From assembly GCA_002839315.1 (NCBI GenBank), contig PGXV01000007.1:129934-193933 (forward strand): a stretch of 64,000 bases of DNA. The letters run 5' to 3'. Origin of the DNA: Spirochaetae bacterium HGW-Spirochaetae-3 (GTDB lineage Bacteria > Spirochaetota > Spirochaetia > Treponematales > UBA12059). Shown here in pieces: positions 1-64,000 of the stretch. The notes below the pieces were generated by a model. The model ran no database searches. It saw only the letters and a program-made list of their open reading frames with translations, and had not been told where the DNA came from. The position numbers and the translations under genes were made by a program. The stretch's first letter is position 1, and each line of letters begins with the position of its first letter.

Positions 1-2
1 TC

Positions 3-236
3 GAGACGGTGTCGCTCGGCGGGCGGTATTTTACCGTCCGCGTCGCCGAAGGAGACCGCGTGAAGGCGGGAGACGTCCTGATAGAGTTCGACCTGGAGGC
101 CATCCGGGCCGCTGGATACCGGACGGAGACTCCCGTCATCGTGGTCAACGGGGACGACTACGCCGGAGCGGGCTCCGTAGCGGCGGGGACGGTCCGCCGC
201 GGCGAGCCCCTGCTCGTCCTAAGGGAGAAGGATTGA
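3..236 (+). CDS. PTS glucose-type EIIA domain, C-terminal part (5' end cut by window)
   Basis: The open frame runs in from the window edge and ends at TGA 234-236. The visible 77 residues match the C-terminal third of glucose-family EIIA (Crr-like): the strand pattern TVSLGGRYF, then GDRVKAGDVLIEFDLEAI, TPVIVVN and a final EPLLVLREKD. The catalytic histidine region lies upstream and is not visible. In this family EIIA takes phosphate from HPr and passes it to EIIB. HPr starts on the last base of this stop codon, so the two are translationally coupled. Whether a permease or another domain precedes it cannot be judged. The GTG at 9 lies inside the domain and is not a credible start. Confidence 0.85.
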   Translation, partial: ETVSLGGRYFTVRVAEGDRVKAGDVLIEFDLEAIRAAGYRTETPVIVVNGDDYAGAGSVAAGTVRRGEPLLVLREKD

Positions 237-493
237 TGAAGAGCTTCGATTACGTAATGACGGCCCCGGAAGGGATACACTCGCGTCCCGCCGGGGCGCT
301 GGTCAAGAAGGCCCAGGAATTCGAGTCGGAGATACTCGTTAGCTTCGGCGGGAAGAGCGCGAACGCTCGGAAGCTATTCGCCCTCATGAAGCTGGGCGTC
401 AAGCGGGGCGATACAGTATCGGTGACCGCCGAAGGCGCGGACGAGGAACTCGCCTCGTCCGCGATGGCCGACTTCCTGGCTTCTCATTTCTAG
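236..493 (+). CDS. ptsH: HPr phosphocarrier protein with Lys at position 46
   Basis: This 85-residue protein has the usual HPr length. The phosphoryl-accepting site is intact: GIHSRPAG places His at residue 15, followed by Arg17 and Pro18. It carries phosphate from EI to EIIA in the cytoplasm. The regulatory site normally reading NAKSLF with Ser46 reads NARKLF here, so residue 46 is Lys and the HPr kinase target serine is absent. ATG 236 is preferred over TTG 233; it shares one base with the upstream EIIA stop. EI follows after 9 bases. Confidence 0.95.
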   Translation: MKSFDYVMTAPEGIHSRPAGALVKKAQEFESEILVSFGGKSANARKLFALMKLGVKRGDTVSVTAEGADEELASSAMADFLASHF

Positions 494-502
494 GGGTCGG
501 AC

Positions 503-2119
503 GTGGAGAAGACATACGGTACGGCGGCGTCGCCCGGAATCGTCCGTGCCCGCGCATTCTTCTATGAGCGGGTCGTCCCCGTCTCGGGGCGCCCGTTCTC
601 CGGGGCGGAGGCCGAGCTGGCGCGTTTCCTCGCCGCCAGGGACGAGGCCGTCGGACAGCTCCTGGGCCTACGGGACAAGGCTAGCGTCGAGATCGGAGAG
701 GAAGAGGCCGCTATCTTCGAGATCGGCGCCATGATGCTGCAGGACGAAGACTACGCGGCCTGCGTCGAGGAAGCCGTCCGGGACCGATCCTTGGCCGCCG
801 AACGCGCCGTAGCCGAGGCCTCGGAGAGCTTCTCCGCCCAGCTCGCGGCCTCGGGGGACGCCTACCTGAGCGCGCGGGCCGCGGACGTGAAGGACGCGTC
901 CGCCCGCGTCGTCGGTATCCTCTGCGGCGGGCGTACCGCGCCCGAACCCGACGGTCCCGTCGTCCTCGTCGCCGACGACCTCCTGCCGAGCGAGACCGTC
1001 TCCATGGACCGCTCTCTTCTTCTGGGTATAGCTACCTCGGGCGGTTCCCCCAACGCGCATACCGCCATCCTGGCGCGTTCCATGGGTATCCCCGCCGTCG
1101 TTTGCCTGGGGCCCGCGGCTGGACGCTCGGCCCATGGCCGCGATGTCGTGCTGGATGGCGACAACGGCGTTCTCGTCCTGGACCCGGACGCCGCGGAAGC
1201 CGGCGCCGCCGATAGCCGCGCGGCCGAGGCGGCAGCGAGGAAAGCCTCCCTCCAGAGCCTGCGCGGCCTCGAGAACCGTACGCGCGGCGGCCGCCTGGTA
1301 GACGTCTTCGCGAACGCGGGTAGCCAGGCCGACGTCGAGGCCGCGCTGGCGAACGACGCCGGCGGCATCGGGCTCCTGCGTAGCGAGTTCCTGTACCTGG
1401 AGAAAGACCGTTACCCGACCGAGGAAGAACTGTTCTCGTCGTATCGCGCCGCGGCTGAGTCCATGGCCGGGCGGAAGGTCGTCATCCGCACCCTGGACGT
1501 CGGCGCGGACAAGAGCGCCCCGTATCTCGGTCTCGCCGCCGAGGAGAACCCGGCGCTGGGCCTCCGTGCGGTCAGGCTATGCCTTTCCAGGCCCGCCCTG
1601 TTCAACACCCAGCTCCGCGCCATACTGCGCGCCTCGGCCTATGGGACCGTCGCTATCATGTTCCCCATGATAGCGACGGTCCGCGACGTCGAGGAGTGCC
1701 TGCGGGCCCTGGACGGCGCGCGCGCGGAGTTACAGGCGGAGGGCGTCTCCTTCGACCCGTGCCTGGAGACGGGCATCATGATCGAGACCCCGGCGGCGGC
1801 CCTCGTCGCCGCCGACCTCGCCTCGCTCGTCGACTTCTTCAGCGTCGGAACGAACGACCTCGCACAGTACACGTTAGCCGCCGATCGCCAGAACGCGGCG
1901 GTCCGATCGTACTACGACCAGGGCCATCCGGCCGTCATGCGGCTGATCGGCATGGCCGCGCGCGCCGCGAAGGACGCGGGCCTATGGATAGGCGTCTGCG
2001 GCGAGCTGGCGGCGGACGCGTCGCGGACGGCCGAGCTCTTGGCCATGGGCGTCGACGAGCTGTCCGTGAGCCCGTCCTCCGTGCTGGCCCTGCGCGCGCG
2101 TATCAGGGAGCTGGACTAG
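503..2119 (+). CDS. ptsI: PTS enzyme I (PEP-protein phosphotransferase)
   Basis: Enzyme I autophosphorylates from PEP and phosphorylates HPr. The 538-residue product is slightly shorter than typical EI (about 570). Visible features are the N-terminal ASPGIV start of the swivelling domain, the active-site segment GGSPNAHTAILARSMGIPAVV region with His186, the PEP-binding LLRSEFLYL segment, IMIETPAA, the SVGTNDLAQYTLAADR block and the GVCGELAAD active-site cysteine. The usual Thr/Ser-His pair before the phosphohistidine reads Ala-His. The start is GTG with an AGGGG Shine-Dalgarno sequence. It lies between HPr and a standalone EIIB domain in one tight operon. Confidence 0.96.
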   Translation: MEKTYGTAASPGIVRARAFFYERVVPVSGRPFSGAEAELARFLAARDEAVGQLLGLRDKASVEIGEEEAAIFEIGAMMLQDEDYAACVEEAVRDRSLAAERAVAEASESFSAQLAASGDAYLSARAADVKDASARVVGILCGGRTAPEPDGPVVLVADDLLPSETVSMDRSLLLGIATSGGSPNAHTAILARSMGIPAVVCLGPAAGRSAHGRDVVLDGDNGVLVLDPDAAEAGAADSRAAEAAARKASLQSLRGLENRTRGGRLVDVFANAGSQADVEAALANDAGGIGLLRSEFLYLEKDRYPTEEELFSSYRAAAESMAGRKVVIRTLDVGADKSAPYLGLAAEENPALGLRAVRLCLSRPALFNTQLRAILRASAYGTVAIMFPMIATVRDVEECLRALDGARAELQAEGVSFDPCLETGIMIETPAAALVAADLASLVDFFSVGTNDLAQYTLAADRQNAAVRSYYDQGHPAVMRLIGMAARAAKDAGLWIGVCGELAADASRTAELLAMGVDELSVSPSSVLALRARIRELD

Positions 2120-2121
2120 CC

Positions 2122-2430
2122 GTGCCCGGACGGCGCGTCGGCGGAGAGCCGACGGAAACGGGAGCCGCGGGCGCCGCCTTCCTGGACGCGTTGATCCTGG
2201 CGGCAGGCGGCGCCGCCAATATCGAGCGCGCGGTTAGTTGCGTCACGCGCCTCCGGCTGTCGCTGTTCGACCCGACGCTCGCGGACGAAGACGCCCTCGG
2301 CCATATCTCCGGTTGCGCGGGCGTGATTCGACGCGGACGCGAACGACACTTGGTGTTTGGAGTCGCGGCCGCGCGGATTTGCGGTAAGCTCAACGCGAGG
2401 CTCGCGGCAAAGGCTTCTCCGGGCGATTGA
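2122..2430 (+). CDS. Standalone PTS glucose-family EIIB domain
   Basis: A 102-residue protein starting at GTG 2122, two bases after the ptsI stop. The core GGAANIERAVSCVTRLRLSL matches the glucose/sucrose-family EIIB signature, in which the Cys before (V/I)TRLR is phosphorylated by EIIA. SGCAGVIRRG follows as expected for the second half of the domain. The N-terminal 15 residues (Arg, Gly and Glu rich) do not belong to the domain. No EIIC permease is fused to it or encoded downstream, so its acceptor is unknown: either a permease encoded upstream of the window or a regulatory target. Confidence 0.8.
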   Translation: MPGRRVGGEPTETGAAGAAFLDALILAAGGAANIERAVSCVTRLRLSLFDPTLADEDALGHISGCAGVIRRGRERHLVFGVAAARICGKLNARLAAKASPGD

Positions 2431-2463
2431 AACGAGCGTCGGGGGCACGCTTCCGCGAGGCGC

Positions 2464-2696
2464 CTATCGCGCGTGCCGGCTTATAAACTCACGTAACGCC
2501 ATGTTCATCAGGGTCTGATAGCCGATCTTCTCTTCGCTGGCTTTTTCTTGAAGAAGCAGATCACGTCGTCATCCAGCCGTATAGAGGTGGATATCTTCTT
2601 GGGAGTATAGAACCTGCCTCTGATCCCATTGGAGAAATCATATTCAGGAAGCATTTCAAAGCTATCCTCAGACATCTTCATACTGTCTTCGCTCAT
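2464..2696 (-). pseudogene. BrnA-family antitoxin, frameshifted near 2547
   Basis: Read on the minus strand from ATG 2696, the frame gives a BrnA-like product containing MLPEYDFSNGIRGRF and KKISTSIRLDDDVICFF, then runs off as KKKPAKRRSAIRP to a stop at 2508. One frame over, the same DNA continues as EKASEEKIGYQTLMNMALRE and ends FISRHAR at TAG 2464. Together these make a normal BrnA with its ribbon-helix-helix C-terminus. Restoring one A in the A-rich tract at about 2542-2550 reads through. This is a real single-base deletion, a sequencing error in a homopolymer, or less likely programmed slippage. The 5' end overlaps the toxin gene by 29 bases. An internal repeat (MSEDS twice) leaves the exact start uncertain. 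Confidence 0.8.
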
Positions 2697-2952
2697 TGGG
2701 CGTGGCCTCCCTGGCCGATAGTATCCTTTTGACTTCTTCTCCTTCCTCGGTGAAGAAGAGGTTGGCTCCTACGAGTATCCCGGCGCCGCCAGCCTTGCCG
2801 ACGGTTACCCAACGCTCCTCGAAATAGCCGAACCTATGATCGAGACGCGATATATGTAAAGGATCGTTAAATACTTCTATCGCTTCATTAAAAGAGACGC
2901 CGTGCTTTTTACGATTCATGAGATCTTTTTCCGGATCCCATACGAATTCCAT
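2668..2952 (-). CDS. brnT: BrnT-family ribonuclease toxin
   Basis: A 94-residue protein with BrnT family hallmarks: the N-terminus FVWDPEKDLMNRKKHGVSF, then EAIEVFNDP, the ERWVTVGK strand, and the C-terminal RILSAREATPNERRQYED. BrnT toxins are RelE-fold RNases neutralised by the BrnA antitoxin encoded immediately downstream. ATG 2952 is chosen because the domain starts there; an upstream in-frame start at 3027 would add 25 residues foreign to the family. No Shine-Dalgarno sequence is evident. The coding sequence looks intact although the antitoxin frame is broken. The surrounding DNA is clearly more AT-rich than its neighbours, which suggests horizontal acquisition. Confidence 0.88.
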   Translation of the reverse strand: MEFVWDPEKDLMNRKKHGVSFNEAIEVFNDPLHISRLDHRFGYFEERWVTVGKAGGAGILVGANLFFTEEGEEVKRILSAREATPNERRQYEDV

Positions 2953-3333
2953 ATAATGAATATTGGGCGATGTAAATACGATGTCATACAAAAGGGCAGG
3001 GAGTTTTCTGGAAGACGAGCACGTCATGGAAGGCGATACGCTAGCTTTCTCATATGTCCTGACTGTAGATATCTCTTTACTCGTATAAGAAATGCCTATC
3101 CGCGCTGCCCGAAACAGCTATCAGAATGGCCTCGCATGCACGGTGCGTGGGGAGACCGAGATGCATGGGCGAGCGATAAGCGAAGCGCATGTATCTCGAG
3201 GCGGGGCCCACGCGCAAATTTATACGCGGTCTTTTTGAATAGCCTCTTTGTACATAGCGGCGCGGATGGGCATTTGGAAATGACAAATTAAAGAAATATG
3301 TCGTGAGTATTCGGTTAGACCACTAGAAATTCC
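2953..3333. other. AT-richer intergenic stretch with no supported gene
   Basis: About 380 bases between brnT and the porin promoter. The only long frame (2902-3291, plus) overlaps brnT, has no family resemblance and lacks a ribosome-binding site. Together with the toxin-antitoxin genes this forms a compositional island of about 0.9 kb. I saw no transposase remnant or flanking repeat. Confidence 0.5.
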
Positions 3334-3362
3334 TTGACACCTGAATTTCACACTGCTATACT
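3334..3362 (+). promoter_or_regulatory. Strong sigma70-type promoter of the porin gene
   Basis: TTGACA at 3334-3339 and TATACT at 3357-3362 are separated by 17 bases, with TGC just before the -10. This is one of the best consensus matches in the window. Transcription would start near 3369, leaving a leader of about 65 bases before the porin start codon. Confidence 0.85.
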
Positions 3363-3434
3363 CCCTCTAAAGCTAAGGGGAACGCCGGGCCGTAGGTCAG
3401 GTACCCCGCTTTATTCCTACAAGGAGGAATCTAC

Positions 3435-4478
3435 ATGAAGAAAGCTATAGTGCTTCTTCTGGCCCTCGCCGTTCTTGGCGGAGCCGTTTTCGCTCAGGAC
3501 GCCGCTATCGCGTTCAGCGGTTACATTGACACCGGTATTGCCGTCTTTACTGAAGGCTCTGCCGACCCGACCCTCGGTCTCTGGGGCGATGACTCCGGTA
3601 AGACCAGTCGCTTCAACCTCCAGGCTGCTTATACGAACGGTAACTACGGAGCTACGGCCCGCTTGCGCGCCCAGGGTGATTTTACTGAAGATTACCCTGT
3701 TTTCTTCGTGAACCGCGCCTATGTCTGGGGCGAGATGTTCGATGGTATGGTGAAGACCGTAGCTGGCCGCCTCGGCGACTACACCTGGTCTACCGCTGCC
3801 AATGATATTGGCAACTTCGATACCATGACCGGTTTCATGCTCCAGATCAAGCCGATCGAAGGCCTGAACTTCGGCGTTATGCTTCCCGCTACTTCTGATG
3901 CCACCGCTAGGCCTCTTCTGAAGGATGCTCTTGCCGATCTCAACTTCGGTGCAGCCTACGATGTAGACGGTATCGGCGGATTCCGCGCCGGCGTCGATCT
4001 TTCCCCAGTCGCCGATTCTACGATGGCGTACTTTGGCGCCGAGATCACCGCGGTCGAGAATTTCGTTTTCTACCTGGATTATCAGGCGACCGACCTTGGT
4101 AACGACGTTACCGGTTCTCACTACCTGTTCCAGGAAGTCGACTACACGATGGACGCTCTCAATGTAGGTATCGACCTTGAGCAGCAGTTCTGGGCTTATA
4201 CTGATGCCCCGATCTACCTCTCCTTCGGCCCCTATGCTTCCTACAGCATGGACAAGTTCGTGTTGGGCGCTGCCTTCACCTACATGATGGAGACCGAGGA
4301 CGCGGCTGGTGATACCTTTAGTGGTATCTACATCAACCCCTATGCCAAGTACCTCCTCGCTGCTAAAGCCACCATCGAGCTTGGTGCGAAGATCAACACC
4401 GGTGATATCGACGGTGCCGCTTCTCCGCTCGCCGCCGACAAAGGCCGCTACTACCTGACTTACACTTGGTCGTTCTAA
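3435..4478 (+). CDS. Abundant outer-membrane beta-barrel porin
   Basis: 347 residues. A classical signal peptide (MKKAIVLLLALAVLGGAVFA, cleavage before QDAA) is followed by alternating strands rich in Tyr, Phe and Gly. The protein ends YYLTYTWSF, a C-terminal aromatic strand suited to BAM-dependent insertion. No named family is recognised with certainty; it resembles spirochaetal single-gene porins. The start has a strong AAGGAGG 7-8 bases upstream. Codon use differs from its neighbours (many GGT, GCT and CTT codons in a GC-rich genome), as expected of a highly expressed gene. It is monocistronic, with its own strong promoter and an intrinsic terminator. Confidence 0.85.
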   Translation: MKKAIVLLLALAVLGGAVFAQDAAIAFSGYIDTGIAVFTEGSADPTLGLWGDDSGKTSRFNLQAAYTNGNYGATARLRAQGDFTEDYPVFFVNRAYVWGEMFDGMVKTVAGRLGDYTWSTAANDIGNFDTMTGFMLQIKPIEGLNFGVMLPATSDATARPLLKDALADLNFGAAYDVDGIGGFRAGVDLSPVADSTMAYFGAEITAVENFVFYLDYQATDLGNDVTGSHYLFQEVDYTMDALNVGIDLEQQFWAYTDAPIYLSFGPYASYSMDKFVLGAAFTYMMETEDAAGDTFSGIYINPYAKYLLAAKATIELGAKINTGDIDGAASPLAADKGRYYLTYTWSF

Positions 4479-4504
4479 GACCCGGTCTCGCTTTTTAGCG
4501 AATT

Positions 4505-4533
4505 GACCGCCCCTTACGGGGCGGTCTTTTTTT
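4505..4533 (+). terminator. Rho-independent terminator after the porin
   Basis: GACCGCCCC at 4505-4513 pairs perfectly with GGGGCGGTC at 4518-4526 around a TTAC loop, followed by seven T residues at 4527-4533. Confidence 0.95.
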
Positions 4534-4536
4534 GTC

Positions 4537-4565
4537 TTGACACCCATCATCGAAACCGTTATTTT
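4537..4565 (+). promoter_or_regulatory. Promoter of the tetR-RND operon
   Basis: TTGACA at 4537-4542 and TATTTT at 4560-4565 with 17-base spacing. The -10 box runs into a long palindrome, so a repressor bound there would block polymerase. Confidence 0.75.
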
Positions 4566-4597
4566 ACCCTAAGGTAGAATTCTACTTTAGGGTAAAA
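4562..4597 (+). promoter_or_regulatory. 36-bp near-perfect palindromic operator
   Basis: The half-site TTTTACCCTAAGGTAGAA is followed directly by its inverted copy with a single mismatched position per arm; the centre is GAATTC. It overlaps the -10 box and ends 8 bases before the start of the TetR gene, as expected for autoregulation by that repressor. Confidence 0.8.
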
Positions 4598-4605
4598 GAG
4601 GCGAT

Positions 4606-5208
4606 ATGGCTGAAGAAAGCACGTACGAGCGCAAGCGGCGCGAGATAATCGCGACGGCGCTCGATCTATTTTCAACGCGCGGCTTCGAGGGTACGACCCT
4701 CGAGGCGGTGGCCGAGGTCCTGGGCTATACCAAGCCCGCCCTGTACTATTATTTCAAGAGCAAAGAGGATCTGTTCCGCTCGCTTATTCTCGATTCGCTT
4801 AAGGAGGCGGAAACGCGCCTTAGGAATATCGTCGCCCGACGAGCGCCGGTCGGCGATAGGCTATGCGATGTCATACACCTGCTACTGGACGATCACCTCT
4901 CCCGCCGAGGCTATTTCTCTATAAGCCATGTACTTCCGGGATTCAAGGAAAGAATGCTCGGCGGACCCGAGCGCGAAGAGATAGAGCGGCTGTCGGGCAA
5001 GATACCTTCGATAATCATGGAGCTCATTGCTGAAGGCGTAGATTCGGGGGATTTCATGGATGAGGACCCCAAGATAATCGGCGGTATTGTCTTCGGCATG
5101 ATTTCTGGCGTCTTGATGCATATCTCCATCCCGGCGCTCTCTAGCATCGATCATGACCGGCTTAAGTCTCGGCTGGATCGCATCGTCATCAAAGGAATTT
5201 CAGCATGA
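4606..5208 (+). CDS. TetR-family transcriptional repressor
   Basis: 200 residues. The N-terminal helix-turn-helix is typical of TetR: REIIATALDLFSTRGFEGTT, LEAVAEVLGYTKPALYYYF, then KSKEDLFRSLI (residues about 10-60). The C-terminal ligand domain has no recognisable specificity, though its length resembles regulators of fatty-acid or lipophilic-compound efflux. ATG 4606 follows a GAGGCGAT segment just after the palindrome at 4562-4597, its likely binding site. It overlaps the downstream pump gene by 4 bases (ATGA), so repressor and pump are made from one transcript. Confidence 0.92.
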   Translation: MAEESTYERKRREIIATALDLFSTRGFEGTTLEAVAEVLGYTKPALYYYFKSKEDLFRSLILDSLKEAETRLRNIVARRAPVGDRLCDVIHLLLDDHLSRRGYFSISHVLPGFKERMLGGPEREEIERLSGKIPSIIMELIAEGVDSGDFMDEDPKIIGGIVFGMISGVLMHISIPALSSIDHDRLKSRLDRIVIKGISA

Positions 5209-8099
5209 ACAGGTTCTTCAAGGCGCTTTCGCGTTTCATAGCCGAGAAACCGTGGACGGTACTCGGACTCGTCCTCGCGGTCTCCGTTATCTTCGGCTTC
5301 GGCTTCAGGGGGCTCGGCGTCGATGCAGATATGACCGACGATATTCCGTCTTCGGTACCGGAGAAGGCGTTCTACGACGAGGTAGGGCGTATCTTCCCGT
5401 CCGACGACTTCCTCATCGTCGCCATAACGAACTCGGAAGGAATTTTTACGCCGGGCGCCCTCAGGCAGACCAGCGAATGGAGCGACGCCTTGTCGGGCGT
5501 GGACGGGGTCAAGAACGTCATCTCGCTCAGTTCGGCCGGTATCATACGCGGAACGGAAGAGGGCATCGTCATAGAGGCGGCGATGGACCGGGTGCCCGAG
5601 ACGGCCGAGGAGATCGCGGCCTACCGGGCGCGCGTCGAGTCGAGCGACATGACGAAGAGCCTCATAGGCAAGGACGGCGAATCGGCCTGCATTCTGGTGA
5701 CGCTCAGGGAAGGCCTGGACGCGGAACGCTTGCCGCGCGTCAGGATCGGCCTGCCCGCCGGCGCGACGCCCGACGACGCGTTCCTAAGCGAGCTGGCCGC
5801 GATGCAAGCCGTGCCGGAAGGCGCCGAGGCTCCCGCTCCTGCCGTAAGGCGCGTGTACCTGCCGGGATCGGCGGATGATCGCTTCGCGGCGATGTCGGGC
5901 TATGCCGAGAGGCTTGAAGCCGACAAGAAAGGCGCTACCGTCGCCCTCATCGCGTTGGAACGCGGCGTCTCGCTCGATGTCGTCGGGCCGGAGATCCGGA
6001 AGATCGCCGAGAGTCGCGGCTGGAAGGCCAAGGCGACCGACGATCCGGTGACGGGCTATGATCGAGTCATGGCGACTATCGCGAGCCTTCCTTCCTATAC
6101 CGACGGAGAGGTCTACGTGTCCGGCGCCAAGGCGGTGTCGAGCATCGTAGGCAAGCTGCTTATTAGCGACCTGGCGCTGCTCTTCCCGGTCGTGCTCGCG
6201 GTTATTGCGCTTATCCTGTTCCTGAGCTTCAGGACGTTGCGCGGCGTGCTCATGCCGCTGGGCAACGTGGTAGTGTCGGTCATATGGGCTATGGGACTCA
6301 TGGGCCTCCTCGGGCAGTCCATAACGATGGCGACGATGATACTACCTATCATCCTCATCGCCGTGGGCACCGCGTACACTATCCACGTCATCAACCGCTT
6401 CTACGAGGATCTTTCGGAGATAGCCGACAAGAAAGAGGCTATCGAATCTACGGTATCGCACGTCGGCGTGCCCGTCATCCTCGCCGGGGCCACCACGATG
6501 ATAGGCTTCGGATCGCTGGCCGCGTCCAGCATCCCCGCGCTCCGGATGTTCGGCGTTCTGTCCGCGCTCGGCATCCTGTTCGCGCTGGCGCTCAGCCTGA
6601 CGCTGACCCCCGCGCTGCTCCGGCTACTGCCTCGGCCTAAGGCCAGGCCCGTCGGGGCTCGCGACGAATCGAGGCTCGCGGGCGTGTTGGCCGGGATAGG
6701 GCGTCTCGTGGCCAGGCGCCCCGGCGTCACCGCGGTCGCCTGCCTGGCGCTGATCGTAGGGATAGGCGCGTTCGCCCCCCGCGTGTCGTTCGAGACTAAC
6801 ACGCTCAACTCGTTCAGGAAGGGCAGCGATATACGCCGTGCGTCGGAGTACCTCAACGACAACTTCACCGGCATAACGGTGATGACCGTCGTGGTCCGTA
6901 CCGACGACGATGGCGCCATCCTGGAGCCGTCGGTGTTGCGCGCGATGGACGAATTACAGACGAGGCTGGAGGCGCTACGCGTCATCGGGGATACGGTTAT
7001 CGCCCCGGGGGAGCGCGGCTACGAAGACGGCGCGCCCATCGTCGGCGGTTCGCAATCGATCGTCACGTTCGTCAAGGGGTTGAACAAGGCGCTCAACGCC
7101 GACGATCCGGCCTTCGACAAGGTGCCCGACGACGTGACGCCGGTGCCGGTGACGACCGAGCTCTACGCGTACTCGGGCGGTGTACTTACTGAGCGCGACT
7201 CGGAGACTCAGGAACTTCTCGCGACCTACGGCCCCGGGGACGGGCTACGCGTCGACGGCGGATTCGCCTTCTTCGACCTCGGCGGAACGGAACGCAGGGT
7301 GAACCTGGTGACGGGAACCGCCGTCGACCTCGTGCCCGGCCGCGCCTACGCGGGGCAATTGGTGTTCCAGTACGAGAACTCAGGCGACCCGCAGAATATC
7401 GAGGGCTTCATAGACAACCCGCGCCGCACCGCGCGCGTCAACGTGTTCATAAAGAGTTCCGGCTCCGGCGTCATCGGCCAGGTCCAGTCCCGGGCGAGGG
7501 CGTACATCGCGGAGTCGTTCCCCGCGGGGTCGAAGGCCGACATAACCGGGCTGTCGAACCTGACGCTCGCGATACTACGTCTGCTCGTACAGTCGCAGAT
7601 AGGCTCGGTGCTCGCGTCGCTCGTCATATGCTTCCTGTTTATATCGCTAGTATCGCGGAACCTCGTCGAAGGCCTGTTCTCGATCGTACCGCTGACCGGC
7701 GCGCTGGCTATCAACTTCGGCACGATGGCTCTTTTCCATATCCCGATAGATATTTCAACGGCTACCATAGCGTCGATCGGCATAGGCATAGGCATCGACT
7801 ATACGCTGCACTTCACCGCTCGGTTCAAGCTGTCGCTACAAACGTACCCGTTCGCCAGGGCCGTGGAGGCGACGATGCGTACCACGGGCAAGGGTATCTT
7901 CGTCAACGCGCTCGCCGTGGCCGGCGGCTTCGCGGCCCTGCTGGCCAGTCAGGTTCGCGGCAACGTGCATATGGGGCTGCTGATGGCCCTGATCATGCTG
8001 ACGAGCTCGACCTTCGCCGTGACGCTGCTTCCCGCTCTCTTCCTGCTGTTCAAGCCCGCATTCCTTACGAAGAAAGTCACTATGAAGGAGACGATATGA
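5205..8099 (+). CDS. RND/MMPL-superfamily exporter
   Basis: 964 residues with the duplicated RND layout: TM1 near residues 15-35, a large periplasmic loop, a TM block near 310-480 (LLISDLALLFPVVLAVIALI, then the TMATMILPIILIAVGTAYTI helix), TM7 near 500, a second loop, and a TM block near 790-960 with GIGIGIDYTLHFTARF. The duplicated sterol-sensing-like cores match the COG1033 family of proton-driven exporters of hydrophobic molecules. ATG overlaps the tetR stop by 4 bases, and the LolA-like gene overlaps its end by 4 bases. With no membrane-fusion protein or TolC encoded nearby, the next two genes are likely to carry the cargo across the periplasm and outer membrane. Confidence 0.93.
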   Translation: MNRFFKALSRFIAEKPWTVLGLVLAVSVIFGFGFRGLGVDADMTDDIPSSVPEKAFYDEVGRIFPSDDFLIVAITNSEGIFTPGALRQTSEWSDALSGVDGVKNVISLSSAGIIRGTEEGIVIEAAMDRVPETAEEIAAYRARVESSDMTKSLIGKDGESACILVTLREGLDAERLPRVRIGLPAGATPDDAFLSELAAMQAVPEGAEAPAPAVRRVYLPGSADDRFAAMSGYAERLEADKKGATVALIALERGVSLDVVGPEIRKIAESRGWKAKATDDPVTGYDRVMATIASLPSYTDGEVYVSGAKAVSSIVGKLLISDLALLFPVVLAVIALILFLSFRTLRGVLMPLGNVVVSVIWAMGLMGLLGQSITMATMILPIILIAVGTAYTIHVINRFYEDLSEIADKKEAIESTVSHVGVPVILAGATTMIGFGSLAASSIPALRMFGVLSALGILFALALSLTLTPALLRLLPRPKARPVGARDESRLAGVLAGIGRLVARRPGVTAVACLALIVGIGAFAPRVSFETNTLNSFRKGSDIRRASEYLNDNFTGITVMTVVVRTDDDGAILEPSVLRAMDELQTRLEALRVIGDTVIAPGERGYEDGAPIVGGSQSIVTFVKGLNKALNADDPAFDKVPDDVTPVPVTTELYAYSGGVLTERDSETQELLATYGPGDGLRVDGGFAFFDLGGTERRVNLVTGTAVDLVPGRAYAGQLVFQYENSGDPQNIEGFIDNPRRTARVNVFIKSSGSGVIGQVQSRARAYIAESFPAGSKADITGLSNLTLAILRLLVQSQIGSVLASLVICFLFISLVSRNLVEGLFSIVPLTGALAINFGTMALFHIPIDISTATIASIGIGIGIDYTLHFTARFKLSLQTYPFARAVEATMRTTGKGIFVNALAVAGGFAALLASQVRGNVHMGLLMALIMLTSSTFAVTLLPALFLLFKPAFLTKKVTMKETI

Positions 8100-8890
8100 A
8101 ACGAAAGATACTGGCGGCGATGGTCGCCGCTCTCGCCGTCGCGGCGGCCGGGGCCGAGGACCTGGACGCCCTGCTCGCCCGCAACGAGAGCCTGCCCAGG
8201 CCTCCGGCCTCCAAGAGCGACATGCGCATGGTGATCACCAATAAGGCCGGCCAGTCTCGCGTGCGTCTGATACACGCGTTATCGTCGACCGACGCCGACG
8301 GCACCGACCGCCAGCTCCTCGTGTTCCTGTCCCCGGCGGACGTGAAGGATACCCGATTCCTGACGATCGACTACGAGTCCGGCGGCAAGGAAGACGAGCA
8401 GTACCTGTTCCTACCGGCGCTCCGCAAGATTCGAACCATCGGCACCTCCGGTAGCGATTCCAAGACCGGCGCCTTCCTGGGCTCCGATTTCAGCTACGCC
8501 GACATAGGTACGCTGGAACGCGCCGACTTTACGGTCAAGGCCATAGGCGACGATACGATCGACGGCCGGCGCTATATCAAGGTCGAGTACCTGTCCAAGG
8601 GGCCGGCGACGATTAAGAAATACGGATACGGCAAGGTCGTTCGCTGGATCGACCCGGAGAACGCGACGAGCAGGCGCAGCGAGTACTACGACGCGTCCGG
8701 ACGGCTCGTGAAACGGCTCGACGTCCTCGGCCAGCGCCTCGTGGACGGAAAGTACTGGCAGTTCCAGAGCATGGAGATGAGCGACCTCGAGTCCGGCGGC
8801 AAGACGGCCTGGATATTCGAGAATATGAAGATCCTCCAGAGCATCGACGAGAATTACTTCACGCTCCGCTTCCTGGAGAGGGGCCGCTAA
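8096..8890 (+). CDS. LolA-like periplasmic outer-membrane lipoprotein-sorting-type protein
   Basis: 264 residues. Signal peptide MKRKILAAMVAALAVAAAGA, then a domain of the family annotated 'outer membrane lipoprotein-sorting protein', a half-open barrel that binds acyl chains. Typical segments are SDMRMVITNKAG, LLVFLSPADVKDTRFLTIDY, the EQYLFLPALRKIRTI strand, FLGSDFSYADIG and KYWQFQSMEMSDLESGGKT. Such proteins are often encoded beside COG1033 RND pumps. It starts at ATG 8096 with a 4-base overlap with the pump gene and shares one base with the next gene. Inferred role: periplasmic shuttle for a lipidic cargo expelled by the pump. The cargo is unknown. Confidence 0.85.
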   Translation: MKRKILAAMVAALAVAAAGAEDLDALLARNESLPRPPASKSDMRMVITNKAGQSRVRLIHALSSTDADGTDRQLLVFLSPADVKDTRFLTIDYESGGKEDEQYLFLPALRKIRTIGTSGSDSKTGAFLGSDFSYADIGTLERADFTVKAIGDDTIDGRRYIKVEYLSKGPATIKKYGYGKVVRWIDPENATSRRSEYYDASGRLVKRLDVLGQRLVDGKYWQFQSMEMSDLESGGKTAWIFENMKILQSIDENYFTLRFLERGR

Positions 8891-10281
8891 TGGCCTCGTC
8901 ACGATCCGGGGCGGCACGCGTCGCGCTCGTTCTCGGCATCGTCGCCGCGGTCGCGATGCCCGCGTCGGCGGACGACGGTGCGCGAGCCGTAGACGCGAGC
9001 GTCTCGGGTTGGGGCGCCGCCTCCGCGTACCTCCGGCCGTCCAAGGACGAGCCGCTCGCGAACGTCGGCCTCCGCGGCGCGTTCGTCGTAGACGGATACG
9101 CGTTCGACGCCATCGGCTTCCGCTTGGCCGCGGAAGGCTACGGTAACCTGGCGGGGCTATGCGACGGCGCCGATTGGAGTTCGTCGTACCCCGACCCGCT
9201 GTCGCTAGTAGCGACGGGCAACGACAGGCTCGTCGCGGCGCTCGACCTCAAGGAAGCCTGGTTCGACTTCGCCGTCGGGACCCTCGACGCCAGGATAGGC
9301 AAGCAGGTGATAGCCTGGGGCCTCGCCGACGGCAACAACCCGACCGATACGGTAAACGCGCGCCACGTCGGGACCCGCCTCGTCTCTACGCTCGACGAGC
9401 AGAAGATGGGCTCGATAGCGGCCAACCTGGTCTACAACCTGCCCGGCAACCTCGGGACGGTCCAGGGAATATTCATGCCGGTCTCCGTACCGAACGATAT
9501 GGCGTCTATGGCGATGACTATCGTCGAAGGCCCCATGACTATCGTTATTAAGGACGACGAATCCCCGGCCCTTGCGCTCTCGAACATCGAAGGCGGCTTG
9601 CGGACGCTGTTGTACGCTGGGAACCTGTCGTTCTCGGCGAGCTGGCTATGTTATCTGGACCGCTACCCCGATTACACGCAGTCGGGGTCATTCCCCTCGA
9701 TAACGCTTTCGCCGTTCCACGGACGCGTCAACCAGTTCGGCGCCGACGCGGCCTGGCTGTTGGGCGGCTACGACCTGCGTACCGAGTGGTCGCTGTCGCT
9801 GACCGAGGACGCCGACGGCTCGGACCCGCTCGTCAAGAATCCGTCGCTGTCCGGCGTCGTCCAGGGGTCCCGGTCGTTCCTCGACGGAACGGTCACCGCG
9901 TCGCTCGCGTGGGCGCCGCGCCTCGTCTTTAGCCACGAGGCGGCGTCGCCCGGCGGAACGGACGTCGCCGACATGATGGCCGAGTATAACGGCCAGGCCT
10001 ACGCGTTCGAGCAGGCCGGCAGCGTCCGCCTGGCGGGGAAATTCCTCGGCGAGACGCTCCAGCCCGAGGCTCTATTCCTCGCGAGCCTCGAGGCCCGCGA
10101 CTGGCTCGCGACGTTCTCTACGACGTACAACGTCGCCGACGGCGTCAACCTCAAGGGCGGCCTCGGCTTCTACGGTTCGTTCCGCGCGGCGGACGATCCC
10201 GAGCGCGAATGGGGACTCTTCTCCAACTCAAGGACCATCGATAACGACTACCTGTACGTGGAGCTTCGCCTGAGTTATTGA
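8890..10281 (+). CDS. Outer-membrane beta-barrel protein (DUF1302-like) of the RND operon
   Basis: 463 residues. Signal peptide ending PASA before DDGARAV, then many amphipathic strands. The motif KEAWFDFAVGTLDARIGKQV followed by IAWGLADGNNPTDTVNAR resembles DUF1302-type barrels (the 'WG..D...P.D..N' pattern). It ends YLYVELRLSY, an aromatic-terminated last strand. The start overlaps the preceding stop by one base (TAATG). As third gene of an inner-membrane pump, periplasmic carrier and barrel set, it is probably the outer-membrane end of the pathway. It could instead be a channel or receptor for the same compound. The stop codon lies within the promoter of the next transcription unit. Confidence 0.78.
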   Translation: MASSRSGAARVALVLGIVAAVAMPASADDGARAVDASVSGWGAASAYLRPSKDEPLANVGLRGAFVVDGYAFDAIGFRLAAEGYGNLAGLCDGADWSSSYPDPLSLVATGNDRLVAALDLKEAWFDFAVGTLDARIGKQVIAWGLADGNNPTDTVNARHVGTRLVSTLDEQKMGSIAANLVYNLPGNLGTVQGIFMPVSVPNDMASMAMTIVEGPMTIVIKDDESPALALSNIEGGLRTLLYAGNLSFSASWLCYLDRYPDYTQSGSFPSITLSPFHGRVNQFGADAAWLLGGYDLRTEWSLSLTEDADGSDPLVKNPSLSGVVQGSRSFLDGTVTASLAWAPRLVFSHEAASPGGTDVADMMAEYNGQAYAFEQAGSVRLAGKFLGETLQPEALFLASLEARDWLATFSTTYNVADGVNLKGGLGFYGSFRAADDPEREWGLFSNSRTIDNDYLYVELRLSY

Positions 10282-10305
10282 CGCGAAGGCGCTTTCCGCT
10301 ATAAA
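10278..10305 (+). promoter_or_regulatory. Promoter of the cobalamin riboswitch and TonB receptor
   Basis: TTGACG at 10278-10283 and TATAAA at 10300-10305, 16-base spacing. The -35 overlaps the stop codon of the preceding gene. The predicted start, near 10312, is just before the riboswitch. Confidence 0.6.
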
Positions 10306-10312
10306 CCTATCG

Positions 10313-10505
10313 GCGACTAGTCCCGGGAACGTGGAACGCGGTGAGAATCCGCGGCGGACCCGCCACTGTAAGCGCTACGGTCAGGACCTGCGCCATCGCG
10401 AGAGCGAGGGGCGCGGCCATTGCCGCCGTTAAAGGCGACGAGAAGGCGTTCCTGAACCGGTTGGACGCGCGAGCCAGGATACCGTCCGGGACATAAGGCT
10501 CCGCC
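10313..10505 (+). promoter_or_regulatory. Cobalamin (B12) riboswitch
   Basis: Conserved cobalamin-element parts occur in order: GGGAACGTGG near 10324, GGTGAGAATCC at about 10340, the B12 box GCCACTGTAAGC at about 10362-10373, and GCGAGCCAGGATACC near 10470-10484. Between them lie the variable stems. In this class the aptamer binds adenosyl- or aqua-cobalamin and lowers downstream expression. It precedes a TonB-dependent receptor. A GC-rich hairpin (GGCGGCGCCGCC) directly after it may be part of the expression platform. Confidence 0.92.
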
Positions 10506-10547
10506 GATAGGCGGCGGCGCCGCCTTCGAGGATCGAGGAGTCCCTGC

Positions 10548-10592
10548 ATGAAACCCGCCCACCCGGCGGGCCGGCGTCGCCGCGGCGACTAA
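10548..10592 (+). CDS. Possible 14-codon leader ORF inside the riboswitch leader
   Basis: ATG 10548 encodes MKPAHPAGRRRRGD. It is preceded by GAGGATCGAGGAG with good spacing and ends 82 bases before the receptor start. The frame contains a CCCGCC/GGCGGG hairpin. It could be a regulatory leader peptide or chance; there is no homology to support it. Confidence 0.2.
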   Translation: MKPAHPAGRRRRGD

Positions 10593-10639
10593 CCCGGTCC
10601 GCGAACGCGCCAAGACAATCAGGCTCGTCGTCCTCTCTG

Positions 10640-10659
10640 GCCCGGATAGCATTCCGGGC
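10640..10659 (+). promoter_or_regulatory. Hairpin abutting the ribosome-binding site of the TonB receptor
   Basis: GCCCGGA at 10640-10646 pairs with TCCGGGC at 10653-10659 around a 6-base loop. The Shine-Dalgarno sequence GGAAAGGA begins at the next base. It is a plausible part of a translation-control expression platform for the upstream riboswitch. Confidence 0.4.
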
Positions 10660-10674
10660 GGAAAGGATAGGCAC

Positions 10675-12579
10675 ATGCGCAGGATCGCATGCATTTCAAT
10701 CGTGGCGTCGCTCGCGGTAGCGGGGGCGTTCGCGCAAGCGACGGCGGAATCCGTCGACTTGGGCGAGATTTCGGTCGTGGCCGAGAGCTGGAGCCCCGTC
10801 GCGCTGGCTCCCGGCGGCTCCATCGCCGTCGTCACGGAATCGGACGTAGCGGCCTCGGGCGCTACGAACGCCGCCGAGGCCCTGGAAGCGGTCGTCGGTT
10901 TCCATTCCGGCGACTATGGATACGCCGGCAGCGTGAGGGCCCCGTCTTTCCGCGGCGCTAGTTCCAGCCAGGTCCTCGTGATCGTCGACGGCGTCCGTCG
11001 CAACGACGCGCGTTCCGCCAACGTGGACCTGTCGGATATACCCGCCGAGTCCATCGAGCGCATAGAGGTGCTCAAGGGCGGCGCGTCGTCGTTGTACGGC
11101 GCCGACGCGGTCGGCGGCGTCATCGTCATCACCACGAAGCACGGCGGCGATACCAAGGCGACGATCAGCGCGGAGAACGCGACGTACCCGCTCGCCGTCG
11201 GCGGCGACGCCTCGTACCTGGCTTCCGCCCAGAGGCTCGGCTTGGCCGGTCAGGCCACGATCGGCGCGGTCGGGGTCTCGGCGTCCGCGTCCGTCGACCG
11301 CGCCTCGGACTCGTTCCCCGCCGTAGCCGGCGACGGTTCCGTCCTCGTACGCGACAATGCCGACCTGCTAGCCGTGATAGCCTCCGTCGGGGCCGAGGCT
11401 CCCGCGCTCGGAGGCATCGTTACGGCGTCCGCCTCCGGGCGGTACGCGGATATGGGCCTGCCGGGCACGACCGGCTGGGCCACTCCCGAGGCCAGGCAGG
11501 TCAACGCCGACGCCCGGGGAACGGTCGACTACACCAACGATACGCTCGCGGGCGGGACGCTCGTCCTCGACGCCTCGGCCTTCGGCTCCTGGTCCCTGAT
11601 GGACTACGAGAACCCGGCGACTTCGGAGGACAGCCGGCACGAGTCGGTCTCCGCCGGCTCCGACCTCCGTTCCCGGCTCTTCCTGGGCGACAGCGTCGAA
11701 CTGCCCGCCGGGCTCGAGTTCCGGTTCGACGGCGGGGAGAGCACGAACCTGGGGGCGGAGTACCGAACCCGGCTACACGTCGGCGCCTACGCCGCTCCGG
11801 TCCTCTCGCCCGTAGAGCGCCTGCAGGTCTCGCCGTCGGTACGGTTCGACTGGTACGACGACTACACGGCCGGCCTTACCTACGCCCTGGGCGTGTCCGG
11901 CCTGGCGTCGGATTCGCTGACGCTGAAGGTCACGGGGGGGCGTTCGTACCGGGCGCCTTCCTTCAACGACCTGTATTGGCTGGACGCGTATATGCAGGGG
12001 AATCCCGACCTCGACCCGGAGACCTCCTGGTACGTCGAGGCCGGGGCGGAGGCGCGGACGGGCGTCGTCGACTGGTCTTTGTTCGGATACGCCAGGTATA
12101 CCGAGGACCTGATCACCTGGACTGACGACGACGGCGACTGGGTCTATATCGCGGAGAACCTCGACGCCGCGGCCTTCTTCGGCACCGACGCCGAGGCGAG
12201 CCTGGATCTCGGCGGCTTCGACGTCGCGGCCTCGTACGCGCTGCTGCTGTCCTATAGCCTCGCCGGCGGGAAGACCCTCTCGGACGGCGCGCGCATGGTC
12301 AATACGCCCGTGCATACGATCAAGCTGGAGCCCGGCTACGAGTCGGGCGGCCTCAGGCTGAGCCTGCGCGGATCGTGGCGTAGCGAGCGCTATATCAACG
12401 CGACGACGACGCTGGACCCGGTATTCCTGCTCGGCGCCCGAGCGCAGTACGCGATCCAGGACTCGGTCAGCGTATACCTCGACGCGGACAACCTGCTTAA
12501 CGCGGACTACGTCGAGACGAACGGGTATCCCATGCCCGGGATGACGCTGAAGACCGGGATACGTATTACCTTGGACTGA
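10675..12579 (+). CDS. TonB-dependent outer-membrane receptor, probably for cobalamin (BtuB-like)
   Basis: 634 residues. Signal peptide MRRIACISIVASLAVAGAFA, then a candidate TonB-box segment, a plug domain (residues about 50-160: VTESDVAASGATNAAEAL, PSFRGASSSQVLVIVDGVRR, then the block from IERIEVLKGGASSLYGADAV to GGVIVITTK), then a 22-strand-type barrel with SYRAPSFNDLYW and NPDLDPETSW. BtuB-type receptors take corrinoids across the outer membrane using TonB energy. The cobalamin riboswitch upstream supports that substrate. The protein ends in ITLD rather than with an aromatic residue. No btuFCD genes follow; the ABC importer must be elsewhere. Confidence 0.92.
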   Translation: MRRIACISIVASLAVAGAFAQATAESVDLGEISVVAESWSPVALAPGGSIAVVTESDVAASGATNAAEALEAVVGFHSGDYGYAGSVRAPSFRGASSSQVLVIVDGVRRNDARSANVDLSDIPAESIERIEVLKGGASSLYGADAVGGVIVITTKHGGDTKATISAENATYPLAVGGDASYLASAQRLGLAGQATIGAVGVSASASVDRASDSFPAVAGDGSVLVRDNADLLAVIASVGAEAPALGGIVTASASGRYADMGLPGTTGWATPEARQVNADARGTVDYTNDTLAGGTLVLDASAFGSWSLMDYENPATSEDSRHESVSAGSDLRSRLFLGDSVELPAGLEFRFDGGESTNLGAEYRTRLHVGAYAAPVLSPVERLQVSPSVRFDWYDDYTAGLTYALGVSGLASDSLTLKVTGGRSYRAPSFNDLYWLDAYMQGNPDLDPETSWYVEAGAEARTGVVDWSLFGYARYTEDLITWTDDDGDWVYIAENLDAAAFFGTDAEASLDLGGFDVAASYALLLSYSLAGGKTLSDGARMVNTPVHTIKLEPGYESGGLRLSLRGSWRSERYINATTTLDPVFLLGARAQYAIQDSVSVYLDADNLLNADYVETNGYPMPGMTLKTGIRITLD

Positions 12580-12604
12580 CGGGGCTAGCTATCCCGAGTA
12601 GGCT

Positions 12605-12642
12605 CCGGGCGTGTTCTCCAAACGCGCCCGGACGCGTATACT
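12605..12642 (+). promoter_or_regulatory. Inverted repeat and -10 element before the PTS EIIA gene
   Basis: CCGGGCG at 12605-12611 is inverted as CGCCCGG at 12625-12631, so the transcript can form a hairpin. TATACT at 12637-12642 is a good -10 box, but the -35 region inside the repeat (TTCTCC) is weak. The repeat may end the receptor transcript or act as an operator. Confidence 0.4.
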
Positions 12643-12662
12643 ATCGATAAGGAGCCTCAACT

Positions 12663-13121
12663 ATGGATATTCCCGCCCTGCTCGCCCGCGGCGGCGTCTG
12701 GTATAACGTTCCCGGAAAGACCTCGGCGGAATTCATCGAGGCGTTCGTCGGCGCGGTTCGATTGCCTGAGGGCGTCAACCGGAGCGATCTCGCCCAGGCC
12801 TGCGCCAGGCGCGAGGCCTCGTCGCCTACGGCTATGGGACGCGGGCTAGCGTTCCCCCATCCCGGCGTGCCAATGGCTACGAAGCCGGAAGACGCCTTCA
12901 TCGCGGTCGCGTACCCGCGATTCCCGATAGACTGGAAGGCGCCGGACGAGGCCCCGGTCAAGGCGGTATTCCTTATTATATCCGGCTCGCGCAACGAGCA
13001 CTTGACGACGCTATCCACGCTGGCCAAGCTGTGCGGGGACGACGAGTTCTACGCGGCCCTCCAGAAGGAGGTCCCGCTCGAGGCTCTGGTGGCGCTGGTC
13101 AAGAAGAAGGCGCAGCCCTAG
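12663..13121 (+). CDS. PTS EIIA domain protein, fructose/Ntr type
   Basis: 152 residues covering one PTS_EIIA type-2 domain. The active-site segment MGRGLAFPHPG carries the phosphohistidine in the usual (R)xAxPH context; IAVAYPRFPIDW, VKAVFLIISGSRNEHLTTLS and the C-terminal helices also fit. Standalone proteins of this kind (PtsN-like) usually regulate rather than transport and accept phosphate from HPr or NPr. Its N-terminus is Ntr-like rather than joined to EIIB/EIIC. AAGGAG lies 8 bases before ATG. With the EI-HPr operon at 1-2430 it could complete a regulatory phosphorelay. Confidence 0.88.
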   Translation: MDIPALLARGGVWYNVPGKTSAEFIEAFVGAVRLPEGVNRSDLAQACARREASSPTAMGRGLAFPHPGVPMATKPEDAFIAVAYPRFPIDWKAPDEAPVKAVFLIISGSRNEHLTTLSTLAKLCGDDEFYAALQKEVPLEALVALVKKKAQP

Positions 13122-13133
13122 CCGGGCGGGCTC

Positions 13134-13733
13134 TTAGCGCTTCTTGCCCTGCCCCACGAGATAGGTCTCGAAGCTGACGGATCGGCACGCCTCGGGCTTG
13201 AACGCGCGGGCGCTTGAGAACGACAGCTTCATGCGGTCGAGCAGCTCGCGCTGTCCGCCGCCCATGAACAGCTTCGCGACGACCGAGCCGCCCGGCTTGA
13301 GGAATTCGTCGGCGTAATCGAGCACCGCCTCGACGATGGCCTCGGACCGGTCCGTATCCAGGCCCTTGTTGCCGCTCGTAGCGGGCGCAGCGTCGGACAG
13401 CACGACGTCGAAGGGACCGCGCTCGGCGAGAGCGGCCTTGACGGCGGCGTCATAGAGGTCGCCGCGAAGGAAGTAGAAGTTGTCGTAGCTCGGGCTGACG
13501 CCCAGAGCTTGCAGATCGACCGCGGCGAGGAATCCCCTGCCGGCGAGCCGCTTGAGGACCCAAAGGCTCCAGCTGCCCGGGGCCGCGCCTATGTCGAGTA
13601 TCCTGGAGCCGGGCTTTATTAGGCCGAACTTCTTGTCCAGCTCTTCTAGTTTATATACGGATCTTGCCGGATAGCCCTCCTTCTTGGCCTTGAGCGACCA
13701 GAAATCGGGTTTTTCGTAATTTGAAGCGGCCAT
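13134..13733 (-). CDS. rlmE: 23S rRNA (uridine-2'-O)-methyltransferase RlmE (FtsJ/RrmJ)
   Basis: 199 residues, the normal RlmE length. It methylates the 2'-O of U2552 (E. coli numbering) in the large-subunit A loop. SAM-binding motif ILDIGAAPGSWS at residues 45-56. The catalytic K-D-K-E set is complete: Lys28 (SVYKLEELD), Asp114 (VLSDAAP), Lys154 (VAKLF) and Glu189 (SFETYLV). ATG is preceded by GAGG. It is convergent with the EIIA gene (12-base gap) and divergent from the BFN gene. Confidence 0.96.
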   Translation of the reverse strand: MAASNYEKPDFWSLKAKKEGYPARSVYKLEELDKKFGLIKPGSRILDIGAAPGSWSLWVLKRLAGRGFLAAVDLQALGVSPSYDNFYFLRGDLYDAAVKAALAERGPFDVVLSDAAPATSGNKGLDTDRSEAIVEAVLDYADEFLKPGGSVVAKLFMGGGQRELLDRMKLSFSSARAFKPEACRSVSFETYLVGQGKKR

Positions 13734-13764
13734 TCATATCCTCGCGTAGTTTTGCGTCCAAAGG

Positions 13765-13794
13765 CTTACATTGAGCGTTCTCTGCGTCTATACT
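13765..13794 (+). promoter_or_regulatory. Promoter of the BFN-UVR gene
   Basis: CTTACA at 13765-13770 and TATACT at 13789-13794 with 18-base spacing, in the 77-base divergent gap with rlmE. The predicted start, near 13801, gives a leader of about 10 bases. Confidence 0.5.
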
Positions 13795-13810
13795 ATACCC
13801 GGAAGCAAGC

Positions 13811-14413
13811 ATGGGATCAAATACCTTCGTACGAGCCGACGTCTGGACGGTTGCCCAGACCGATCAAGGGAATGTCGTCCTCATCAGGCCGAAAGAGTCG
13901 GACCTGGTCGTTCCTATCTTCATAGGACAGCTCGAGACCCAGTCCATACTGATAGGGCTCGGACGCCTCGAGATGCCGAGGCCGCTGACCCACGATCTCT
14001 TGATGTCGGTAATGGGCGCCCTGGAGGCCGAGCTGGTCAGGATAGAGATCCGCGACCTGCACGACCGTACCTTTTTCGCCAACGTGGTCATCAAGGTCGG
14101 ACACGGGGAGATAATCCTCGACGCCAGGCCGTCGGACGCCATCTCATTAGCCGTCCGTAGCCACGCCGAGGTATATATTGCCGAAGACATCGTCGAGACG
14201 GCGGGCGTACCCGTCGATATGATTCGGGAAAGTAGTACGGTAGACGAATCGTCTCCGGATGACGGCCCGGTCATAACCAGCGTCGAGTCGATGGGACCTC
14301 CCGGCCCCGAGATGGAGCGGGCGCTTCTGAACGCGGAGCTTGAGGACGCGATCCAGAACGAGGATTACGAGAGAGCGGCGTTGGTCCGGGATCGGCTCCG
14401 CGAGCTTCTCTGA
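13811..14413 (+). CDS. Bifunctional nuclease (BFN/DUF151) domain protein with C-terminal UVR motif
   Basis: 200 residues. Residues about 5-135 form the BFN domain: VVLIRPKESDLVVPIFIGQLE, then LTHDLLMSVMGALEAELVRI, the VVIKVGHGEIILDARPSDAI core and LAVRSHAEVYI. The last 35 residues (ALLNAELEDAIQNEDYERAA, LVRDRLREL) are a UVR motif as found in UvrB, UvrC and McsA. BFN proteins were described as having DNase/RNase activity in plants; in bacteria the role is not settled. The UVR motif suggests a protein-protein contact. ATG follows GGAAG. The gene stands alone between rlmE and the SpoIIE phosphatase. Confidence 0.9.
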   Translation: MGSNTFVRADVWTVAQTDQGNVVLIRPKESDLVVPIFIGQLETQSILIGLGRLEMPRPLTHDLLMSVMGALEAELVRIEIRDLHDRTFFANVVIKVGHGEIILDARPSDAISLAVRSHAEVYIAEDIVETAGVPVDMIRESSTVDESSPDDGPVITSVESMGPPGPEMERALLNAELEDAIQNEDYERAALVRDRLRELL

Positions 14414-14481
14414 CGCTATTCGCGGATTATTCCTTCCAATAGCGACGAAAAACGCGCTACAATGGCCCTTCTGGGGGCGAC

Positions 14482-16638
14482 GTGGCACGACGATTGGCAT
14501 TTCTATCGACGTTCATGCTGGCGGTATTCGTAGCGGGAGCTCAGCCCGTGGACCTAAGCGCGGTAGACGCGTACGTCCGGCCCGGCTTCTCGCTGGAGTG
14601 GGTGTTCCAGACGCCGTTGCCTGGAGAGGCGTCCTGGACGGTCGTCCCCGGCGACGCCGGGAATCGCCCGCTCGTCATGAGGGACCTCGACCTCCCGGGA
14701 GCCCTGGAACGCCGACTCCTGCCCATCGGACGCGAGGATCCGAGGAAGTACTGCGTCATGCTTCCCTTCGACGCCGGAGAAGAGTTGTTGGCGTCGAAGA
14801 CGGGCGTCGGCCTCTACTTGGCTCAGATCGGCCAGAATTGGCAGATATACCTCAACGGCGCCCTCGTTCGGGACGAGACCTATACCGCCGGAGACGGCAC
14901 GATGCGCGTCGAGCGGGCGGTGCGCGGAGCCCTCGTAGAGCTCGACGCGCGCTACCTGAGGCGGGGCCGGAACCGCCTGACCATCATGGTCATGGGCGAT
15001 CCCCGCGACGACCGCACGGGTCTCTTCATGGGCGGTCCCTATCTTATCGATTCGTACGACAGACTCGAGGCGATGCGGAGCGAGGGCATCAAGCTCATCC
15101 TCATCGGCATCTATTTCTTCTTCGGCCTCTACCACGCGATGCTCTTCGCGCTTCGGCCGAAAGCCAAGGCCTATCTCTATTACGGCATCGCCACCTCCCT
15201 CCTGTCGATCTACCTCTTTTGCCGTACATTCTTGGTCTACGATGTCATCCTCGATACCCGTATCATCAAGGCCGCGGAGCTGGGGGCCCTATTCATGCTG
15301 GTGCCGGCCTTCATGGCCTTCTTCGATACGGCGCTCGGTCGGCGCGTGTCGGCCTTCGCCAAGGCCTATGGCGCCCTGTTCGGCCTGGCGGCCGTCCTGC
15401 GCGTCTTCTTCTGGAGCGAGGCCTTCCTTCGGCTATGGCAGTTCACCGTCGCGGCGCCAGTCCTGTACGTGATCGTCGTAGACATAGTCGCGCCGATAGT
15501 CGCGTCTATACGCGGCTACGACGGCCCCAGGAGCCATACCCTTCCGGGCCGCCTGCTAGGCGGGCTCGCGAGCACCGACGCGTCCAAGCTACTCGTCGGT
15601 TCGCTGGTCGTGGGCGTCGCCCTGATACTCGACATCTTCGGCTTGAATTCGGGTCGATCGGTGACCTATTCCGCTTACGCTTACCTGCTCCTCGTGTTCG
15701 GGACGGCAGCGACGCTCGCCGGGCAATTCGTGCGGGCCTACGAGAGGAGCGAGGTGCTCGGCGCCGACCTTTCCAGGCGCGTAGAAGCGCGTTCCGCCGA
15801 ACTGGAGGCCACGCTCTCCGAGCAGAAAACGCTCGGCGTCCGACTGTCGGAGGCCAGCTCGCGGCTGCAGGCTAGCGTCGAGGCGTCCGCGAAGGACATG
15901 CGCGTAGCGACGCGCGTCCAGCAGGGCTTCTTCCCGAGCGCCGCCCCGAACAACGAACACTGGGACGCGGCGTTCTCGTTCGCGCCCGCCAGCGGTATCT
16001 CGGGCGATTTCTACGATTTTTATATGCGCGGCGACAGGCTTGACGGCATGGTGGTGGGCGACGTCTCCGGTCACGGTATCGCGTCCGGCCTTATTACCGT
16101 GCTGGCCCGGTCGATATTCCACCGCAACTTCCACGAGCTTCGGACCAGGAGCCTCGGTTCCATCATGGAATCGATCAACGCCGAGTTGATTCCGGAGCTC
16201 TCGTCGGTCGATCATTTCGTAACGGCGGCGCTGCTTCGCTTCGAGGCGGGCGGCGGGGTAGAGTACGCGAACGCGGCCCACGCGGAGATCCTGTACCGCG
16301 GCGCGGACAAGATCAGGGCCGCTACGCTCAAACCCAAGGGCCAGGGCGGGTACAAGGGGCCTCCGCTCGGTCGCGAGGGGATAGAGTCGCCGTACGCCTC
16401 CATGCGCTTCAAGCTAAACTCGGGAGACGCGATCCTGGTCTATACCGACGGGTTCGACGAGGCTAAGAACGTCGACGGCGCGCCGTTCGGCATCGACGGG
16501 ATGCTCGGCGCCCTCAGCGCGGCTCCCGAGGGAGACGCGGCGCAGATGCTCGACTTCATCGTCCGGGAATGGCGCTTCCACGTGAGCGGATCCAAGATAG
16601 CCGACGACGCGACAGCCGTCCTTATCAAGAAGCTGTAG
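14482..16638 (+). CDS. 7TMR-DISM sensor with SpoIIE-type PP2C phosphatase domain
   Basis: 718 residues. Signal peptide (cleavage near VFVAGA), an extracytoplasmic DISM-type beta domain to about residue 185 (PRKYCVMLPFDAGEELLASK, the LAQIGQNWQIYLNG segment, RYLRRGRNRLTIMVMGD), seven membrane helices (about 195-420), a coiled coil (about 425-480: RVEARSAELEATLSEQKTLG), then a SpoIIE phosphatase domain: DFYDFYMRGDRLDGMVVGD with VSGHGIASGLI, and ILVYTDGFDEAKN. It should sense a periplasmic ligand and dephosphorylate a cytoplasmic Ser/Thr target, commonly an anti-sigma-factor antagonist. No such partner is encoded next to it. Start is GTG with CTGGGGG upstream. Confidence 0.92.
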   Translation: MARRLAFLSTFMLAVFVAGAQPVDLSAVDAYVRPGFSLEWVFQTPLPGEASWTVVPGDAGNRPLVMRDLDLPGALERRLLPIGREDPRKYCVMLPFDAGEELLASKTGVGLYLAQIGQNWQIYLNGALVRDETYTAGDGTMRVERAVRGALVELDARYLRRGRNRLTIMVMGDPRDDRTGLFMGGPYLIDSYDRLEAMRSEGIKLILIGIYFFFGLYHAMLFALRPKAKAYLYYGIATSLLSIYLFCRTFLVYDVILDTRIIKAAELGALFMLVPAFMAFFDTALGRRVSAFAKAYGALFGLAAVLRVFFWSEAFLRLWQFTVAAPVLYVIVVDIVAPIVASIRGYDGPRSHTLPGRLLGGLASTDASKLLVGSLVVGVALILDIFGLNSGRSVTYSAYAYLLLVFGTAATLAGQFVRAYERSEVLGADLSRRVEARSAELEATLSEQKTLGVRLSEASSRLQASVEASAKDMRVATRVQQGFFPSAAPNNEHWDAAFSFAPASGISGDFYDFYMRGDRLDGMVVGDVSGHGIASGLITVLARSIFHRNFHELRTRSLGSIMESINAELIPELSSVDHFVTAALLRFEAGGGVEYANAAHAEILYRGADKIRAATLKPKGQGGYKGPPLGREGIESPYASMRFKLNSGDAILVYTDGFDEAKNVDGAPFGIDGMLGALSAAPEGDAAQMLDFIVREWRFHVSGSKIADDATAVLIKKL

Positions 16639-16642
16639 CGGG

Positions 16643-16831
16643 CTACTTCAGGTTGGGCCTGAGCCGGAAGGACGGGCAGTGCAAGCCGGTCGCCGCGAAT
16701 ACCTCGAGGCTGGGCATGTTCCGGGACTTGATGTCGAATACGACGCAGGAACGAGGGTACGAGGGATCCCAGGTAACGCGGAAGTTTACGCATTGCAGGC
16801 AATTAGGAGCCCTGTCCGGATTCGTCGGCAT
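16643..16831 (-). CDS. Small cysteine-containing protein of unknown function
   Basis: 62 residues from ATG 16831; an in-frame TTG at 16867 would add 12. It has a CxxC near the start (NCLQCVNFRVTWDP) and two further cysteines (RSCVVFDIK and LHCPSF). The pattern CxxC-(F/Y)-x-V/I-TW-(D/E)-P followed by a Cys and a K(S/G)RxMPS motif recurs in small uncharacterised bacterial proteins and suggests a bound metal. It converges on the SpoIIE gene with a 4-base gap. The start is uncertain since neither candidate has a clear Shine-Dalgarno sequence. Confidence 0.7.
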   Translation of the reverse strand: MPTNPDRAPNCLQCVNFRVTWDPSYPRSCVVFDIKSRNMPSLEVFAATGLHCPSFRLRPNLK

Positions 16832-16918
16832 GACCGGGATTTTATCGGCAATCCTGGAATCCGGCAAGTCGGCCGAGCGGAGGTAGCCTCGAATGTGCTT
16901 TTTTCGTACATTACTGGC

Positions 16919-17557
16919 ATGACATTGTTACAACGCGTGCGAAAACCGTTCCGCTTTACCCAAGGCAACGCGACCCTGGTCCTGATAGGCATAAACGTCC
17001 TCGTATTCGCCCTGACGAGCGTCCTGCGAGATGCCTACGTATACCTGGCGCTGATACCTGGGGCCGTTCTCCAGCTCGGCTGGGTCTGGCAGCCGATCAC
17101 CTACATGTTCGTCCATGCCAGCGTCCGGCACCTGCTATTCAATATGCTCGGCCTGTTCTTCTTCGGAACCGCGGTAGAGCGCTCCCTGGGCTCCAGGGAA
17201 TTCGTGTTCTTCTACCTGTTGACGGGGACCCTCGCGGGCCTTTTCTCGCTCGCGGCCTTCGCGATCAGCGGCGACATAGGTATCCGTCTCGTAGGCGCCT
17301 CGGGCGCTGTCTTCGCGGTCCTGCTCGCGTTCGCGGTTATCAATCCGCGATCCAGGATATTCATATGGGGCGTATTGCCGGTTCCGGCCCCGCTGCTCGT
17401 CGTCGGGTATACGGTGATAGAGCTATGGTCGCAGCTGTTCGGCTATGGCGGCAACATCGCGCACCTGACGCACCTGGCAGGCTTCGGATTTGCCGCCTTG
17501 TATTTCCCGGTGCGCCACGGCGTCAATCCCATACGCCGGCTCGTCTCGGGTCGATGA
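16919..17557 (+). CDS. Rhomboid-family intramembrane serine protease
   Basis: 212 residues, six membrane helices. Rhomboid motifs are complete: WQPITYMFVHAS and RHLLFN (oxyanion-region Asn75), VGASGAVFAV with catalytic Ser129, and HLTHLAGFGFAALYF with catalytic His185. It cleaves transmembrane substrates within the bilayer. ATG 16919 is chosen because the first helix begins soon after; the upstream in-frame extension is antisense to the small Cys gene. There is no Shine-Dalgarno sequence; TACATT lies 6 bases before ATG. The next gene begins 7 bases after the stop, so both may be cotranscribed. Confidence 0.93.
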   Translation: MTLLQRVRKPFRFTQGNATLVLIGINVLVFALTSVLRDAYVYLALIPGAVLQLGWVWQPITYMFVHASVRHLLFNMLGLFFFGTAVERSLGSREFVFFYLLTGTLAGLFSLAAFAISGDIGIRLVGASGAVFAVLLAFAVINPRSRIFIWGVLPVPAPLLVVGYTVIELWSQLFGYGGNIAHLTHLAGFGFAALYFPVRHGVNPIRRLVSGR

Positions 17558-17564
17558 GGTCGCA

Positions 17565-18302
17565 TTGAGCGTTCGCATCGTCGCGCGCCGCATCGTCGCG
17601 CTGGCCGCGTCGCTCGTGCTCGCGGCCTTCGTCGCGTCGGCCCAGGATCGGGATGTCGTGATGCGAGCCGAATTCCCCGTGGACCTCGCCCCCCCGCCAT
17701 CGGTTTCGGGCTTCGACGGCGTGCCCGATCCCGCGTTCGTGGCGCGCGTGCCCGACGGCGAGGCGGCGGCCGCTTTGCTAGAGGAGGCTCGCTGGACCTT
17801 CGCCGGGATGATATGGGGTTTCGAGTACGTCTATACGCCGAGCGACAAGGCCCGGTCCGTCGCCGAGCTTTTCGAGATACGACCGATGTCCCCGGAATCT
17901 AGCGCCTCGATGACCATGCACGCGGTCGCGGCAAGGCTCGAAGGAACCGTGCTGTACGCTACGGCCGAGTTCTATCCTGACGCGGGCCAACGAGCCGAGC
18001 TGGCGTCGTGGAGGCTTTCCAGCGCTACGGGGCAGGGACGAGGCTCCGCTCCGGCCCTGCGATCCGGTTCGACGGGGGCTGCGCCTTCTGCGGTCGAAGC
18101 CCGGCGGGACGCTATCGTGGCGGCCGTCCGCGAGGCGCTTCGGGCTAACTTGCGAGAGGTGACGCATAACAAGCCTCGCGAGGTCAGGGGAACGTTCGCG
18201 CTGGCGTCCGCTCCGAGGCTGATGATCAAGGAAGGCTCATGGATCGCGAGCGTACGGATATACGCTCGCGTCGACGAGATTATCGGATACGGAGCGTATT
18301 AG
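17565..18302 (+). CDS. Secreted or periplasmic protein of unknown function
   Basis: 245 residues from TTG 17565, which has GAGG six bases upstream. A signal peptide is clear (RRIVALAASLVLAAFVASAQ, before DRD). The mature part is alpha/beta, with FAGMIWGFEYVYTPSDKARS near residue 90, an Ala/Gly/Ser linker near 165 and a final KEGSWIASVRIYARVDEIIG strand. I do not recognise a family. It probably shares a transcript with the rhomboid protease; dependence on it is speculative. Its 3' end overlaps the convergent acyltransferase gene by 4 bases. Confidence 0.72.
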   Translation: MSVRIVARRIVALAASLVLAAFVASAQDRDVVMRAEFPVDLAPPPSVSGFDGVPDPAFVARVPDGEAAAALLEEARWTFAGMIWGFEYVYTPSDKARSVAELFEIRPMSPESSASMTMHAVAARLEGTVLYATAEFYPDAGQRAELASWRLSSATGQGRGSAPALRSGSTGAAPSAVEARRDAIVAAVREALRANLREVTHNKPREVRGTFALASAPRLMIKEGSWIASVRIYARVDEIIGYGAY

Positions 18303-19186
18303 GCCTTGAGGGTCCGCTCTACGCCCTCGTGCATGGCTTCCAGTTCGGCCATCGCCGCGTCTACGACGCCCTGTTTCTTGTCGACGTCCGGAGGCAGCGA
18401 CGCCTTGATGCGTTCCCTGTACTCGTTGCAGCTTCTAGGCTCGCTCACGTCGATTATGACGCGATCCTTGCAGATCAAGTCCTCGAGCATCTCGCCGCCC
18501 GAGTTAAGCCGCAGGATGTTGCCGTTTATGGACACGAACGACAGGTAGTCGAACGATCTGATATACGAGTCTATCTCCCGTACGCCGCGCCTGGACGCCG
18601 GGTCCCACGGCCGGAACCTGGTGCCCGCCGGGAATACCAGCACGATCTTGCCCTCGGTCCTGATCCGCGCCAGGGTCTTCATCGAAGCGAGGTTGATGGC
18701 GTTGGCCTTGGCGGTCTCCGTCGCCCTCCTCGTCGGGTCGACGATCTTCGTCGCGATCTCGTCTATAGAGCGGCTAGGGTAGATGACGAGCCGGGAATAG
18801 GCCTCCGAGAACGCCGTGACGACAGGGTTCGTCTCGGATAGCTTGATGCCGGCGATGGCCACGATGCTGTCGGCTATGAGCTCTCCCGCCGGCCCGGCCT
18901 TGCGGAGCAGGTACGACAGCACCGGCAGGTCGAAATTGCTGTAATGCTCTACGAGCAGTAGGCATTTCGCGCCGTCCCTGGATAGCGAAGCGAGCTTCTC
19001 GATGTTGGCGAAGGATCGGATCCCGCTTCCAGCCTCGAGGTTCTCCGAGATTATCGAGTCGATGAACGGAAGTATGTACTTGTTGCCTTCCTGATACACG
19101 TTGTCTATGGAGACGTGGTCGCCTCCCTTGGAATGCGATATCATCCGTATGATCGTATCTTTATATCTGGCGCTTATCGGTTCCAT
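18299..19186 (-). CDS. PlsC/PlsB-like glycerophosphate acyltransferase
   Basis: 295 residues. The acyltransferase motif I (HxxxxD) is seen as EHYSNFDLPVLSYLL, and motif III as LVFPAGTRFRPWD. SRLVIYPSRS lies between them, where motif II is expected. These features match the LPLAT superfamily, which acylates glycerol-3-phosphate or lysophosphatidate at the membrane. No membrane helix is obvious, so it is likely peripheral, as in spirochaetal 1-acyl-glycerol-3-phosphate acyltransferases. ATG is preceded by GGAGG at 6 bases. Which acyl position it uses cannot be told from sequence. Confidence 0.8.
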   Translation of the reverse strand: MEPISARYKDTIIRMISHSKGGDHVSIDNVYQEGNKYILPFIDSIISENLEAGSGIRSFANIEKLASLSRDGAKCLLLVEHYSNFDLPVLSYLLRKAGPAGELIADSIVAIAGIKLSETNPVVTAFSEAYSRLVIYPSRSIDEIATKIVDPTRRATETAKANAINLASMKTLARIRTEGKIVLVFPAGTRFRPWDPASRRGVREIDSYIRSFDYLSFVSINGNILRLNSGGEMLEDLICKDRVIIDVSEPRSCNEYRERIKASLPPDVDKKQGVVDAAMAELEAMHEGVERTLKA

Positions 19187-19278
19187 TTTAATCCTCCGGC
19201 CGCGTCACGGCGGGTTGTGTTGTCGTCGGGAAGTATAGTTGCGGTATCAGGAAGGTGTCAACGACAAGAAGCCGCCTA

Positions 19279-20523
19279 TCAGTCAGGGAAACGGACCGCT
19301 ATCCAGCCCGCAGGATCGGCCTGCGCCGCGTCGATGAGTCCTATCCCGACCTTGGCGGTCGTCTCCGCGACGAGCCAGCCCTTCCCTTCGTACGGGAACC
19401 TGGCCCCCGCTCCCGGGGCGTCTACCGCGGCCAGGGCGTGCTCGTGCTCCAGCGATACCATCAGTAGCGACGCTATATTCTCCCGGCGCAGGAGTATAGC
19501 CATCACGAGCGCGCGGGAGTCGCAGTCGCCGCGGCCCTCGAAGGCGGCTGAAATCGGGTTGACCACGTCGGAACCCGCGGGGTCGCGCTCATAGCGGAAA
19601 CCCTGTACCCAGGACAGGAGCGCCTCAGCGTAGGCCCTCGGATCGGCCGGGGCGCCGAAGCGGGGGTTCCCGTCCTTCGCGGTCCCCTCTCCTCCACGGG
19701 CGCCCTTCCCCCGTCGTGACGTCTCCCACGCGGCCGACATCTCGAGCGCCAACCTGTCCAGCGACGGCGTCGCGTCTCGGAATATCATACGGTAGAACCG
19801 GGCTATAGCGGCATCGATCAGCTCGGGGGACGACGCGTACGCGGAGAGGACGCGGTATTCCCGTTCGACGAGCGACTGGCAGGCCGCCGCTTCTCTCGGG
19901 TCCCATTCCGTCCGTATCGTAGAAGAGCCGAAGCGGACGGTGGCCTCGCTTGGCCGCGGGCGGCCCAACGCCGCGCGAGCGGCCGTTCCGAGCGGTCCCG
20001 CGGCGGCCTTTCGCAGGTAATTTATGGAGAACCCGTCCAGCGCTGACGCGACGACGTCGCGATAGGACTCGTACGACGATGCTCCCGCGTAGGCGAGCAC
20101 GACGAGATCGTACGTATCGCCGCCCTCGGGAGACGACGCGTCGTCCACGAATAGCCCGTAGCCCCTGAGCGCGGCCGTCCCCGCCCCGATGCTCAGCTCC
20201 CCGATAGCCGCGTCGTGGCCGCCGTATTGGAACGACGAGAAAACGCCGCGACCGGATAGCTTCCTGGTCGTATCATCCGCTCCGGACTTCGCTCCGGCGA
20301 AGCGGCTCGACGGGTAGACGGCGATATCTACCTCGACCGATCCGTCGGGCAGGCCGAACGAGAATTTCGTCGCGCCGTCGCCGTCGAGGTATACGAAGCC
20401 CTCGGGTAAGTCTATGGAGAATCCATGTTCGGAGTAGTATTCGTCGCAGCGAGCGGGGCTCGCGGCGGTTCCGGAGAGCGATATCGCCGAGGCTATCGCC
20501 AGGATGCGGGCTATTCTCGTCAT
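19279..20523 (-). CDS. Secreted transglutaminase-like cysteine protease-fold protein
   Basis: 414 residues from ATG 20523. Signal peptide MTRIARILAIASAISLSG and following Ala-rich stretch. Residues about 25-190 form a beta-rich domain (YYSEHGFSIDLPEGFVYLDG). The C-terminal part has a transglutaminase-like core: LLSWVQGFRYE, then GRGDCDSRALVMAILL (nucleophile Cys), EHEHALAAVD (His) and GKGWLVAETT (acid position). Proteins of this fold act as peptidases, amidases or structural modules. No Shine-Dalgarno sequence precedes ATG; TATACT ends 6 bases before it, so the gene may also be transcribed leaderless. It lies 26 bases after a small gene on the same strand. Confidence 0.8.
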   Translation of the reverse strand: MTRIARILAIASAISLSGTAASPARCDEYYSEHGFSIDLPEGFVYLDGDGATKFSFGLPDGSVEVDIAVYPSSRFAGAKSGADDTTRKLSGRGVFSSFQYGGHDAAIGELSIGAGTAALRGYGLFVDDASSPEGGDTYDLVVLAYAGASSYESYRDVVASALDGFSINYLRKAAAGPLGTAARAALGRPRPSEATVRFGSSTIRTEWDPREAAACQSLVEREYRVLSAYASSPELIDAAIARFYRMIFRDATPSLDRLALEMSAAWETSRRGKGARGGEGTAKDGNPRFGAPADPRAYAEALLSWVQGFRYERDPAGSDVVNPISAAFEGRGDCDSRALVMAILLRRENIASLLMVSLEHEHALAAVDAPGAGARFPYEGKGWLVAETTAKVGIGLIDAAQADPAGWIAVRFPD

Positions 20524-20549
20524 GAACACAGTATAGCGCGTTTCGTCGC

Positions 20550-20939
20550 CTACGGGATACGTCGGACGGGAGGCCTTCCCCTGACTCTCGGCGCGGGGCG
20601 GACGGCGCCGATCTCGGCGTCGGCGATAGCCAGGGCCGCCGCCTTGAAGGCTTCGTAATCGGGCGCCTCGTCGAAGGACGTTACTATCCTCGACTCCATG
20701 GCCGTCGTAACGGTGAGCCTCCAGGTGCCGAGGATGTCGGATTCCAGGTCCAGGGTCATGACGGGCCTGGAGCCACCGTCCTCGAAGAAGAACAGGCGGA
20801 AGCGGTAGCGTTCGTTGTGATGGGAGGCGGTCTGAGAGGGGGCTATCGACACGACGGTGAAACGACCGCGCTGGAATCGTTCCGCTGGGGAGAACGTATA
20901 GAGCTCGCGCATCCACGACGTGTCCCGGAGGGCGTCCAT
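20550..20939 (-). CDS. Small protein of unknown function
   Basis: 129 residues with a strong AGGAGG seven bases before ATG 20939. It looks like a compact cytoplasmic beta-rich domain (RGRFTVVSIAPSQTASHHNE, RFRLFFFEDGG, GTWRLTVTT, then a helix DYEAFKAAALAIADAE) with a basic Pro/Arg tail. I recognise no family. It precedes the transglutaminase-like gene by 26 bases and probably shares its transcript. The competing frame in this DNA lacks a start signal. Confidence 0.7.
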   Translation of the reverse strand: MDALRDTSWMRELYTFSPAERFQRGRFTVVSIAPSQTASHHNERYRFRLFFFEDGGSRPVMTLDLESDILGTWRLTVTTAMESRIVTSFDEAPDYEAFKAAALAIADAEIGAVRPAPRVRGRPPVRRIP

Positions 20940-20983
20940 GGCGGCCTCCTCTTATTACTCAAATATAGTTCCTCGCCTTCGAT

Positions 20984-21038
20984 TGGGCAAGGTACTGCCT
21001 CTTCGCGCTTGCCCATCATCGATCGGAAAGAGTATAAT
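20984..21038 (+). promoter_or_regulatory. Promoter with overlapping inverted repeat ahead of corA
   Basis: TGGGCAAG at 20984-20991 is inverted as CTTGCCCA at 21008-21015. The second arm contains the -35 TTGCCC (21009-21014), which is 18 bases from a perfect -10 TATAAT at 21033-21038. A regulator binding the repeat would cover the -35. The predicted start, near 21045, gives a leader of about 215 bases before corA. Confidence 0.55.
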
Positions 21039-21109
21039 CGGGTATAGCCATATTTTTTCCGTATCCCGTACGGGATGCGATCCGCGATGCGCAGAAGGGG
21101 AGGACGTCC

Positions 21110-21190
21110 ATGCCGGACCCGGACAGTTGTTCCAGGCAAGACATTCCGCCATTCCTACGATGGCCCCCGCGCGAGCCGGATCGCCCATAG
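21110..21190 (+). CDS. Candidate 26-residue small protein in the corA leader
   Basis: ATG 21110 is preceded by GGGGAGG at ideal spacing (6 bases). The frame runs 26 codons to TAG 21188-21190 and encodes a Pro/Asp/Arg-rich peptide beginning MPDPDSCSRQDIPP. It lies between the promoter at 21009-21038 and corA at 21260. Pro-rich leader peptides sense Mg2+ ahead of some magnesium transporter genes, which makes this position interesting, but there is no homology evidence. Confidence 0.35.
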   Translation: MPDPDSCSRQDIPPFLRWPPREPDRP

Positions 21191-21259
21191 TCCAGACGCC
21201 CGTCATGAGCGTATAGGATCGATGGTCCGACCGTCTCCTGGGGGCGGAAGGGTACTAGT

Positions 21260-22255
21260 ATGATCCGATATTGGAAGAAGGACGGGGCCGCCTTGGTCGC
21301 CGTCGACGCACCGGGCCGAGACGTTTGGGTCGACGTCCGCGACGTTTCGCGCGAGGACCTCGATATCCTCGAGAAGGACTACGGCGTGCTCGCGGAGCAC
21401 CTGCAGGATATGCTCGACGTAGACGAGCGCTCGAGGATAGAGAAGGAAGACTCGTATACGATGCTCATCCTTCGCCTCCCCATCTACGATTCCCGGTACG
21501 AAGTCATCTATTTCACGGTCCCTGTCGGCGTCATCCTGTTCAAGGACCGCGTCGTCACCGTCTGCGCCTCCGATTGCGAGGTGCTGCAGGAGCTTTCGGG
21601 CGGCAAGGTACGCGACCTCTCCCCCGCCAACAAGAGCGCCTTCGTACTCCGGCTGATGGGGCGCGCCGCTATCGTCTACCTGCGCTACCTCAAGGACCTG
21701 AACCGCCGGACCACCGCGATCGAGCTGGAGTTGCAGCGTTCCATCAAGAACAACGAGCTCGTCAAGCTGCTCGCGGTAGAGAAGTCGCTCGTATTCTTCA
21801 CCACGTCGCTCCGCTCCGACGAGCTGGTGCTGGAGAAGCTCCAGAAGGGCGTCGCGGTCCGCTTCAAGGACGACGAGGCAGAACTGCTCGAGGATGTGGC
21901 GACCGATTTCAGGCAGGCGATAGAGATGTGCAACATCCATAGCGACATCCTGTCCGGCATGATGGACGCATTCGCGTCGGTCATATCGAACAACCTGAAT
22001 ATCGTCATGAAGCGCCTGACCATCGTCTCTATCGTGCTGATGATCCCGACCTTCGTCGTCAGCGTGTTCGGTATGAACGTGCCGTTCCCCGCGGGGATCA
22101 GCTCTTCGCCCATCGCGTTCGGGCTGATCATGGGAGGGTGCGCCATCGCCGCGGGAATCGGCGCGCTCTTGCTTCGCGACCGGAAGGTCAAGCCGAAGAA
22201 GGCGTTGCTCGCGCCCGCGGCGGGCGCCCTCGTACTGCCTCTGGCCAAGAAATAA
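21260..22255 (+). CDS. corA: CorA-type divalent cation (Mg2+/Co2+) transporter
   Basis: 331 residues. A soluble alpha/beta N-terminal domain (VWVDVRDVSREDLDILEKDY) and the long stalk helix (RRTTAIELELQRSIKNNELV) lead to two C-terminal membrane helices. The signature between them reads VFGMNVPFP, the essential GMN pore motif. CorA forms pentameric channels for Mg2+ uptake. ATG follows GGAAGGG. Promoter, inverted repeat and a possible leader peptide lie upstream; no M-box riboswitch was recognised. Confidence 0.95.
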   Translation: MIRYWKKDGAALVAVDAPGRDVWVDVRDVSREDLDILEKDYGVLAEHLQDMLDVDERSRIEKEDSYTMLILRLPIYDSRYEVIYFTVPVGVILFKDRVVTVCASDCEVLQELSGGKVRDLSPANKSAFVLRLMGRAAIVYLRYLKDLNRRTTAIELELQRSIKNNELVKLLAVEKSLVFFTTSLRSDELVLEKLQKGVAVRFKDDEAELLEDVATDFRQAIEMCNIHSDILSGMMDAFASVISNNLNIVMKRLTIVSIVLMIPTFVVSVFGMNVPFPAGISSSPIAFGLIMGGCAIAAGIGALLLRDRKVKPKKALLAPAAGALVLPLAKK

Positions 22256-22264
22256 TCCCGCCGT

Positions 22265-22300
22265 CCCGGGCTTGCGCCCGGGCGACGATGTGCGTATGCT
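22265..22300 (+). promoter_or_regulatory. Hairpin and promoter for the pseudouridine synthase gene
   Basis: CCCGGGC at 22265-22271 pairs with GCCCGGG at 22276-22282 around TTGC; it lacks a T tract. TTGCGC (22272-22277) and TATGCT (22295-22300) form a promoter with 17-base spacing. The -10 ends 8 bases before ATG 22309, so the mRNA could start at the start codon. Confidence 0.5.
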
Positions 22301-22308
22301 TTTGCGCC

Positions 22309-22947
22309 ATGATCCAGGCCCTGTTCGCGGATGATGATTTCCTCATAATAGACAAACCCGCCGGCTTGGCGGTACAGCCCGGTGAGGGCGTCCGCGTCTG
22401 CGTGCTCGATGCCGTGGAGAGGGACTTCGGATTCAGGCCCTATCTCGTGCACAGGCTGGACAAGGAGACGTCGGGTTGCCTCGTCGTGGCGCGCTCGTCG
22501 CGCGCCGCGGCCGAGTTGTCGGCGCTGATGGGCGGGCGGGGAGCCGTGAAGACGTACCGCGCCGTCGTCTTCGGCGTCCCTGATCCCGCTGCGGGCGCGT
22601 TTCGCGACGACGTACGCGTCAAAGGCGAATCGGTGAGCGCCGAGACGCGGTACCGGACCGTCGAATCCGACGGGAGGCTGTCGCTCGTGGAGGCGGAGCT
22701 AGGGACGGGCCGTACCCACCAGATCCGCCAGCATTTCGCGCAGGCAGGGCTCCCTATCGTCGGCGACGACCGGCACGGCGACTTCAAGCGTAACAAGGCC
22801 CTGGCCAAGGAGCTGGGGGCCAAGAGGCTGATGCTGTACGCGGCCAGGCTCTACCTGCCGTTGAAGCCGCCCGTAGACGTCAGGAGTTCCCTGCCGCCGC
22901 ATTTCGCGGCGTTCTTCGAGCGCTGGGGACGCGGAGGGGCGGAGTGA
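22309..22947 (+). CDS. RluA-family RNA pseudouridine synthase
   Basis: 212 residues with no S4 domain. The RluA/RsuA-type core is clear: DDFLIIDKPAGLAVQPG, catalytic YLVHRLDKETSGCLVVAR with the Asp nucleophile, KTYRAVVFG, and GRTHQIRQHFAQAGLPIVGDD. It isomerises uridine to pseudouridine in rRNA or tRNA; the target cannot be read from sequence. ATG 22309 is preferred. An ATG at 22288 would add seven residues but lies upstream of the -10 box. No Shine-Dalgarno sequence. The next gene overlaps its end by 4 bases. Confidence 0.92.
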   Translation: MIQALFADDDFLIIDKPAGLAVQPGEGVRVCVLDAVERDFGFRPYLVHRLDKETSGCLVVARSSRAAAELSALMGGRGAVKTYRAVVFGVPDPAAGAFRDDVRVKGESVSAETRYRTVESDGRLSLVEAELGTGRTHQIRQHFAQAGLPIVGDDRHGDFKRNKALAKELGAKRLMLYAARLYLPLKPPVDVRSSLPPHFAAFFERWGRGGAE

Positions 22948-23333
22948 CGGCGCCTTTCGAATGGGTCAAGGGCGCCGCGTGGCTGTTCCCCGACGGCAGG
23001 CTCGACATCGTCCCCGGCTTCCACGACGAGTGGATAGCCGCGCACCAGGATCTCGCGGAGGGCTGCGCCAACGTGGCCGACGTCGTGACCCGCCTCGGCT
23101 GGCTCTCCGTCGTGTCCTACTCCCAAGGCTACGTCGAGTTCATGATACGTTCCAAGGCCGATCCCGTCTCCGTCAGCCTGTGCGTGGAGCACCTGAGCCG
23201 CAACCTTGGACGCTGGGAGAACGCGCTGGTAATGACGATGGACGAGGAAGGCTACATCAAGCTCGTGCCGGCCGACTTCGCCGACGGCTCCTCGCCCGGC
23301 GGCAAGATCCGCGGCACCTTTACGATGGATTGA
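22944..23333 (+). CDS. Small protein of unknown function
   Basis: 129 residues from GTG 22944, with GGAGGGG upstream and a 4-base overlap with the pseudouridine synthase gene, so it is translationally coupled. The sequence is compact and soluble (FEWVKGAAWLFPDGRLDIVP, VVSYSQGYVEFMIRSK, ENALVMTMDEEGYIKLVP). No family is recognised. Its end overlaps the convergent DUF72 gene by 14 bases. Confidence 0.72.
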   Translation: MTAPFEWVKGAAWLFPDGRLDIVPGFHDEWIAAHQDLAEGCANVADVVTRLGWLSVVSYSQGYVEFMIRSKADPVSVSLCVEHLSRNLGRWENALVMTMDEEGYIKLVPADFADGSSPGGKIRGTFTMD

Positions 23334-24096
23334 GCAGTTCCTTGAGCTCCCCCGCGTTACGAACGGCGTTGGCGCGCGCGTGATTATTGAACGCCACGAG
23401 AAGATTCCCCGCCTTGGCCATGCGCTTGAGCCTCGGAACCGTCACGGCGAGCTCTTCCTTCGAATATAGGTAATCGTAGCGGCTCGTCGCGTCTCCCGAC
23501 CACCACGCATCGGCGTTGCGACCGTGGAACCGCATGTAGGCGAGGCCGCCGGTCACCCGTTCGTCGATAGCCGGGAGTCCCGGCAGTTCGGGCCGGTCGA
23601 CCATCGCGACGCCGACGCCGCGCCTGTCCAGCTCGTCGTAGACGCGCTCGCCGCGCCACTCGTCGTTGCGGAACTCCACGACCAGGGGCAGGGGGGCGAG
23701 CGCGGCGAGCAGCGCGGCGAGATAGCTCCTGTTATCGGGCGTGTGGTGGAAGCGGTACGGCAGCTGCACGAGTACCGCGGCGAGGCGGCCGGCGTCGGCA
23801 AGCGCCCCGACCGCCTTGGCGAAGGCCACCGCATCGTCTCGCCATGCCGCTCCGGGCTCGTGGGTAAGACTCTTGTGCGCCTTTATGCTGAAACGGAAAC
23901 TGGACGGCGTCCGAGCCGCCATGGCGGCCAGGCTCGACGCCTTGGGCATAGCGTAATACGAGAAATTAAGCTCGACGAAGGGGAAGAAGAGCGCGTAATA
24001 GCGCAGGAAATCGTCCTTGGGTAGCGCCTCGGGGTAGAACGCCCCGCGCCAGTCATCGTACGAGTATCCGCTCGTCGCTATCGCTACGTCTCCCAT
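23320..24096 (-). CDS. DUF72 family protein (TIM-barrel-like)
   Basis: 258 residues from ATG 24096. Signatures are the N-terminal ATSGYSYDDWRGAFYPE, the block FVELNFSYYAMPKAS, then FRFSIKAHKSLTHE, LVQLPYRFHHT, LPLVVEFRNDEW and YMRFHGRN. DUF72 proteins are widespread TIM-barrel-fold proteins with no assigned reaction. An upstream TTG/ATG option would add 12 residues that do not fit the family. Promoter boxes end 7 bases before ATG and no functional Shine-Dalgarno sequence exists. Confidence 0.9.
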   Translation of the reverse strand: MGDVAIATSGYSYDDWRGAFYPEALPKDDFLRYYALFFPFVELNFSYYAMPKASSLAAMAARTPSSFRFSIKAHKSLTHEPGAAWRDDAVAFAKAVGALADAGRLAAVLVQLPYRFHHTPDNRSYLAALLAALAPLPLVVEFRNDEWRGERVYDELDRRGVGVAMVDRPELPGLPAIDERVTGGLAYMRFHGRNADAWWSGDATSRYDYLYSKEELAVTVPRLKRMAKAGNLLVAFNNHARANAVRNAGELKELLNPS

Positions 24097-24103
24097 TCCC
24101 CGA

Positions 24104-24132
24104 ACTATGGCGCTAAAACCTGCCGGGGGCAA
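24104..24132 (-). promoter_or_regulatory. Promoter of the DUF72 gene, leaderless geometry
   Basis: On the minus strand TTGCCC (24132-24127) and CATAGT (24109-24104) are 17 bases apart. The -10 ends 7 bases before ATG 24096. Confidence 0.45.
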
Positions 24133-24148
24133 GGGCCCGTCGCCTCGC

Positions 24149-24178
24149 TTATAATTAACCGTTCGCTAACGATATACT
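24149..24178 (+). promoter_or_regulatory. Possible promoter of the metallophosphatase gene
   Basis: TATACT at 24173-24178 is a good -10. TTATAA at 24149-24154, 18 bases upstream, is a weak -35. The leader would be about 35 bases. Confidence 0.35.
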
Positions 24179-24217
24179 CACATGCGACGCGTATCGTATG
24201 CCCCGGCGAGGTGAACG

Positions 24218-25276
24218 ATGAAGGCGCAGGAATTCATGGGGACCATGAGGACCATGTTCGAGCAGGCTCGCAGGGAGTCGCTGGGCCCCGACTCCAGGAT
24301 CGTTTTCTTGAGCGACCTGCATATGGGCGACCGGGGCCCCAGGGACGATTTCAGGCATAACGCCGAGCTCGTCGTCGAAACGCTGTCGGAGCGCTACCTG
24401 GCCGAGGGATGGAAGCTCGTGCTGAACGGCGACGTCGAGGAGCTGCATAAGTTCAAGCCGGAGGCGATACGTTCGGCCTACGACGACGTATACGGCCTCT
24501 TTGGCCGTTTCGCCGGGAACGGCGACCTGGTCAAGATCCTGGGTAACCACGACCTGGCCATGCTGCTGTACGAGGAGCACGAATTCAGGCTGGAGCACGC
24601 GCTGCGCCTGGACCGGGCCGACGGTTCCGTCCTCGCCTTCCACGGCCACCAGTCGAGCAAATTCTTCATGAAGTATAATTACCTGTCCGATTTCATCGTA
24701 CGCTACATCGCCAATCCCCTGAAGATAAAGAACGAGGAACTGCCGGTGACGTCCAAGCGTCGGTTCAAGGCCGAACGCCGCATCTATCGGGCCTCCAAGG
24801 AGCTCGGCGTCGTCACGATAGCGGGGCATACGCACCGGCCGCTGTTCGAGTCGTTCTCCAAGTACGATACGCTGCGCTGGACGATAGAGAGCCTCTTGCG
24901 GCGATATACCGCCGAGGCGGAGGACGAGAAGGAACGCATCGCGTCGTTGATAGCCGTATACTCGGCCGAATTCAAGCGACTGTCCAGGAAAGAGCGCGGA
25001 GACAAGGTCTCGCGCAGCCTCTACGAGCGGGAGGAACTGCTCGCGCCGTGCATGTTCAACTCGGGCTGCGCGACGGGTAGGAGCGGGTATACCGCGATAG
25101 AGATTCGCGGCGACGATATATCGCTCGTGTACTGGACCAGGAGCGGGCGGGCGCGCCCCTATATCGACCGGGAGGCGCTCTACATGGATACCCTGGCCGG
25201 GACGCCGTGGATACGCTATACGGTGGCGACCGACTCGCTCGAGTACATCATGGCTCGGGCCAGGCTGCTCGCCTGA
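24218..25276 (+). CDS. Calcineurin-like metallophosphoesterase
   Basis: 352 residues. All metal-binding motifs of the superfamily are present in order: FLSDLHMGD, LNGDVEE, ILGNHD, AFHGHQ and IAGHTHRPLF. It hydrolyses a phosphate mono- or diester using two metals in the cytoplasm; the substrate is unknown. A long helical insert (residues about 215-260) separates the last motif from a C-terminal beta part that displays NSGCATGRSGYTAIEI. ATG follows GAGGTGA. It converges with the giant phosphatase gene. Confidence 0.9.
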   Translation: MKAQEFMGTMRTMFEQARRESLGPDSRIVFLSDLHMGDRGPRDDFRHNAELVVETLSERYLAEGWKLVLNGDVEELHKFKPEAIRSAYDDVYGLFGRFAGNGDLVKILGNHDLAMLLYEEHEFRLEHALRLDRADGSVLAFHGHQSSKFFMKYNYLSDFIVRYIANPLKIKNEELPVTSKRRFKAERRIYRASKELGVVTIAGHTHRPLFESFSKYDTLRWTIESLLRRYTAEAEDEKERIASLIAVYSAEFKRLSRKERGDKVSRSLYEREELLAPCMFNSGCATGRSGYTAIEIRGDDISLVYWTRSGRARPYIDREALYMDTLAGTPWIRYTVATDSLEYIMARARLLA

Positions 25277-25293
25277 CGGCGCTCGCCTGACGG

Positions 25294-28200
25294 TTACTTG
25301 CGCCGTATGAGCATCATCGTGAGGTCGTCGTACTGCTCGTCTTCCTTGATGTGCCCGTAGTACAGGTATTCCTTACGTCGCGGATCGGGATGCGGCCTCT
25401 TGTCATGGCAGAATCGGGCGTATTGCTTCCAGCACTTCATGAGTACCTCGTCGATCTTGGAGTCGACGATGACCTTATCGTCCGGGCCCGCCTGCGGGTC
25501 CGGGATGAGCCTGAATACCTTCTCCACCGCCGCGAGGCCCATGACGAGATCGTTGGCGCCGGCGTCCAGCGCGGAGAAGTCGAAATCGTAGCTGGCGCCG
25601 TCGCCGAGCGGGTCGCCTTCCTTCCGCAGCGAGTACGAGCCCTTCGTCATGATCGCCTCGGTGATCTCCTTGATGCGCTCCTCCCCGAGTTGCTCGACCA
25701 TCGCTTCCCTGTGGTCGGTCTCGTTGCCTTCGCGGTCGCGTATCTTCTTTACCTCGAAGAGCTGCTTGAAGTCCGGCCCTCGGCGCGCGCGGCTCGATTC
25801 CTCGAAACCGTCCGTGTACAGCAGTAGCGTGTCCCCGCGATCCAGGGGCAGGGTAACCTGCCGGTACGGCGACGTCGATTCGACGAGATCGTTGGGGAAG
25901 GTGCCGGCGGTCGGGGCGCTCGCGAGAGTATGGGTAACGACCGAGGCCTTCTTGGCGTCGTAGACGCGCAGGATGTTGTCGCCGGCGTGGCACAGGTACG
26001 TGGTTCCCGTCTGCGAGTCGTAGATACCCATGATGAAGGCCGCGAACCGGCCCTTGAAGCCGCGCTTCTCTATGAAGTCGTTTATCTTGTAGGTGATCCT
26101 GTCCAGGTGTATCCCGTTGCGCTTGAACGACCAGTTCTGCAGCTCGGTCGTGAAGATCGTCGCGACGCCGACCATGATGAGGGCGGCCGGGACTCCCTTG
26201 CCGGAAACGTCGCACTTGATGAAGGCCCAGAACCGCCCGTCCAGCGGAGTATAGTCGAAGTAGTCGCCCGACACGCCCTTGGCGCCCTCGTAGTAGCCGA
26301 AGAAGGTGTGCGTAGGCGGATCGTCGAAGCCCGTCGTCAGTTTCTCCCCGAGCTCGTTGGTGACGAGCGGTATGAACATCTTCTGGACTTCCTTGCCGAC
26401 GGTGAGGAATTCAGCCTCCTTGGCGGCCTCGACGAGGCCGGCGGTCATCTCGTTTATGGTATCGGCGAGCACGGACAGCTCGTCGCGCGTCTTGATATCG
26501 ATGGAGAAATCGGCCAGTTTCTTCTTGTCGACCTCGTCGCGTATGGTCTCGATGCCTTTCACCACCTTCATCAGCGGCCCGATGATGATGCGCGACAGCC
26601 CGAAGGCGCCTATGACGCCGAGGGCCAGCGCTATCGCCGCGACGACGCCGACGCTACGGATCAGCGCCCGGCGCGCGTCGCTTACCTGCTTGACTATGGT
26701 CTCCGTCGAAACGGACAGCCTGACGAGGCCGCGATAGTAGATGGACTCGCGCCCCTGCCTGAACAGGATCGGCTTGTAGAAGACGTATTCCGCCGCCGCC
26801 GTACCGAGCCTGGTGGAATCGAAGGCGGGTTCGGACGCGACCGACGCGTCGGCTATGCCCGCCAGCCTCTCGCTCAGGGTCTTCTCCAGGTCGCGGGCGC
26901 TGGCGGCTATCAGCGCGAGCCTGGACTGGCTCTCGGCGTCGAGGTTCGCGGCGAGCGCGCGTCCCTCGTCCTGTAGCTGCTGGATGGCCTCCGCGATGGT
27001 CCCTACCTTCTCCTGCGCCGTGGCGTTTATCTCCGCCGCGATGAGCGGGACGCGCGGAGACAATGAATCGATCAGTACGGACGATCCCGGCGCCAGGGTC
27101 GGACCGTCCAGTTTCAGGACGATGTCGGGATCGTTGCTCGCCCAGACCACGTCGGCGTTCGTCGTCGCGGCGGCGCCGAAGCCGCTTATCGTCATGTACC
27201 GCGCCTCGGCTACGGCGCTCGCCTGGTTAGGCAGCAGCGACAGCTCGAGAACGTTCTTCGCCGGCAGGTACGACTTGCCGCCCTGTACGGCGCTCTCGAG
27301 AAGGACCCGCGCGCGCTGTTCCAGTCCCTGGGCGAGGACCGAGCTCTGCGTGCTGAGCATATTCAATCCCAGCGGAATCGATACGAGCAGTACGATGAAG
27401 ATAACGAGGAGGCTGATCGTCAGCGCGAATTTCGCGGTCAGGCCCGCGCCCCTGCGTATGGCGCGCTCCGCGGCTTTCTTTCGTTCGGTTACGGGCATCG
27501 GTTTTCCTTCCAGTAGGGCGACGGCCTCGAGTCGGGCCGCCCGGAACTCTCCGGCTACGATCGCGACCTGCCTGAGCGACAGGAGGACGCCGATCGCCGG
27601 CACGAGCAGCGCGGCGAGCATGAAGAGCGTCGATACGCTCACGAGCGGCGACGCGGACGGTTCGAAGCTCCAGGTAGGTTTCCACGGCGATCCGCGTTCG
27701 CCGAATTTCACCGTACCGGAGTAGTCGACGGAGAGGCCGGGGCCGGTGAAGTACCAGCCGCGGACGGGATGATAGAGCCCGACGCGGTACGAACCCGGCG
27801 TAAGGTCAGCTATCTCGGGTACGCGGAGCAGCCTGTCCGATACGATGGTATACTCGCCGCCCCGTAGCTCGTATATCCGGTCGTAGGGTTCTCGGCCGTC
27901 GACGTCTATGGCTAGCCTCGTTACCGCGCCGTCGTCGGCGAAGCCCCTGCCGACTATGGATAGCCCCAGCGTCCCGAAGTCGTCGCGAATCGCCGCCACG
28001 TCGGCGACGGCCGTATACGGCTTGAATTTGTCGGCGCGCAGCAAGAGGCGCGCGGCCGAGCCTATATTGCCGACCCCGTCGATGGCCGCTACCGAGAATA
28101 TCCAGTAGCCGTCGTCTATATTCGAGAAGTCGGCCCTCGGCGCCCCGGTCCGTATCGTCGGCGGCGGGGTCGCCGGCTCGGCGGACGTCCACAGCAGGCG

Positions 28201-30063
28201 CTCGTAGTCGGTGACCGGCCAGAGGTCGTAGGCGGCCGGCGCGACCGGCGTCCGCGCTTCCTCTATCCGGGGCGCCTCCGGCGCGCGCTTGCGGGCCGGA
28301 GGCCTGTCCAGCGGACCGAGGTACTCCAGTATCCAGGAATAGCCCGCGACGTCCGCCTCGGGCGGCGGCGCCCATCCCAGGGAGAAGCTGCTCGACGCGA
28401 GGAATCCGTCCGCTGACGCTTTAGGCTTATCCGGGACGGGCTCGCCCGGAGGCGTCGTGTCGCGCACGAACGTAAGCCGCGCGGACGGGGACCAGTTGCC
28501 CGCGTAATCCTGGGCCCTCACCGAGAAATACCATTCGCCGTCCTCGTCGGCGTCGAAGGAGGCGCTCGTAAGCGTCTCCAGTCCCATCACGGATTTCGCC
28601 GGCTCGGCCGCGGGATCGCGCGACCACAGGTACGAGAATCCGAGGATCCCGGACGAGTCCTGCGGTACGTTCCACCTGACGCTGACGCGGTTGCGCCTGG
28701 CAGGGGTACCGGATACGAAGTCGGATGCGCTGACCACGGGCGCGGGCGCGCTCGTGTCCGGGATCATGCCGACGATCGACGAGCCGGAACCGGAACCGGA
28801 CTGCCAGAAGGCGTACAGCCCGCGCTGGGTAAATACGGCCCTCCCGAAGGTGCCGTCGCCGCGCGAGCGGCCGGAAAGGTCGCGCTCGGTCCACAGGAGC
28901 CCCGACCGGAACGCGGTGAATACCCTGTTCCCGCCCCTGCGGTCGTCGAACCACGCGACGGCGGGCTCGGCGCCTTCGGCGTCGCCCAGGGCGTACAGCT
29001 TCGGCTCGGCGCAGTTGCCCTGCCCGAGGCTGACCCGCTCGGGGCTACCCGGCACGATCGCTCCGTCCTCGTCCAGCCTGGCGACGTATATCTGGGCGCC
29101 GCCGGAGAGGAGCCTGCGTTCCCAGGTGACCCAGAGCGTGCCGCCGATAGGCTCGACGTTCGGCCGCTGGTTGTCGAACTGGTTGGCGTCGAGACGGTCC
29201 CGGTGGACGGGATCCTGGAAATCGGTGATGCGCCGTGGCGCCGACCAAGTCGTCCCGCCATCCTCCGTCACCATGGAATAGAGCTGGTAGCTCGGCCTGT
29301 CTCCGCCCGAGAGCGTCTGGAATACGACGACGTCCTTAGTGCCTATCTTCGCCGCGCCGGGCAGAAAATTCGGATCGAGACCGAGCTGCCCTCCGACGAA
29401 CGGCCCGAACGGCGTCCAGGTCCTGCCGTCCTCGGAGCTGGAGTAGAATATCGACAGGGACTCGTAGGTATTCGCCTCCCCGCCGCCAGCCTGAACGCGG
29501 GTGAAGGTCTGGCTGCGCGTGACGAAGAGGTACCAGCCGCCCGACGCCTTGGCGAAGACGCGCGGCGCGACGACCGGATTCGGCAAGTCTATGGTGGTCA
29601 GCGGCGAGAACGACAGGCCGCCGTCGTTGGACGCGTAGACCGATACCGAGCGCTCGCCCGACGAGGCCGAGACGAGCATCCTGCCGTTGCCGTCGTCGGC
29701 CGCGGAGAACAGGGTCGGGGCGCTCAGGTTCTGCTCGCCCTTCGCCTTGTCGCCTATCGCCTGGTAGCGGAACGGTCCGGCGAAACGGTCCCGCCTCTGT
29801 ACGCCGTCCTCGCCGTACGACGCGAGCGATAGCCAGGCGTCGCCTCCTCCGTTCGAAGCGACGTTCTCCTGCCAGATCGCCACCACGCGACCGGCCGTCC
29901 TCAGTACCTGCGGATAGGCGCCGACGCCGCGGGACAGGCGCGTCGGGGCTTCCCAGTAGAAGTCGGTCGGGGCGGCCGTCGCCCGCGGGGACACGACGAG
30001 CGCTACGGCGACGGCGGCGACGGCGAGTAGCGGGCCGCGGAAGCGTGGGGTTTTTCGACGCAT
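25294..30063 (-). CDS. Giant membrane sensor phosphatase: BNR propeller, fibronectin III, HAMP, SpoIIE PP2C
   Basis: 1589 residues from ATG 30063; a TTG at 30072 would add three. Layout: signal peptide; residues about 30-440 a BNR/sialidase-like propeller (repeats such as SNDGGLSFSPLTTI, SEDGRTWTPFGP and EDGGTTWSAPRRI); about 440-800 two fibronectin-III-like domains; a helix near 845; a helix near 915; a periplasmic sensor segment to about 1160; a helix plus HAMP at about 1170-1240; and a SpoIIE phosphatase domain at about 1270-1589 (VSGDYFDYTPLDG, CDVSGKGVPAALIMVG, LLLYTDGFEES). It should report an extracytoplasmic, perhaps glycan or envelope, signal by dephosphorylating a cytoplasmic protein. 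The TPR-like gene ends six bases upstream, so they form one operon. Confidence 0.9.
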   Translation of the reverse strand: MRRKTPRFRGPLLAVAAVAVALVVSPRATAAPTDFYWEAPTRLSRGVGAYPQVLRTAGRVVAIWQENVASNGGGDAWLSLASYGEDGVQRRDRFAGPFRYQAIGDKAKGEQNLSAPTLFSAADDGNGRMLVSASSGERSVSVYASNDGGLSFSPLTTIDLPNPVVAPRVFAKASGGWYLFVTRSQTFTRVQAGGGEANTYESLSIFYSSSEDGRTWTPFGPFVGGQLGLDPNFLPGAAKIGTKDVVVFQTLSGGDRPSYQLYSMVTEDGGTTWSAPRRITDFQDPVHRDRLDANQFDNQRPNVEPIGGTLWVTWERRLLSGGAQIYVARLDEDGAIVPGSPERVSLGQGNCAEPKLYALGDAEGAEPAVAWFDDRRGGNRVFTAFRSGLLWTERDLSGRSRGDGTFGRAVFTQRGLYAFWQSGSGSGSSIVGMIPDTSAPAPVVSASDFVSGTPARRNRVSVRWNVPQDSSGILGFSYLWSRDPAAEPAKSVMGLETLTSASFDADEDGEWYFSVRAQDYAGNWSPSARLTFVRDTTPPGEPVPDKPKASADGFLASSSFSLGWAPPPEADVAGYSWILEYLGPLDRPPARKRAPEAPRIEEARTPVAPAAYDLWPVTDYERLLWTSAEPATPPPTIRTGAPRADFSNIDDGYWIFSVAAIDGVGNIGSAARLLLRADKFKPYTAVADVAAIRDDFGTLGLSIVGRGFADDGAVTRLAIDVDGREPYDRIYELRGGEYTIVSDRLLRVPEIADLTPGSYRVGLYHPVRGWYFTGPGLSVDYSGTVKFGERGSPWKPTWSFEPSASPLVSVSTLFMLAALLVPAIGVLLSLRQVAIVAGEFRAARLEAVALLEGKPMPVTERKKAAERAIRRGAGLTAKFALTISLLVIFIVLLVSIPLGLNMLSTQSSVLAQGLEQRARVLLESAVQGGKSYLPAKNVLELSLLPNQASAVAEARYMTISGFGAAATTNADVVWASNDPDIVLKLDGPTLAPGSSVLIDSLSPRVPLIAAEINATAQEKVGTIAEAIQQLQDEGRALAANLDAESQSRLALIAASARDLEKTLSERLAGIADASVASEPAFDSTRLGTAAAEYVFYKPILFRQGRESIYYRGLVRLSVSTETIVKQVSDARRALIRSVGVVAAIALALGVIGAFGLSRIIIGPLMKVVKGIETIRDEVDKKKLADFSIDIKTRDELSVLADTINEMTAGLVEAAKEAEFLTVGKEVQKMFIPLVTNELGEKLTTGFDDPPTHTFFGYYEGAKGVSGDYFDYTPLDGRFWAFIKCDVSGKGVPAALIMVGVATIFTTELQNWSFKRNGIHLDRITYKINDFIEKRGFKGRFAAFIMGIYDSQTGTTYLCHAGDNILRVYDAKKASVVTHTLASAPTAGTFPNDLVESTSPYRQVTLPLDRGDTLLLYTDGFEESSRARRGPDFKQLFEVKKIRDREGNETDHREAMVEQLGEERIKEITEAIMTKGSYSLRKEGDPLGDGASYDFDFSALDAGANDLVMGLAAVEKVFRLIPDPQAGPDDKVIVDSKIDEVLMKCWKQYARFCHDKRPHPDPRRKEYLYYGHIKEDEQYDDLTMMLIRRK

Positions 30064-30068
30064 GGCCG

Positions 30069-33000
30069 TCAATAGCCCCTGGCCGTGAGCCGCGATTCGA
30101 GGTCGACGACTTTCTGCATGGACCGGCCCTTCGGGAAGACGACGGCGAGCCGGGCGAGCCGGGCCCTGGCGTTGATGTAGTCGCCGTTCGTGAAGTACGT
30201 CACCGCTTCGTTATACAGCGTCTCGGCGGCGCTCGACAGCACTATCGCCGTGTCGCCTCCGATGTAGGTCGCGATACGGTCCTTGAGCTCGCCGGCCGCC
30301 GCGTTGTTCGGGTCGAGCCCGATGGCCTTCTCTAGCTGGGCCCGCGCGAAGGCGAATTGGGCGACCTGCCTGGAATCGAATATGCGCCGCGCCGCTAACG
30401 TAAGCGAGCGGGACTCGGCGACCGCCTTGGGATCGGGCGGAGGCAACCTGAAGCCCAGGAGAATCTCCGCGCGCTCTATCTGGGCTCCGAGGCCGGGGTA
30501 ACGCGGGTTGATAGTCTGAAGGTCCTGCAGGTCGCTGTACGCGGTCGGCAGGTCGTTCCTCGCGTCGAGCTTCGACTTGGATTCGCTGAACATCCTCGCG
30601 AATTTCCTGCCGAACTCGTCAGGATCCGACAGCTGGTCTATCCTGAGCTCGAGTACGCGGGCTTCCTGGTTGAGCGGGAAGACGACCTTTACCTCGGATA
30701 TCTTCTGCCTGGCTTGCGCGAACGATCGTATCGCGCCCGTCTTGTCTCGTTTGGAGAGGAGGGCCGATCCTTCCTCGTAATACTGCTTCGCGAGCGACAG
30801 GAGCTGGCTCATCTCCGGGAAGAGCGGCGCGGTCACCGGTATGTCGCGTCCGGTCTTCACCGAGAGCGCGGTCTGGACGAGTTTCAGCCAGTACTCGACC
30901 TCGACCTCCGACGTCGAATTGGTCGTGCTCCATCTCGATCGAGCCTGGAGCAGGAATGATTCTGCGCGGTCGAACTCGCCCTGCAGGTACTGGGCCTTGC
31001 CGTCGGTAAGGAGCCGGCGCGTATCGGCGACGACGAGGTCGTTCTCCGTCTTCAGGATCGTCGCGGCCAGTTCCGACAGGAGTCGGTCCGACTGGGCGCG
31101 CAGAGGGGCGTCCTGCTCGAACGAGAGGGACGCCAGGTACCGCTCCCTCGCCCGGTCGAGCCGCTCGCGCGCCGACTCGAAGTTGTTCGAGCGTAGCGCC
31201 GTCCTGGATTCCGCGACGCGGCGCTCGGCTTCCAGCCTGCTCGAGTCGGCGAGCCGTTTCTGCTCGGAGGCCTTGACGGTCAGCGCGGCGGCTTCCGTCT
31301 GGCTGGCCGCCGCCGCGGCCTCGAGGGCGCGGGCCCGCTCCGCCCATTCCAGTATCGACGCGTCCGAAGCCACGTAGGCGGGACGCGAGCGGATGGATGC
31401 CAGGAATGAATCTATATCCGCGCGGAGCGCCTTCAGGATCGCGTCGGCGGACGATAGCGACGAGAGGGCCTTGCCGGGATAATAGAACGTCGCGTCGGGT
31501 AGCAGCGGGTCGTCGGACGGCAGGCCGTCCAGTAGCTCGCGACCCGAGCCTATCGCGGCTATCGCCCGCTCGGCGGCCGCGGACAGCAGCCCGTACCTGA
31601 AGGACGCGGCGGAGGCTACCGCCAGGGTCTCCATCGATCGAGCGCGGTCAGCGGCGTTGGCTATCCTGCCGTCCAGGGCTCCCTGCTCCGACTGCGCCGC
31701 CTCGGATACGAAGCCCGCGCGAGACCAATCGGCCATCCTGGTCGCGGTCCCGCCCGATTCGTCCCGGATCGTCTCGATCGCGTTCTGCGAGCCGACGAAC
31801 GCCAAGCGACTGGCCTCGTAGGTAGAGAAGGCTTCGTCCGCGGCGTCTGGACGTGGACGGTACGAGGCGAGGGCCTCTTCGTCGACGGCCATCGACGCCA
31901 TGGCCGTCGACAGCGATCCGTAGGTCCTGGCCGCGCGCCCGGCGTGGACGAACCGCAGGTAATCCGTTCCCTTGAGCTCGATTACCGCCTGTCCGAGCGT
32001 CGTGGACCGCTCGACGAGGTCGCTCGGCGCGTAATGGCTCCAGAGCGCGAGCAATGCGACGCCGCGATCCGCCGACTCCGCCGCCGCCGAGAATCCAGCG
32101 GTCGCCGCGGCCCAATCGCCGTCGTCGTATGCCGCCCTCGCCGTTTCCATGCTCGCGGTCAGCTTGTCTTCGATCGCGGTCTGGGCCCCCCTGAGCGAGG
32201 CGTTCCACATCGCGTCGATAGCGCCGGCGATGCCTTCGAGCTGGCCTTCGGTACGGCGGCCGAGCACGAAGCGATACGCGAACGGCAGGAAAGAATTCTC
32301 CGTGACCGTCGCGTCATTGGCCGATAGCTCCGCGAAGGTGGCTTCGAGCGCGCGGCCCTGGTCGACGACGAGTCGTCTCGTCTCGGCGGTAGCCGCGGCG
32401 GCCGTCCTGGCCCTCGCCAACGCCTCGTCGATAGCGGCGCCGCTCGAATAGGCGGCGGATAACGCGTCGAAAGCGGCCTTCATCTCCGCTTCGTCGGCCG
32501 CGAAGACAGGGATAGCCGCCGAGACCGACGCTACGCGCTGGAACGCCGCTTCTACGAACGCCTGATCCAGCCCAGCCTCGATGAACTCCGGCCGATAGAT
32601 ATCGAAGCCCGACTCGTATCGCCGCGCCGCCTCCACGAAGCTACCGGCGTCGATGAGCGCGCGGCCCTCCGCCATGAAGCGTTCGAACCTGGCCTTATTA
32701 TAGGTGAACAGGGCGAGATCCTTGGTCTCGGCTATGAAATCCTTGACCGCGGGGTTTGGATTGCGTTCCAGTTTTTCGAGGTCGCGGATGAGCGAAAGCT
32801 TGAGTTCCTGTTCTTCCGGCTGGTTCTTGAGGACTTCTATCAGCTTGTCGGCCTTGTCGTTATAAGCGGCCCGTAGCCGGGTAATCTGCCGTAGCTTCTT
32901 CTGCGCCGCGTCGAAGCGGTCCGGATACTTCTTCATGAATACGGTCAGGTACAGGATCGCCTCGTCGTACTTCTGATCGGCGATCAGTACGTCCGCGTAG

Positions 33001-33098
33001 GCGATAGGATCCTCTCGGCCGCCCATTCCCCAGGCGGTCGTCGCGCAGACGAGAAGTACGAGAATGGCGAGCGCACCGAGGCGCATCCGAATTTTCAT
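30069..33098 (-). CDS. Large secreted TPR/coiled-coil repeat protein
   Basis: 1009 residues. Signal peptide MKIRMRLGALAILVLLVCAT and cleavage after AWG; a Cys in the hydrophobic stretch makes lipidation possible, but the lipobox (LLVC) is poor. The rest is almost wholly helical, with TPR-like units at both ends (YADVLIADQKYDEAILYLTV near 35; YNEAVTYFTNGDYINARARL near 960) and long Ala/Glu-rich coiled coils between. TPR arrays scaffold protein complexes; here it would lie in the periplasm. The giant sensor phosphatase starts six bases after its stop, implying that the two proteins act together. No enzymatic motif is seen. Confidence 0.85.
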   Translation of the reverse strand: MKIRMRLGALAILVLLVCATTAWGMGGREDPIAYADVLIADQKYDEAILYLTVFMKKYPDRFDAAQKKLRQITRLRAAYNDKADKLIEVLKNQPEEQELKLSLIRDLEKLERNPNPAVKDFIAETKDLALFTYNKARFERFMAEGRALIDAGSFVEAARRYESGFDIYRPEFIEAGLDQAFVEAAFQRVASVSAAIPVFAADEAEMKAAFDALSAAYSSGAAIDEALARARTAAAATAETRRLVVDQGRALEATFAELSANDATVTENSFLPFAYRFVLGRRTEGQLEGIAGAIDAMWNASLRGAQTAIEDKLTASMETARAAYDDGDWAAATAGFSAAAESADRGVALLALWSHYAPSDLVERSTTLGQAVIELKGTDYLRFVHAGRAARTYGSLSTAMASMAVDEEALASYRPRPDAADEAFSTYEASRLAFVGSQNAIETIRDESGGTATRMADWSRAGFVSEAAQSEQGALDGRIANAADRARSMETLAVASAASFRYGLLSAAAERAIAAIGSGRELLDGLPSDDPLLPDATFYYPGKALSSLSSADAILKALRADIDSFLASIRSRPAYVASDASILEWAERARALEAAAAASQTEAAALTVKASEQKRLADSSRLEAERRVAESRTALRSNNFESARERLDRARERYLASLSFEQDAPLRAQSDRLLSELAATILKTENDLVVADTRRLLTDGKAQYLQGEFDRAESFLLQARSRWSTTNSTSEVEVEYWLKLVQTALSVKTGRDIPVTAPLFPEMSQLLSLAKQYYEEGSALLSKRDKTGAIRSFAQARQKISEVKVVFPLNQEARVLELRIDQLSDPDEFGRKFARMFSESKSKLDARNDLPTAYSDLQDLQTINPRYPGLGAQIERAEILLGFRLPPPDPKAVAESRSLTLAARRIFDSRQVAQFAFARAQLEKAIGLDPNNAAAGELKDRIATYIGGDTAIVLSSAAETLYNEAVTYFTNGDYINARARLARLAVVFPKGRSMQKVVDLESRLTARGY

Positions 33099-33101
33099 CT
33101 A

Positions 33102-33254
33102 TTAGGCGCCGTTTTCGGCTCCTCCCGTGGTAACGACCTCTTCCGGGCCCGGTTCCACCTTATCATTGTCGGCGCGTTTTTCGCCGAGCTGAGGGGGTCC
33201 ATCCGTATACCGATAGAAATTATCCCCATCGTACTGTATATTCAATTGTAGCAT
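33102..33254 (-). CDS. Possible 50-residue protein upstream of the TPR gene
   Basis: ATG 33254 shares its CAT/ATG palindrome with the divergent UPF0164 start. The frame ends at TAA 33102, three bases before the TPR gene start. The product begins MLQLNIQYDGDNFYRYTDG and has an acidic, Pro/Glu-rich tail. No Shine-Dalgarno sequence or homology is known to me. The same frame extends further into the UPF0164 gene in antisense, so it may be chance. Confidence 0.25.
   Translation of the reverse strand: MLQLNIQYDGDNFYRYTDGPPQLGEKRADNDKVEPGPEEVVTTGGAENGA
33214..33242 (+). promoter_or_regulatory. Promoter of the UPF0164 gene, near-leaderless geometry
   Basis: TAGAAA (33214-33219) and TATATT (33237-33242), 17 bases apart. 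The -10 ends 10 bases before ATG 33253, and no Shine-Dalgarno sequence is present. Confidence 0.4.
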
Positions 33255-34518
33255 GAAACGGATCTTCAGCCTCGCGCTCTCTCTCGTAATCCTCACGGGC
33301 GTCTGCGCCGACGCGCAGACTCTGTACCCGAGCGCGTACGAGCTGATATATAGCATGTTCTCCCTCGGGGGGCAGGAAGATCCCAACGAAGGCTCCACCA
33401 CCTTCCTGTCGACGCTCGTGCCCGTCGGCGGCAGCGCGGAGAGCATGGGCATGGCCTTCACGGCCGTGGCGGACGACGCGTCGTTCCTCGAGCTTAATCC
33501 CGCGGGCAGCGCCGTGCAGGACCGGACGCAGTTCGCCTTCTACCATAACAACTGGATTGCCGATACTCGCATAGAGGCCGCCGTCTACACGATGCGCCTT
33601 GGCACGCTCGGCCTGTCCGTCGGCGGAAAGTGGCTATACCTCCCGTTCACCGAGTACGATGACTTCGCGGATCGCGTGTCGACCGGCTACTATTCCGAGG
33701 CGATAGCCATAGCGAACGCATCTCTGCTCCTCTTCCCCGGATACTATTTCTATGGTCTCTCCGTCGGAGCCAGCGCGAAGTTCGCCTATCGGTCTATGCC
33801 CGATTACTCCGACGACGATGGCAATATCATCTCCGGTTCCGACCAGTCCGCGGTCGCCGTGATGGCCGACCTGGGCATGCTGACCAAGTTCAACCTCTTC
33901 AAGCTGTACGCGTCGCGGGAGAAGAACTTCTCGCTCGGCTTGGCCGTCAAGAACGTCGGCCCCCCGGTGAAGGGAGAGCCGCTGCCCACGGTCGCCACCG
34001 CCGGACTCGCGTACTCGTTCCTTAAGCCCATCCTGGTGTCCGCTGATATCAGCTTCCCTATAAACCTTATGGATTTTTCCGCGAGCGAGGACCTCTACTG
34101 GGGCGTCGGCTATCGGATGACCGTAACCGATTTCTGGAAGCTCCAGGCCGGTTTCCTTATCAAGGGAAATAATCCCAGGCTCAGCGTCGGGGCGGCTATC
34201 GACTTCTCGCCGCTGACGCTCGAGGTCAATTACACGCTCGACCTGACGACCCAGTTCTCTCCGCTCAACCGCATGAGCATAGAGGCGCGGTTCGATATGG
34301 GCGACATGGGGCGATCGTCGCGCGCCACGCAGTCCGAGGAGCTATACCTGAAGGGGCTGGACGCCTACGCCGCCGGAGACCTTGACCTGGCCATCTCGTA
34401 TTGGAACGAATCACTGAAGCTCGACCCGTATTTCGATCCGGCCAGAGAAAACCGCGATACCGCGCAAGCCGCGGTCGAGATGCGGCAGCGCATGCTCGAG
34501 CTCCAGAGGCTCGAGTAG
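33253..34518 (+). CDS. UPF0164 family outer-membrane protein with C-terminal TPR
   Basis: 421 residues. Signal peptide MKRIFSLALSLVILTGVCA, then a PorV/FadL-like beginning (STLVPVGGSAESMGMAFTAV, ADDASFLELNPAGSA), typical of the UPF0164 family of treponemal predicted outer-membrane beta-barrels. Barrel-like strands run to about residue 345 (LTLEVNYTLDLTTQ). The last 60 residues form a TPR unit (YLKGLDAYAAGDLDLAISYW, NESLKLDPYFDPA). The transport substrate is unknown. It is divergent from the TPR/SpoIIE operon with a 154-base gap. Presence of this family is the best single pointer to a Treponema-like host. Confidence 0.88.
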   Translation: MKRIFSLALSLVILTGVCADAQTLYPSAYELIYSMFSLGGQEDPNEGSTTFLSTLVPVGGSAESMGMAFTAVADDASFLELNPAGSAVQDRTQFAFYHNNWIADTRIEAAVYTMRLGTLGLSVGGKWLYLPFTEYDDFADRVSTGYYSEAIAIANASLLLFPGYYFYGLSVGASAKFAYRSMPDYSDDDGNIISGSDQSAVAVMADLGMLTKFNLFKLYASREKNFSLGLAVKNVGPPVKGEPLPTVATAGLAYSFLKPILVSADISFPINLMDFSASEDLYWGVGYRMTVTDFWKLQAGFLIKGNNPRLSVGAAIDFSPLTLEVNYTLDLTTQFSPLNRMSIEARFDMGDMGRSSRATQSEELYLKGLDAYAAGDLDLAISYWNESLKLDPYFDPARENRDTAQAAVEMRQRMLELQRLE

Positions 34519-34549
34519 CCGTTACAACCATTCCATCGTCTGGAGAATC

Positions 34550-35140
34550 ATGATGAATGCATTGACTACGTTATTCAGGCTGCTCGGGGCCGCCACCTCG
34601 ATCTATATGCTCCTGTGCGTCGCGAGGATACTCCTTTCGTGGTTTCCCTCGTATTCCATGGGCCGACCGGCCGAGATCGTCGAACTGGCGACCGAGCCGT
34701 ACCTGTCCCTATGGCGTCGCATCCCCCTGCTGTCGGCCGGCGGCGTGGATTTCTCGCCTATCGCGGCGCTCGCGGCGTTGTCGGGGCTATCCAGGCTGTT
34801 TTCCGTAGCCTCGTACGGAGCGCTGACCATCGGCGTCGCTCTGGCGCTCGTCGTGGAAGTCGTATGGGCGCCCGTCAGCTTCCTGCTGGGCTTCTTCACC
34901 CTTCTCGTGGTCGCTCGCATAGTCGCGTACGCCGCTAGGTGGAACAGCCTGCATCCCTTATGGCGGGCCATAGACGCGATGATCAATCCGGTCTTGTTCA
35001 GGATAAAGCGCCTCATATACAAGGATAGGATCGTTAATTATATGCAGGGACTCGCTACCGGGGCCCTGGCGTTGCTCGGTACCCGGGTCCTCCTCGGGCT
35101 CGCCTTCGGCGTCGTAATCACTCTACTCAAGAAGATATAG
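34550..35140 (+). CDS. YggT family integral membrane protein
   Basis: 196 residues with two tandem YggT-like halves, each two hydrophobic helices: LLGAATSIYMLLCVARILLS with W and P after it, and a second copy near residues 95-125 (VVWAPVSFLLGFFTLLVVAR). The motif RILLSWFPS and the paired arrangement match YggT/YlmG proteins, linked in other bacteria to membrane or division-site organisation and osmotic tolerance. GGAGAATC precedes two adjacent ATG codons (34550, 34553). The YhbY gene follows after 8 bases. Confidence 0.85.
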   Translation: MMNALTTLFRLLGAATSIYMLLCVARILLSWFPSYSMGRPAEIVELATEPYLSLWRRIPLLSAGGVDFSPIAALAALSGLSRLFSVASYGALTIGVALALVVEVVWAPVSFLLGFFTLLVVARIVAYAARWNSLHPLWRAIDAMINPVLFRIKRLIYKDRIVNYMQGLATGALALLGTRVLLGLAFGVVITLLKKI

Positions 35141-35148
35141 GGGCTACC

Positions 35149-35442
35149 ATGCTTACATCGAAACAGAGGGCCGCGCTTTCAGGTTTGGCCAACGATTTGA
35201 ATCCCGTCGTCTTCCTCGGCAAGGCCGGTGCGGCGGATGGCGTCTACGAGGCGCTGGACAAGGCTCTGACCGACCACGAGCTCGTCAAGCTCCGCTTCGT
35301 CGACTTCAAGGGCGAGCGCAAGGAGCTGGCCAGGGCGCTCGCCGAGAAGGCAGGGGCGGACCTGGTTCGCGTGATCGGACACGTGGCCATCATGTACCGG
35401 CAGAGCCCGGACCCGGAGAAGCGCTCGATAAAGCTGGACTGA
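35149..35442 (+). CDS. yhbY: YhbY-type CRM-domain RNA-binding protein
   Basis: 97 residues, the standard size of a single CRM domain. Features: LTSKQRAALSGLANDLNPVV at the N-terminus, FLGKAGAADGVYEALDKAL (the GxxG loop reads GKAG), HELVKLRFVD, and ADLVRVIGHVAIMYRQS. CRM-domain proteins of this type associate with pre-50S ribosomal particles. ATG is preceded by AGGGGCTACC, 8 bases after the yggT stop, so the two are cotranscribed. Confidence 0.93.
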   Translation: MLTSKQRAALSGLANDLNPVVFLGKAGAADGVYEALDKALTDHELVKLRFVDFKGERKELARALAEKAGADLVRVIGHVAIMYRQSPDPEKRSIKLD

Positions 35443-35468
35443 GCCTTCTCCTGGCGCTCGAGGAGGGC

Positions 35469-35675
35469 ATGATGAAGACGGTTTCCTGCGATGTGTGCCA
35501 TAAGCGATTTAGCGAAGCCGATATCTATAGCGGTCATGGCATCAGGCGCGAGATAGAGATCAGGACGCTGCATGAGAAGGTCGATCTTCTGATGCTTGAT
35601 CAGTAGTCGAAGATAATGAAGATATAGGAAATGCAGATAGAAATACTGGAAGAGATACGGGGAAGAATGCCGTGA
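35469..35675 (+). pseudogene. Collapsed DUF1003 gene: N- and C-terminal ends joined, two in-frame stops
   Basis: The frame opens MMKTVSCDVCHKRFSEADIY with SGHGI, like the zinc-ribbon N-terminus of DUF1003 membrane proteins. It then jumps directly to REIEIRTLHEKVDLLMLDQ, which matches their C-terminal helix (usually ...ELEIRHLHEKIDHLL...Q). The intervening membrane segments, over 100 residues in intact members, are absent. After the Gln codon come TAG, SKIMKI, another TAG and then EMQIEILEEIRGRMP, all in one frame, as expected of the family's C-terminal tail (EIQ-like helix) with Gln-to-stop changes. A 45-residue peptide could still be made from ATG 35469, which has AGGAGGG close upstream. Confidence 0.65.
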
Positions 35676-36034
35676 GGAACTTGGCGCGGCATGACGGGAT
35701 TCCTATAAAGAAGCTCCTCCTGATCATGGCCATACTCTTCTCGCTCATCGCCTTCTACGAATGCGATAGAAGCCGAGCCGAAAACGACGACTACCCTCTG
35801 TTCGCGATGAACGTTAAGGACCTGGAAGATGGCGGCTCGCTATACTATGCGGGAATCGGGTACGGAGTGGTCGCGTGGAAGATCCCCTCCGCGCGCGAAG
35901 ATAACGGCATCACTATCCATGGATTCAATGTCGGTAAGGAGATCATAGGATTTCCGGAATGCTACGCGGCGTTGTCCTCCGATAGCCTGTCTCCCGGTAT
36001 AAGCCTGGAGTTCGTCAAGGCCGGATCGCGATAG
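35672..36034 (+). CDS. Small membrane-anchored protein of unknown function
   Basis: 120 residues from GTG 35672, with GGGGA 8 bases upstream. One hydrophobic segment (IKKLLLIMAILFSLIAFYEC, residues 12-31) could be a signal anchor, or the start could be ATG at residue 19. The extracytoplasmic part reads MNVKDLEDGGSLYYAGIGYG then VVAWKI, and GFNVGKEIIGFP. The GG-x-Y-Y-G-x-G-Y pattern occurs in uncharacterised secreted proteins, but I cannot name a family. It overlaps the end of the decayed DUF1003 frame. Confidence 0.6.
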   Translation: MRNLARHDGIPIKKLLLIMAILFSLIAFYECDRSRAENDDYPLFAMNVKDLEDGGSLYYAGIGYGVVAWKIPSAREDNGITIHGFNVGKEIIGFPECYAALSSDSLSPGISLEFVKAGSR

Positions 36035-36053
36035 AGGCCGCCCGGCGGATAAC

Positions 36054-36104
36054 CTAGCGTTTCTGCTCGAAGTGGGAGAATTCCATACTGAAGCTGGCGC
36101 GTCC
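36054..36104 (-). pseudogene. Fossil of the EF-G C-terminus
   Basis: On the minus strand the last 17 codons read [16 protein letters not shown] plus TAG, identical in protein to the C-terminus of the intact EF-G gene 150 bases away. Roughly half of the codons differ, all synonymously (for example AGT for TCG, GAA for GAG, TCC for TCG). Similarity stops abruptly upstream. This is a remnant of a second, once functional EF-G gene or of an old duplication. Confidence 0.75.
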
Positions 36105-36204
36105 TCGTCGTCCATGACGTCGCGGAGCGCTACGCGTTCCGCGGAGCCTGATGCGGAGGCGCCGTCCCTGGCGCCCCAAGGCCGCGCGGTAGTTAGGGAT
36201 TCGG

Positions 36205-38232
<2,028 letters not shown>

Positions 38233-38250
38233 GCCATTGCTCCGGGCGCT

Positions 38251-38280
38251 ACTATAGACGGAAAAGAGTTCCGCTTGCAA
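38251..38280 (-). promoter_or_regulatory. Promoter of the EF-G gene
   Basis: On the minus strand TTGCAA (38280-38275) and TATAGT (38256-38251) are 18 bases apart. The -10 ends 18 bases before ATG 38232. Confidence 0.6.
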
Positions 38281-38377
38281 GATAAAGGCCTTAGAGGAGA
38301 AAATCCGGCCGTTTCGCCCTTGCAAACGCTGGTGGATTTTCTATGGTTATCGTCAGCATGTCTCTGGTTCGGAGGCG

Positions 38378-39235
38378 ATGATGAAAAGGGAAAGGAAAGC
38401 GTCTTCGCGGACCGCGTTGTCGATAGTCGCGACGGCCTCGATCGCGCTCGCGTCATGCGGCGACGCCGCCGGGGACCTCGTCGGGCGTATCGAGTCGTCC
38501 ATGGTGACCGTCCCGTCGGGGGCCTTCATGATGGGATACGGGGGCGGTCCCTCCGACGCGGCGCCTGCGCACGCCGTTACCGTCTCCGGCGCTTTCGCGT
38601 TGCTGAGGCACGAAGTCACCTTCGACGAGTACGACGCGTTCTGCGGGTTGTCAGGGGCGGTCCCTCCCGGCGACGACGGGCGCGGCCGAGGCCCTATGCC
38701 CGTCGTCAACGTCTCGTACGCCGACGCGACCCGGTTCTGCAACTATCTGAGCGAGGCGGCCGGTCTTCGTCCCTACTATAGTTCCACCGGCTTCGAGTTC
38801 GACCCGGAGGCCGACGGGTATCGCCTGCCGACCGAGGCGGAATGGGAGTACGCCGCGCGAGGCGCCGGTACGGAGGCCTTCGATTACGCCGGCTCGGCGT
38901 CGGCAGGAGACGTCGCCTGGTTCGGCGACCTCGACGCCCCTAGGCCCGTCGAGGGGAAGGCGCCGAACGCGATCGGCGCCTACGACATGAGCGGCAACGT
39001 CTGGGAATGGTGCAACGACTGGTACGACGACGACTACTATTCCAGGAGCCCCGAAGTCGATCCGCCCGGAGCCGAATACCGGGACGCGGCCGGCGGATAC
39101 GGGGCGAGGCGCGTCAGGCGCGGCGGTAATTACCACGAGGCCGACGCGCACGCGACGGTCTGGGCCCGGAGCTGCGATCGGCCGACCCAAGCCGATCCCG
39201 GGATCGGCTTCAGGATAGCCAGGACCCTCGAATAG
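38378..39235 (+). CDS. SUMF1/FGE-sulfatase-domain lipoprotein (not a true FGE)
   Basis: 285 residues. Lipoprotein signal with lipobox IALASCGD (Cys near 28). Then a formylglycine-generating-enzyme-like fold: MVTVPSGAFMMG, LLRHEVTFDEYDAFC, MPVVNVSYADATRFCNYLSE, GYRLPTEAEWEYAARG, AYDMSGNVWEWCNDWYDD, RVRRGGNYHEAD and GIGFRIAR. The Cys pair that gives FGE its oxidase activity is missing from the RGGNYHEADAHATVWARSC stretch; only one Cys lies nearby. It is therefore more likely a binding or structural member of the family at the periplasmic face. Two tandem ATG codons follow CGGAGGCG. Confidence 0.85.
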   Translation: MMKRERKASSRTALSIVATASIALASCGDAAGDLVGRIESSMVTVPSGAFMMGYGGGPSDAAPAHAVTVSGAFALLRHEVTFDEYDAFCGLSGAVPPGDDGRGRGPMPVVNVSYADATRFCNYLSEAAGLRPYYSSTGFEFDPEADGYRLPTEAEWEYAARGAGTEAFDYAGSASAGDVAWFGDLDAPRPVEGKAPNAIGAYDMSGNVWEWCNDWYDDDYYSRSPEVDPPGAEYRDAAGGYGARRVRRGGNYHEADAHATVWARSCDRPTQADPGIGFRIARTLE

Positions 39236-39450
39236 CGGCGCGCCCGGACGGTCTCCGCGCTCTTCCCTATACATTCCGGCCTTTATCGTAGTATCTTGAT
39301 GTCTCGGCCCGTCCCGCCTGAGCGGGGCTCGTCACGCTGCCGCCCGCCCCTTGGCCGGCGAAACGAATAGATAGGCCCCGCGGGGCCGTCGTCGACACCG
39401 AAGGCGAACGCCGTAGGCCGAGTACCGATTCCCTGAGAGGATTAACGACC
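39236..39450 (+). other. GC-rich leader with perfect palindrome before the U32 gene
   Basis: 215 bases without a gene. GGCCCCGCGGGGCC at 39374-39387 is self-complementary, and GGCGAACGCCGTAGGCCG after it can form further stems. I tested it by eye against SAM and other riboswitch cores without a match. Confidence 0.3.
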
Positions 39451-41856
39451 ATGCCAAATACAACCGCCGAGCTACTCGCCCCGGCGGGCAACCCCGAGGC
39501 CCTCGACGCCGCCATAGGCGAAGGCGCCGACGCCGTCTACCTGGGGCTCAAGACCTTCAACGCGCGCATGCGCACCAGTAACTTCGCGTACAGCCAGTTC
39601 GAGGCGGCGGTCGAATCGCTGCACAAGATGGGCAAGCGGCTATACGTCACCGTCAATACGGTGTTCGAGCAGCGCGAGGCCGACCGGATGTACCAGCTGC
39701 TCCAATACCTCGAGCGCGTGGGGCCGGACGGCATCATCGTCCAGGACCTGGGCGTCGTGAAGATGGCGCAGGAGAACTTCCCCGGGCTCAAGCTGCACGC
39801 GTCGACCCAGATGAACGTCGGCACCGCCGCCGGCGCCAACCTCCTGTCCAAGGCTGGGTTCAAGCGCGTCGTGCTGTCGCGCGAGCTGTCCTTCGAGGAG
39901 CTCAAGAGCGTGCGCCAGGAGACCAACGTCGAGCTGGAGACCTTCGTGCACGGCGCGCTGTGCGTCAGCGCGTCGGGCGTCTGCCTGTTCTCCAGCTACC
40001 TCGGCGGCCGTTCCGCCAATCGAGGCGCGTGCACCCAGGCCTGTCGCCGCCTGTTCTCCGACGAGAGCCGCGACGGCTACTTCTTCAGCCCGGACGACCT
40101 CCAGCTCGTGGAGAAGGTGCCGGCGCTCGTCGAGGCGGGCATCGATACGTTCAAGATAGAGGGCCGGATGAAGAGTTCCGAGTACGTCGGCTCCGTCGTC
40201 GCGGCGTACCGCTACATGCTGGACAACTGGCGCTTCGACCCCGAGCGCGCGGCCTCGAAGGCTACCGCGATGCTGCGCGGCGACTTCGCCAGGCATAAGA
40301 CGACGTTCTGGTTCGACGGCTCGGCCGCTCCCGATTATATAAGGCCCGACCAGGCCGGCGGCACCGGTATATCGCTCGGCAAGGTCAAGGTCGTCCGCGT
40401 GTTCGAGGAGAAGCGCTGGCTACTCGTCCGCGGCTTCGAAGGCATCGCCGAGGGCGATTCGATACGCGTGCACTCCCACGGCGACACGGGACGCACGACC
40501 GCCCGCGTCCGCGGCGTGATGGAGAAGATAGACGGCCTGTACCTGCAGGTCGACGGCGAGTTCGGCCCCGAGGACGAGGTGTACCTCGTCCAGACCAAGT
40601 CGATGTCCCGCCGCTACAAACCGGTGCTGCCGTCGTCGCTGGCCAAGTACCACGGCTTCCCGAGCTACGACAAGGCCCCGCGGCCGGAGTTCCCCGCGAT
40701 CCCGAAGAATCGGCTCGCCGCGTTGCCCGACGGCCTCTACTCGATGGTCAGCCGCGTGCAGGACCTTCATACCATACTCGCCGACCGCCCCGAGAAGGCC
40801 ATCCTCCGCCTGTCGCGGAAGAACGCCGAGCTCCTGCGCCGCCACGAGAAGGAGACGCCGTTCAAGCGCGATTCCCTGGTGCTGTGGCTCGAGCCGTACT
40901 TCCCCCAGGGAGACGCCGCGTGGCTCGCCGAAGAGCTCGACTACTGGATCGCCAAGGGACAGCGCGTCTTCGTCGCCAACAACCTGGGCCACCTGGCGCT
41001 ACTCAAGGGCCGGGACGTGACGATCATCGCGGGGCCGTGGATGTACGCCTTCAACTCCTGGGCGGCCGCGTTCCTGCTCGGTAACGGCGCCGACTTCATC
41101 GTGCCGCCGTTGGAGATATCCAAGCAGGCCCTCGGCAAGATCGCCGAGACGGTACCCGGCAAGAGCCTCTTCCCGACGGTATTCGCGTACCCGCAGCTGT
41201 TCACGATCAGGTCGGACCTCGGCGAGCGCTTCGACCTGCGATTCTTCCGCGACCGCGAGGGCGACGACTACGAGCTCGTCTCGTCGCCTGACGGCTCCGT
41301 CGTTATACCGATAAAGCCGTTCTCGCTCGTCGACCGCATCCCCTTCATCAAGAAGGACGGCGCGACCAAGTTCATACTCGATTTCAGCTTCATCGACCTG
41401 AAGAAGCAGGTATACAAACGGGTGATGGCCGCCGCTCGCGACGGGGTCGTTCTGGCCGAGTCCGGGCGCTTCAACTGGAAGGACGGTTTCTGGAATCCCG
41501 AGGAAGAGCGCTCGCCTTCCCGTTCCGCCGACTCGGGCGAGCGACCGACGTCCGAGAAGTCGGCATCCGAGAAGCCGGCCGCCGCGAAGGGCCCCTCCGC
41601 GAAGGGCGGTGCCGCGCCGGCCAAGAAGGTCCGGCCCGATCGTCCGGGACGAGGCGGCCATCCATGGAAGGTCGCGCTGGCCGAGAGGCAGGCCGTCGAT
41701 AGGCCGAAGGGAGACAGGCCGGCCGGGGGGAAGCCCGCTCGGGGAAGGCCCTCCCGCGACGGAGACAGGCCGTCGGACCGGACGAGCGCCAACGCGCCTG
41801 GCCGCAAGCCTTCCAGGGCTCCTCGCGGGCCCAAGAAGCCGAGCGGCGATCGATAG
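39451..41856 (+). CDS. Peptidase U32-family protein (RlhA/TrhP-like) with disordered basic tail
   Basis: 801 residues. The first 350 or so are a U32 domain: ELLAPAGNPEALDAAIGEGA, DAVYLGLKTFNAR, GIIVQDLGVVKM, LHASTQMNV, the signature ETFVHGALCVSASGVCLFSS, then YLGGRSANRGACTQACR, and FKIEGRMKSSEYV. U32 proteins with this Cys set (TrhP, RlhA, UbiU/V) catalyse hydroxylation of RNA or ubiquinone, and the conserved cysteines can hold an Fe-S cluster; the name 'peptidase' is historical. A second domain (about 360-680) follows. The last 110 residues are a Lys/Arg/Pro/Ser/Gly-rich disordered tail, unusual for the family and suited to RNA binding. Start ATG 39451 has GAGAGGATT upstream. Confidence 0.9.
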   Translation: MPNTTAELLAPAGNPEALDAAIGEGADAVYLGLKTFNARMRTSNFAYSQFEAAVESLHKMGKRLYVTVNTVFEQREADRMYQLLQYLERVGPDGIIVQDLGVVKMAQENFPGLKLHASTQMNVGTAAGANLLSKAGFKRVVLSRELSFEELKSVRQETNVELETFVHGALCVSASGVCLFSSYLGGRSANRGACTQACRRLFSDESRDGYFFSPDDLQLVEKVPALVEAGIDTFKIEGRMKSSEYVGSVVAAYRYMLDNWRFDPERAASKATAMLRGDFARHKTTFWFDGSAAPDYIRPDQAGGTGISLGKVKVVRVFEEKRWLLVRGFEGIAEGDSIRVHSHGDTGRTTARVRGVMEKIDGLYLQVDGEFGPEDEVYLVQTKSMSRRYKPVLPSSLAKYHGFPSYDKAPRPEFPAIPKNRLAALPDGLYSMVSRVQDLHTILADRPEKAILRLSRKNAELLRRHEKETPFKRDSLVLWLEPYFPQGDAAWLAEELDYWIAKGQRVFVANNLGHLALLKGRDVTIIAGPWMYAFNSWAAAFLLGNGADFIVPPLEISKQALGKIAETVPGKSLFPTVFAYPQLFTIRSDLGERFDLRFFRDREGDDYELVSSPDGSVVIPIKPFSLVDRIPFIKKDGATKFILDFSFIDLKKQVYKRVMAAARDGVVLAESGRFNWKDGFWNPEEERSPSRSADSGERPTSEKSASEKPAAAKGPSAKGGAAPAKKVRPDRPGRGGHPWKVALAERQAVDRPKGDRPAGGKPARGRPSRDGDRPSDRTSANAPGRKPSRAPRGPKKPSGDR

Positions 41857-41863
41857 GCCGATG

Positions 41864-41889
41864 GTCCGGGTCTCCGGTCAGGCCCGGAC
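41864..41889. terminator. Possible bidirectional hairpin between convergent genes
   Basis: GTCCGGG at 41864-41870 pairs with CCCGGAC at 41883-41889 around a 12-base loop that contains the stop codon of the minus-strand gene. There is no T tract, so termination is uncertain. Confidence 0.35.
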
Positions 41890-43812
41890 TCGTTCGACGA
41901 CCGCGCGGCAGAGCCTCGCGCCCGGGTCCGCCTCTATCAGCACGAGCGCGTGCCCCGGCCTGTCCTCGATCGTATGCGCGCCGTAGCTTATCCGAACCGA
42001 GAATCCGTGGGGATACTGGACCTCGGGCACGTATAGCTCCGTGATGGCCGCCTGGCCCGGTCCGGACTTCCAGGGCTCGAATTCGAATTCGAAGCGGCCG
42101 CTCCTCCGGTCGAAGCTCATCGCGACGGGCCTGCCCGCCGCGGCCCGCGCGTAGGGCCTGACGAAGCCGGCGAGCGCCCGTCCTCCTGCGTCGGCCGGAT
42201 CGCCCGTCTCGCTACGGCCCGCGTCGTAGTCGTCCCTGCACCAGATAGAAAGGTCCTCGCCGTTCCAGCCGTCGCCGCGAGCGTGGATGTTGCTGGCCGT
42301 GTAGTTCCATATGGTCGCCGACAGTAGGTTCTCGTCTATCGCGTCGTAGTACGACGTCAGGGCCTTTACGTGGGCGCGATAGTCGCCCGTGCCATAGGCC
42401 TTGGCGCCATCCATATCGAACGGCAGGCCGAACTCGCCTATGAGCGTCGGCGCCCCGTCCATATCGACGAGGCCTCGGCGCTTGATCCTGCCCAGGTGCT
42501 CGGAGAAATAGCGCCTGACGGCGCGCGTTCCCAGTATGGCGCGGCTTTTTTCTTGGTCGTACGCGACGAAAGGCAGGCGACGCTTCAGGAACAGCGTCAC
42601 GCTATCGTACCAGTGGCCCGCGTTGGCGGCCCCGGCGACGCCCGAGGCCGCGGTGTCCTCCGAGCTCCAATGCGGGCTCGCGACCGTCGGCACGCTCTCG
42701 ATGAACAGCATGAAGCGGCCGGCGCCGGCCGCCTTCGATACCGCTTCCCCTACGCGCCTGGCGAACGGCCGCAGGTAATCCTTGGCGAAGTGCGGCTCGG
42801 CGCCGCCCGCCTTCGCGAAATGGTCGGGCTTCCTGAGCACGGGCTTGCCGCAGCTTACGTCCCAGACGCCCTCCCTGCGCCAGACGCACTCGGCGCCGTC
42901 CTTCCACGCGGATAGCCCGTGCTCGCCGAGCGTAGCCCTGCCGACGACCTTCTGGCCCAGTCCCCTGACGCCGTAGACGTCGACGTCGGTCGGGTAGCCC
43001 GAGCCGGCCGCCATCGCCGCGAAGGGGCTGGGCATCGGTCCCGACTTGGAGACTGATCGCTGTAGCGTCGACAGGTCGGATAGGCCGATATAGCCGTCGT
43101 TCGGTTCGTTGAGCGTATCGACGCCGATGACCGCGTCGTAACGGGCGAGCCTCCCGGCGAGCCTGGCTATCGCGGCTATATAACTACCCTGCAGGAAGCT
43201 GCGCGAATCGGCGCCGTCCAGCCGCAGTCCGGGCGCGAAGTCGTCGCCGGCGAAGAATAGCGTGAACATAGTCTGGCATGCGAGCCTGGAATAGTTCGCC
43301 GGCCAGCGCATCGACGGATATGGGTCCCCCGCCTCTTCATGCACGAAGGCCGCGCTCGAACGATGCAGCCGCGTTATATCGAATCCGACCATGTCCAGCG
43401 TCCACGCGGGAGCTCCGTCGCCGCCCGTCCAGCGGCTCCAGACGTCCTGGTGCGGATCTACGAACAGCCTGACGCCGCGCTCCGCGGCCAGCGCTACGAT
43501 GCGCTCGATATAGTCGTAGTAGGCGTCGTCGTACCGTCCGGGGCCTCCCGGCTCGAGGCCCTCCCACGTGACGAGGAGGCGCGCGACGTTGAAGCCCCAG
43601 CGGGCCAGCCTGTCCAGGTGCTCCGGCGCCTCGGACTCGGGTAGCGGCCTCCCGACGAAACTGGCGCCGCGGAAATCGCGGAATTCCTCCAGGGTCGGCA
43701 GCTCGTTCCGCGGGCGGTAGGGGGTCTTGCAGTCGCCGCCGAGGTTGCAGCCGCGCAAGAGTAGCCTCCTGCCGTTCTCGTCTACGAACCATCCGTCCTC
43801 GCCTCTTACCAT
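41878..43812 (-). CDS. Glycoside hydrolase family 5, endoglycoceramidase-like
   Basis: 644 residues, no signal peptide. GH5 features: LLLRGCNLGGDCKTPYRP at the N-terminus, GFNVARLLVTWEGLEP, VRLFVDPHQDVWSRWTGG, the acid/base Glu236 in VDTLNEPNDG, and the nucleophile Glu460 in TLIGEFGLPFD. A C-terminal beta domain follows (about 540-644). The DPHQD and long inserts resemble endoglycoceramidase or glucosylceramidase relatives, which cleave glycolipids, but the substrate is not proven. GGGAGGAAG precedes ATG. It lies 19 bases downstream of an alpha/beta hydrolase gene in the same operon. Confidence 0.87.
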   Translation of the reverse strand: MVRGEDGWFVDENGRRLLLRGCNLGGDCKTPYRPRNELPTLEEFRDFRGASFVGRPLPESEAPEHLDRLARWGFNVARLLVTWEGLEPGGPGRYDDAYYDYIERIVALAAERGVRLFVDPHQDVWSRWTGGDGAPAWTLDMVGFDITRLHRSSAAFVHEEAGDPYPSMRWPANYSRLACQTMFTLFFAGDDFAPGLRLDGADSRSFLQGSYIAAIARLAGRLARYDAVIGVDTLNEPNDGYIGLSDLSTLQRSVSKSGPMPSPFAAMAAGSGYPTDVDVYGVRGLGQKVVGRATLGEHGLSAWKDGAECVWRREGVWDVSCGKPVLRKPDHFAKAGGAEPHFAKDYLRPFARRVGEAVSKAAGAGRFMLFIESVPTVASPHWSSEDTAASGVAGAANAGHWYDSVTLFLKRRLPFVAYDQEKSRAILGTRAVRRYFSEHLGRIKRRGLVDMDGAPTLIGEFGLPFDMDGAKAYGTGDYRAHVKALTSYYDAIDENLLSATIWNYTASNIHARGDGWNGEDLSIWCRDDYDAGRSETGDPADAGGRALAGFVRPYARAAAGRPVAMSFDRRSGRFEFEFEPWKSGPGQAAITELYVPEVQYPHGFSVRISYGAHTIEDRPGHALVLIEADPGARLCRAVVERVRA

Positions 43813-43831
43813 GACTCTTCCTCCCTGTAAT

Positions 43832-44857
43832 TCAACGCGCTACGCGCCGCTCGAAGAAATCCAGCATTCGCGCCCAGACGCGGTCGCGTTGGCTGTCGTA
43901 TATGACCAGGTTGTGCCGCATGTGGCCGAACGAGTCCATGTTGGCGACGTAGGCCTCGATATCGCTCGAGCCGAGCCCCGACTCGATGACGCCCGCGTTC
44001 CGGAAGTCGACCATCCTGTCCCCGCGGGCGTGGCAGACGAGTGCCGGGCAGGTGACCAGCCCGAGCCGCCGCTCCATCGCGCGCAGGCCGATCTGCATGG
44101 TGTAGGCCTGCCTGGGGTAGACGCCCAGGTAGCCTTTCCAGCCTTCGTCGCCGTCCTCTCCCCGCCGCTCCGGATCGGGTAGCTCGGCGCCGATGGACGG
44201 GACGAACGCGCCGAGCGTCCGGGCCAGGTAGAGGAGAGGGTTCATGACGAGGCCGTGCCTGAGCCACGCGTTGAGCACGGCCGGCGTGCCTATCGTCGCT
44301 ATCGCGTCCGGCGCGAGCGCGGCGTCCGCGCAGGTCTCCTCGGCCAGCGCCAGCGCCAGCGAGCCGCCCATCGACGCGCCGACGAGGCAGGCCCGTTCGT
44401 AGCGTGGCCGGAGAGCGGCCCATTCGTCGCGTATAGCCGCGAGGTACTGGCTCCATTCGGTACCGCGCAGGTCTCGCGGGAGGGTCCCGCAGCCGGGTAG
44501 CAACGGCGCGGCCAGGTCCCAACCCCTGGCTTCGGACGCGGCTATCACCTTGCGGTAGTCCGCTGGGGTCGACGGGAAGCCGTGCACGCAGAAGAGCAGG
44601 CGCCCGTTCCTGCCCGACGGCGCTATGGGCGCCGCCTCGGGCCATCGCAGACGGTCGGGAGACGGCGTGGAGTAGCGCGGGTTCGGCCGGAACAGGATAG
44701 GCGTCGTGTTCCAGAGGCCTATCGCGACGGCGACGAAGACGGCGGCGGCCGCTATCGCCGCCGTCGTCGGCCCGAGCGCATAGCCAGCCAGTCCGCAGGC
44801 GATAGTGATTGCGGTCAGGCCTGCTATCCTTGCCCGTATCGATACGCGGTCAGCCAT
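43832..44857 (-). CDS. Membrane-anchored alpha/beta hydrolase (lipase/esterase-like)
   Basis: 341 residues. Two N-terminal hydrophobic helices (residues about 10-50) precede an alpha/beta-hydrolase domain. FCVHGFPSTPADYRKVI holds the oxyanion HG, CLVGASMGGSLALAL the nucleophile elbow (GxSxG), HARGDRMVD the acid and SFGHMRHNLV the catalytic His region. It would cleave ester bonds, probably in lipids. It is the first gene of an operon with the GH5 enzyme, so the pair may degrade or remodel glycolipids. ATG 44857 follows TCGGAGGG. Confidence 0.85.
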   Translation of the reverse strand: MADRVSIRARIAGLTAITIACGLAGYALGPTTAAIAAAAVFVAVAIGLWNTTPILFRPNPRYSTPSPDRLRWPEAAPIAPSGRNGRLLFCVHGFPSTPADYRKVIAASEARGWDLAAPLLPGCGTLPRDLRGTEWSQYLAAIRDEWAALRPRYERACLVGASMGGSLALALAEETCADAALAPDAIATIGTPAVLNAWLRHGLVMNPLLYLARTLGAFVPSIGAELPDPERRGEDGDEGWKGYLGVYPRQAYTMQIGLRAMERRLGLVTCPALVCHARGDRMVDFRNAGVIESGLGSSDIEAYVANMDSFGHMRHNLVIYDSQRDRVWARMLDFFERRVAR

Positions 44858-44894
44858 ACCAAGGGCCCTCCGATCGGGAATGACGTCTCCGGCG

Positions 44895-44924
44895 AGTATA
44901 CTCCCCGCCTTCGGCTATGGTCAA
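44895..44924 (-). promoter_or_regulatory. Promoter of the hydrolase-GH5 operon
   Basis: On the minus strand TTGACC (44924-44919) and TATACT (44900-44895), 18 bases apart. Confidence 0.7.
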
Positions 44925-44945
44925 AGCGCTCGTTCCGTATATATA
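44918..44945 (+). promoter_or_regulatory. Possible promoter of the ODP gene sharing its -35 with the divergent promoter
   Basis: TGGTCA (44918-44923) and TATATT (44940-44945) with 16-base spacing. The -35 bases are the same as those of the divergent promoter, read on the other strand. Confidence 0.4.
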
Positions 44946-44965
44946 TTCGTACGATCGGAGGAAGC

Positions 44966-45742
44966 ATGGCAGCAAGTAAGGAATCGAACGACGTAATCCT
45001 GTACGACGACGGGGACCATCGCTTCATCCGTCTCGGCGCGGGATCGCGCGGTAAGAAGGGCGTGGTCCAGACTATACAGTACCTGATAGTCGACAAGGGG
45101 CGAGGCGTCCTCCTCGATCCGGGCGGCGTGCACCTGTTCCCCGGCGTCGTCGCCGCGGTCAGCCGATATATATCGATAGAGAACATCGACGCTATCTTCT
45201 TTTCCCACCAGGATCCCGACGTGTCCAGCGGGATAGCGCTGTGGCTCGGCGTGACCTCCGCCAGGATATACATAGCCGACCTCTGGATACGCTTCATTCC
45301 GCATTTCGGCGTCGTCGACCAGGCGCGCATCGCGTCCATAGAGGCCTCGGGCAAGTCGCTGAGGCTGGGCTCCGGCGCCGAGCTGGTCTTCGTACCGTCC
45401 CACTATATGCATTCCCCGGCCGCGTTCTCGCTCTTCGACCGGCGCGCGGGCGTATTATTCTCCGGCGACATTGGCGGAGCGGTCTTCCCCGAGGGCGCCG
45501 AGACCCTGTTCGTCGACGACTTCAAGGCCCACCTCAGCTATGTCGAGGGCTTCCATAAGCGGCTTATGGCCTCCAACGAGGCGACCAGGCGCTGGGCGGA
45601 CAACGCGCGCAGGCTGTCCCCCGCCATGATCGCGCCCCAGCACGGCGCGGTGTACCGCGGAGAGTCCGTCGGCGCCTTCCTCGACTGGCTGGCCGGGCTA
45701 CGCTGCGGCGTCGACGATCTCGACGCGCTGTACAGGATGTAG
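44966..45742 (+). CDS. ODP-type diiron metallo-beta-lactamase-fold protein (oxygen/iron sensor)
   Basis: 258 residues from ATG 44966 (GGAGGAAGC upstream). The fold is that of the flavodiiron MBL domain without flavodoxin. Metal-site candidates are His81, Asp83 and Asp85 ([12 protein letters not shown]), His146 (VPSHYMHS, with His149), Asp168 ([10 protein letters not shown]) and His226 ([10 protein letters not shown]). The usual HxExDH motif reads HxDxDV, as in the ODP family. In Treponema denticola an ODP protein binds O2 at a diiron site and signals through a cytoplasmic chemoreceptor encoded nearby. Here the chemoreceptor gene starts two bases after its stop. Inferred role: O2 or iron sensing for chemotaxis. 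An ordinary hydrolase or lactonase is unlikely. Confidence 0.88.
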
Positions 45743-45744
45743 CC

Positions 45745-46596
45745 GTGGCCGACGAAACCGCTTCAAACTACGCCGAGGCCATACGGCGATTCACGGTCGG
45801 CTACAACAAGGGCGTCGTGCTTTCGTCCATAACCCGGCACTCGATGGAGATTCTCGACGACTCCATGGACCAGATAGAGTCGGGGCTGTCCGCGGTCGTC
45901 GCGGCCTTCGAGGAGATACGCGCGACGAGCGGCTCGACTTCGGCCAACGCCGAGCGCATAGACGCGATGATGGCCGACGTGCTCGGCGGCAACGCGGGCC
46001 TCGCGTCCGGTATCACCGCGCGCATGGGCGACGTCGAGCGCGGCGTCGCCGTGGCCAGGAGCCTGGGCTCGATGTTCGACGCGCTCAAGGCCAAGACCGA
46101 AGGCGTGGCCGGAATCACCAGCGCCATCCAGGACGTCTCGGACCGCACCAATATCCTGGCTATCAACGCCTCCATCGAGGCGGCCCGCGCCGGCTCCGTC
46201 GGCAAGGGCTTCCGCATCATAGCCAACGAGGTGCGCACGCTCGCCGGCCAGACGAGCGACTTCGCGAGGCAGATCGACTCGAGCCTCGGGGAGCTGTCGG
46301 GCGCCGTCGGCGACATTGTCGCCCGCATGGACGAGTTCGTGTCCCTGTTCACCCGTTTCCGCGAGTCGTTCGCCGAGGTCAGGGCCAATTCCGACGAGAA
46401 CGCCGGCAGCCTCGAGCAGGCCGGGCGCTTCCTTCAGGAAATATCGGGGGCCATCAAGGAAGAGACCGTCGCCTTGGGCGACGGCCTGCATTCCCTCGAG
46501 TCTATAAGCGCCAACGTCAAGGAGACGCACGCGGTCTTCGGGTCCCTGCGCTCCAGCCACGAATTCCTCGATACGCTCTTGGACAAGGAATCCTGA
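45745..46596 (+). CDS. Cytoplasmic methyl-accepting chemotaxis receptor, ODP partner
   Basis: 283 residues, no membrane helix. A long helical hairpin carries the conserved tip: [20 protein letters not shown], then [20 protein letters not shown], which contacts CheA/CheW. The flanking helices are short, so the methylation region is reduced, and there is no ligand domain of its own. The N-terminal 40 residues ([20 protein letters not shown]) may hold the docking site for the ODP protein. It starts at GTG 45745, two bases after the ODP stop, and overlaps the next gene by one base. It would feed a soluble signal into the flagellar chemosensory array. Confidence 0.9.
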
Positions 46597-47564
46597 TGCC
46601 GCGGCGCCTTCTCGCCGTCATCACCGACGACCGTTTCGGCGGCGTGGCCGAGGAACTGGCCGTGCTCGGCCCGCTCGGCGTCGAGCTGCGCGTGGCGTCG
46701 TGCGTTAGCTCCGCCGACGTGGCCCTGGCCTGCGCCGACGCCGACGCCGTGCTCGCGAACATGGCGCCCGTCGACGCCGCCGCGATAGCCGCGATGAGGC
46801 GATGCCGAGTCGTCTCGCGGTACGGCATCGGCCTCGACAGCGTCGACGTAGCGGCCTGCGCCGCCCGCGGCATCGCCGTGGCGAACGTACCCGGCTACTG
46901 CGACGCGGAGGTGGCGGAGCACGCGCTGGGCCTGCTGCTCTCGTTGACCCGCGGTATACCGGAGCGTAACGCCGCCGTCCGCGCGGGGGCCTGGAACGCG
47001 ATCGCTCCTCAACGGTCTATAACCGGTTCCACCGTCGGCGTGGCGGGGTTCGGCGGCTCCGGTCGCGCCTTCGCGCGCGCCGTACTCGGTCTCCGACCCG
47101 CCAGGATAATCGCCTGGAGTCCTAGCCTCTCGCCCCGGAAGATAGAAGCCGCCCTCGGTCGGGAAGCCGCGGCGCTGGGCGTCGAGCTCCGCGCCGCGTC
47201 CTTCGACGAGGTGCTCGCCGAATCGGACTTCCTTTCGCTGCACCTGCGGCTGACGCCCGAGACGACCGGCCTGTTCGGCGAAGCGGCCTTCTCCCGTATG
47301 AAGCGCGGCGCCTTCCTCGTCAACACGGCCCGCGGCGGCCTCGTCGACCCGTACGCGCTGGCGCGCGCCCTGGAGTCGGGCCGCCTGTCCGGGGCCGGCC
47401 TCGACGTGCTCGACATCGAGCCTCCGCCCCCCGGGCATCCCCTGCTGTCGGCCCCGAACGTCGTCCTTACCGACCACTCCGCGTACCGCTCCGTCCGCTC
47501 CGTATCCGAGCTCAAGCGCCGCTGCGCCGAGAACGCCGCCCGCGGTCTGGGGCTACTGGCGTAG
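46596..47564 (+). CDS. D-isomer-specific 2-hydroxyacid dehydrogenase
   Basis: 322 residues. The NAD-binding site is GVAGFGGSGRAFAR (about residues 149-162). Catalytic residues: Arg in NTARGGLVD, Glu in LDIEPPPPGHPL and His in LTDHSAYRS. ISR-type signatures VSRYGIGLDSVDVAA and VPGYCDAEVAEHALGL match phosphoglycerate-dehydrogenase-like enzymes, which reduce 2-keto acids to D-2-hydroxy acids. The substrate is unknown. The start overlaps the chemoreceptor stop (TGATG), so it is translationally coupled to the ODP module. Whether it is functionally linked is unclear. Confidence 0.9.
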   Translation: MPRRLLAVITDDRFGGVAEELAVLGPLGVELRVASCVSSADVALACADADAVLANMAPVDAAAIAAMRRCRVVSRYGIGLDSVDVAACAARGIAVANVPGYCDAEVAEHALGLLLSLTRGIPERNAAVRAGAWNAIAPQRSITGSTVGVAGFGGSGRAFARAVLGLRPARIIAWSPSLSPRKIEAALGREAAALGVELRAASFDEVLAESDFLSLHLRLTPETTGLFGEAAFSRMKRGAFLVNTARGGLVDPYALARALESGRLSGAGLDVLDIEPPPPGHPLLSAPNVVLTDHSAYRSVRSVSELKRRCAENAARGLGLLA

Positions 47565-47580
47565 GCGCGTAGTAGGGAGG

Positions 47581-47604
47581 AGTAATCAGTAATCAGTAAT
47601 CAGT
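47581..47604. repeat. Tandem 7-bp repeat AGTAATC, 3.4 copies
   Basis: Three perfect copies of AGTAATC and a partial fourth lie between the dehydrogenase stop and the DUF4256 gene. Such heptamers can slip during replication. No coding frame is affected. Confidence 0.9.
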
Positions 47605-47654
47605 GAAGATACGCTATCTTGATCACAGATCACTTCCTTAAGGAGCACGATACG

Positions 47655-48218
47655 ATGGAAGGAACCAGGCGACTGGACGAGAAACGGCGAGCGGAGCTGC
47701 TCGTCATTCTGAAGGAGCGATTCAGCGATAACGGCGATAGGCATGCAGGCCTCGCATGGCCGCTCGTGCAGGCGAGCCTCGAGGCTAAGCCGGAGAAGCT
47801 ATGGTCGCTCGACGAGATGGAGAGGACGGGCGGCGAGCCGGACGTCGTCGGCGTCGATGCGGAGACCGGAAGGTTCCTGTTCTTCGACTGCTCCGCCGAG
47901 AGCCCCAAGGGCCGCCGAAGCGTCTGCTACGACCGAGCGGGCCTGGAATCGAGGAAAGAGCATAAGCCGGAGAATAACGCCGTCGATATGGCCGCCGCGA
48001 TGGGCGTCGAACTATTGACCGAGGAACAATACCGGGAATTGCAGGCGCTCGGGGAATTCGACGTGAAGACCTCGAGCTGGGTGCTGACGCCGACCGCTAT
48101 CAGGAATCTCGGCGGGGCTATCTTCTGCGATCGCCGCTACGGCCGCGTCTTCACCTACCACAACGGAGCCGAATCGTATTATGGCGCCAGGGCGTTCCGC
48201 GGCTCGCTCCTCGTATAG
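47655..48218 (+). CDS. DUF4256 family protein
   Basis: 187 residues from ATG 47655, which has AAGGAG 9 bases upstream; an in-frame TTG at 47619 lacks such a site. The sequence follows the DUF4256 pattern: LLVILKERFSDNGDRHAGLA, WSLDEMERTGGEPDVVG, then FFDCSAESPKGRRSVCYDR, VDMAAAMGVELLTEEQYREL, DVKTSSWVLTPTAIRNLGGA and the ending YHNGAESYYGARAFRGSLLV. The family is cytoplasmic and uncharacterised. It stands alone between the dehydrogenase and the yjjI promoter. Confidence 0.92.
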   Translation: MEGTRRLDEKRRAELLVILKERFSDNGDRHAGLAWPLVQASLEAKPEKLWSLDEMERTGGEPDVVGVDAETGRFLFFDCSAESPKGRRSVCYDRAGLESRKEHKPENNAVDMAAAMGVELLTEEQYRELQALGEFDVKTSSWVLTPTAIRNLGGAIFCDRRYGRVFTYHNGAESYYGARAFRGSLLV

Positions 48219-48239
48219 CGTTCGCTCCGTTGGGGCCGC

Positions 48240-48268
48240 TTGCCGTATCCTTGCCGAGACGGTATAAT
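48240..48268 (+). promoter_or_regulatory. Promoter of the yjjI-yjjW operon, with long leader
   Basis: TTGCCG (48240-48245) and a perfect TATAAT (48263-48268), 17 bases apart. The leader to ATG 48424 is about 150 bases and contains the hairpin CGGAC-TGTT-GTCCG near 48352. No known riboswitch was recognised. Confidence 0.7.
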
Positions 48269-48423
48269 TCTACGCAACATCGCGCGTCGTCGCGATAAAG
48301 AACCCCGGTTAGCACGCGCGTCCATCGTCGCGGAGCGCAATCCAGAGCGGCGGACTGTTGTCCGACGTCAAAACCGGCGCGGTTAACTTCCAGAGCCTAA
48401 CGTCTCGATCAGGGAGTGTAACC

Positions 48424-49914
48424 ATGAATCCAGGCCTCGCCGTCATCACCGACAGGACCCTTACCTATCAGCAGAAGGTCGCCGGGCTCGCCAAGGTAGG
48501 CGAATCCACCGAGAATCCGCTCCGCATCGGCGCGGAGCTGCAGGTATACCGCGACTCCGGCGTCATCTGCGATCTCTTCGAGGGTTCGGCGCCGTATCGC
48601 CCGCGATACATCGTGCCCGACTACGAGCGCTTCATGCGCCGGGGCTCGGCCTTCCTCGGCCTCGAGCCTCCGCGCGATATCTGGGAGGCGACCGCGGCGC
48701 TGCTGATCCTGTATCGCCACGTTCCCAGCATCACGACCTTCCCCGTCTATCTCGGCGACATCGACGCGCTCCTCGAGCCGTTCGTCGAGGACGAGGCCGA
48801 GGCGCGCAAGGCGATAGGGCTGTTCCTCCTGTCTATAGACAGGACCATAAACGATTCCTTCTGCCACGCCGACATAGGACCGGACGCGACGACGGCCGGG
48901 CGGCTGATCCTGGAGCTGACGCGCGAGCAGAAGAACGCCGTCCCCAACCTCAGCCTCAAGTACGACCCGGACCGGACGCCCGACGACTTCGCGCTGCTCG
49001 CGGCCTCGGTCGCGCTCGACGTGGCCAAGCCTAGCTTCGCCAACCACCGCATGTTCGCAGCGGAGTTCGAGGCGATGGGCCTGGGCGACTACGCGGTAGC
49101 GTCGTGCTACAACGGCCTCCCCAAGGGCGGCGGTTCGTGCACGCTGGTACGCCTCAACCTGGCCGCGCTCGCGCCGCTCGCCCGGGGCCTGGACGATTTC
49201 TCGGGCCGCGTGCTGCCAGACGCCGTGGCCAGGCAGCTCGAGTACATGGACGAGCGCGTACGCTTCCTGATCGAGGAGTCGGGATTCTTCGAGTCGAGCT
49301 TCCTCGTAAAGGAAGGCCTGATTGACGCCGGCCGGTTCAGCGCGATGTTCGGGCTCGTAGGGCTGGCGGAGGCGGTGAACGCCTTCGGCGACGGCAAGCG
49401 CTTCGGCAGGGACGCGGAGGCGGACGCGCTGGGGCTCGAGATCATCGAGCGCATATCCGCGCGGGTGGCCGCGCACCGGAATCCGCTCCTCGCGGCTAAC
49501 GGGGGGCGCTACCTCCTGCATGCGCAGGTGGGTATCGACAGCGACCGCGGCGTCAGCCCGGGATGCCGCATCCCGATAGGCGAGGAACCCGAGCTCGCGG
49601 ATCATATCCTGCGGTCGGCGCCGTTCCATGCGTTCTTCCCGAGCGGCATAGGCGACGTGTTCGCGTTCGAGCCTACGGCCAGGGCTAATCCCCTCCACCT
49701 GCTCGATATAGCAAAGGGCGCGCTCGCGAGCGGCCTGCGCTATTTCAGCGCCTACGCCGCCGACGCGGACGTCGTACGCATCACCGGTTACCTGGTCAAG
49801 CGCTCGGAGATGGAGAGGCTCGGCCGGGGCGAGGCGTCGCTGCAGGACACGACGGCGCTCGGCCGTAATGCCGTCAACAACCTCGGCGTCCTCGAGCGCC
49901 GGCTTCGCCCGTGA
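48424..49914 (+). CDS. yjjI: YjjI-family glycyl radical enzyme
   Basis: 496 residues from ATG 48424 (AGGGAG upstream). It matches the YjjI (DUF3029) group, which is shorter than pyruvate formate-lyase. The C-terminal glycyl-radical loop reads VVRITGYLVKRSE (R-x-T-G-Y, radical Gly). The thiyl Cys candidate is in VASCYNGLPKGGGSCTLVRL. Other group features are PVYLGDIDALLEPFV and the block HAQVGIDSDRGVSPGCRIPI. Such enzymes work only without oxygen. The physiological reaction of YjjI is not established. The activase YjjW overlaps its end by 4 bases. Confidence 0.93.
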   Translation: MNPGLAVITDRTLTYQQKVAGLAKVGESTENPLRIGAELQVYRDSGVICDLFEGSAPYRPRYIVPDYERFMRRGSAFLGLEPPRDIWEATAALLILYRHVPSITTFPVYLGDIDALLEPFVEDEAEARKAIGLFLLSIDRTINDSFCHADIGPDATTAGRLILELTREQKNAVPNLSLKYDPDRTPDDFALLAASVALDVAKPSFANHRMFAAEFEAMGLGDYAVASCYNGLPKGGGSCTLVRLNLAALAPLARGLDDFSGRVLPDAVARQLEYMDERVRFLIEESGFFESSFLVKEGLIDAGRFSAMFGLVGLAEAVNAFGDGKRFGRDAEADALGLEIIERISARVAAHRNPLLAANGGRYLLHAQVGIDSDRGVSPGCRIPIGEEPELADHILRSAPFHAFFPSGIGDVFAFEPTARANPLHLLDIAKGALASGLRYFSAYAADADVVRITGYLVKRSEMERLGRGEASLQDTTALGRNAVNNLGVLERRLRP

Positions 49915-50786
49915 CCGATATCGCACGCGGTGACGTCGCGCGCGGCGTCGTCGCGCGCGGCGTCGTCGCGAAGATCCTGCCGTTCAGCGCGGTCGACGGC
50001 CCGGGCAACCGGGCGGTCGTATTCCTGCAGGGCTGCGACTTCGATTGCCGCTACTGCCACAATCCCGAGACGCGCGCCCTCTGCGTACACTGCGGGCTAT
50101 GCGTCCCCGCCTGCCCGGCGGGCGCCCTGAGCCTCGAGGGGGGCCGCGTCCGCTGGGACGCCGCGCGCTGCGTCTCCTGCGGCGCCTGTATCGCGGCCTG
50201 CCCTCACGGTTCGTCGCCGAAGGCGGTCTCGATGACCGTCGCGGAAGTATTATCCTCAATCGATCGCTACAAGCCGTTCCTGAGCGGCGTCACGGTATCG
50301 GGCGGAGAATGCGGCCTCCAGCCGGCCTTCCTCGAGGCGCTGCTCGTCGAGGCGCGGGCCGCCGGGCTGCCGGGCCTGGTCGATACGAACGGCTCAGCCG
50401 ACTTCTCGTCGCTGCCCGGGGTCGTCGCGGCCGCCGAGGGGTTCATGCTGGACGTTAAGGCCTGGGACGAGACCGAGCACCGCGCGCTGACCGGCGCCCC
50501 TAACCGGGCCGTCGTCGCTAACCTGCGCTTCCTCGCCGCGGCCGGCAAGCTGTACGAGGTCCGTACCGTCGTCGTCCCGGGGCAGTTCGACGCGGCGCTG
50601 ACGGTGCGGGAGACGGCCCGGACGCTCGTAGCGGCCGGCTCGGGCGCCCGGTACAAGATCATACGGTTCCGCCCGCAGGGCGTGCGCGCCGCGTGGCGGG
50701 GGCTTCCGACGCCTGACGACGCGACGATGGGCGCGCTCGCGGCAATAGCGCTACGCGAGGGCGTCCGCGAGGTCGTCGTCGTATGA
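49911..50786 (+). CDS. yjjW: YjjW-type glycyl-radical-enzyme activase (radical SAM)
   Basis: 291 residues. Radical SAM motif CDFDCRYCHNPE (Cx3Cx2C) binds the SAM-cleaving 4Fe-4S cluster. Two ferredoxin-type motifs follow (CVHCGLCVPACP and CVSCGACIAACPHG), then TVSGGECGLQPAF and VDTNG. It abstracts a hydrogen from the glycine of YjjI. GTG 49911 overlaps yjjI by 4 bases. The first 20 residues are an unusual pentapeptide repeat (DIARG, DVARG, VVARG, VVAK) that precedes the conserved ILPFSAVDGPGNR start. Confidence 0.94.
   Translation: MTDIARGDVARGVVARGVVAKILPFSAVDGPGNRAVVFLQGCDFDCRYCHNPETRALCVHCGLCVPACPAGALSLEGGRVRWDAARCVSCGACIAACPHGSSPKAVSMTVAEVLSSIDRYKPFLSGVTVSGGECGLQPAFLEALLVEARAAGLPGLVDTNGSADFSSLPGVVAAAEGFMLDVKAWDETEHRALTGAPNRAVVANLRFLAAAGKLYEVRTVVVPGQFDAALTVRETARTLVAAGSGARYKIIRFRPQGVRAAWRGLPTPDDATMGALAAIALREGVREVVVV
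49917..49970 (+). repeat. 15-bp in-frame tandem repeat at the start of yjjW
   Basis: Three full units and a partial fourth (GATATCGCACGCGGT, GACGTCGCGCGCGGC, GTCGTCGCGCGCGGC, GTCGTCGCG) encode DIARG-DVARG-VVARG-VVA. Copy-number change would leave the frame intact. Confidence 0.8.
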
Positions 50787-50800
50787 GTCATCGCGCTCGC

Positions 50801-50829
50801 TTGTATAGCGGGCCGCGCCTCGGTATCCT
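50801..50829 (+). promoter_or_regulatory. Promoter of the TrmH-family gene, leaderless geometry
   Basis: TTGTAT (50801-50806) and TATCCT (50824-50829), 17 bases apart; the -10 ends 6 bases before the GTG at 50836. Confidence 0.5.
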
Positions 50830-50835
50830 GTAGCC

Positions 50836-51585
50836 GTGAAGAATACGCAACGCCGGGAACTCGCCATATGCGGGCTGGAATCGGTACGGGCGCTCGCCGC
50901 CGTCAGGCCTGACGCCGTTAGGCGATTTTTCTACGCCGAGGATCGCTCGAAGGAATTCGGCGGCCTGTGCAAGCGGCTCGCCGCTCTAAGGCGGCCGTAC
51001 CGCCTCGTCGCGTCCGACGAACTCGAGAAGCTGTCGGGTACCGCTCACCATCAGGGCGTCGTCGCTATGGTCGAGGATACGCCGCCCGCCGTCGTCACGG
51101 ACGCGCTCGTCGCCTCGTGGGCCGGCTCCGGCGCCAGGCTGGTAGCCCTGGACCGCGTGGGCGACGACCATAATCTCGGCTCGATAGCCCGGTCCGCCGC
51201 GTTCTTCGGCTGGACCGCCCTCGTCATAGGCCGCGACGACGGGGCGGCGCGGCTTTCGACCAGCGCGTATCGCGTGGCCCGCGGCGCCCTCGAGCGTATC
51301 CCCGTCTACGCCGACGAGTCGGCGGCGCGCTTCGTCGCCCGTTGCCGCGGCGTCATCCCGACTATCGGCGCCGACCATCGCGGCGCCGCTTCCATCGCCG
51401 ACGCCCGAGCCGTCCGCGGGGCCGCCGCGCTCGTGCTCGGCAACGAGGAGACCGGCCTGTCGGCGCCCGTGCGGTCCGCCTGCTCGGCCCTCGCGCGCAT
51501 AGACGGAGCTGGCTCGGTCGAGAGCCTCAACGTCTCGCAGGCGGCCGCCGTATTCCTGTACGAGCTGTCGCCGCTACGGGGGTAG
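50836..51585 (+). CDS. TrmH/SpoU-family RNA 2'-O-methyltransferase
   Basis: 249 residues. An N-terminal L30e-like substrate-binding domain (residues about 8-80: AICGLESVRALAAVRPDAVR, GTAHHQGVVAMVED) precedes a SPOUT domain. Motif 1 is ALDRVGDDHNLGSIARSAAF, motif 2 LVLGNEETGLS and motif 3 ESLNVSQAAAVFLYEL. The knotted domain methylates the ribose of a tRNA or rRNA nucleotide; the target is unknown. GTG 50836 has no Shine-Dalgarno sequence, and the promoter -10 box ends just 6 bases upstream. The PIN gene follows after four bases. Confidence 0.93.
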   Translation: MKNTQRRELAICGLESVRALAAVRPDAVRRFFYAEDRSKEFGGLCKRLAALRRPYRLVASDELEKLSGTAHHQGVVAMVEDTPPAVVTDALVASWAGSGARLVALDRVGDDHNLGSIARSAAFFGWTALVIGRDDGAARLSTSAYRVARGALERIPVYADESAARFVARCRGVIPTIGADHRGAASIADARAVRGAAALVLGNEETGLSAPVRSACSALARIDGAGSVESLNVSQAAAVFLYELSPLRG

Positions 51586-51589
51586 ATCC

Positions 51590-51994
51590 GTGGGCGGGGG
51601 ACGATACCTGCGCGTCATGCTCGATACGAACGCCTTCGACCGGCTCGACGCCGACCCCGAGGCGGCGTCCGAGCTCGCCGAGCGGCGCGACCTGCGGCTC
51701 CTCGTCTCGGAGATACAGATAGCCCAGCTGGAGGCTATACCCGACGAGGCGCGGCGCGGCCGCTACCTGGCGCTGGCCGACAGCCTCTGCGCGCGCGTGT
51801 CGGCCGCGTCGGTTCGCGCGACGCCGGCGCGCGCCGACCGGCACGAGCCCGACAGGATGATAGCGGCCGCGGCCGACGCCCGCTGCGACCTGCTCGTCAC
51901 CGACGACGAAGGCCTGCTCTCGTATGCGCGCGGCGCCGGCGTTCGAGCGATGGACTGGAAGCATTTCGCGGGCTCTATCCTGTTCCGTCGCTGA
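51590..51994 (+). CDS. PIN-domain protein (VapC-like), no antitoxin gene adjacent
   Basis: 134 residues from GTG 51590 (GGGGGT upstream). PIN-domain acidic residues are seen in RVMLDTNAFDRL, the block SEIQIAQLEAI, and HEPDRMIAAAADARCDLLVT with DDEGLLSYA. Such domains are metal-dependent RNases and many are VapC toxins. No small antitoxin gene lies next to it; the flanking genes are a methyltransferase and methionine aminopeptidase. It is therefore more likely a chromosomal RNase or an orphan. The start could also be ATG 51617. Confidence 0.75.
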   Translation: MGGGRYLRVMLDTNAFDRLDADPEAASELAERRDLRLLVSEIQIAQLEAIPDEARRGRYLALADSLCARVSAASVRATPARADRHEPDRMIAAAADARCDLLVTDDEGLLSYARGAGVRAMDWKHFAGSILFRR

Positions 51995-52047
51995 GCTCGC
52001 GAAGGGATAGACGCCGATCGATCCATGATCGATAGAAGGACGGACGT

Positions 52048-52833
52048 ATGGGACTCGTTAAGTCGGAGCGGCAGATCCGGGAGATTAGCCGGTTGGCGTC
52101 GTTGATATCGCGGATACTCGAGGAGAGCATCGACCGTATCAGGCCGGGAATGACGACGAGGCGGCTCGACGCAGAGATCGAGCAGCTGCTCGCGCGGCAC
52201 GGCGTCGAAGGGCCGAGCAAGGGCTACCACGGGTTTCCCGCCGTCAGTTGCATATCGGTGAACGACACGGTGACCCACGGTATCCCCGACGATACCGTCA
52301 TCGGACTCGGCGACATCGTCGACGTCGACCTGGTGATAGAACGGGGCGGATATTTCGCCGACGTCTCCAAGACGGTCGGGGTCGGGGTCGTAGACGCGGC
52401 CTCCTCGCGCCTCATGGCCGTCGCGGAAGAATGCCTATGCGACGGCATCGCCGTCGTAAGGCCCGGAGCGACGCTCGGCGATATAGGCTACGCGATCCAG
52501 AGCCGCGCCGAATCGAGCGGCTTCTCGGTCGTCAGGGAGTTCTGCGGTCATTTCATCGGCACGGCGATGCACGAGGGCCCGTCGGTGCTGAACTACGGTA
52601 TGCCGGGAGAGGAGATGGAGCTGGAGCCCGGCATGATCCTGTGCATAGAACCCATGATAAACGCGGGACGGCGCGGCGTCGTCTCGGAGGGCTTTGGATG
52701 GAACGCGCGAACGCGGGACCATTCGCTATCGTCGAGATGCGAGCACATGGTGCTGGTTACCGAGACCGGGCACCGCGTGCTTACGAAGCATCCGGCGCCC
52801 GGCGTCATGGTCGTCCCCGCGACCGCCCCGTAG
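52048..52833 (+). CDS. map: Methionine aminopeptidase, type I
   Basis: 261 residues. It removes the N-terminal Met from nascent proteins using two metal ions. The five ligands are complete: Asp94 (IVDVDLV), Asp105 (YFADVSKT), His168 (EFCGHFIG), Glu201 (LCIEPMI) and Glu232 (SRCEHMVLV). Substrate His77 is in VTHGIP. The segment before Glu232 reads TRDHSLSSRCEH, where most enzymes have a DG-SAQFEHT-like sequence, a mild variation. ATG follows AGAAGGA. It is on the plus strand, convergent with trpS. Confidence 0.95.
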   Translation: MGLVKSERQIREISRLASLISRILEESIDRIRPGMTTRRLDAEIEQLLARHGVEGPSKGYHGFPAVSCISVNDTVTHGIPDDTVIGLGDIVDVDLVIERGGYFADVSKTVGVGVVDAASSRLMAVAEECLCDGIAVVRPGATLGDIGYAIQSRAESSGFSVVREFCGHFIGTAMHEGPSVLNYGMPGEEMELEPGMILCIEPMINAGRRGVVSEGFGWNARTRDHSLSSRCEHMVLVTETGHRVLTKHPAPGVMVVPATAP

Positions 52834-52879
52834 GACCAGTCGCCGAGCCCCGTCTTTTCCTCTTGTCCTCTCCGTTATC

Positions 52880-53938
52880 CTATTCTGCCTTCGCCCGCTT
52901 CTTTTTTGCGTCTTCGGCCTTCCTGGAAATTCGGTTCCAGACGGCCGATATACCCATCGCCTTCTTGGCGGCCGAGAGTGTGGCCCTTGCCTCTTCGCGC
53001 ATGCGCATGGTGCCGTCGTAGACGACCTCGTCGGCGAGACCGGACTGCGACTCGTAATGGGCTCGGCGCTCGCGTATCGGGTCCAGGAACTCGTTGAGGG
53101 CCTTCGCCAGCTTCTGCTTGACCTCGACGTCGCCGACCTTGCCGGCCCTGTATCGCGCCTTGAGGTCTTCGACCTCGGCCTTGTCCGGATTGAAGGCGTC
53201 GTGGTACTGGAATACCGGGTTGCCCTCTACCGTGCCGGGCACGTCGGCGCTGACGCGATTCGGGTCGGTATACATAGACATGACGCGCTTCTCGACCGTT
53301 TTGGCGTCGTCGGACAGGAAGATGGCGTTGCCGAGGGACTTGGACATCTTGGCGTTGCCGTCGGTCCCGACGAGCGATCCGTATTCCGACGCGAGGACGT
53401 CGGGTACCGGGAAGGTGTCGCCGTACAGGTAGTTGAAGCGGCGCGCAATCTCGCGGGTCACCTCGACGTGGGCGACGTTGTCCTTGCCGACGGGCACGAG
53501 GTGGGCGCGCGGCAGCAGTATGTCGGCCGCCTGCAGCACCGGATAGCCGAGGAGCCCGAAGGGCATCTCCTCGATGCCGGCGCCCTGGGCCATTTCCTTG
53601 AGGCTTGGGACGCGCGAAAGGCGGGGCACGGTTATGAGGTTCTGGAAGAACAGGGACAGCTCGACGACCTCGGGGACCGCTGACTGCAGGTATATGACGC
53701 TCTTGGCCGGGTCTATGCCGCAGGCCAGGTAGTCGAGGGCGGCGGACCGCACGTTGTCGGCGAGCGCCTCTATATTCGCCTTCTCCGGCTTGGTGGTCAG
53801 GGTGTGCAGGTCGGCGATGATGAAGAAGCACTCGTACTCGTCCTGCAGCCTGACGCGGTTGGCCAGGCTCCCGACGTAATGGCCGATGTGGAGCTTCCCG
53901 GTGGGGCGGTCGCCCGTGAGTATTCGTTTGCGGTCCAT
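52880..53938 (-). CDS. trpS: Tryptophanyl-tRNA synthetase
   Basis: 352 residues from ATG 53938, where the conserved N-terminus MDRKRILTGDRPTGKLHIGH begins; GGAGA lies 9 bases upstream. Class I signatures: HIGH as LHIGHYVG (residues 17-20) and KMSKS in NAKMSKSLGN. GYPVLQAADILL and VPVGKDNVAHVEVTREIARR are also characteristic. It charges tRNA-Trp with tryptophan. Upstream are a perfect inverted repeat (GGCCGCG, AA, CGCGGCC at 54070-54085) and a promoter-like pair. No T-box was recognised. Confidence 0.97.
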   Translation of the reverse strand: MDRKRILTGDRPTGKLHIGHYVGSLANRVRLQDEYECFFIIADLHTLTTKPEKANIEALADNVRSAALDYLACGIDPAKSVIYLQSAVPEVVELSLFFQNLITVPRLSRVPSLKEMAQGAGIEEMPFGLLGYPVLQAADILLPRAHLVPVGKDNVAHVEVTREIARRFNYLYGDTFPVPDVLASEYGSLVGTDGNAKMSKSLGNAIFLSDDAKTVEKRVMSMYTDPNRVSADVPGTVEGNPVFQYHDAFNPDKAEVEDLKARYRAGKVGDVEVKQKLAKALNEFLDPIRERRAHYESQSGLADEVVYDGTMRMREEARATLSAAKKAMGISAVWNRISRKAEDAKKKRAKAE

Positions 53939-54106
53939 GATGTATCTCCGATGCTGTAGTGGTCGCCGCGCGCGCGGCATGAGCGGAAGCGTCTATGCAG
54001 GCGGGACGCCTCGCGGGGCTCCGTCAGACCCCGGCGCTCCTCGACGAATGGGGAGGAGTAGGGGAAGGAGGCCGCGAACGCGGCCGCGCGATGGTCCATA
54101 GGCAAT

Positions 54107-54134
54107 TCTATAGCAAGAATCGCCGACGCGGCAA
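54107..54134 (-). promoter_or_regulatory. Possible trpS promoter
   Basis: On the minus strand TTGCCG (54134-54129) and TATAGA (54112-54107) with 16-base spacing. The leader of about 160 bases contains the 7-bp perfect inverted repeat at 54070-54085. Confidence 0.4.
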
Positions 54135-54152
54135 GGGACCGGCAAGCGTTCC

Positions 54153-54569
54153 CTATTCGTCTCCCTCGGCTTCTTCCTTCGTCAGGCCGTGCCCCGCCTC
54201 GACGTTGGTGTATACGCAGAAGTAGAAGAAGAAGTACTTCGCCGCCGCTGCCGCGACGATGACGATCCGCGCAACTATTGAATCGAAGGCGAAGAAGAGC
54301 GCGACGAGCATCAGCGAGGTGACGGTTAATACCTTGATCTTGTTGCGCCGCGTCATCGATCGTTCTTTGATGAAGTCGACTATGAAGCTGTCTGTTTTGG
54401 GCGTTTTATGGAACCAGGAGATGAACGACGGCGAGCTATGCATGAAGACGATCGCGGATAAGAGCAGGAAAGGGATGCCGGGCATCCTCGGTAGGCACAT
54501 GCCGATAATGCCGAGGCTTAGTAGTGCAAAGGATATGGAAAGACCTAAAGCCACGAAGGGCTTTTTCAT
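54153..54569 (-). CDS. DUF454 (YbaN-like) inner-membrane protein
   Basis: 138 residues with three or four hydrophobic helices. The DUF454 pattern is clear: ALGLSISFALLSLGIIGMCL then PRMPGIPFLLLSAIVF, SSPSFISWFHKTP and SMTRRNKIKVLTV. The function of the family is unknown. AGGAGG lies 6 bases before ATG. The coding sequence and the 170 bases upstream are noticeably more AT-rich than the neighbours. Confidence 0.92.
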   Translation of the reverse strand: MKKPFVALGLSISFALLSLGIIGMCLPRMPGIPFLLLSAIVFMHSSPSFISWFHKTPKTDSFIVDFIKERSMTRRNKIKVLTVTSLMLVALFFAFDSIVARIVIVAAAAAKYFFFYFCVYTNVEAGHGLTKEEAEGDE

Positions 54570-54743
54570 GGGATCCTCCTGAGAAGTCTTTTTACATTAT
54601 TAAAAGGATTCTAGTAGAGGATACAATAAATTTCCCTGAATAACAATCCGGAATTATCAGGATCGTGGAGAGTATCAGTCATTGTTCCCAGCTGGAAGAT
54701 CGCCATGCGCCCGAACTCTAGTCCTGCCGATCCGGACTGTCGC
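54570..54743. other. AT-richer intergenic region
   Basis: About 170 bases between the FecR lipoprotein gene end and the DUF454 gene start. It presumably holds the DUF454 promoter, but no convincing -35/-10 pair was identified, and no gene. Confidence 0.4.
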
Positions 54744-56108
54744 TCAGTCCCCCAGCATGAGCGCCCCGGTTCCCAGGCTCTCCGCCTTGGAGCCGAAGAA
54801 CTCGCCCGCGGGGCTATCGGCGGACGCCCACGAGAACAGCATGAGCGCCTCGCGTACCCGGGCCATGCCGAGCGCCAGCTTCGCGTTCGACGCCTCGAAC
54901 GACTTGAAGTACGCGACGCTTGAGCGGCCGTCCTTGAGCGTGCCGACGCCGGTACCGGCGTCGTGAAGCGTCTTGAGCTCGATTAGCCGGTAGTACGGGC
55001 GCTCGAGCGAGAACAGCGCCTTGAGGCAGTCGAACAGGACCGCCGCGACGGCCTTCTTCTCGGGTATCCAGTCGGTGAAACGGGGCTCTTTGCCCGCCGC
55101 CCGCGCCTTGCGCCACTCGTCGAGCGTCTTCTCCTGGGCCGAGAGCGCGGCGAGCGCCGATTCGAATCCGGGCTTGCCGGCGTCGATGGCCGCCGCGTAG
55201 CCGGAGGTGTACGACAGAGCCTTTGGCGCGAACGCCTTGTACGCGTCGGTCTTCCAGCCGCCTCGGTACGGGCCCAGCTCTTCGGGCTGAACGGCCAGCA
55301 GCTTGAGGCCGACGGCGTCGGTCAGCTCGACGACGGCCCCCGGCTTGGCGGTCGTCGTCGATGCGCCATCCGAGACGGATACCGCTCCGGACTCGCAGCT
55401 GACGAGCAGGGCGCCGTCGGGTACCGTGTCGACGATGAATACCGTGCCTCGCACGCCCAGTACGGCGCTGTCGGTCCCTACCGAGAACGACCCGTTGGCC
55501 AGGCGGTCGACCTTGATGGCGAGCGCTCCCGACAGGAGCTGCAGGGTCGTCTTCCGCTGTTCGGCGTCGAGTTCGTCGGTGTCGAAGTAGAATGCGGTAT
55601 TCTCCGCCAGCTTGACCGTGGCGCCTCCGGCGCTACCCGAGCCTATGTCGACCTCGGCCCGGCTCTTGGGGCCGGTGACGAGCACGTCGTAGGCGAGGAC
55701 GACCGATCCGATGTCGGCGCGCTCGGGCGAGGCGCCGGCGCGCTGGACGGTGACGGTTCCCTCCGCGAAGACGATCTCGCCGAGGCGTCTCGCGGGCGCC
55801 TCGGGCGCCGAGGGCGCTGCCGGGGAGGCTTCGGTTTCCGCCGCCGTTTCGGCCGACGTCGCCGCCTGTCCGGCCGGTCGTTCCGCCGTCGCAGCGGCGG
55901 ACGGGGCCGCGGGGGCGGATGGCTGCCCGGTCGGCTCGGCCGCCGGCTGGGTAACCGTCCGGGCGGTCGTCTCGGTTCCGGCGGCCGGAGTCTTCGATGC
56001 CGTCGGCTCGGCCCCGCCGCACGATGCCGCCAGTGCCGCCGAAAGGACGGTAGCGATGAAGATCGCCGCGTAGTCCGCGTGACGTGAATGCCCCATAGTC
56101 GATTTCAT
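54744..56108 (-). CDS. FecR-domain lipoprotein
   Basis: 454 residues from ATG 56108. Lipoprotein signal with lipobox LAASCGG (Cys near 30), then about 75 residues of Ala/Pro/Thr/Glu-rich linker, then a FecR domain: GEIVFAEGTVTVQRAGASPE, GPKSRAEVDIGSGS, LQLLSGALAIKVDRLANGSF, VGTDSAVLGVRGTVFIV. A helical C-terminal domain follows. Stand-alone FecR domains bind extracytoplasmic ligands or envelope polymers; this one has no sigma/anti-sigma partner nearby. It overlaps the LonB stop by 4 bases (ATGA), so the two proteins are made together. Confidence 0.85.
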   Translation of the reverse strand: MKSTMGHSRHADYAAIFIATVLSAALAASCGGAEPTASKTPAAGTETTARTVTQPAAEPTGQPSAPAAPSAAATAERPAGQAATSAETAAETEASPAAPSAPEAPARRLGEIVFAEGTVTVQRAGASPERADIGSVVLAYDVLVTGPKSRAEVDIGSGSAGGATVKLAENTAFYFDTDELDAEQRKTTLQLLSGALAIKVDRLANGSFSVGTDSAVLGVRGTVFIVDTVPDGALLVSCESGAVSVSDGASTTTAKPGAVVELTDAVGLKLLAVQPEELGPYRGGWKTDAYKAFAPKALSYTSGYAAAIDAGKPGFESALAALSAQEKTLDEWRKARAAGKEPRFTDWIPEKKAVAAVLFDCLKALFSLERPYYRLIELKTLHDAGTGVGTLKDGRSSVAYFKSFEASNAKLALGMARVREALMLFSWASADSPAGEFFGSKAESLGTGALMLGD

Positions 56109-58492
56109 TCGTTGAATTCCTTTATCGTTTCCGCCATGCGCAGGAGCTCGGCGGATACGAGCCCGTTGAAGCTGCCCTTGGGGAACTTGCCGTTCGCGTC
56201 CATCGCGCCCGGCGCGCGGTCCGTCAGTACCTCTATGCCCTCGTCGATGTTCGACACGGCGTACAGCGAGAATTTCCCCGCCGCTATCGCGTCCTGAACG
56301 TCCTTGGAGAGCGTCAGGTTGACGATGTTCTGTTTCGGTATCATCACGCCCTGCGAACCGGTGAGCCCGGCCCGCTTGCATATCCGATAGAAACCCTCGA
56401 CCTTCTCGGCCACTCCGCCGACGGGCTGGATCTGGCCCATCTGGTTCATCGACCCGGTAACCGCGATATCCTGCCTGAGCGGGACGCCCGCGATGGCCGA
56501 CAAGAGCGCGTACACCGCCGTCGACGACGCGGAGTCGCCCTCTATCGCGGTGTACGACTGCTCGAAGCAGATGCTGGCCGATACGGCGAGCGGGAAGTCG
56601 CGGGCGTAGCGGCTCCGCAGGAAGCCTTCGACTATCAGCACCGCCTTGTCGTATATCTCTCCCGACAGGCCCGACTCGCCCTCTATGTTGATGACGCCCG
56701 ATTCTCCCGGCGAGACCTGCGCGGATATGACGGCGGGGAGGCCGAAGGCGTAGTAGCCGCGATCGTGCACCGCGAGGCCGTTGACCCTGCCTATCCTCGT
56801 CCCCTCCGCCTCGAGCAGTATCTCTCCCGAGATGATCATGTCGGCGACCTTCTCCTCGGGTAGCGCGGCGAGCCAGGACCGTATGCGCTCGGCCTCGACG
56901 ACCGAGCCGGCGTCTATGGCGGCCTTGCCGGCGATGGACGCGCGGTAGTCGGCCTCTCGTATCAGGTCCGCTATCTTCGAGAACCTGGTGGACAGCCGGT
57001 CGCGGCAGCCGGAGAGCCGAATGCCGTATTCCGCTATCGCCGCGATGCCGTCCGTGGACGGCTCGAGGAGGCCTTCCTCCAGCGTTATCTTCCGCGCGAA
57101 CGATACGTACTCGCGTAGCGAATCGTCGTTCCTGGGCATCGTGGAGTCGAATTCGGCGCAAATCTTGAAGAGCTTCTGGAAGTCGGGGTCGGCGTTGTAG
57201 AGGGCGTCGTACGTCATCTCGCCGCCGATCAGCACGACCTTGACGTCGAGCTCCAGCGGTTCCGGCTTGATGGACGCGAGCTGGCCCGTAGGCCCCGACT
57301 GGGGCTGGATCGACAGCCTGCCGGTCCTGAGGACCCGCTTGAGGGCGGTCCAGGCCTCATCGTCGGCTATCAGGTCCTCGGCCTGCATCACGAGGAAGCC
57401 GCCCGCGGCCTTGACGATGGATCCCGACCTGACGCGCAGGTACGCGGCCCTGCCGTCCGCCTGGCCGTCGGAGCCGTGCTCGACGCCGCCGAACAGGTTG
57501 GCGTAGGTCGGGTTCGCCTCGTATACGACGGGCGGCCCCGCGGCGTCGCCTCTGTCGGACAGCACGTTGACGCCGTACCGGGCCAGCGGGGAGCGGCGCT
57601 TGCGCTCGGCGGATTCCGGCTGGAACAGGTAGAGCCTCGACAGCACGTCGCTTTCCAGCGTGCGAATCCAATCGTTCGTCTTCTCGTCGTCGTAGCGCGA
57701 GGCCAGGATGCGAACCTCGGCGTGGACCAGGGGCTGCAGCGCTTGGGTCCGTAGCGCGACGATCTTGCTTTCCAGGTCGGCGCGTCCGCGCCGTAGCTCG
57801 ATGAATAGCAGGTTCATCGCGTCCATGTGGGAGAAGTAGCGCTCCCGGAGCGACGAGAACTCGGTTTCCGGCATGGTGCCGGCCTCCGCGGCGGCCTGGA
57901 ACTCATCGAAGGCTACCGGTTCGCCGTCCTTGAGCGGCAGTATGTCGGTCGTCGCCTGGTTTTCGTCGCCCTGTAGCTGTACGACCCTGAAGCCATCGGT
58001 CGCGAGCTCCGCCTCGAACGCTCCGAGCCTGCCGTTTTCCACGGCCTGCCATTCCGCCTCGAGCTCTTCCTTGCGCGTTTTCGCCTCGCCGGACTCGGCG
58101 TGCAACGCTACGAGTTTCTTGACGTTCTCTATGAACGCGTGTACGTCGCGCTTGAACGCGGCCGCCTCTCCGGCCTTGAAGTACAGTGCGCGCGGCGCCA
58201 TGGGCGCCTTGAAGCAGTAGACGTAGGCAGGATCGCGGAGTTCCAGCCTGACAGGCGTATAGGCCGATAGCGTGTTCATCACCGCGGTCCGCCTGCCGGT
58301 GCCCGGGGCTCCGGTGACGAATACGTTATAGCCCTTGGCCCGGATCGCCGTGCCGATGGCGAGCGCCTCGAGCGCGCGGGGCTGGCCGATGATCGCGTCG
58401 CCCCAGGCTCCTCCGTCGAGCCTGACTGCGTCGTCGACCGATATCGAGTAGTCCAGATCGTCTATCGTAAGCCTGAATCGATCGGCGAGCAT
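56105..58492 (-). CDS. LonB-like ATP-dependent protease (COG1067)
   Basis: 795 residues. The N-terminal part contains an AAA P-loop (FVTGAPGTGRRTAVMNTL, about residues 57-74) with a long helical insert. The Walker B/sensor region (GGFLVMQAEDLIADDEAW) follows near 365. The C-terminal Lon protease domain carries the Ser-Lys dyad: Ser654 in IEGDSASSTAVYALLSA and Lys697 in GGVAEKVEGFYRICK. It lacks the Lon N-terminal substrate domain, as expected for this group. It degrades cytoplasmic proteins. AGGGGGAAAG precedes ATG 58492. Its last codons overlap the FecR lipoprotein gene. Confidence 0.95.
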   Translation of the reverse strand: MLADRFRLTIDDLDYSISVDDAVRLDGGAWGDAIIGQPRALEALAIGTAIRAKGYNVFVTGAPGTGRRTAVMNTLSAYTPVRLELRDPAYVYCFKAPMAPRALYFKAGEAAAFKRDVHAFIENVKKLVALHAESGEAKTRKEELEAEWQAVENGRLGAFEAELATDGFRVVQLQGDENQATTDILPLKDGEPVAFDEFQAAAEAGTMPETEFSSLRERYFSHMDAMNLLFIELRRGRADLESKIVALRTQALQPLVHAEVRILASRYDDEKTNDWIRTLESDVLSRLYLFQPESAERKRRSPLARYGVNVLSDRGDAAGPPVVYEANPTYANLFGGVEHGSDGQADGRAAYLRVRSGSIVKAAGGFLVMQAEDLIADDEAWTALKRVLRTGRLSIQPQSGPTGQLASIKPEPLELDVKVVLIGGEMTYDALYNADPDFQKLFKICAEFDSTMPRNDDSLREYVSFARKITLEEGLLEPSTDGIAAIAEYGIRLSGCRDRLSTRFSKIADLIREADYRASIAGKAAIDAGSVVEAERIRSWLAALPEEKVADMIISGEILLEAEGTRIGRVNGLAVHDRGYYAFGLPAVISAQVSPGESGVINIEGESGLSGEIYDKAVLIVEGFLRSRYARDFPLAVSASICFEQSYTAIEGDSASSTAVYALLSAIAGVPLRQDIAVTGSMNQMGQIQPVGGVAEKVEGFYRICKRAGLTGSQGVMIPKQNIVNLTLSKDVQDAIAAGKFSLYAVSNIDEGIEVLTDRAPGAMDANGKFPKGSFNGLVSAELLRMAETIKEFNE

Positions 58493-58537
58493 CTTTCCCC
58501 CTGGAACCTTACGCCGCGACGCGGCTACGTGCCGCGA

Positions 58538-60847
58538 CTATTCCGCGTGTTTCATCAGTACCGAGACCGGGACGATCTCGTAGCCTTCGGCCAGCACCGC
58601 GTTGATGAGCAGCGGCAGCTCGTTGTAGAAGTAGTCGGCCCTGCCGCCGTCCGGGATTCCGATCCGTATCGGCACTATGGAGCCGGGGGCTATAGCCGCG
58701 ACGGTCCTCTCGACGAGGTCGTGCGCGTCGGAGTAGAGCCCCTGCGTAAGGACTCCCTGGAATCGTCCTACCCAGTCGAGCGGATCGACGTCCCTGCCGA
58801 CGTAGGTATAGTTCATTTCGGCGGCAGATTCCAGCATGTCCGTGCTCGTCGAGTAGTTGGGCGAATGCCAGAGCAGCGAGAGTTCCGATCCCGTGGCCGC
58901 GAAATACTCGTCCTCGGTCCTCGCGAGACCCCGCTTTATGAATTCCGCGTCGGCCCGGTATCGGGAATCGGTCGCGTCGAATACGCTGAAGAACATATTC
59001 CCGATCTCGTGCCCGCTTTCGGCTATGAGCCGGGTCGCGCCCGGGTTCCGCCGTACGAATTCGCCGTTGACGAAGAACGTCGCCCTGATACCGTACTCGC
59101 GGAGCGCGTCCAGGATGCCGACGAGGCCTTCGGCGCCGTCGTAGGCGTTGAACACGAGCGACAGTTCGCGGCGCCGTATCCTCGATCCGTGGTCGAACCG
59201 TAGCGGCTCGCGGGGTTCGTCCCTATCCGGGAAGGGCTCGTACGCGAGCGCGGGGGCCTGTAGGAGGCTCCTGGTGCCCAGTCCCTTGGCGGATCGGACC
59301 ATGACGGTGTTGAGGTACGAGCCCGACGCGAAGACGTCCGGGTAGACGCGGTAGTTGGCCGAGCTCGTGGAGGCCGGCCGCGGATCGAAGTCCGCGGCGC
59401 GGGTCCACGCCGCCGCTACCGCCGGGGTCTTGTACGCCGCGCCGGAGGTCTCGAGGACTACCGTCCCCGGTTCGCTGGCCGACCAGCCGTATCGGCCTGG
59501 CTGCCCGAGCGCGACGAGCGTTCGCGAGCCGTCGGCGAGCTCGACCGTCTCGATGGCTCCGGACGAGGCGATGGCCAGCTTGTCCTGGGATATCCATACG
59601 GCGTGCAGCGCTCCCGGCGACGAGAGCGACCGCTCCGATGCCCAGTTCGAATAGCGGCGGACGACGATGCCGTCGGCCGTGACTATCGCGACCCGGCTCT
59701 CGTCCGGCGACAGCGCGATGCCGGTGGCTCCGGCGACGTCGAGCGACTGGAATCCGGCCGACAGCCCTTCCTCGCCCTGTCCCGGCGCCTTTACGCGATA
59801 CGCGCCGCATACGCGCTTGCCGTCCTTGAGGGAGGCGGTGAATACGGTAACCTCGTCGTTGGAAGGCCACAGTACTTGGTCTACGACGGTATTGCCCTGC
59901 AGGAACAGGTAGGGCATCGCGGTGACCGCGGCCTCCCGCCCGAAGTCGTCGGGGTCGAGCCGGTACAGGAAGATGTTGCGGCCGTCCTTGCAGAGCAGCA
60001 CCTTGGAGCCATCGGGCGATATCCAGAACGAGTCGAAGTTGGAATCGTAGGGGAAGGGCGCCTTGCCGACCAGCACGCCGGGCTGCACGATGCCCGAGTA
60101 TATCGCCTGAGTGAAGAACTCCTGCGGCATGATGCGGTACATGGATCGGTCGCGGAGCAGGTAGAGGCTGCCGTTAGCGCTCCACCTGGCCTGCAGGATG
60201 CTTCCGGCGCCTATCTTGCGCCAGCTTTCGTCGGGGATGCGGCCGGAACGGGATTGCTCCGTGGAGAAGTAGTACAGCTCCGCGGCCTTGTCGTAGACGA
60301 AGTAGCGGCTGTCGGGGGACCACGACGCCGGGAAGCTGTCGGCCGAGTACTCGATATCCTTGGCGACGACCGTCTCGGTATTCCTGAACAGGTCGAAGAG
60401 TATCAGGTTCCCCCTGGCGGGGCTCGTAGGGGACAGGAACAGCAGCATCGTGCCGTCGGGAGACGGTCGGGAATCGACGAGGCGGCCCGGCCGGATCGCG
60501 GAGCCCCGCGTGAACGACGGTATGCCGGGGAGAGGGGCGATGCCTCCGAAGCCGCGCTCCGTCATGAAAACGCCGAAGCGATTGCGTATCTGCAATCTGC
60601 GGCCGTCGTCGACGACGGCCATGGATTCGGGATAGAAAGTCAGCTGGACGAGCTCCCCCGTCTCCGCGTCGGCCGAGAACAGGGTATCGTAGCCCGGTTC
60701 CCCGGGCACCTCGACGCGGGCGCTGAAGAGTATCCTGTCGTCGGGCGATACGTCGAGCCCTATGAATTCTATGTCGGCCGAGGCGGCCTGGGCGATCGAC
60801 GCCGCGAGGATCGAGGCGGCGACGAGCCGGAAGCGAACAGTGGTCAT
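58538..60847 (-). CDS. Secreted propeller protein with degenerate polysaccharide-deacetylase (NodB) domain
   Basis: 769 residues from ATG 60847 (GAAGGGGAA upstream). Signal peptide ending ASIAQAASA before DIEF. Residues about 25-500 carry TolB/DPP-like propeller repeats (SPDDRILFSARV, RPSPDGTMLLFLSP, SWSPDSRYFVYDKA, SPDGSKVLLCKDG, SPDESRVAIVTADG). Residues about 560-769 resemble a NodB deacetylase (LREYGIRATFFVNGEFVRRN, ESGHEIGNM). The catalytic TFDDG reads VFNAYDG, the metal-binding HxxxH reads MFFSVF, and the RPPxG-like motif is WHSPNY. It may therefore bind rather than deacetylate glycans. It lies 45 bases upstream of the lonB start. Confidence 0.82.
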   Translation of the reverse strand: MTTVRFRLVAASILAASIAQAASADIEFIGLDVSPDDRILFSARVEVPGEPGYDTLFSADAETGELVQLTFYPESMAVVDDGRRLQIRNRFGVFMTERGFGGIAPLPGIPSFTRGSAIRPGRLVDSRPSPDGTMLLFLSPTSPARGNLILFDLFRNTETVVAKDIEYSADSFPASWSPDSRYFVYDKAAELYYFSTEQSRSGRIPDESWRKIGAGSILQARWSANGSLYLLRDRSMYRIMPQEFFTQAIYSGIVQPGVLVGKAPFPYDSNFDSFWISPDGSKVLLCKDGRNIFLYRLDPDDFGREAAVTAMPYLFLQGNTVVDQVLWPSNDEVTVFTASLKDGKRVCGAYRVKAPGQGEEGLSAGFQSLDVAGATGIALSPDESRVAIVTADGIVVRRYSNWASERSLSSPGALHAVWISQDKLAIASSGAIETVELADGSRTLVALGQPGRYGWSASEPGTVVLETSGAAYKTPAVAAAWTRAADFDPRPASTSSANYRVYPDVFASGSYLNTVMVRSAKGLGTRSLLQAPALAYEPFPDRDEPREPLRFDHGSRIRRRELSLVFNAYDGAEGLVGILDALREYGIRATFFVNGEFVRRNPGATRLIAESGHEIGNMFFSVFDATDSRYRADAEFIKRGLARTEDEYFAATGSELSLLWHSPNYSTSTDMLESAAEMNYTYVGRDVDPLDWVGRFQGVLTQGLYSDAHDLVERTVAAIAPGSIVPIRIGIPDGGRADYFYNELPLLINAVLAEGYEIVPVSVLMKHAE

Positions 60848-60929
60848 GGCGTTCCCCTTCGATCCATTTTCGGCGAAAAACCGATAAAGCGATAGGGGCA
60901 AGCCGTCGTGCCGGAGACGGCCCCTGAAT

Positions 60930-61118
60930 TTACCTGAGCGGGAAGTACTGGTCGCAGTGCCCCGAGCCCTTGGTAGTCCGGTGCGTCATCAGGCACGTGC
61001 CGTCGCTGCCTACGTCTACCTTGATCTGCTTCTTGTCGGGGTAGAACGTGCGCTGCCCGGTCCACTGGATGCATGCGAAGCAATGTTTGATGCCTATTTC
61101 CTTCATTTCTTGCGACAT
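60930..61118 (-). CDS. Small four-cysteine protein of unknown function
   Basis: 62 residues with GGAAGGA ahead of ATG 61118. It has CxxC (KHCFACIQWTGQRTF) followed by single Cys residues in DGTCLMTH and GSGHCDQYFP, a layout suited to one zinc or iron site. It resembles small uncharacterised CxxC proteins of anaerobes but I cannot name a family. It lies between the propeller/NodB gene and the HAD phosphatase gene. Confidence 0.78.
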   Translation of the reverse strand: MSQEMKEIGIKHCFACIQWTGQRTFYPDKKQIKVDVGSDGTCLMTHRTTKGSGHCDQYFPLR

Positions 61119-61199
61119 GTCGACTCCTTCCGTCCGTTATTCTCTTTTCGTCGGATACGGATGAAAGGTTGAAGGCTTTTCGCGACGTCGCGGCGGACG

Positions 61200-62021
61200 T
61201 CAGGGGCGGGCGGGGCCCAGCGCGAAACGCTCCAGCAACTCGGCCACGGCTCCGGCGTCGTGGGGCAGGACCGATACGTGGCGGGCCGCCGCCAGGACGT
61301 CCGGCCTCGCGTCCGCCGGCGCGCAGCCTACGCCGGCCCACGTTACCATGCCGATGTCGTTGCCCGAGTCGCCGATTGCCATCACGTCGTCGCGGGGAAT
61401 GCCGCGGGTTTCCGCGACCCATGCGAGCGCCTCGCCCTTGTCGGCTCCGGCCGGCAGTATCTCGATGAAGTACGGCTTGGATACGACGACCTCGGCCATG
61501 CCGGCGAATCTCGCCTTGAGGATGGGCGCCAGCTCCGCTATGAGTGCGGGGTCGCCGGCCGAAAGCAGCTTGCTCCTCGGCGCGGCGGCAATCTCCTCGG
61601 GACCGGAGGCTACCCGGACGGCGAGGCCCGTGAGCTGGCAATCCCTGTCGGTCCAGGAATTGGGCTTCGAGACGATGATGCCTTCCGCGTCGTAGGCCTG
61701 GACCGGCAGCCCGTGGCTCGCGAGCGCCTCGATCGCGGTCAGGCAGGCTTCGGTCGACAGGGTGAGGTGCCTGACGACGGCGCCCGAGTCGACGTCCCGC
61801 ACCTCGGCGCCGTTGGCGCATATCATCGGTAGCCCGCGGCCCTTCATGCCGATCTCTTCGGCGTAGGGCATCATGGACTCGACGGTCCGGCCCGAGGCGA
61901 GCATGACGGCGATGCCGGCGTCGAGGGCTCGGCGGACCGCGGCCAGGTTCGCGGGGTGTATACGGAGTTCCGGCGTCAGGAGCGTGTCGTCGAGGTCGAT
62001 TGCGATAAGCTGTATGGGCAT
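61200..62021 (-). CDS. Cof-type HAD-superfamily phosphatase
   Basis: 273 residues. HAD motifs: IAIDLDDTLLTP (nucleophile Asp), MLASGRTVESM, Lys near SKPYFIEILPAGADKGEAL, and the Mg-binding MAIGDSGNDIGMV. The C2B cap domain lies between (NGAEVRDVDSG onward). Cof-type enzymes hydrolyse sugar phosphates or cofactor phosphates; the substrate is not predictable. The ATG at 62021 has no Shine-Dalgarno sequence. The promoter -10 box ends 7 bases before it. Confidence 0.92.
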   Translation of the reverse strand: MPIQLIAIDLDDTLLTPELRIHPANLAAVRRALDAGIAVMLASGRTVESMMPYAEEIGMKGRGLPMICANGAEVRDVDSGAVVRHLTLSTEACLTAIEALASHGLPVQAYDAEGIIVSKPNSWTDRDCQLTGLAVRVASGPEEIAAAPRSKLLSAGDPALIAELAPILKARFAGMAEVVVSKPYFIEILPAGADKGEALAWVAETRGIPRDDVMAIGDSGNDIGMVTWAGVGCAPADARPDVLAAARHVSVLPHDAGAVAELLERFALGPARP

Positions 62022-62028
62022 GGCCGCC

Positions 62029-62058
62029 CTTATACCATGGGCGCGATTCGCGCAACAA
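62029..62058 (-). promoter_or_regulatory. Promoter of the HAD gene, leaderless geometry
   Basis: On the minus strand TTGTTG (62058-62053) and TATAAG (62034-62029), 18 bases apart; the -10 ends 7 bases before ATG 62021. Confidence 0.5.
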
Positions 62059-62082
62059 GTACGGCGAAGCCGGGCGCCGCTC

Positions 62083-62112
62083 TTGTTAGGGGCCTCCGTT
62101 TCGCGCTACCCT
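62083..62112 (+). promoter_or_regulatory. Weak promoter of murJ, leaderless geometry
   Basis: TTGTTA (62083-62088) and TACCCT (62107-62112) with 18-base spacing. The -10 ends 6 bases before ATG 62119. The -10 match is poor. Confidence 0.3.
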
Positions 62113-62118
62113 CGGCGC

Positions 62119-63711
62119 ATGAGCGATGAATCCGAGGCGACCGGCCGTCTCGTCCGCGAGAGCGGCAAGTTGTCCGCGCTGACGATGGCGTCGAGGATCC
62201 TCGGGCTGATACGCGATCGCACGAGGGGCGGGCTGATGGGGACGGGCGCCCTCGCCGACGCTTTTACCGTGGCCTTCAGCGTGCCCAACCTATTCCGCCG
62301 CCTGTTCGCCGAAGGCTCTATGTCCGTAGCCTTCATCCCGACGGTCAAGGCGTACTTCTCGGAGGGCGACCGCGAGAAGACGGAGGAATTCCTGTCGGCC
62401 ACCTTCACCGCCCTGACCCTGGCGGTCTGCGCCGTCGTCGTGGCCGGCGTCGCCGCCTCTCCTCTCCTCGTGCGCCTCTTCGATTCGGAGCCGGTCGAGA
62501 CGACGGCGCTGATGCGCCTCATGTTCCCGTTCCTCGCCCTCGTGTCCATCGCCGCGTTCTTCCAGGGCATCCTGAACGCGCTCGGCTCGTTCATGCCCTC
62601 GGGATTCGCGCCTATCCTGTTCAACCTGAGCTTCATCTTCGTGCCCATGGCTATAGGTAGTACCATGGCCAATCCGGCGCGGGCCATGGCCGTCGGCGTC
62701 GTTATAGGCGGGTTTCTGCAGGCGTTATGCCAGTTGCCGTACGTAATACGGCTGGGCGCCCGATTCCGCTTCGTTTCGCCCAAGAAGGCGTTCTCGAACC
62801 CCGGTATGCGGCGCGTCATGTCCTTGATCGCGCCGACGATACTCGGTATGGCAGCCTACGAGGTCAACGGCCTGGTCTCCACGTCGCTGGCGACGAGGGC
62901 CGGTACCGGCGCCGCTACCGCGCTCAGCTTCTCCCTGCGGCTACAGGAGCTCGTGCTCGGCGTCTTCGTCGTGTCGGTCGGGACGGTGCTGCTACCCGAG
63001 CTGTCCGGGCTCGCCGCGTCGGCCCGCTGGCGCGAATACCGGGAGCGTCTGACTAGAGCCCTCGAGGCGATAGCGCTCATCACGGTACCGGTCGCCGTAT
63101 TCGCGATATGCGAGCGGATCGATATCGTCGCCCTGCTCTTCAAGACTAAGGAATTCGGGAATGCGTCCGTCGCGCAGACGGCGGGCGCGTTCTTCTTCCA
63201 TATGATCGGGCTTCCGTTCATCGGCGCCAACCGTATCCTGGCCCCGGCTTTCTACTCGCGCGGAAACACGAAGACGCCGGCCTATGCGGGTATCGTCGCG
63301 GTCGCGGTCAACGTCATCGCGGCCTTCGCCCTTCAGCCCGCGATGGGCGGTTCCGGCATAGCCCTGGCCCTATCCATCGCGAGCGCCGTCAACACGGCGG
63401 CGCTGATCATTATGCTGTCCCGCGTCGGCATTGACGGGCTCGGCTCCGCGCTCTCGGCCGTCGCCCTCTACGTCGTCAGGCTGCTCGGGTTCTCGGCCGT
63501 GGCGGCGATTCCGGTGCTGCTGCTCAGGAAGCCTTTCGGGGATCTGTTCGGGGCCGCGCCTTCGGGCCTCGTGGCTTACGGCGTCCCGTTCGCGCTTTCC
63601 GCCGTCGCGTTCGCCGCCGTCGGCGTGGGCTTGCTGGCCGTAACCAAGGATCCTGCGGCGGCATTCCTCGTGTCGTCCCTGCGGAGGAGCGGCAGGGGCC
63701 GTTCCGGCTAG
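62119..63711 (+). CDS. murJ: Lipid II flippase MurJ
   Basis: 530 residues, about 14 membrane helices of the MOP superfamily. Conserved segments: SALTMASRILGLIRDRTRGG, then GALADAFTVAFSVPNLFRRL, FAEGSMSVAFIPTV, PTILGMAAYEVNGLVSTSLA, SFSLRLQELVLGVFVVSVGT and RILAPAFYSRGNTKTP. The N-terminal Arg residues of the central cavity (SRILGLIRD, NLFRRLFAEG) are present. MurJ flips lipid-linked peptidoglycan precursor across the inner membrane. ATG 62119 starts the family N-terminus; upstream in-frame codons overlap the HAD gene in antisense. There is no Shine-Dalgarno sequence. Confidence 0.96.
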   Translation: MSDESEATGRLVRESGKLSALTMASRILGLIRDRTRGGLMGTGALADAFTVAFSVPNLFRRLFAEGSMSVAFIPTVKAYFSEGDREKTEEFLSATFTALTLAVCAVVVAGVAASPLLVRLFDSEPVETTALMRLMFPFLALVSIAAFFQGILNALGSFMPSGFAPILFNLSFIFVPMAIGSTMANPARAMAVGVVIGGFLQALCQLPYVIRLGARFRFVSPKKAFSNPGMRRVMSLIAPTILGMAAYEVNGLVSTSLATRAGTGAATALSFSLRLQELVLGVFVVSVGTVLLPELSGLAASARWREYRERLTRALEAIALITVPVAVFAICERIDIVALLFKTKEFGNASVAQTAGAFFFHMIGLPFIGANRILAPAFYSRGNTKTPAYAGIVAVAVNVIAAFALQPAMGGSGIALALSIASAVNTAALIIMLSRVGIDGLGSALSAVALYVVRLLGFSAVAAIPVLLLRKPFGDLFGAAPSGLVAYGVPFALSAVAFAAVGVGLLAVTKDPAAAFLVSSLRRSGRGRSG

Positions 63712-63733
63712 GTCGATTACGACGGAATCGGCC

Positions 63734-63762
63734 TTGACAAAGCCGGCGACGGTTGCTACAGT
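63734..63762 (+). promoter_or_regulatory. Strong promoter of tRNA-Thr
   Basis: TTGACA (63734-63739) and TACAGT (63757-63762), 17 bases apart, with TGC before the -10. Start predicted near 63769, nine bases before the tRNA. Confidence 0.8.
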
Positions 63763-63777
63763 ACCGGCGCTTGTAAC

Positions 63778-63850
63778 GCCCTTGTAGCTCAGTTGGCAGA
63801 GCACATCCATGGTAAGGATGAGGTCATCGGTTCGATTCCGATCGAGGGCT
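63778..63850 (+). tRNA. tRNA-Thr (anticodon GGU)
   Basis: A 73-base cloverleaf. Acceptor GCCCTTG/CGAGGGC (one G-T pair), D arm GCTC/GAGC, anticodon arm CATCC/GGATG with loop ATGGTAA (anticodon GGT in DNA), T arm ATCGG/CCGAT with loop TTCGATT, discriminator T63850. CCA is not encoded and must be added by the CCA-adding enzyme. A tRNA followed by rpmG is a familiar start of the secE-nusG region. Confidence 0.97.
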
Positions 63851-63864
63851 TTTAGATAAAGCTC

Positions 63865-63919
63865 GGAGGCTGGTCGGCGCGACCGACGCGACGCGTCGTA
63901 CCGGGGCTCCATTTTTTTT
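63865..63919 (+). terminator. Possible branched terminator or attenuator between tRNA-Thr and rpmG
   Basis: Outer GGAG (63865-63868) can pair with CTCC (63907-63910), enclosing two hairpins (GGTCG-GCG-CGACC and GACGC-GAC-GCGTC). Eight T residues follow at 63912-63919. It would separate the tRNA from rpmG, fully or in part. Confidence 0.5.
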
Positions 63920-63965
63920 CGACGCCCGATCGTGCTGGCGTTAATATTCCGGGAGGGATCCGACC

Positions 63966-64000
63966 ATGGCTGGTAAGAAGCAGACCGTAGAGATCATCGC
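63966..64000 (+). CDS. rpmG: 50S ribosomal protein L33, first 11 residues (cut by window end)
   Basis: ATG 63966 follows GGGAGGGATCC. The visible peptide MAGKKQTVEII is the usual L33 N-terminus. The rest lies outside the window. Confidence 0.88.
   Translation, partial: MAGKKQTVEII

Follow-up and report, generated by a model that had tools for sequence, protein, structure and literature searches.

Three closely spaced genes within a 64,000-nucleotide stretch of the genome of Spirochaetae bacterium HGW-Spirochaetae-3 (the whole of this stretch is referred to below as the window) raise the question whether an oxygen-binding diiron protein (ODP), a soluble chemoreceptor and a D-2-hydroxyacid dehydrogenase jointly form one sensing system, or whether the dehydrogenase stands outside it. 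A first-pass annotation of this DNA had recognized an ODP-type sensor with its receptor, and had proposed that the third gene might tie redox metabolism to taxis.

Organization of the locus

All three open reading frames are present on the forward strand in the order ODP, receptor, dehydrogenase (collectively indicated as the trio). The features considered here are the following.

41878..43812, minus strand: GH5-type glycoside hydrolase, a synteny anchor (Pfam; conserved in relatives)
43832..44857, minus strand: alpha/beta hydrolase, divergent neighbour and synteny anchor (Pfam; kept beside the locus in relatives)
44918..44947, plus strand: candidate sigma-70-like promoter, TGGTCA-18-TATATT, upstream of the ODP gene (consensus match only)
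44966..45742, plus strand: ODP, putative oxygen-binding diiron protein, 258 aa (PF19583 match, structure matches, ligand columns)
45745..46596, plus strand: soluble chemoreceptor, apparently hairpin only, 283 aa (PF00015, AF2 two-helix hairpin, tip columns)
46126-46242, plus strand: receptor tip, approximately residues 128-166 (N136, E145 and R148; columns invariant or nearly so)
46596..47564, plus strand: D-2-hydroxyacid dehydrogenase family protein, 322 aa (PF02826, residue columns, order-wide distribution)

The ODP gene extends from an ATG at 44966 to a TAG stop (45740-45742), the receptor gene from a GTG at 45745, two bases past that stop, to a TGA (46594-46596), and the dehydrogenase gene opens with an ATG at 46596 whose A is also the A of the receptor stop, so that the coupling described in the first-pass annotation is found exactly as it was described. 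Among relatives, the gap between ODP and receptor amounts to 1-27 nt in nearly all cases and to 50 nt in one, the receptor frame being broken in one further relative, while receptor and dehydrogenase overlap by 1-4 nt in 10 of the 13 genomes measured. Since such short gaps and overlaps recur across relatives, the spacing is not due to chance, and maintenance of the tight receptor-dehydrogenase overlap over approximately nine genera could reflect selection for shared expression. The trio is probably co-transcribed. A scan of the locus, which constitutes weak evidence, revealed no terminator between its genes. The promoter candidate matches the consensus at 9 of 12 positions, in a region that holds three such sites against 0.4 expected.

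Downstream of the trio, a DUF4256 protein (PF14066, 291 bits) is encoded at 47655-48218, followed at 48427-50786 by a YjjI-family glycyl radical enzyme, representing an oxygen-sensitive enzyme class, and a YjjW-family activase. Several genomes of the genus keep YjjI/YjjW close by, among them G002, which does not carry the dehydrogenase.

Identity of the ODP protein

The first protein matches the ODP profile PF19583 over its entire length (1-194 of 194) with 236 bits against a cut-off of 27.2, while Lactamase_B (PF00753) also matches, with 63 bits. Its sequence is 61% identical to that of the Treponema denticola ODP over 246 residues, and the best solved structures by sequence are 6qnm (E 5e-107) and then 6qrq (E 1.5e-84), flavodiiron proteins (FDPs) being barely over threshold in the same search. 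The closest folds to its AF2 model (mean pLDDT 89) are 6r9n, 6qwo, 6qrq and 6qnm, corresponding to the T. denticola and Thermotoga maritima ODPs, with FDPs as the next-best folds.

The presumed metal site consists of HQDPDV (residues 81-86), the pair H146/H149, GD with D168 and QHG with H226. The six predicted diiron ligands are specified by the following codons.

45206, plus strand: H81
45212, plus strand: D83
45218, plus strand: D85
45410, plus strand: H149
45467, plus strand: D168
45641, plus strand: H226

These six residues and H146 are invariant in 30 spirochaete orthologues (one row of the alignment being truncated at H226), and the same seven positions are still invariant when relatives of 40% identity from Aquificota, Myxococcales and other groups are added. 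Alignment with FDPs assigns the histidine of their second motif to H149 rather than to H146. The zinc-type HxHxDH motif of lactonases and glyoxalase II is absent from the protein, which carries V86 where the fourth histidine of that motif would stand, and no flavodoxin domain was detected in its 258 residues, where only the ODP and Lactamase_B profiles matched. The ligands are thus ODP-type rather than lactonase- or glyoxalase-type, and the protein would be expected to bind iron and O2.

The FDPs (1vme, 1e5d) share the metallo-beta-lactamase core, and their H-x-[DE]-x-D, His and Asp ligands can be aligned with those of the ODP, but they carry a flavodoxin domain, which the ODP lacks, and reduce O2 or NO. 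A true FDP, combining ODP/Lactamase_B and flavodoxin domains, is encoded elsewhere on the same contig (L003:994-2181, minus strand), and the genome therefore holds both enzyme and sensor. The T. maritima ODP (6qrq, 6qwo) has the same fold and belongs to the same family (approximately 50% identity in the fold alignment), yet is more distant by sequence than its T. denticola counterpart (287 versus 361 bits).

The receptor and its pairing with ODP

The second protein matches MCPsignal (PF00015) with 85.3 bits. No membrane helix was found in it, the maximum 19-residue hydropathy being 1.0, and its AF2 model (mean pLDDT 86) comprises two helices, 2-148 and 150-282; on these two grounds it appears to consist of a signalling hairpin alone. 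The tip carries N136, E145 and R148, and CheA-contact residues, whose absence would have argued against the annotation, are thus intact. In an alignment to 1qu7 these correspond to N376, E385 and R388 of Tsr.

In the source genome, which contains about 24 further MCP-domain matches, a CheA (P2, H-kinase_dim, HATPase and CheW domains) adjoins a CheW-CheR fusion. The F2 system of T. denticola is arranged in the same way (PMC7666581; PMC10653840), so that both genomes hold the same CheA and CheW-CheR machinery. PMC7666581 describes the T. denticola ODP gene (TDE2498; structures 6qnm and 6r9n) as coupled to TDE2496, which is homologous to MCPs, is devoid of transmembrane and sensing modules and can modulate CheA. 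Protein family, gene pairing and receptor type are therefore shared, and the ODP and receptor of the window are the already published ODP/TDE2496 module. Differences are nonetheless evident: identity of the receptor to those of the T. denticola-type genomes (f3 g12), which have G where N136 stands here, is no more than 42-45%, and unrelated genes follow the pair in those genomes, whereas here the dehydrogenase does.

The distribution of the pair was surveyed in 244 genomes drawn from the order, most of the relatives being draft MAGs, so that some gene absences may be assembly gaps. ODP is present in 47 and the receptor in 47 of the 244; the two sets of genomes agree apart from two cases, each with one gene truncated at the end of a contig, and the genes are adjacent in every genome that holds both. 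In a set of 59 relatives, every genome with an ODP-receptor pair also has CheW, and no stand-alone ODP was found in the four that are CheW-less. An apparent ODP-receptor fusion in G056 (a 1124-aa open frame) was rejected, as there is a stop codon between the two. Owing to its near-perfect pairing over 46 genomes, ODP with its private receptor is well suited to coevolution analysis and the prediction of contacts.

Outside the Spirochaetes, the neighbours of ODP relatives of approximately 40% identity were checked and no receptor was found. Roadblock/LC7 genes precede ODP in L083 (5446-5859) and L085 (4499-4906), whereas in L090 (6761-7780) the gene after ODP encodes a response regulator.

The dehydrogenase

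The third protein matches PF02826 (169.9 bits) and PF00389 (71.9 bits). Its catalytic residues R246, E275 and H294 are present and conserved, also in the dehydrogenases of ODP-less genomes, and the protein is presumably enzymatically active. D-2-hydroxyacid dehydrogenases such as 5tx7 (glycerate/phosphoglycerate dehydrogenase-like) have the NAD-binding and catalytic domains and the R/E/H residues in common with it, but differ at the Rossmann Asp, which is Ser in the core clade here. An acidic residue after strand beta2 is typical of NAD-preferring D-2-hydroxyacid dehydrogenases, though it is not needed for membership. Ser175 (codon 47118-47120) occupies this position; Ser is found in 20 of 31 aligned rows and is the state of the core orthologue clade, Asp being kept by most paralogues and by the basal orthologues of G051 and G023, and this substitution suggests use of NADPH. 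No NCBIfam equivalog cut-off was reached, the closest models, for phosphoglycerate dehydrogenase and 2-hydroxyacid dehydrogenase, being far below theirs.

At a threshold of E<=1e-65, which is a matter of choice, orthologues of the dehydrogenase are present in 34 of the 244 genomes: directly behind the receptor in 15, elsewhere in two ODP genomes (G023 and G051) and without ODP in 17. The 15 trio genomes (G000, G001, G003, G004, G006, G007, G009, G010, G017, G028, G041, G056, G065, G080 and G107) belong to nine genera in families f1 and f4, a count that includes G056, where the trio is split over two contigs, and G017, where a contig end truncates ODP. The dehydrogenase is consequently not a peculiarity of the source genome, another point on which the first-pass annotation might have failed. 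In G013, too, a copy lies behind the pair, but it is a diverged one (40%).

The mutual co-presence that would mark a third component was, however, not observed. At the search cut-off, 31 of the 47 ODP genomes have no strong orthologue, while G005, of the same genus as the source genome, has the dehydrogenase and no ODP. Within family f1, the dehydrogenase is present in 9 of 15 genomes with ODP versus 6 of 8 without (Fisher p=0.66, a descriptive value only, because the 244 genomes are related).

In the source genome and most of its genus, the GH5 and alpha/beta hydrolase genes lie on one strand and the trio on the opposite one. Several other genera have, beyond the trio, a starch-binding-like gene and then a TPR gene (names read from the sequences rather than taken from a profile scan). 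In genus g8 (G014, G019, G021) the dehydrogenase adjoins the hydrolase and the ODP-receptor pair is absent; in G014 and G021 the dehydrogenase is again followed by these starch-binding-like and TPR genes. In genus g9 (G015, G020, G022), by contrast, the pair adjoins the hydrolase and GH5, the dehydrogenase is absent and the TPR gene lies beyond. In G002, YjjI is located directly behind the pair. No remnant of ODP or receptor was detected by tblastn beside the dehydrogenase in ODP-less genomes. A trio-specific dehydrogenase subfamily was considered and rejected, as the tree interleaves trio and ODP-less copies within a single group (21 rows, support 87/91). From the reciprocal loss and the interleaved tree it follows that the dehydrogenase is old at this locus, and that it and the pair are dispensable to each other.

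ODP domains with other partners

A search with PF19583 also retrieved, from the source genome and no fewer than eleven relatives, fusion proteins that combine an ODP domain with a receiver domain and with a GGDEF-like domain in which the GG[DE]EF motif is missing.

L163:5102-6937 (contig C4, approximately 32.6-34.4 kb), plus strand: ODP-GGDEF-receiver fusion of the source genome
L160:5294-7027, L161:4861-6702 and nine others: ODP-GGDEF-receiver fusions of relatives

Of the 12 genomes, only G033 and G053, both of which are without CheW, retain the full set of six diiron ligands in the fusion; in the other ten, the source genome included, ligands have decayed. The ODP module thus apparently is also wired to outputs besides taxis, and many copies seem to have lost the ability to bind two irons. 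A limited literature search retrieved no paper on this architecture, which may be more novel than the trio.

Weighing of the possible explanations

Homology, conservation of ligands and tip, gene pairing and independent loss of the dehydrogenase all support one reading, which judging from sequence comparison we consider very probable: a Treponema-type ODP oxygen/iron sensor with a dedicated cytoplasmic receptor, beside a dehydrogenase that is a separate metabolic enzyme. ODP would bind iron and O2 at a diiron site of the metallo-beta-lactamase fold, and the ligand-free hairpin receptor would, by analogy with T. denticola, pass its signal to CheA in an F2-type chemotaxis array with the CheW-CheR fusion. 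That the first protein is instead a lactonase- or glyoxalase II-like hydrolase or an electron-transferring flavodiiron enzyme draws on the Lactamase_B match and on FDPs being the next-best folds, but is extremely improbable in view of HxDxDV in place of HxHxDH, the missing flavodoxin domain, the far better agreement with ODP structures in both sequence and fold, and an essentially exceptionless pairing with a receptor.

A role of the dehydrogenase as functional third component, sensing or setting the NAD(P)H or 2-ketoacid state and modulating ODP or receptor, would account for a gene order kept with stop/start overlaps in 15 genomes and nine genera, and would link redox metabolism to taxis as the first-pass annotation proposed. 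We regard it as very unlikely: half of the genomes with an orthologue (17 of 34) lack ODP, most ODP genomes lack a strong orthologue, the losses at one syntenic locus are reciprocal, and ODP-less genomes retain identical catalytic residues. The proposed link between redox metabolism and taxis is therefore unsupported. Its more restricted form, whereby dehydrogenase activity in the two trio families feeds ODP-receptor signalling through a local NAD(P)H/2-ketoacid pool or direct contact, and the lineages that split the genes reverted to separate roles, is likewise highly improbable; if true, it would provide a combined oxygen and redox input to taxis. Considering how often the dehydrogenase is kept or lost without the pair, it probably does not belong to the sensor. 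It is best read as a conserved neighbour, probably co-transcribed and functionally separate, which in two families lies behind the pair, is inherited and lost independently of it, and most likely serves as a metabolic enzyme.

Gene adjacency can mislead even where stop and start codons overlap, and it is the test for reciprocal loss at a shared locus that separates the dehydrogenase from the sensor. With the sensor itself, the oxygen-taxis module of T. denticola is now seen in environmental spirochaetes as well.
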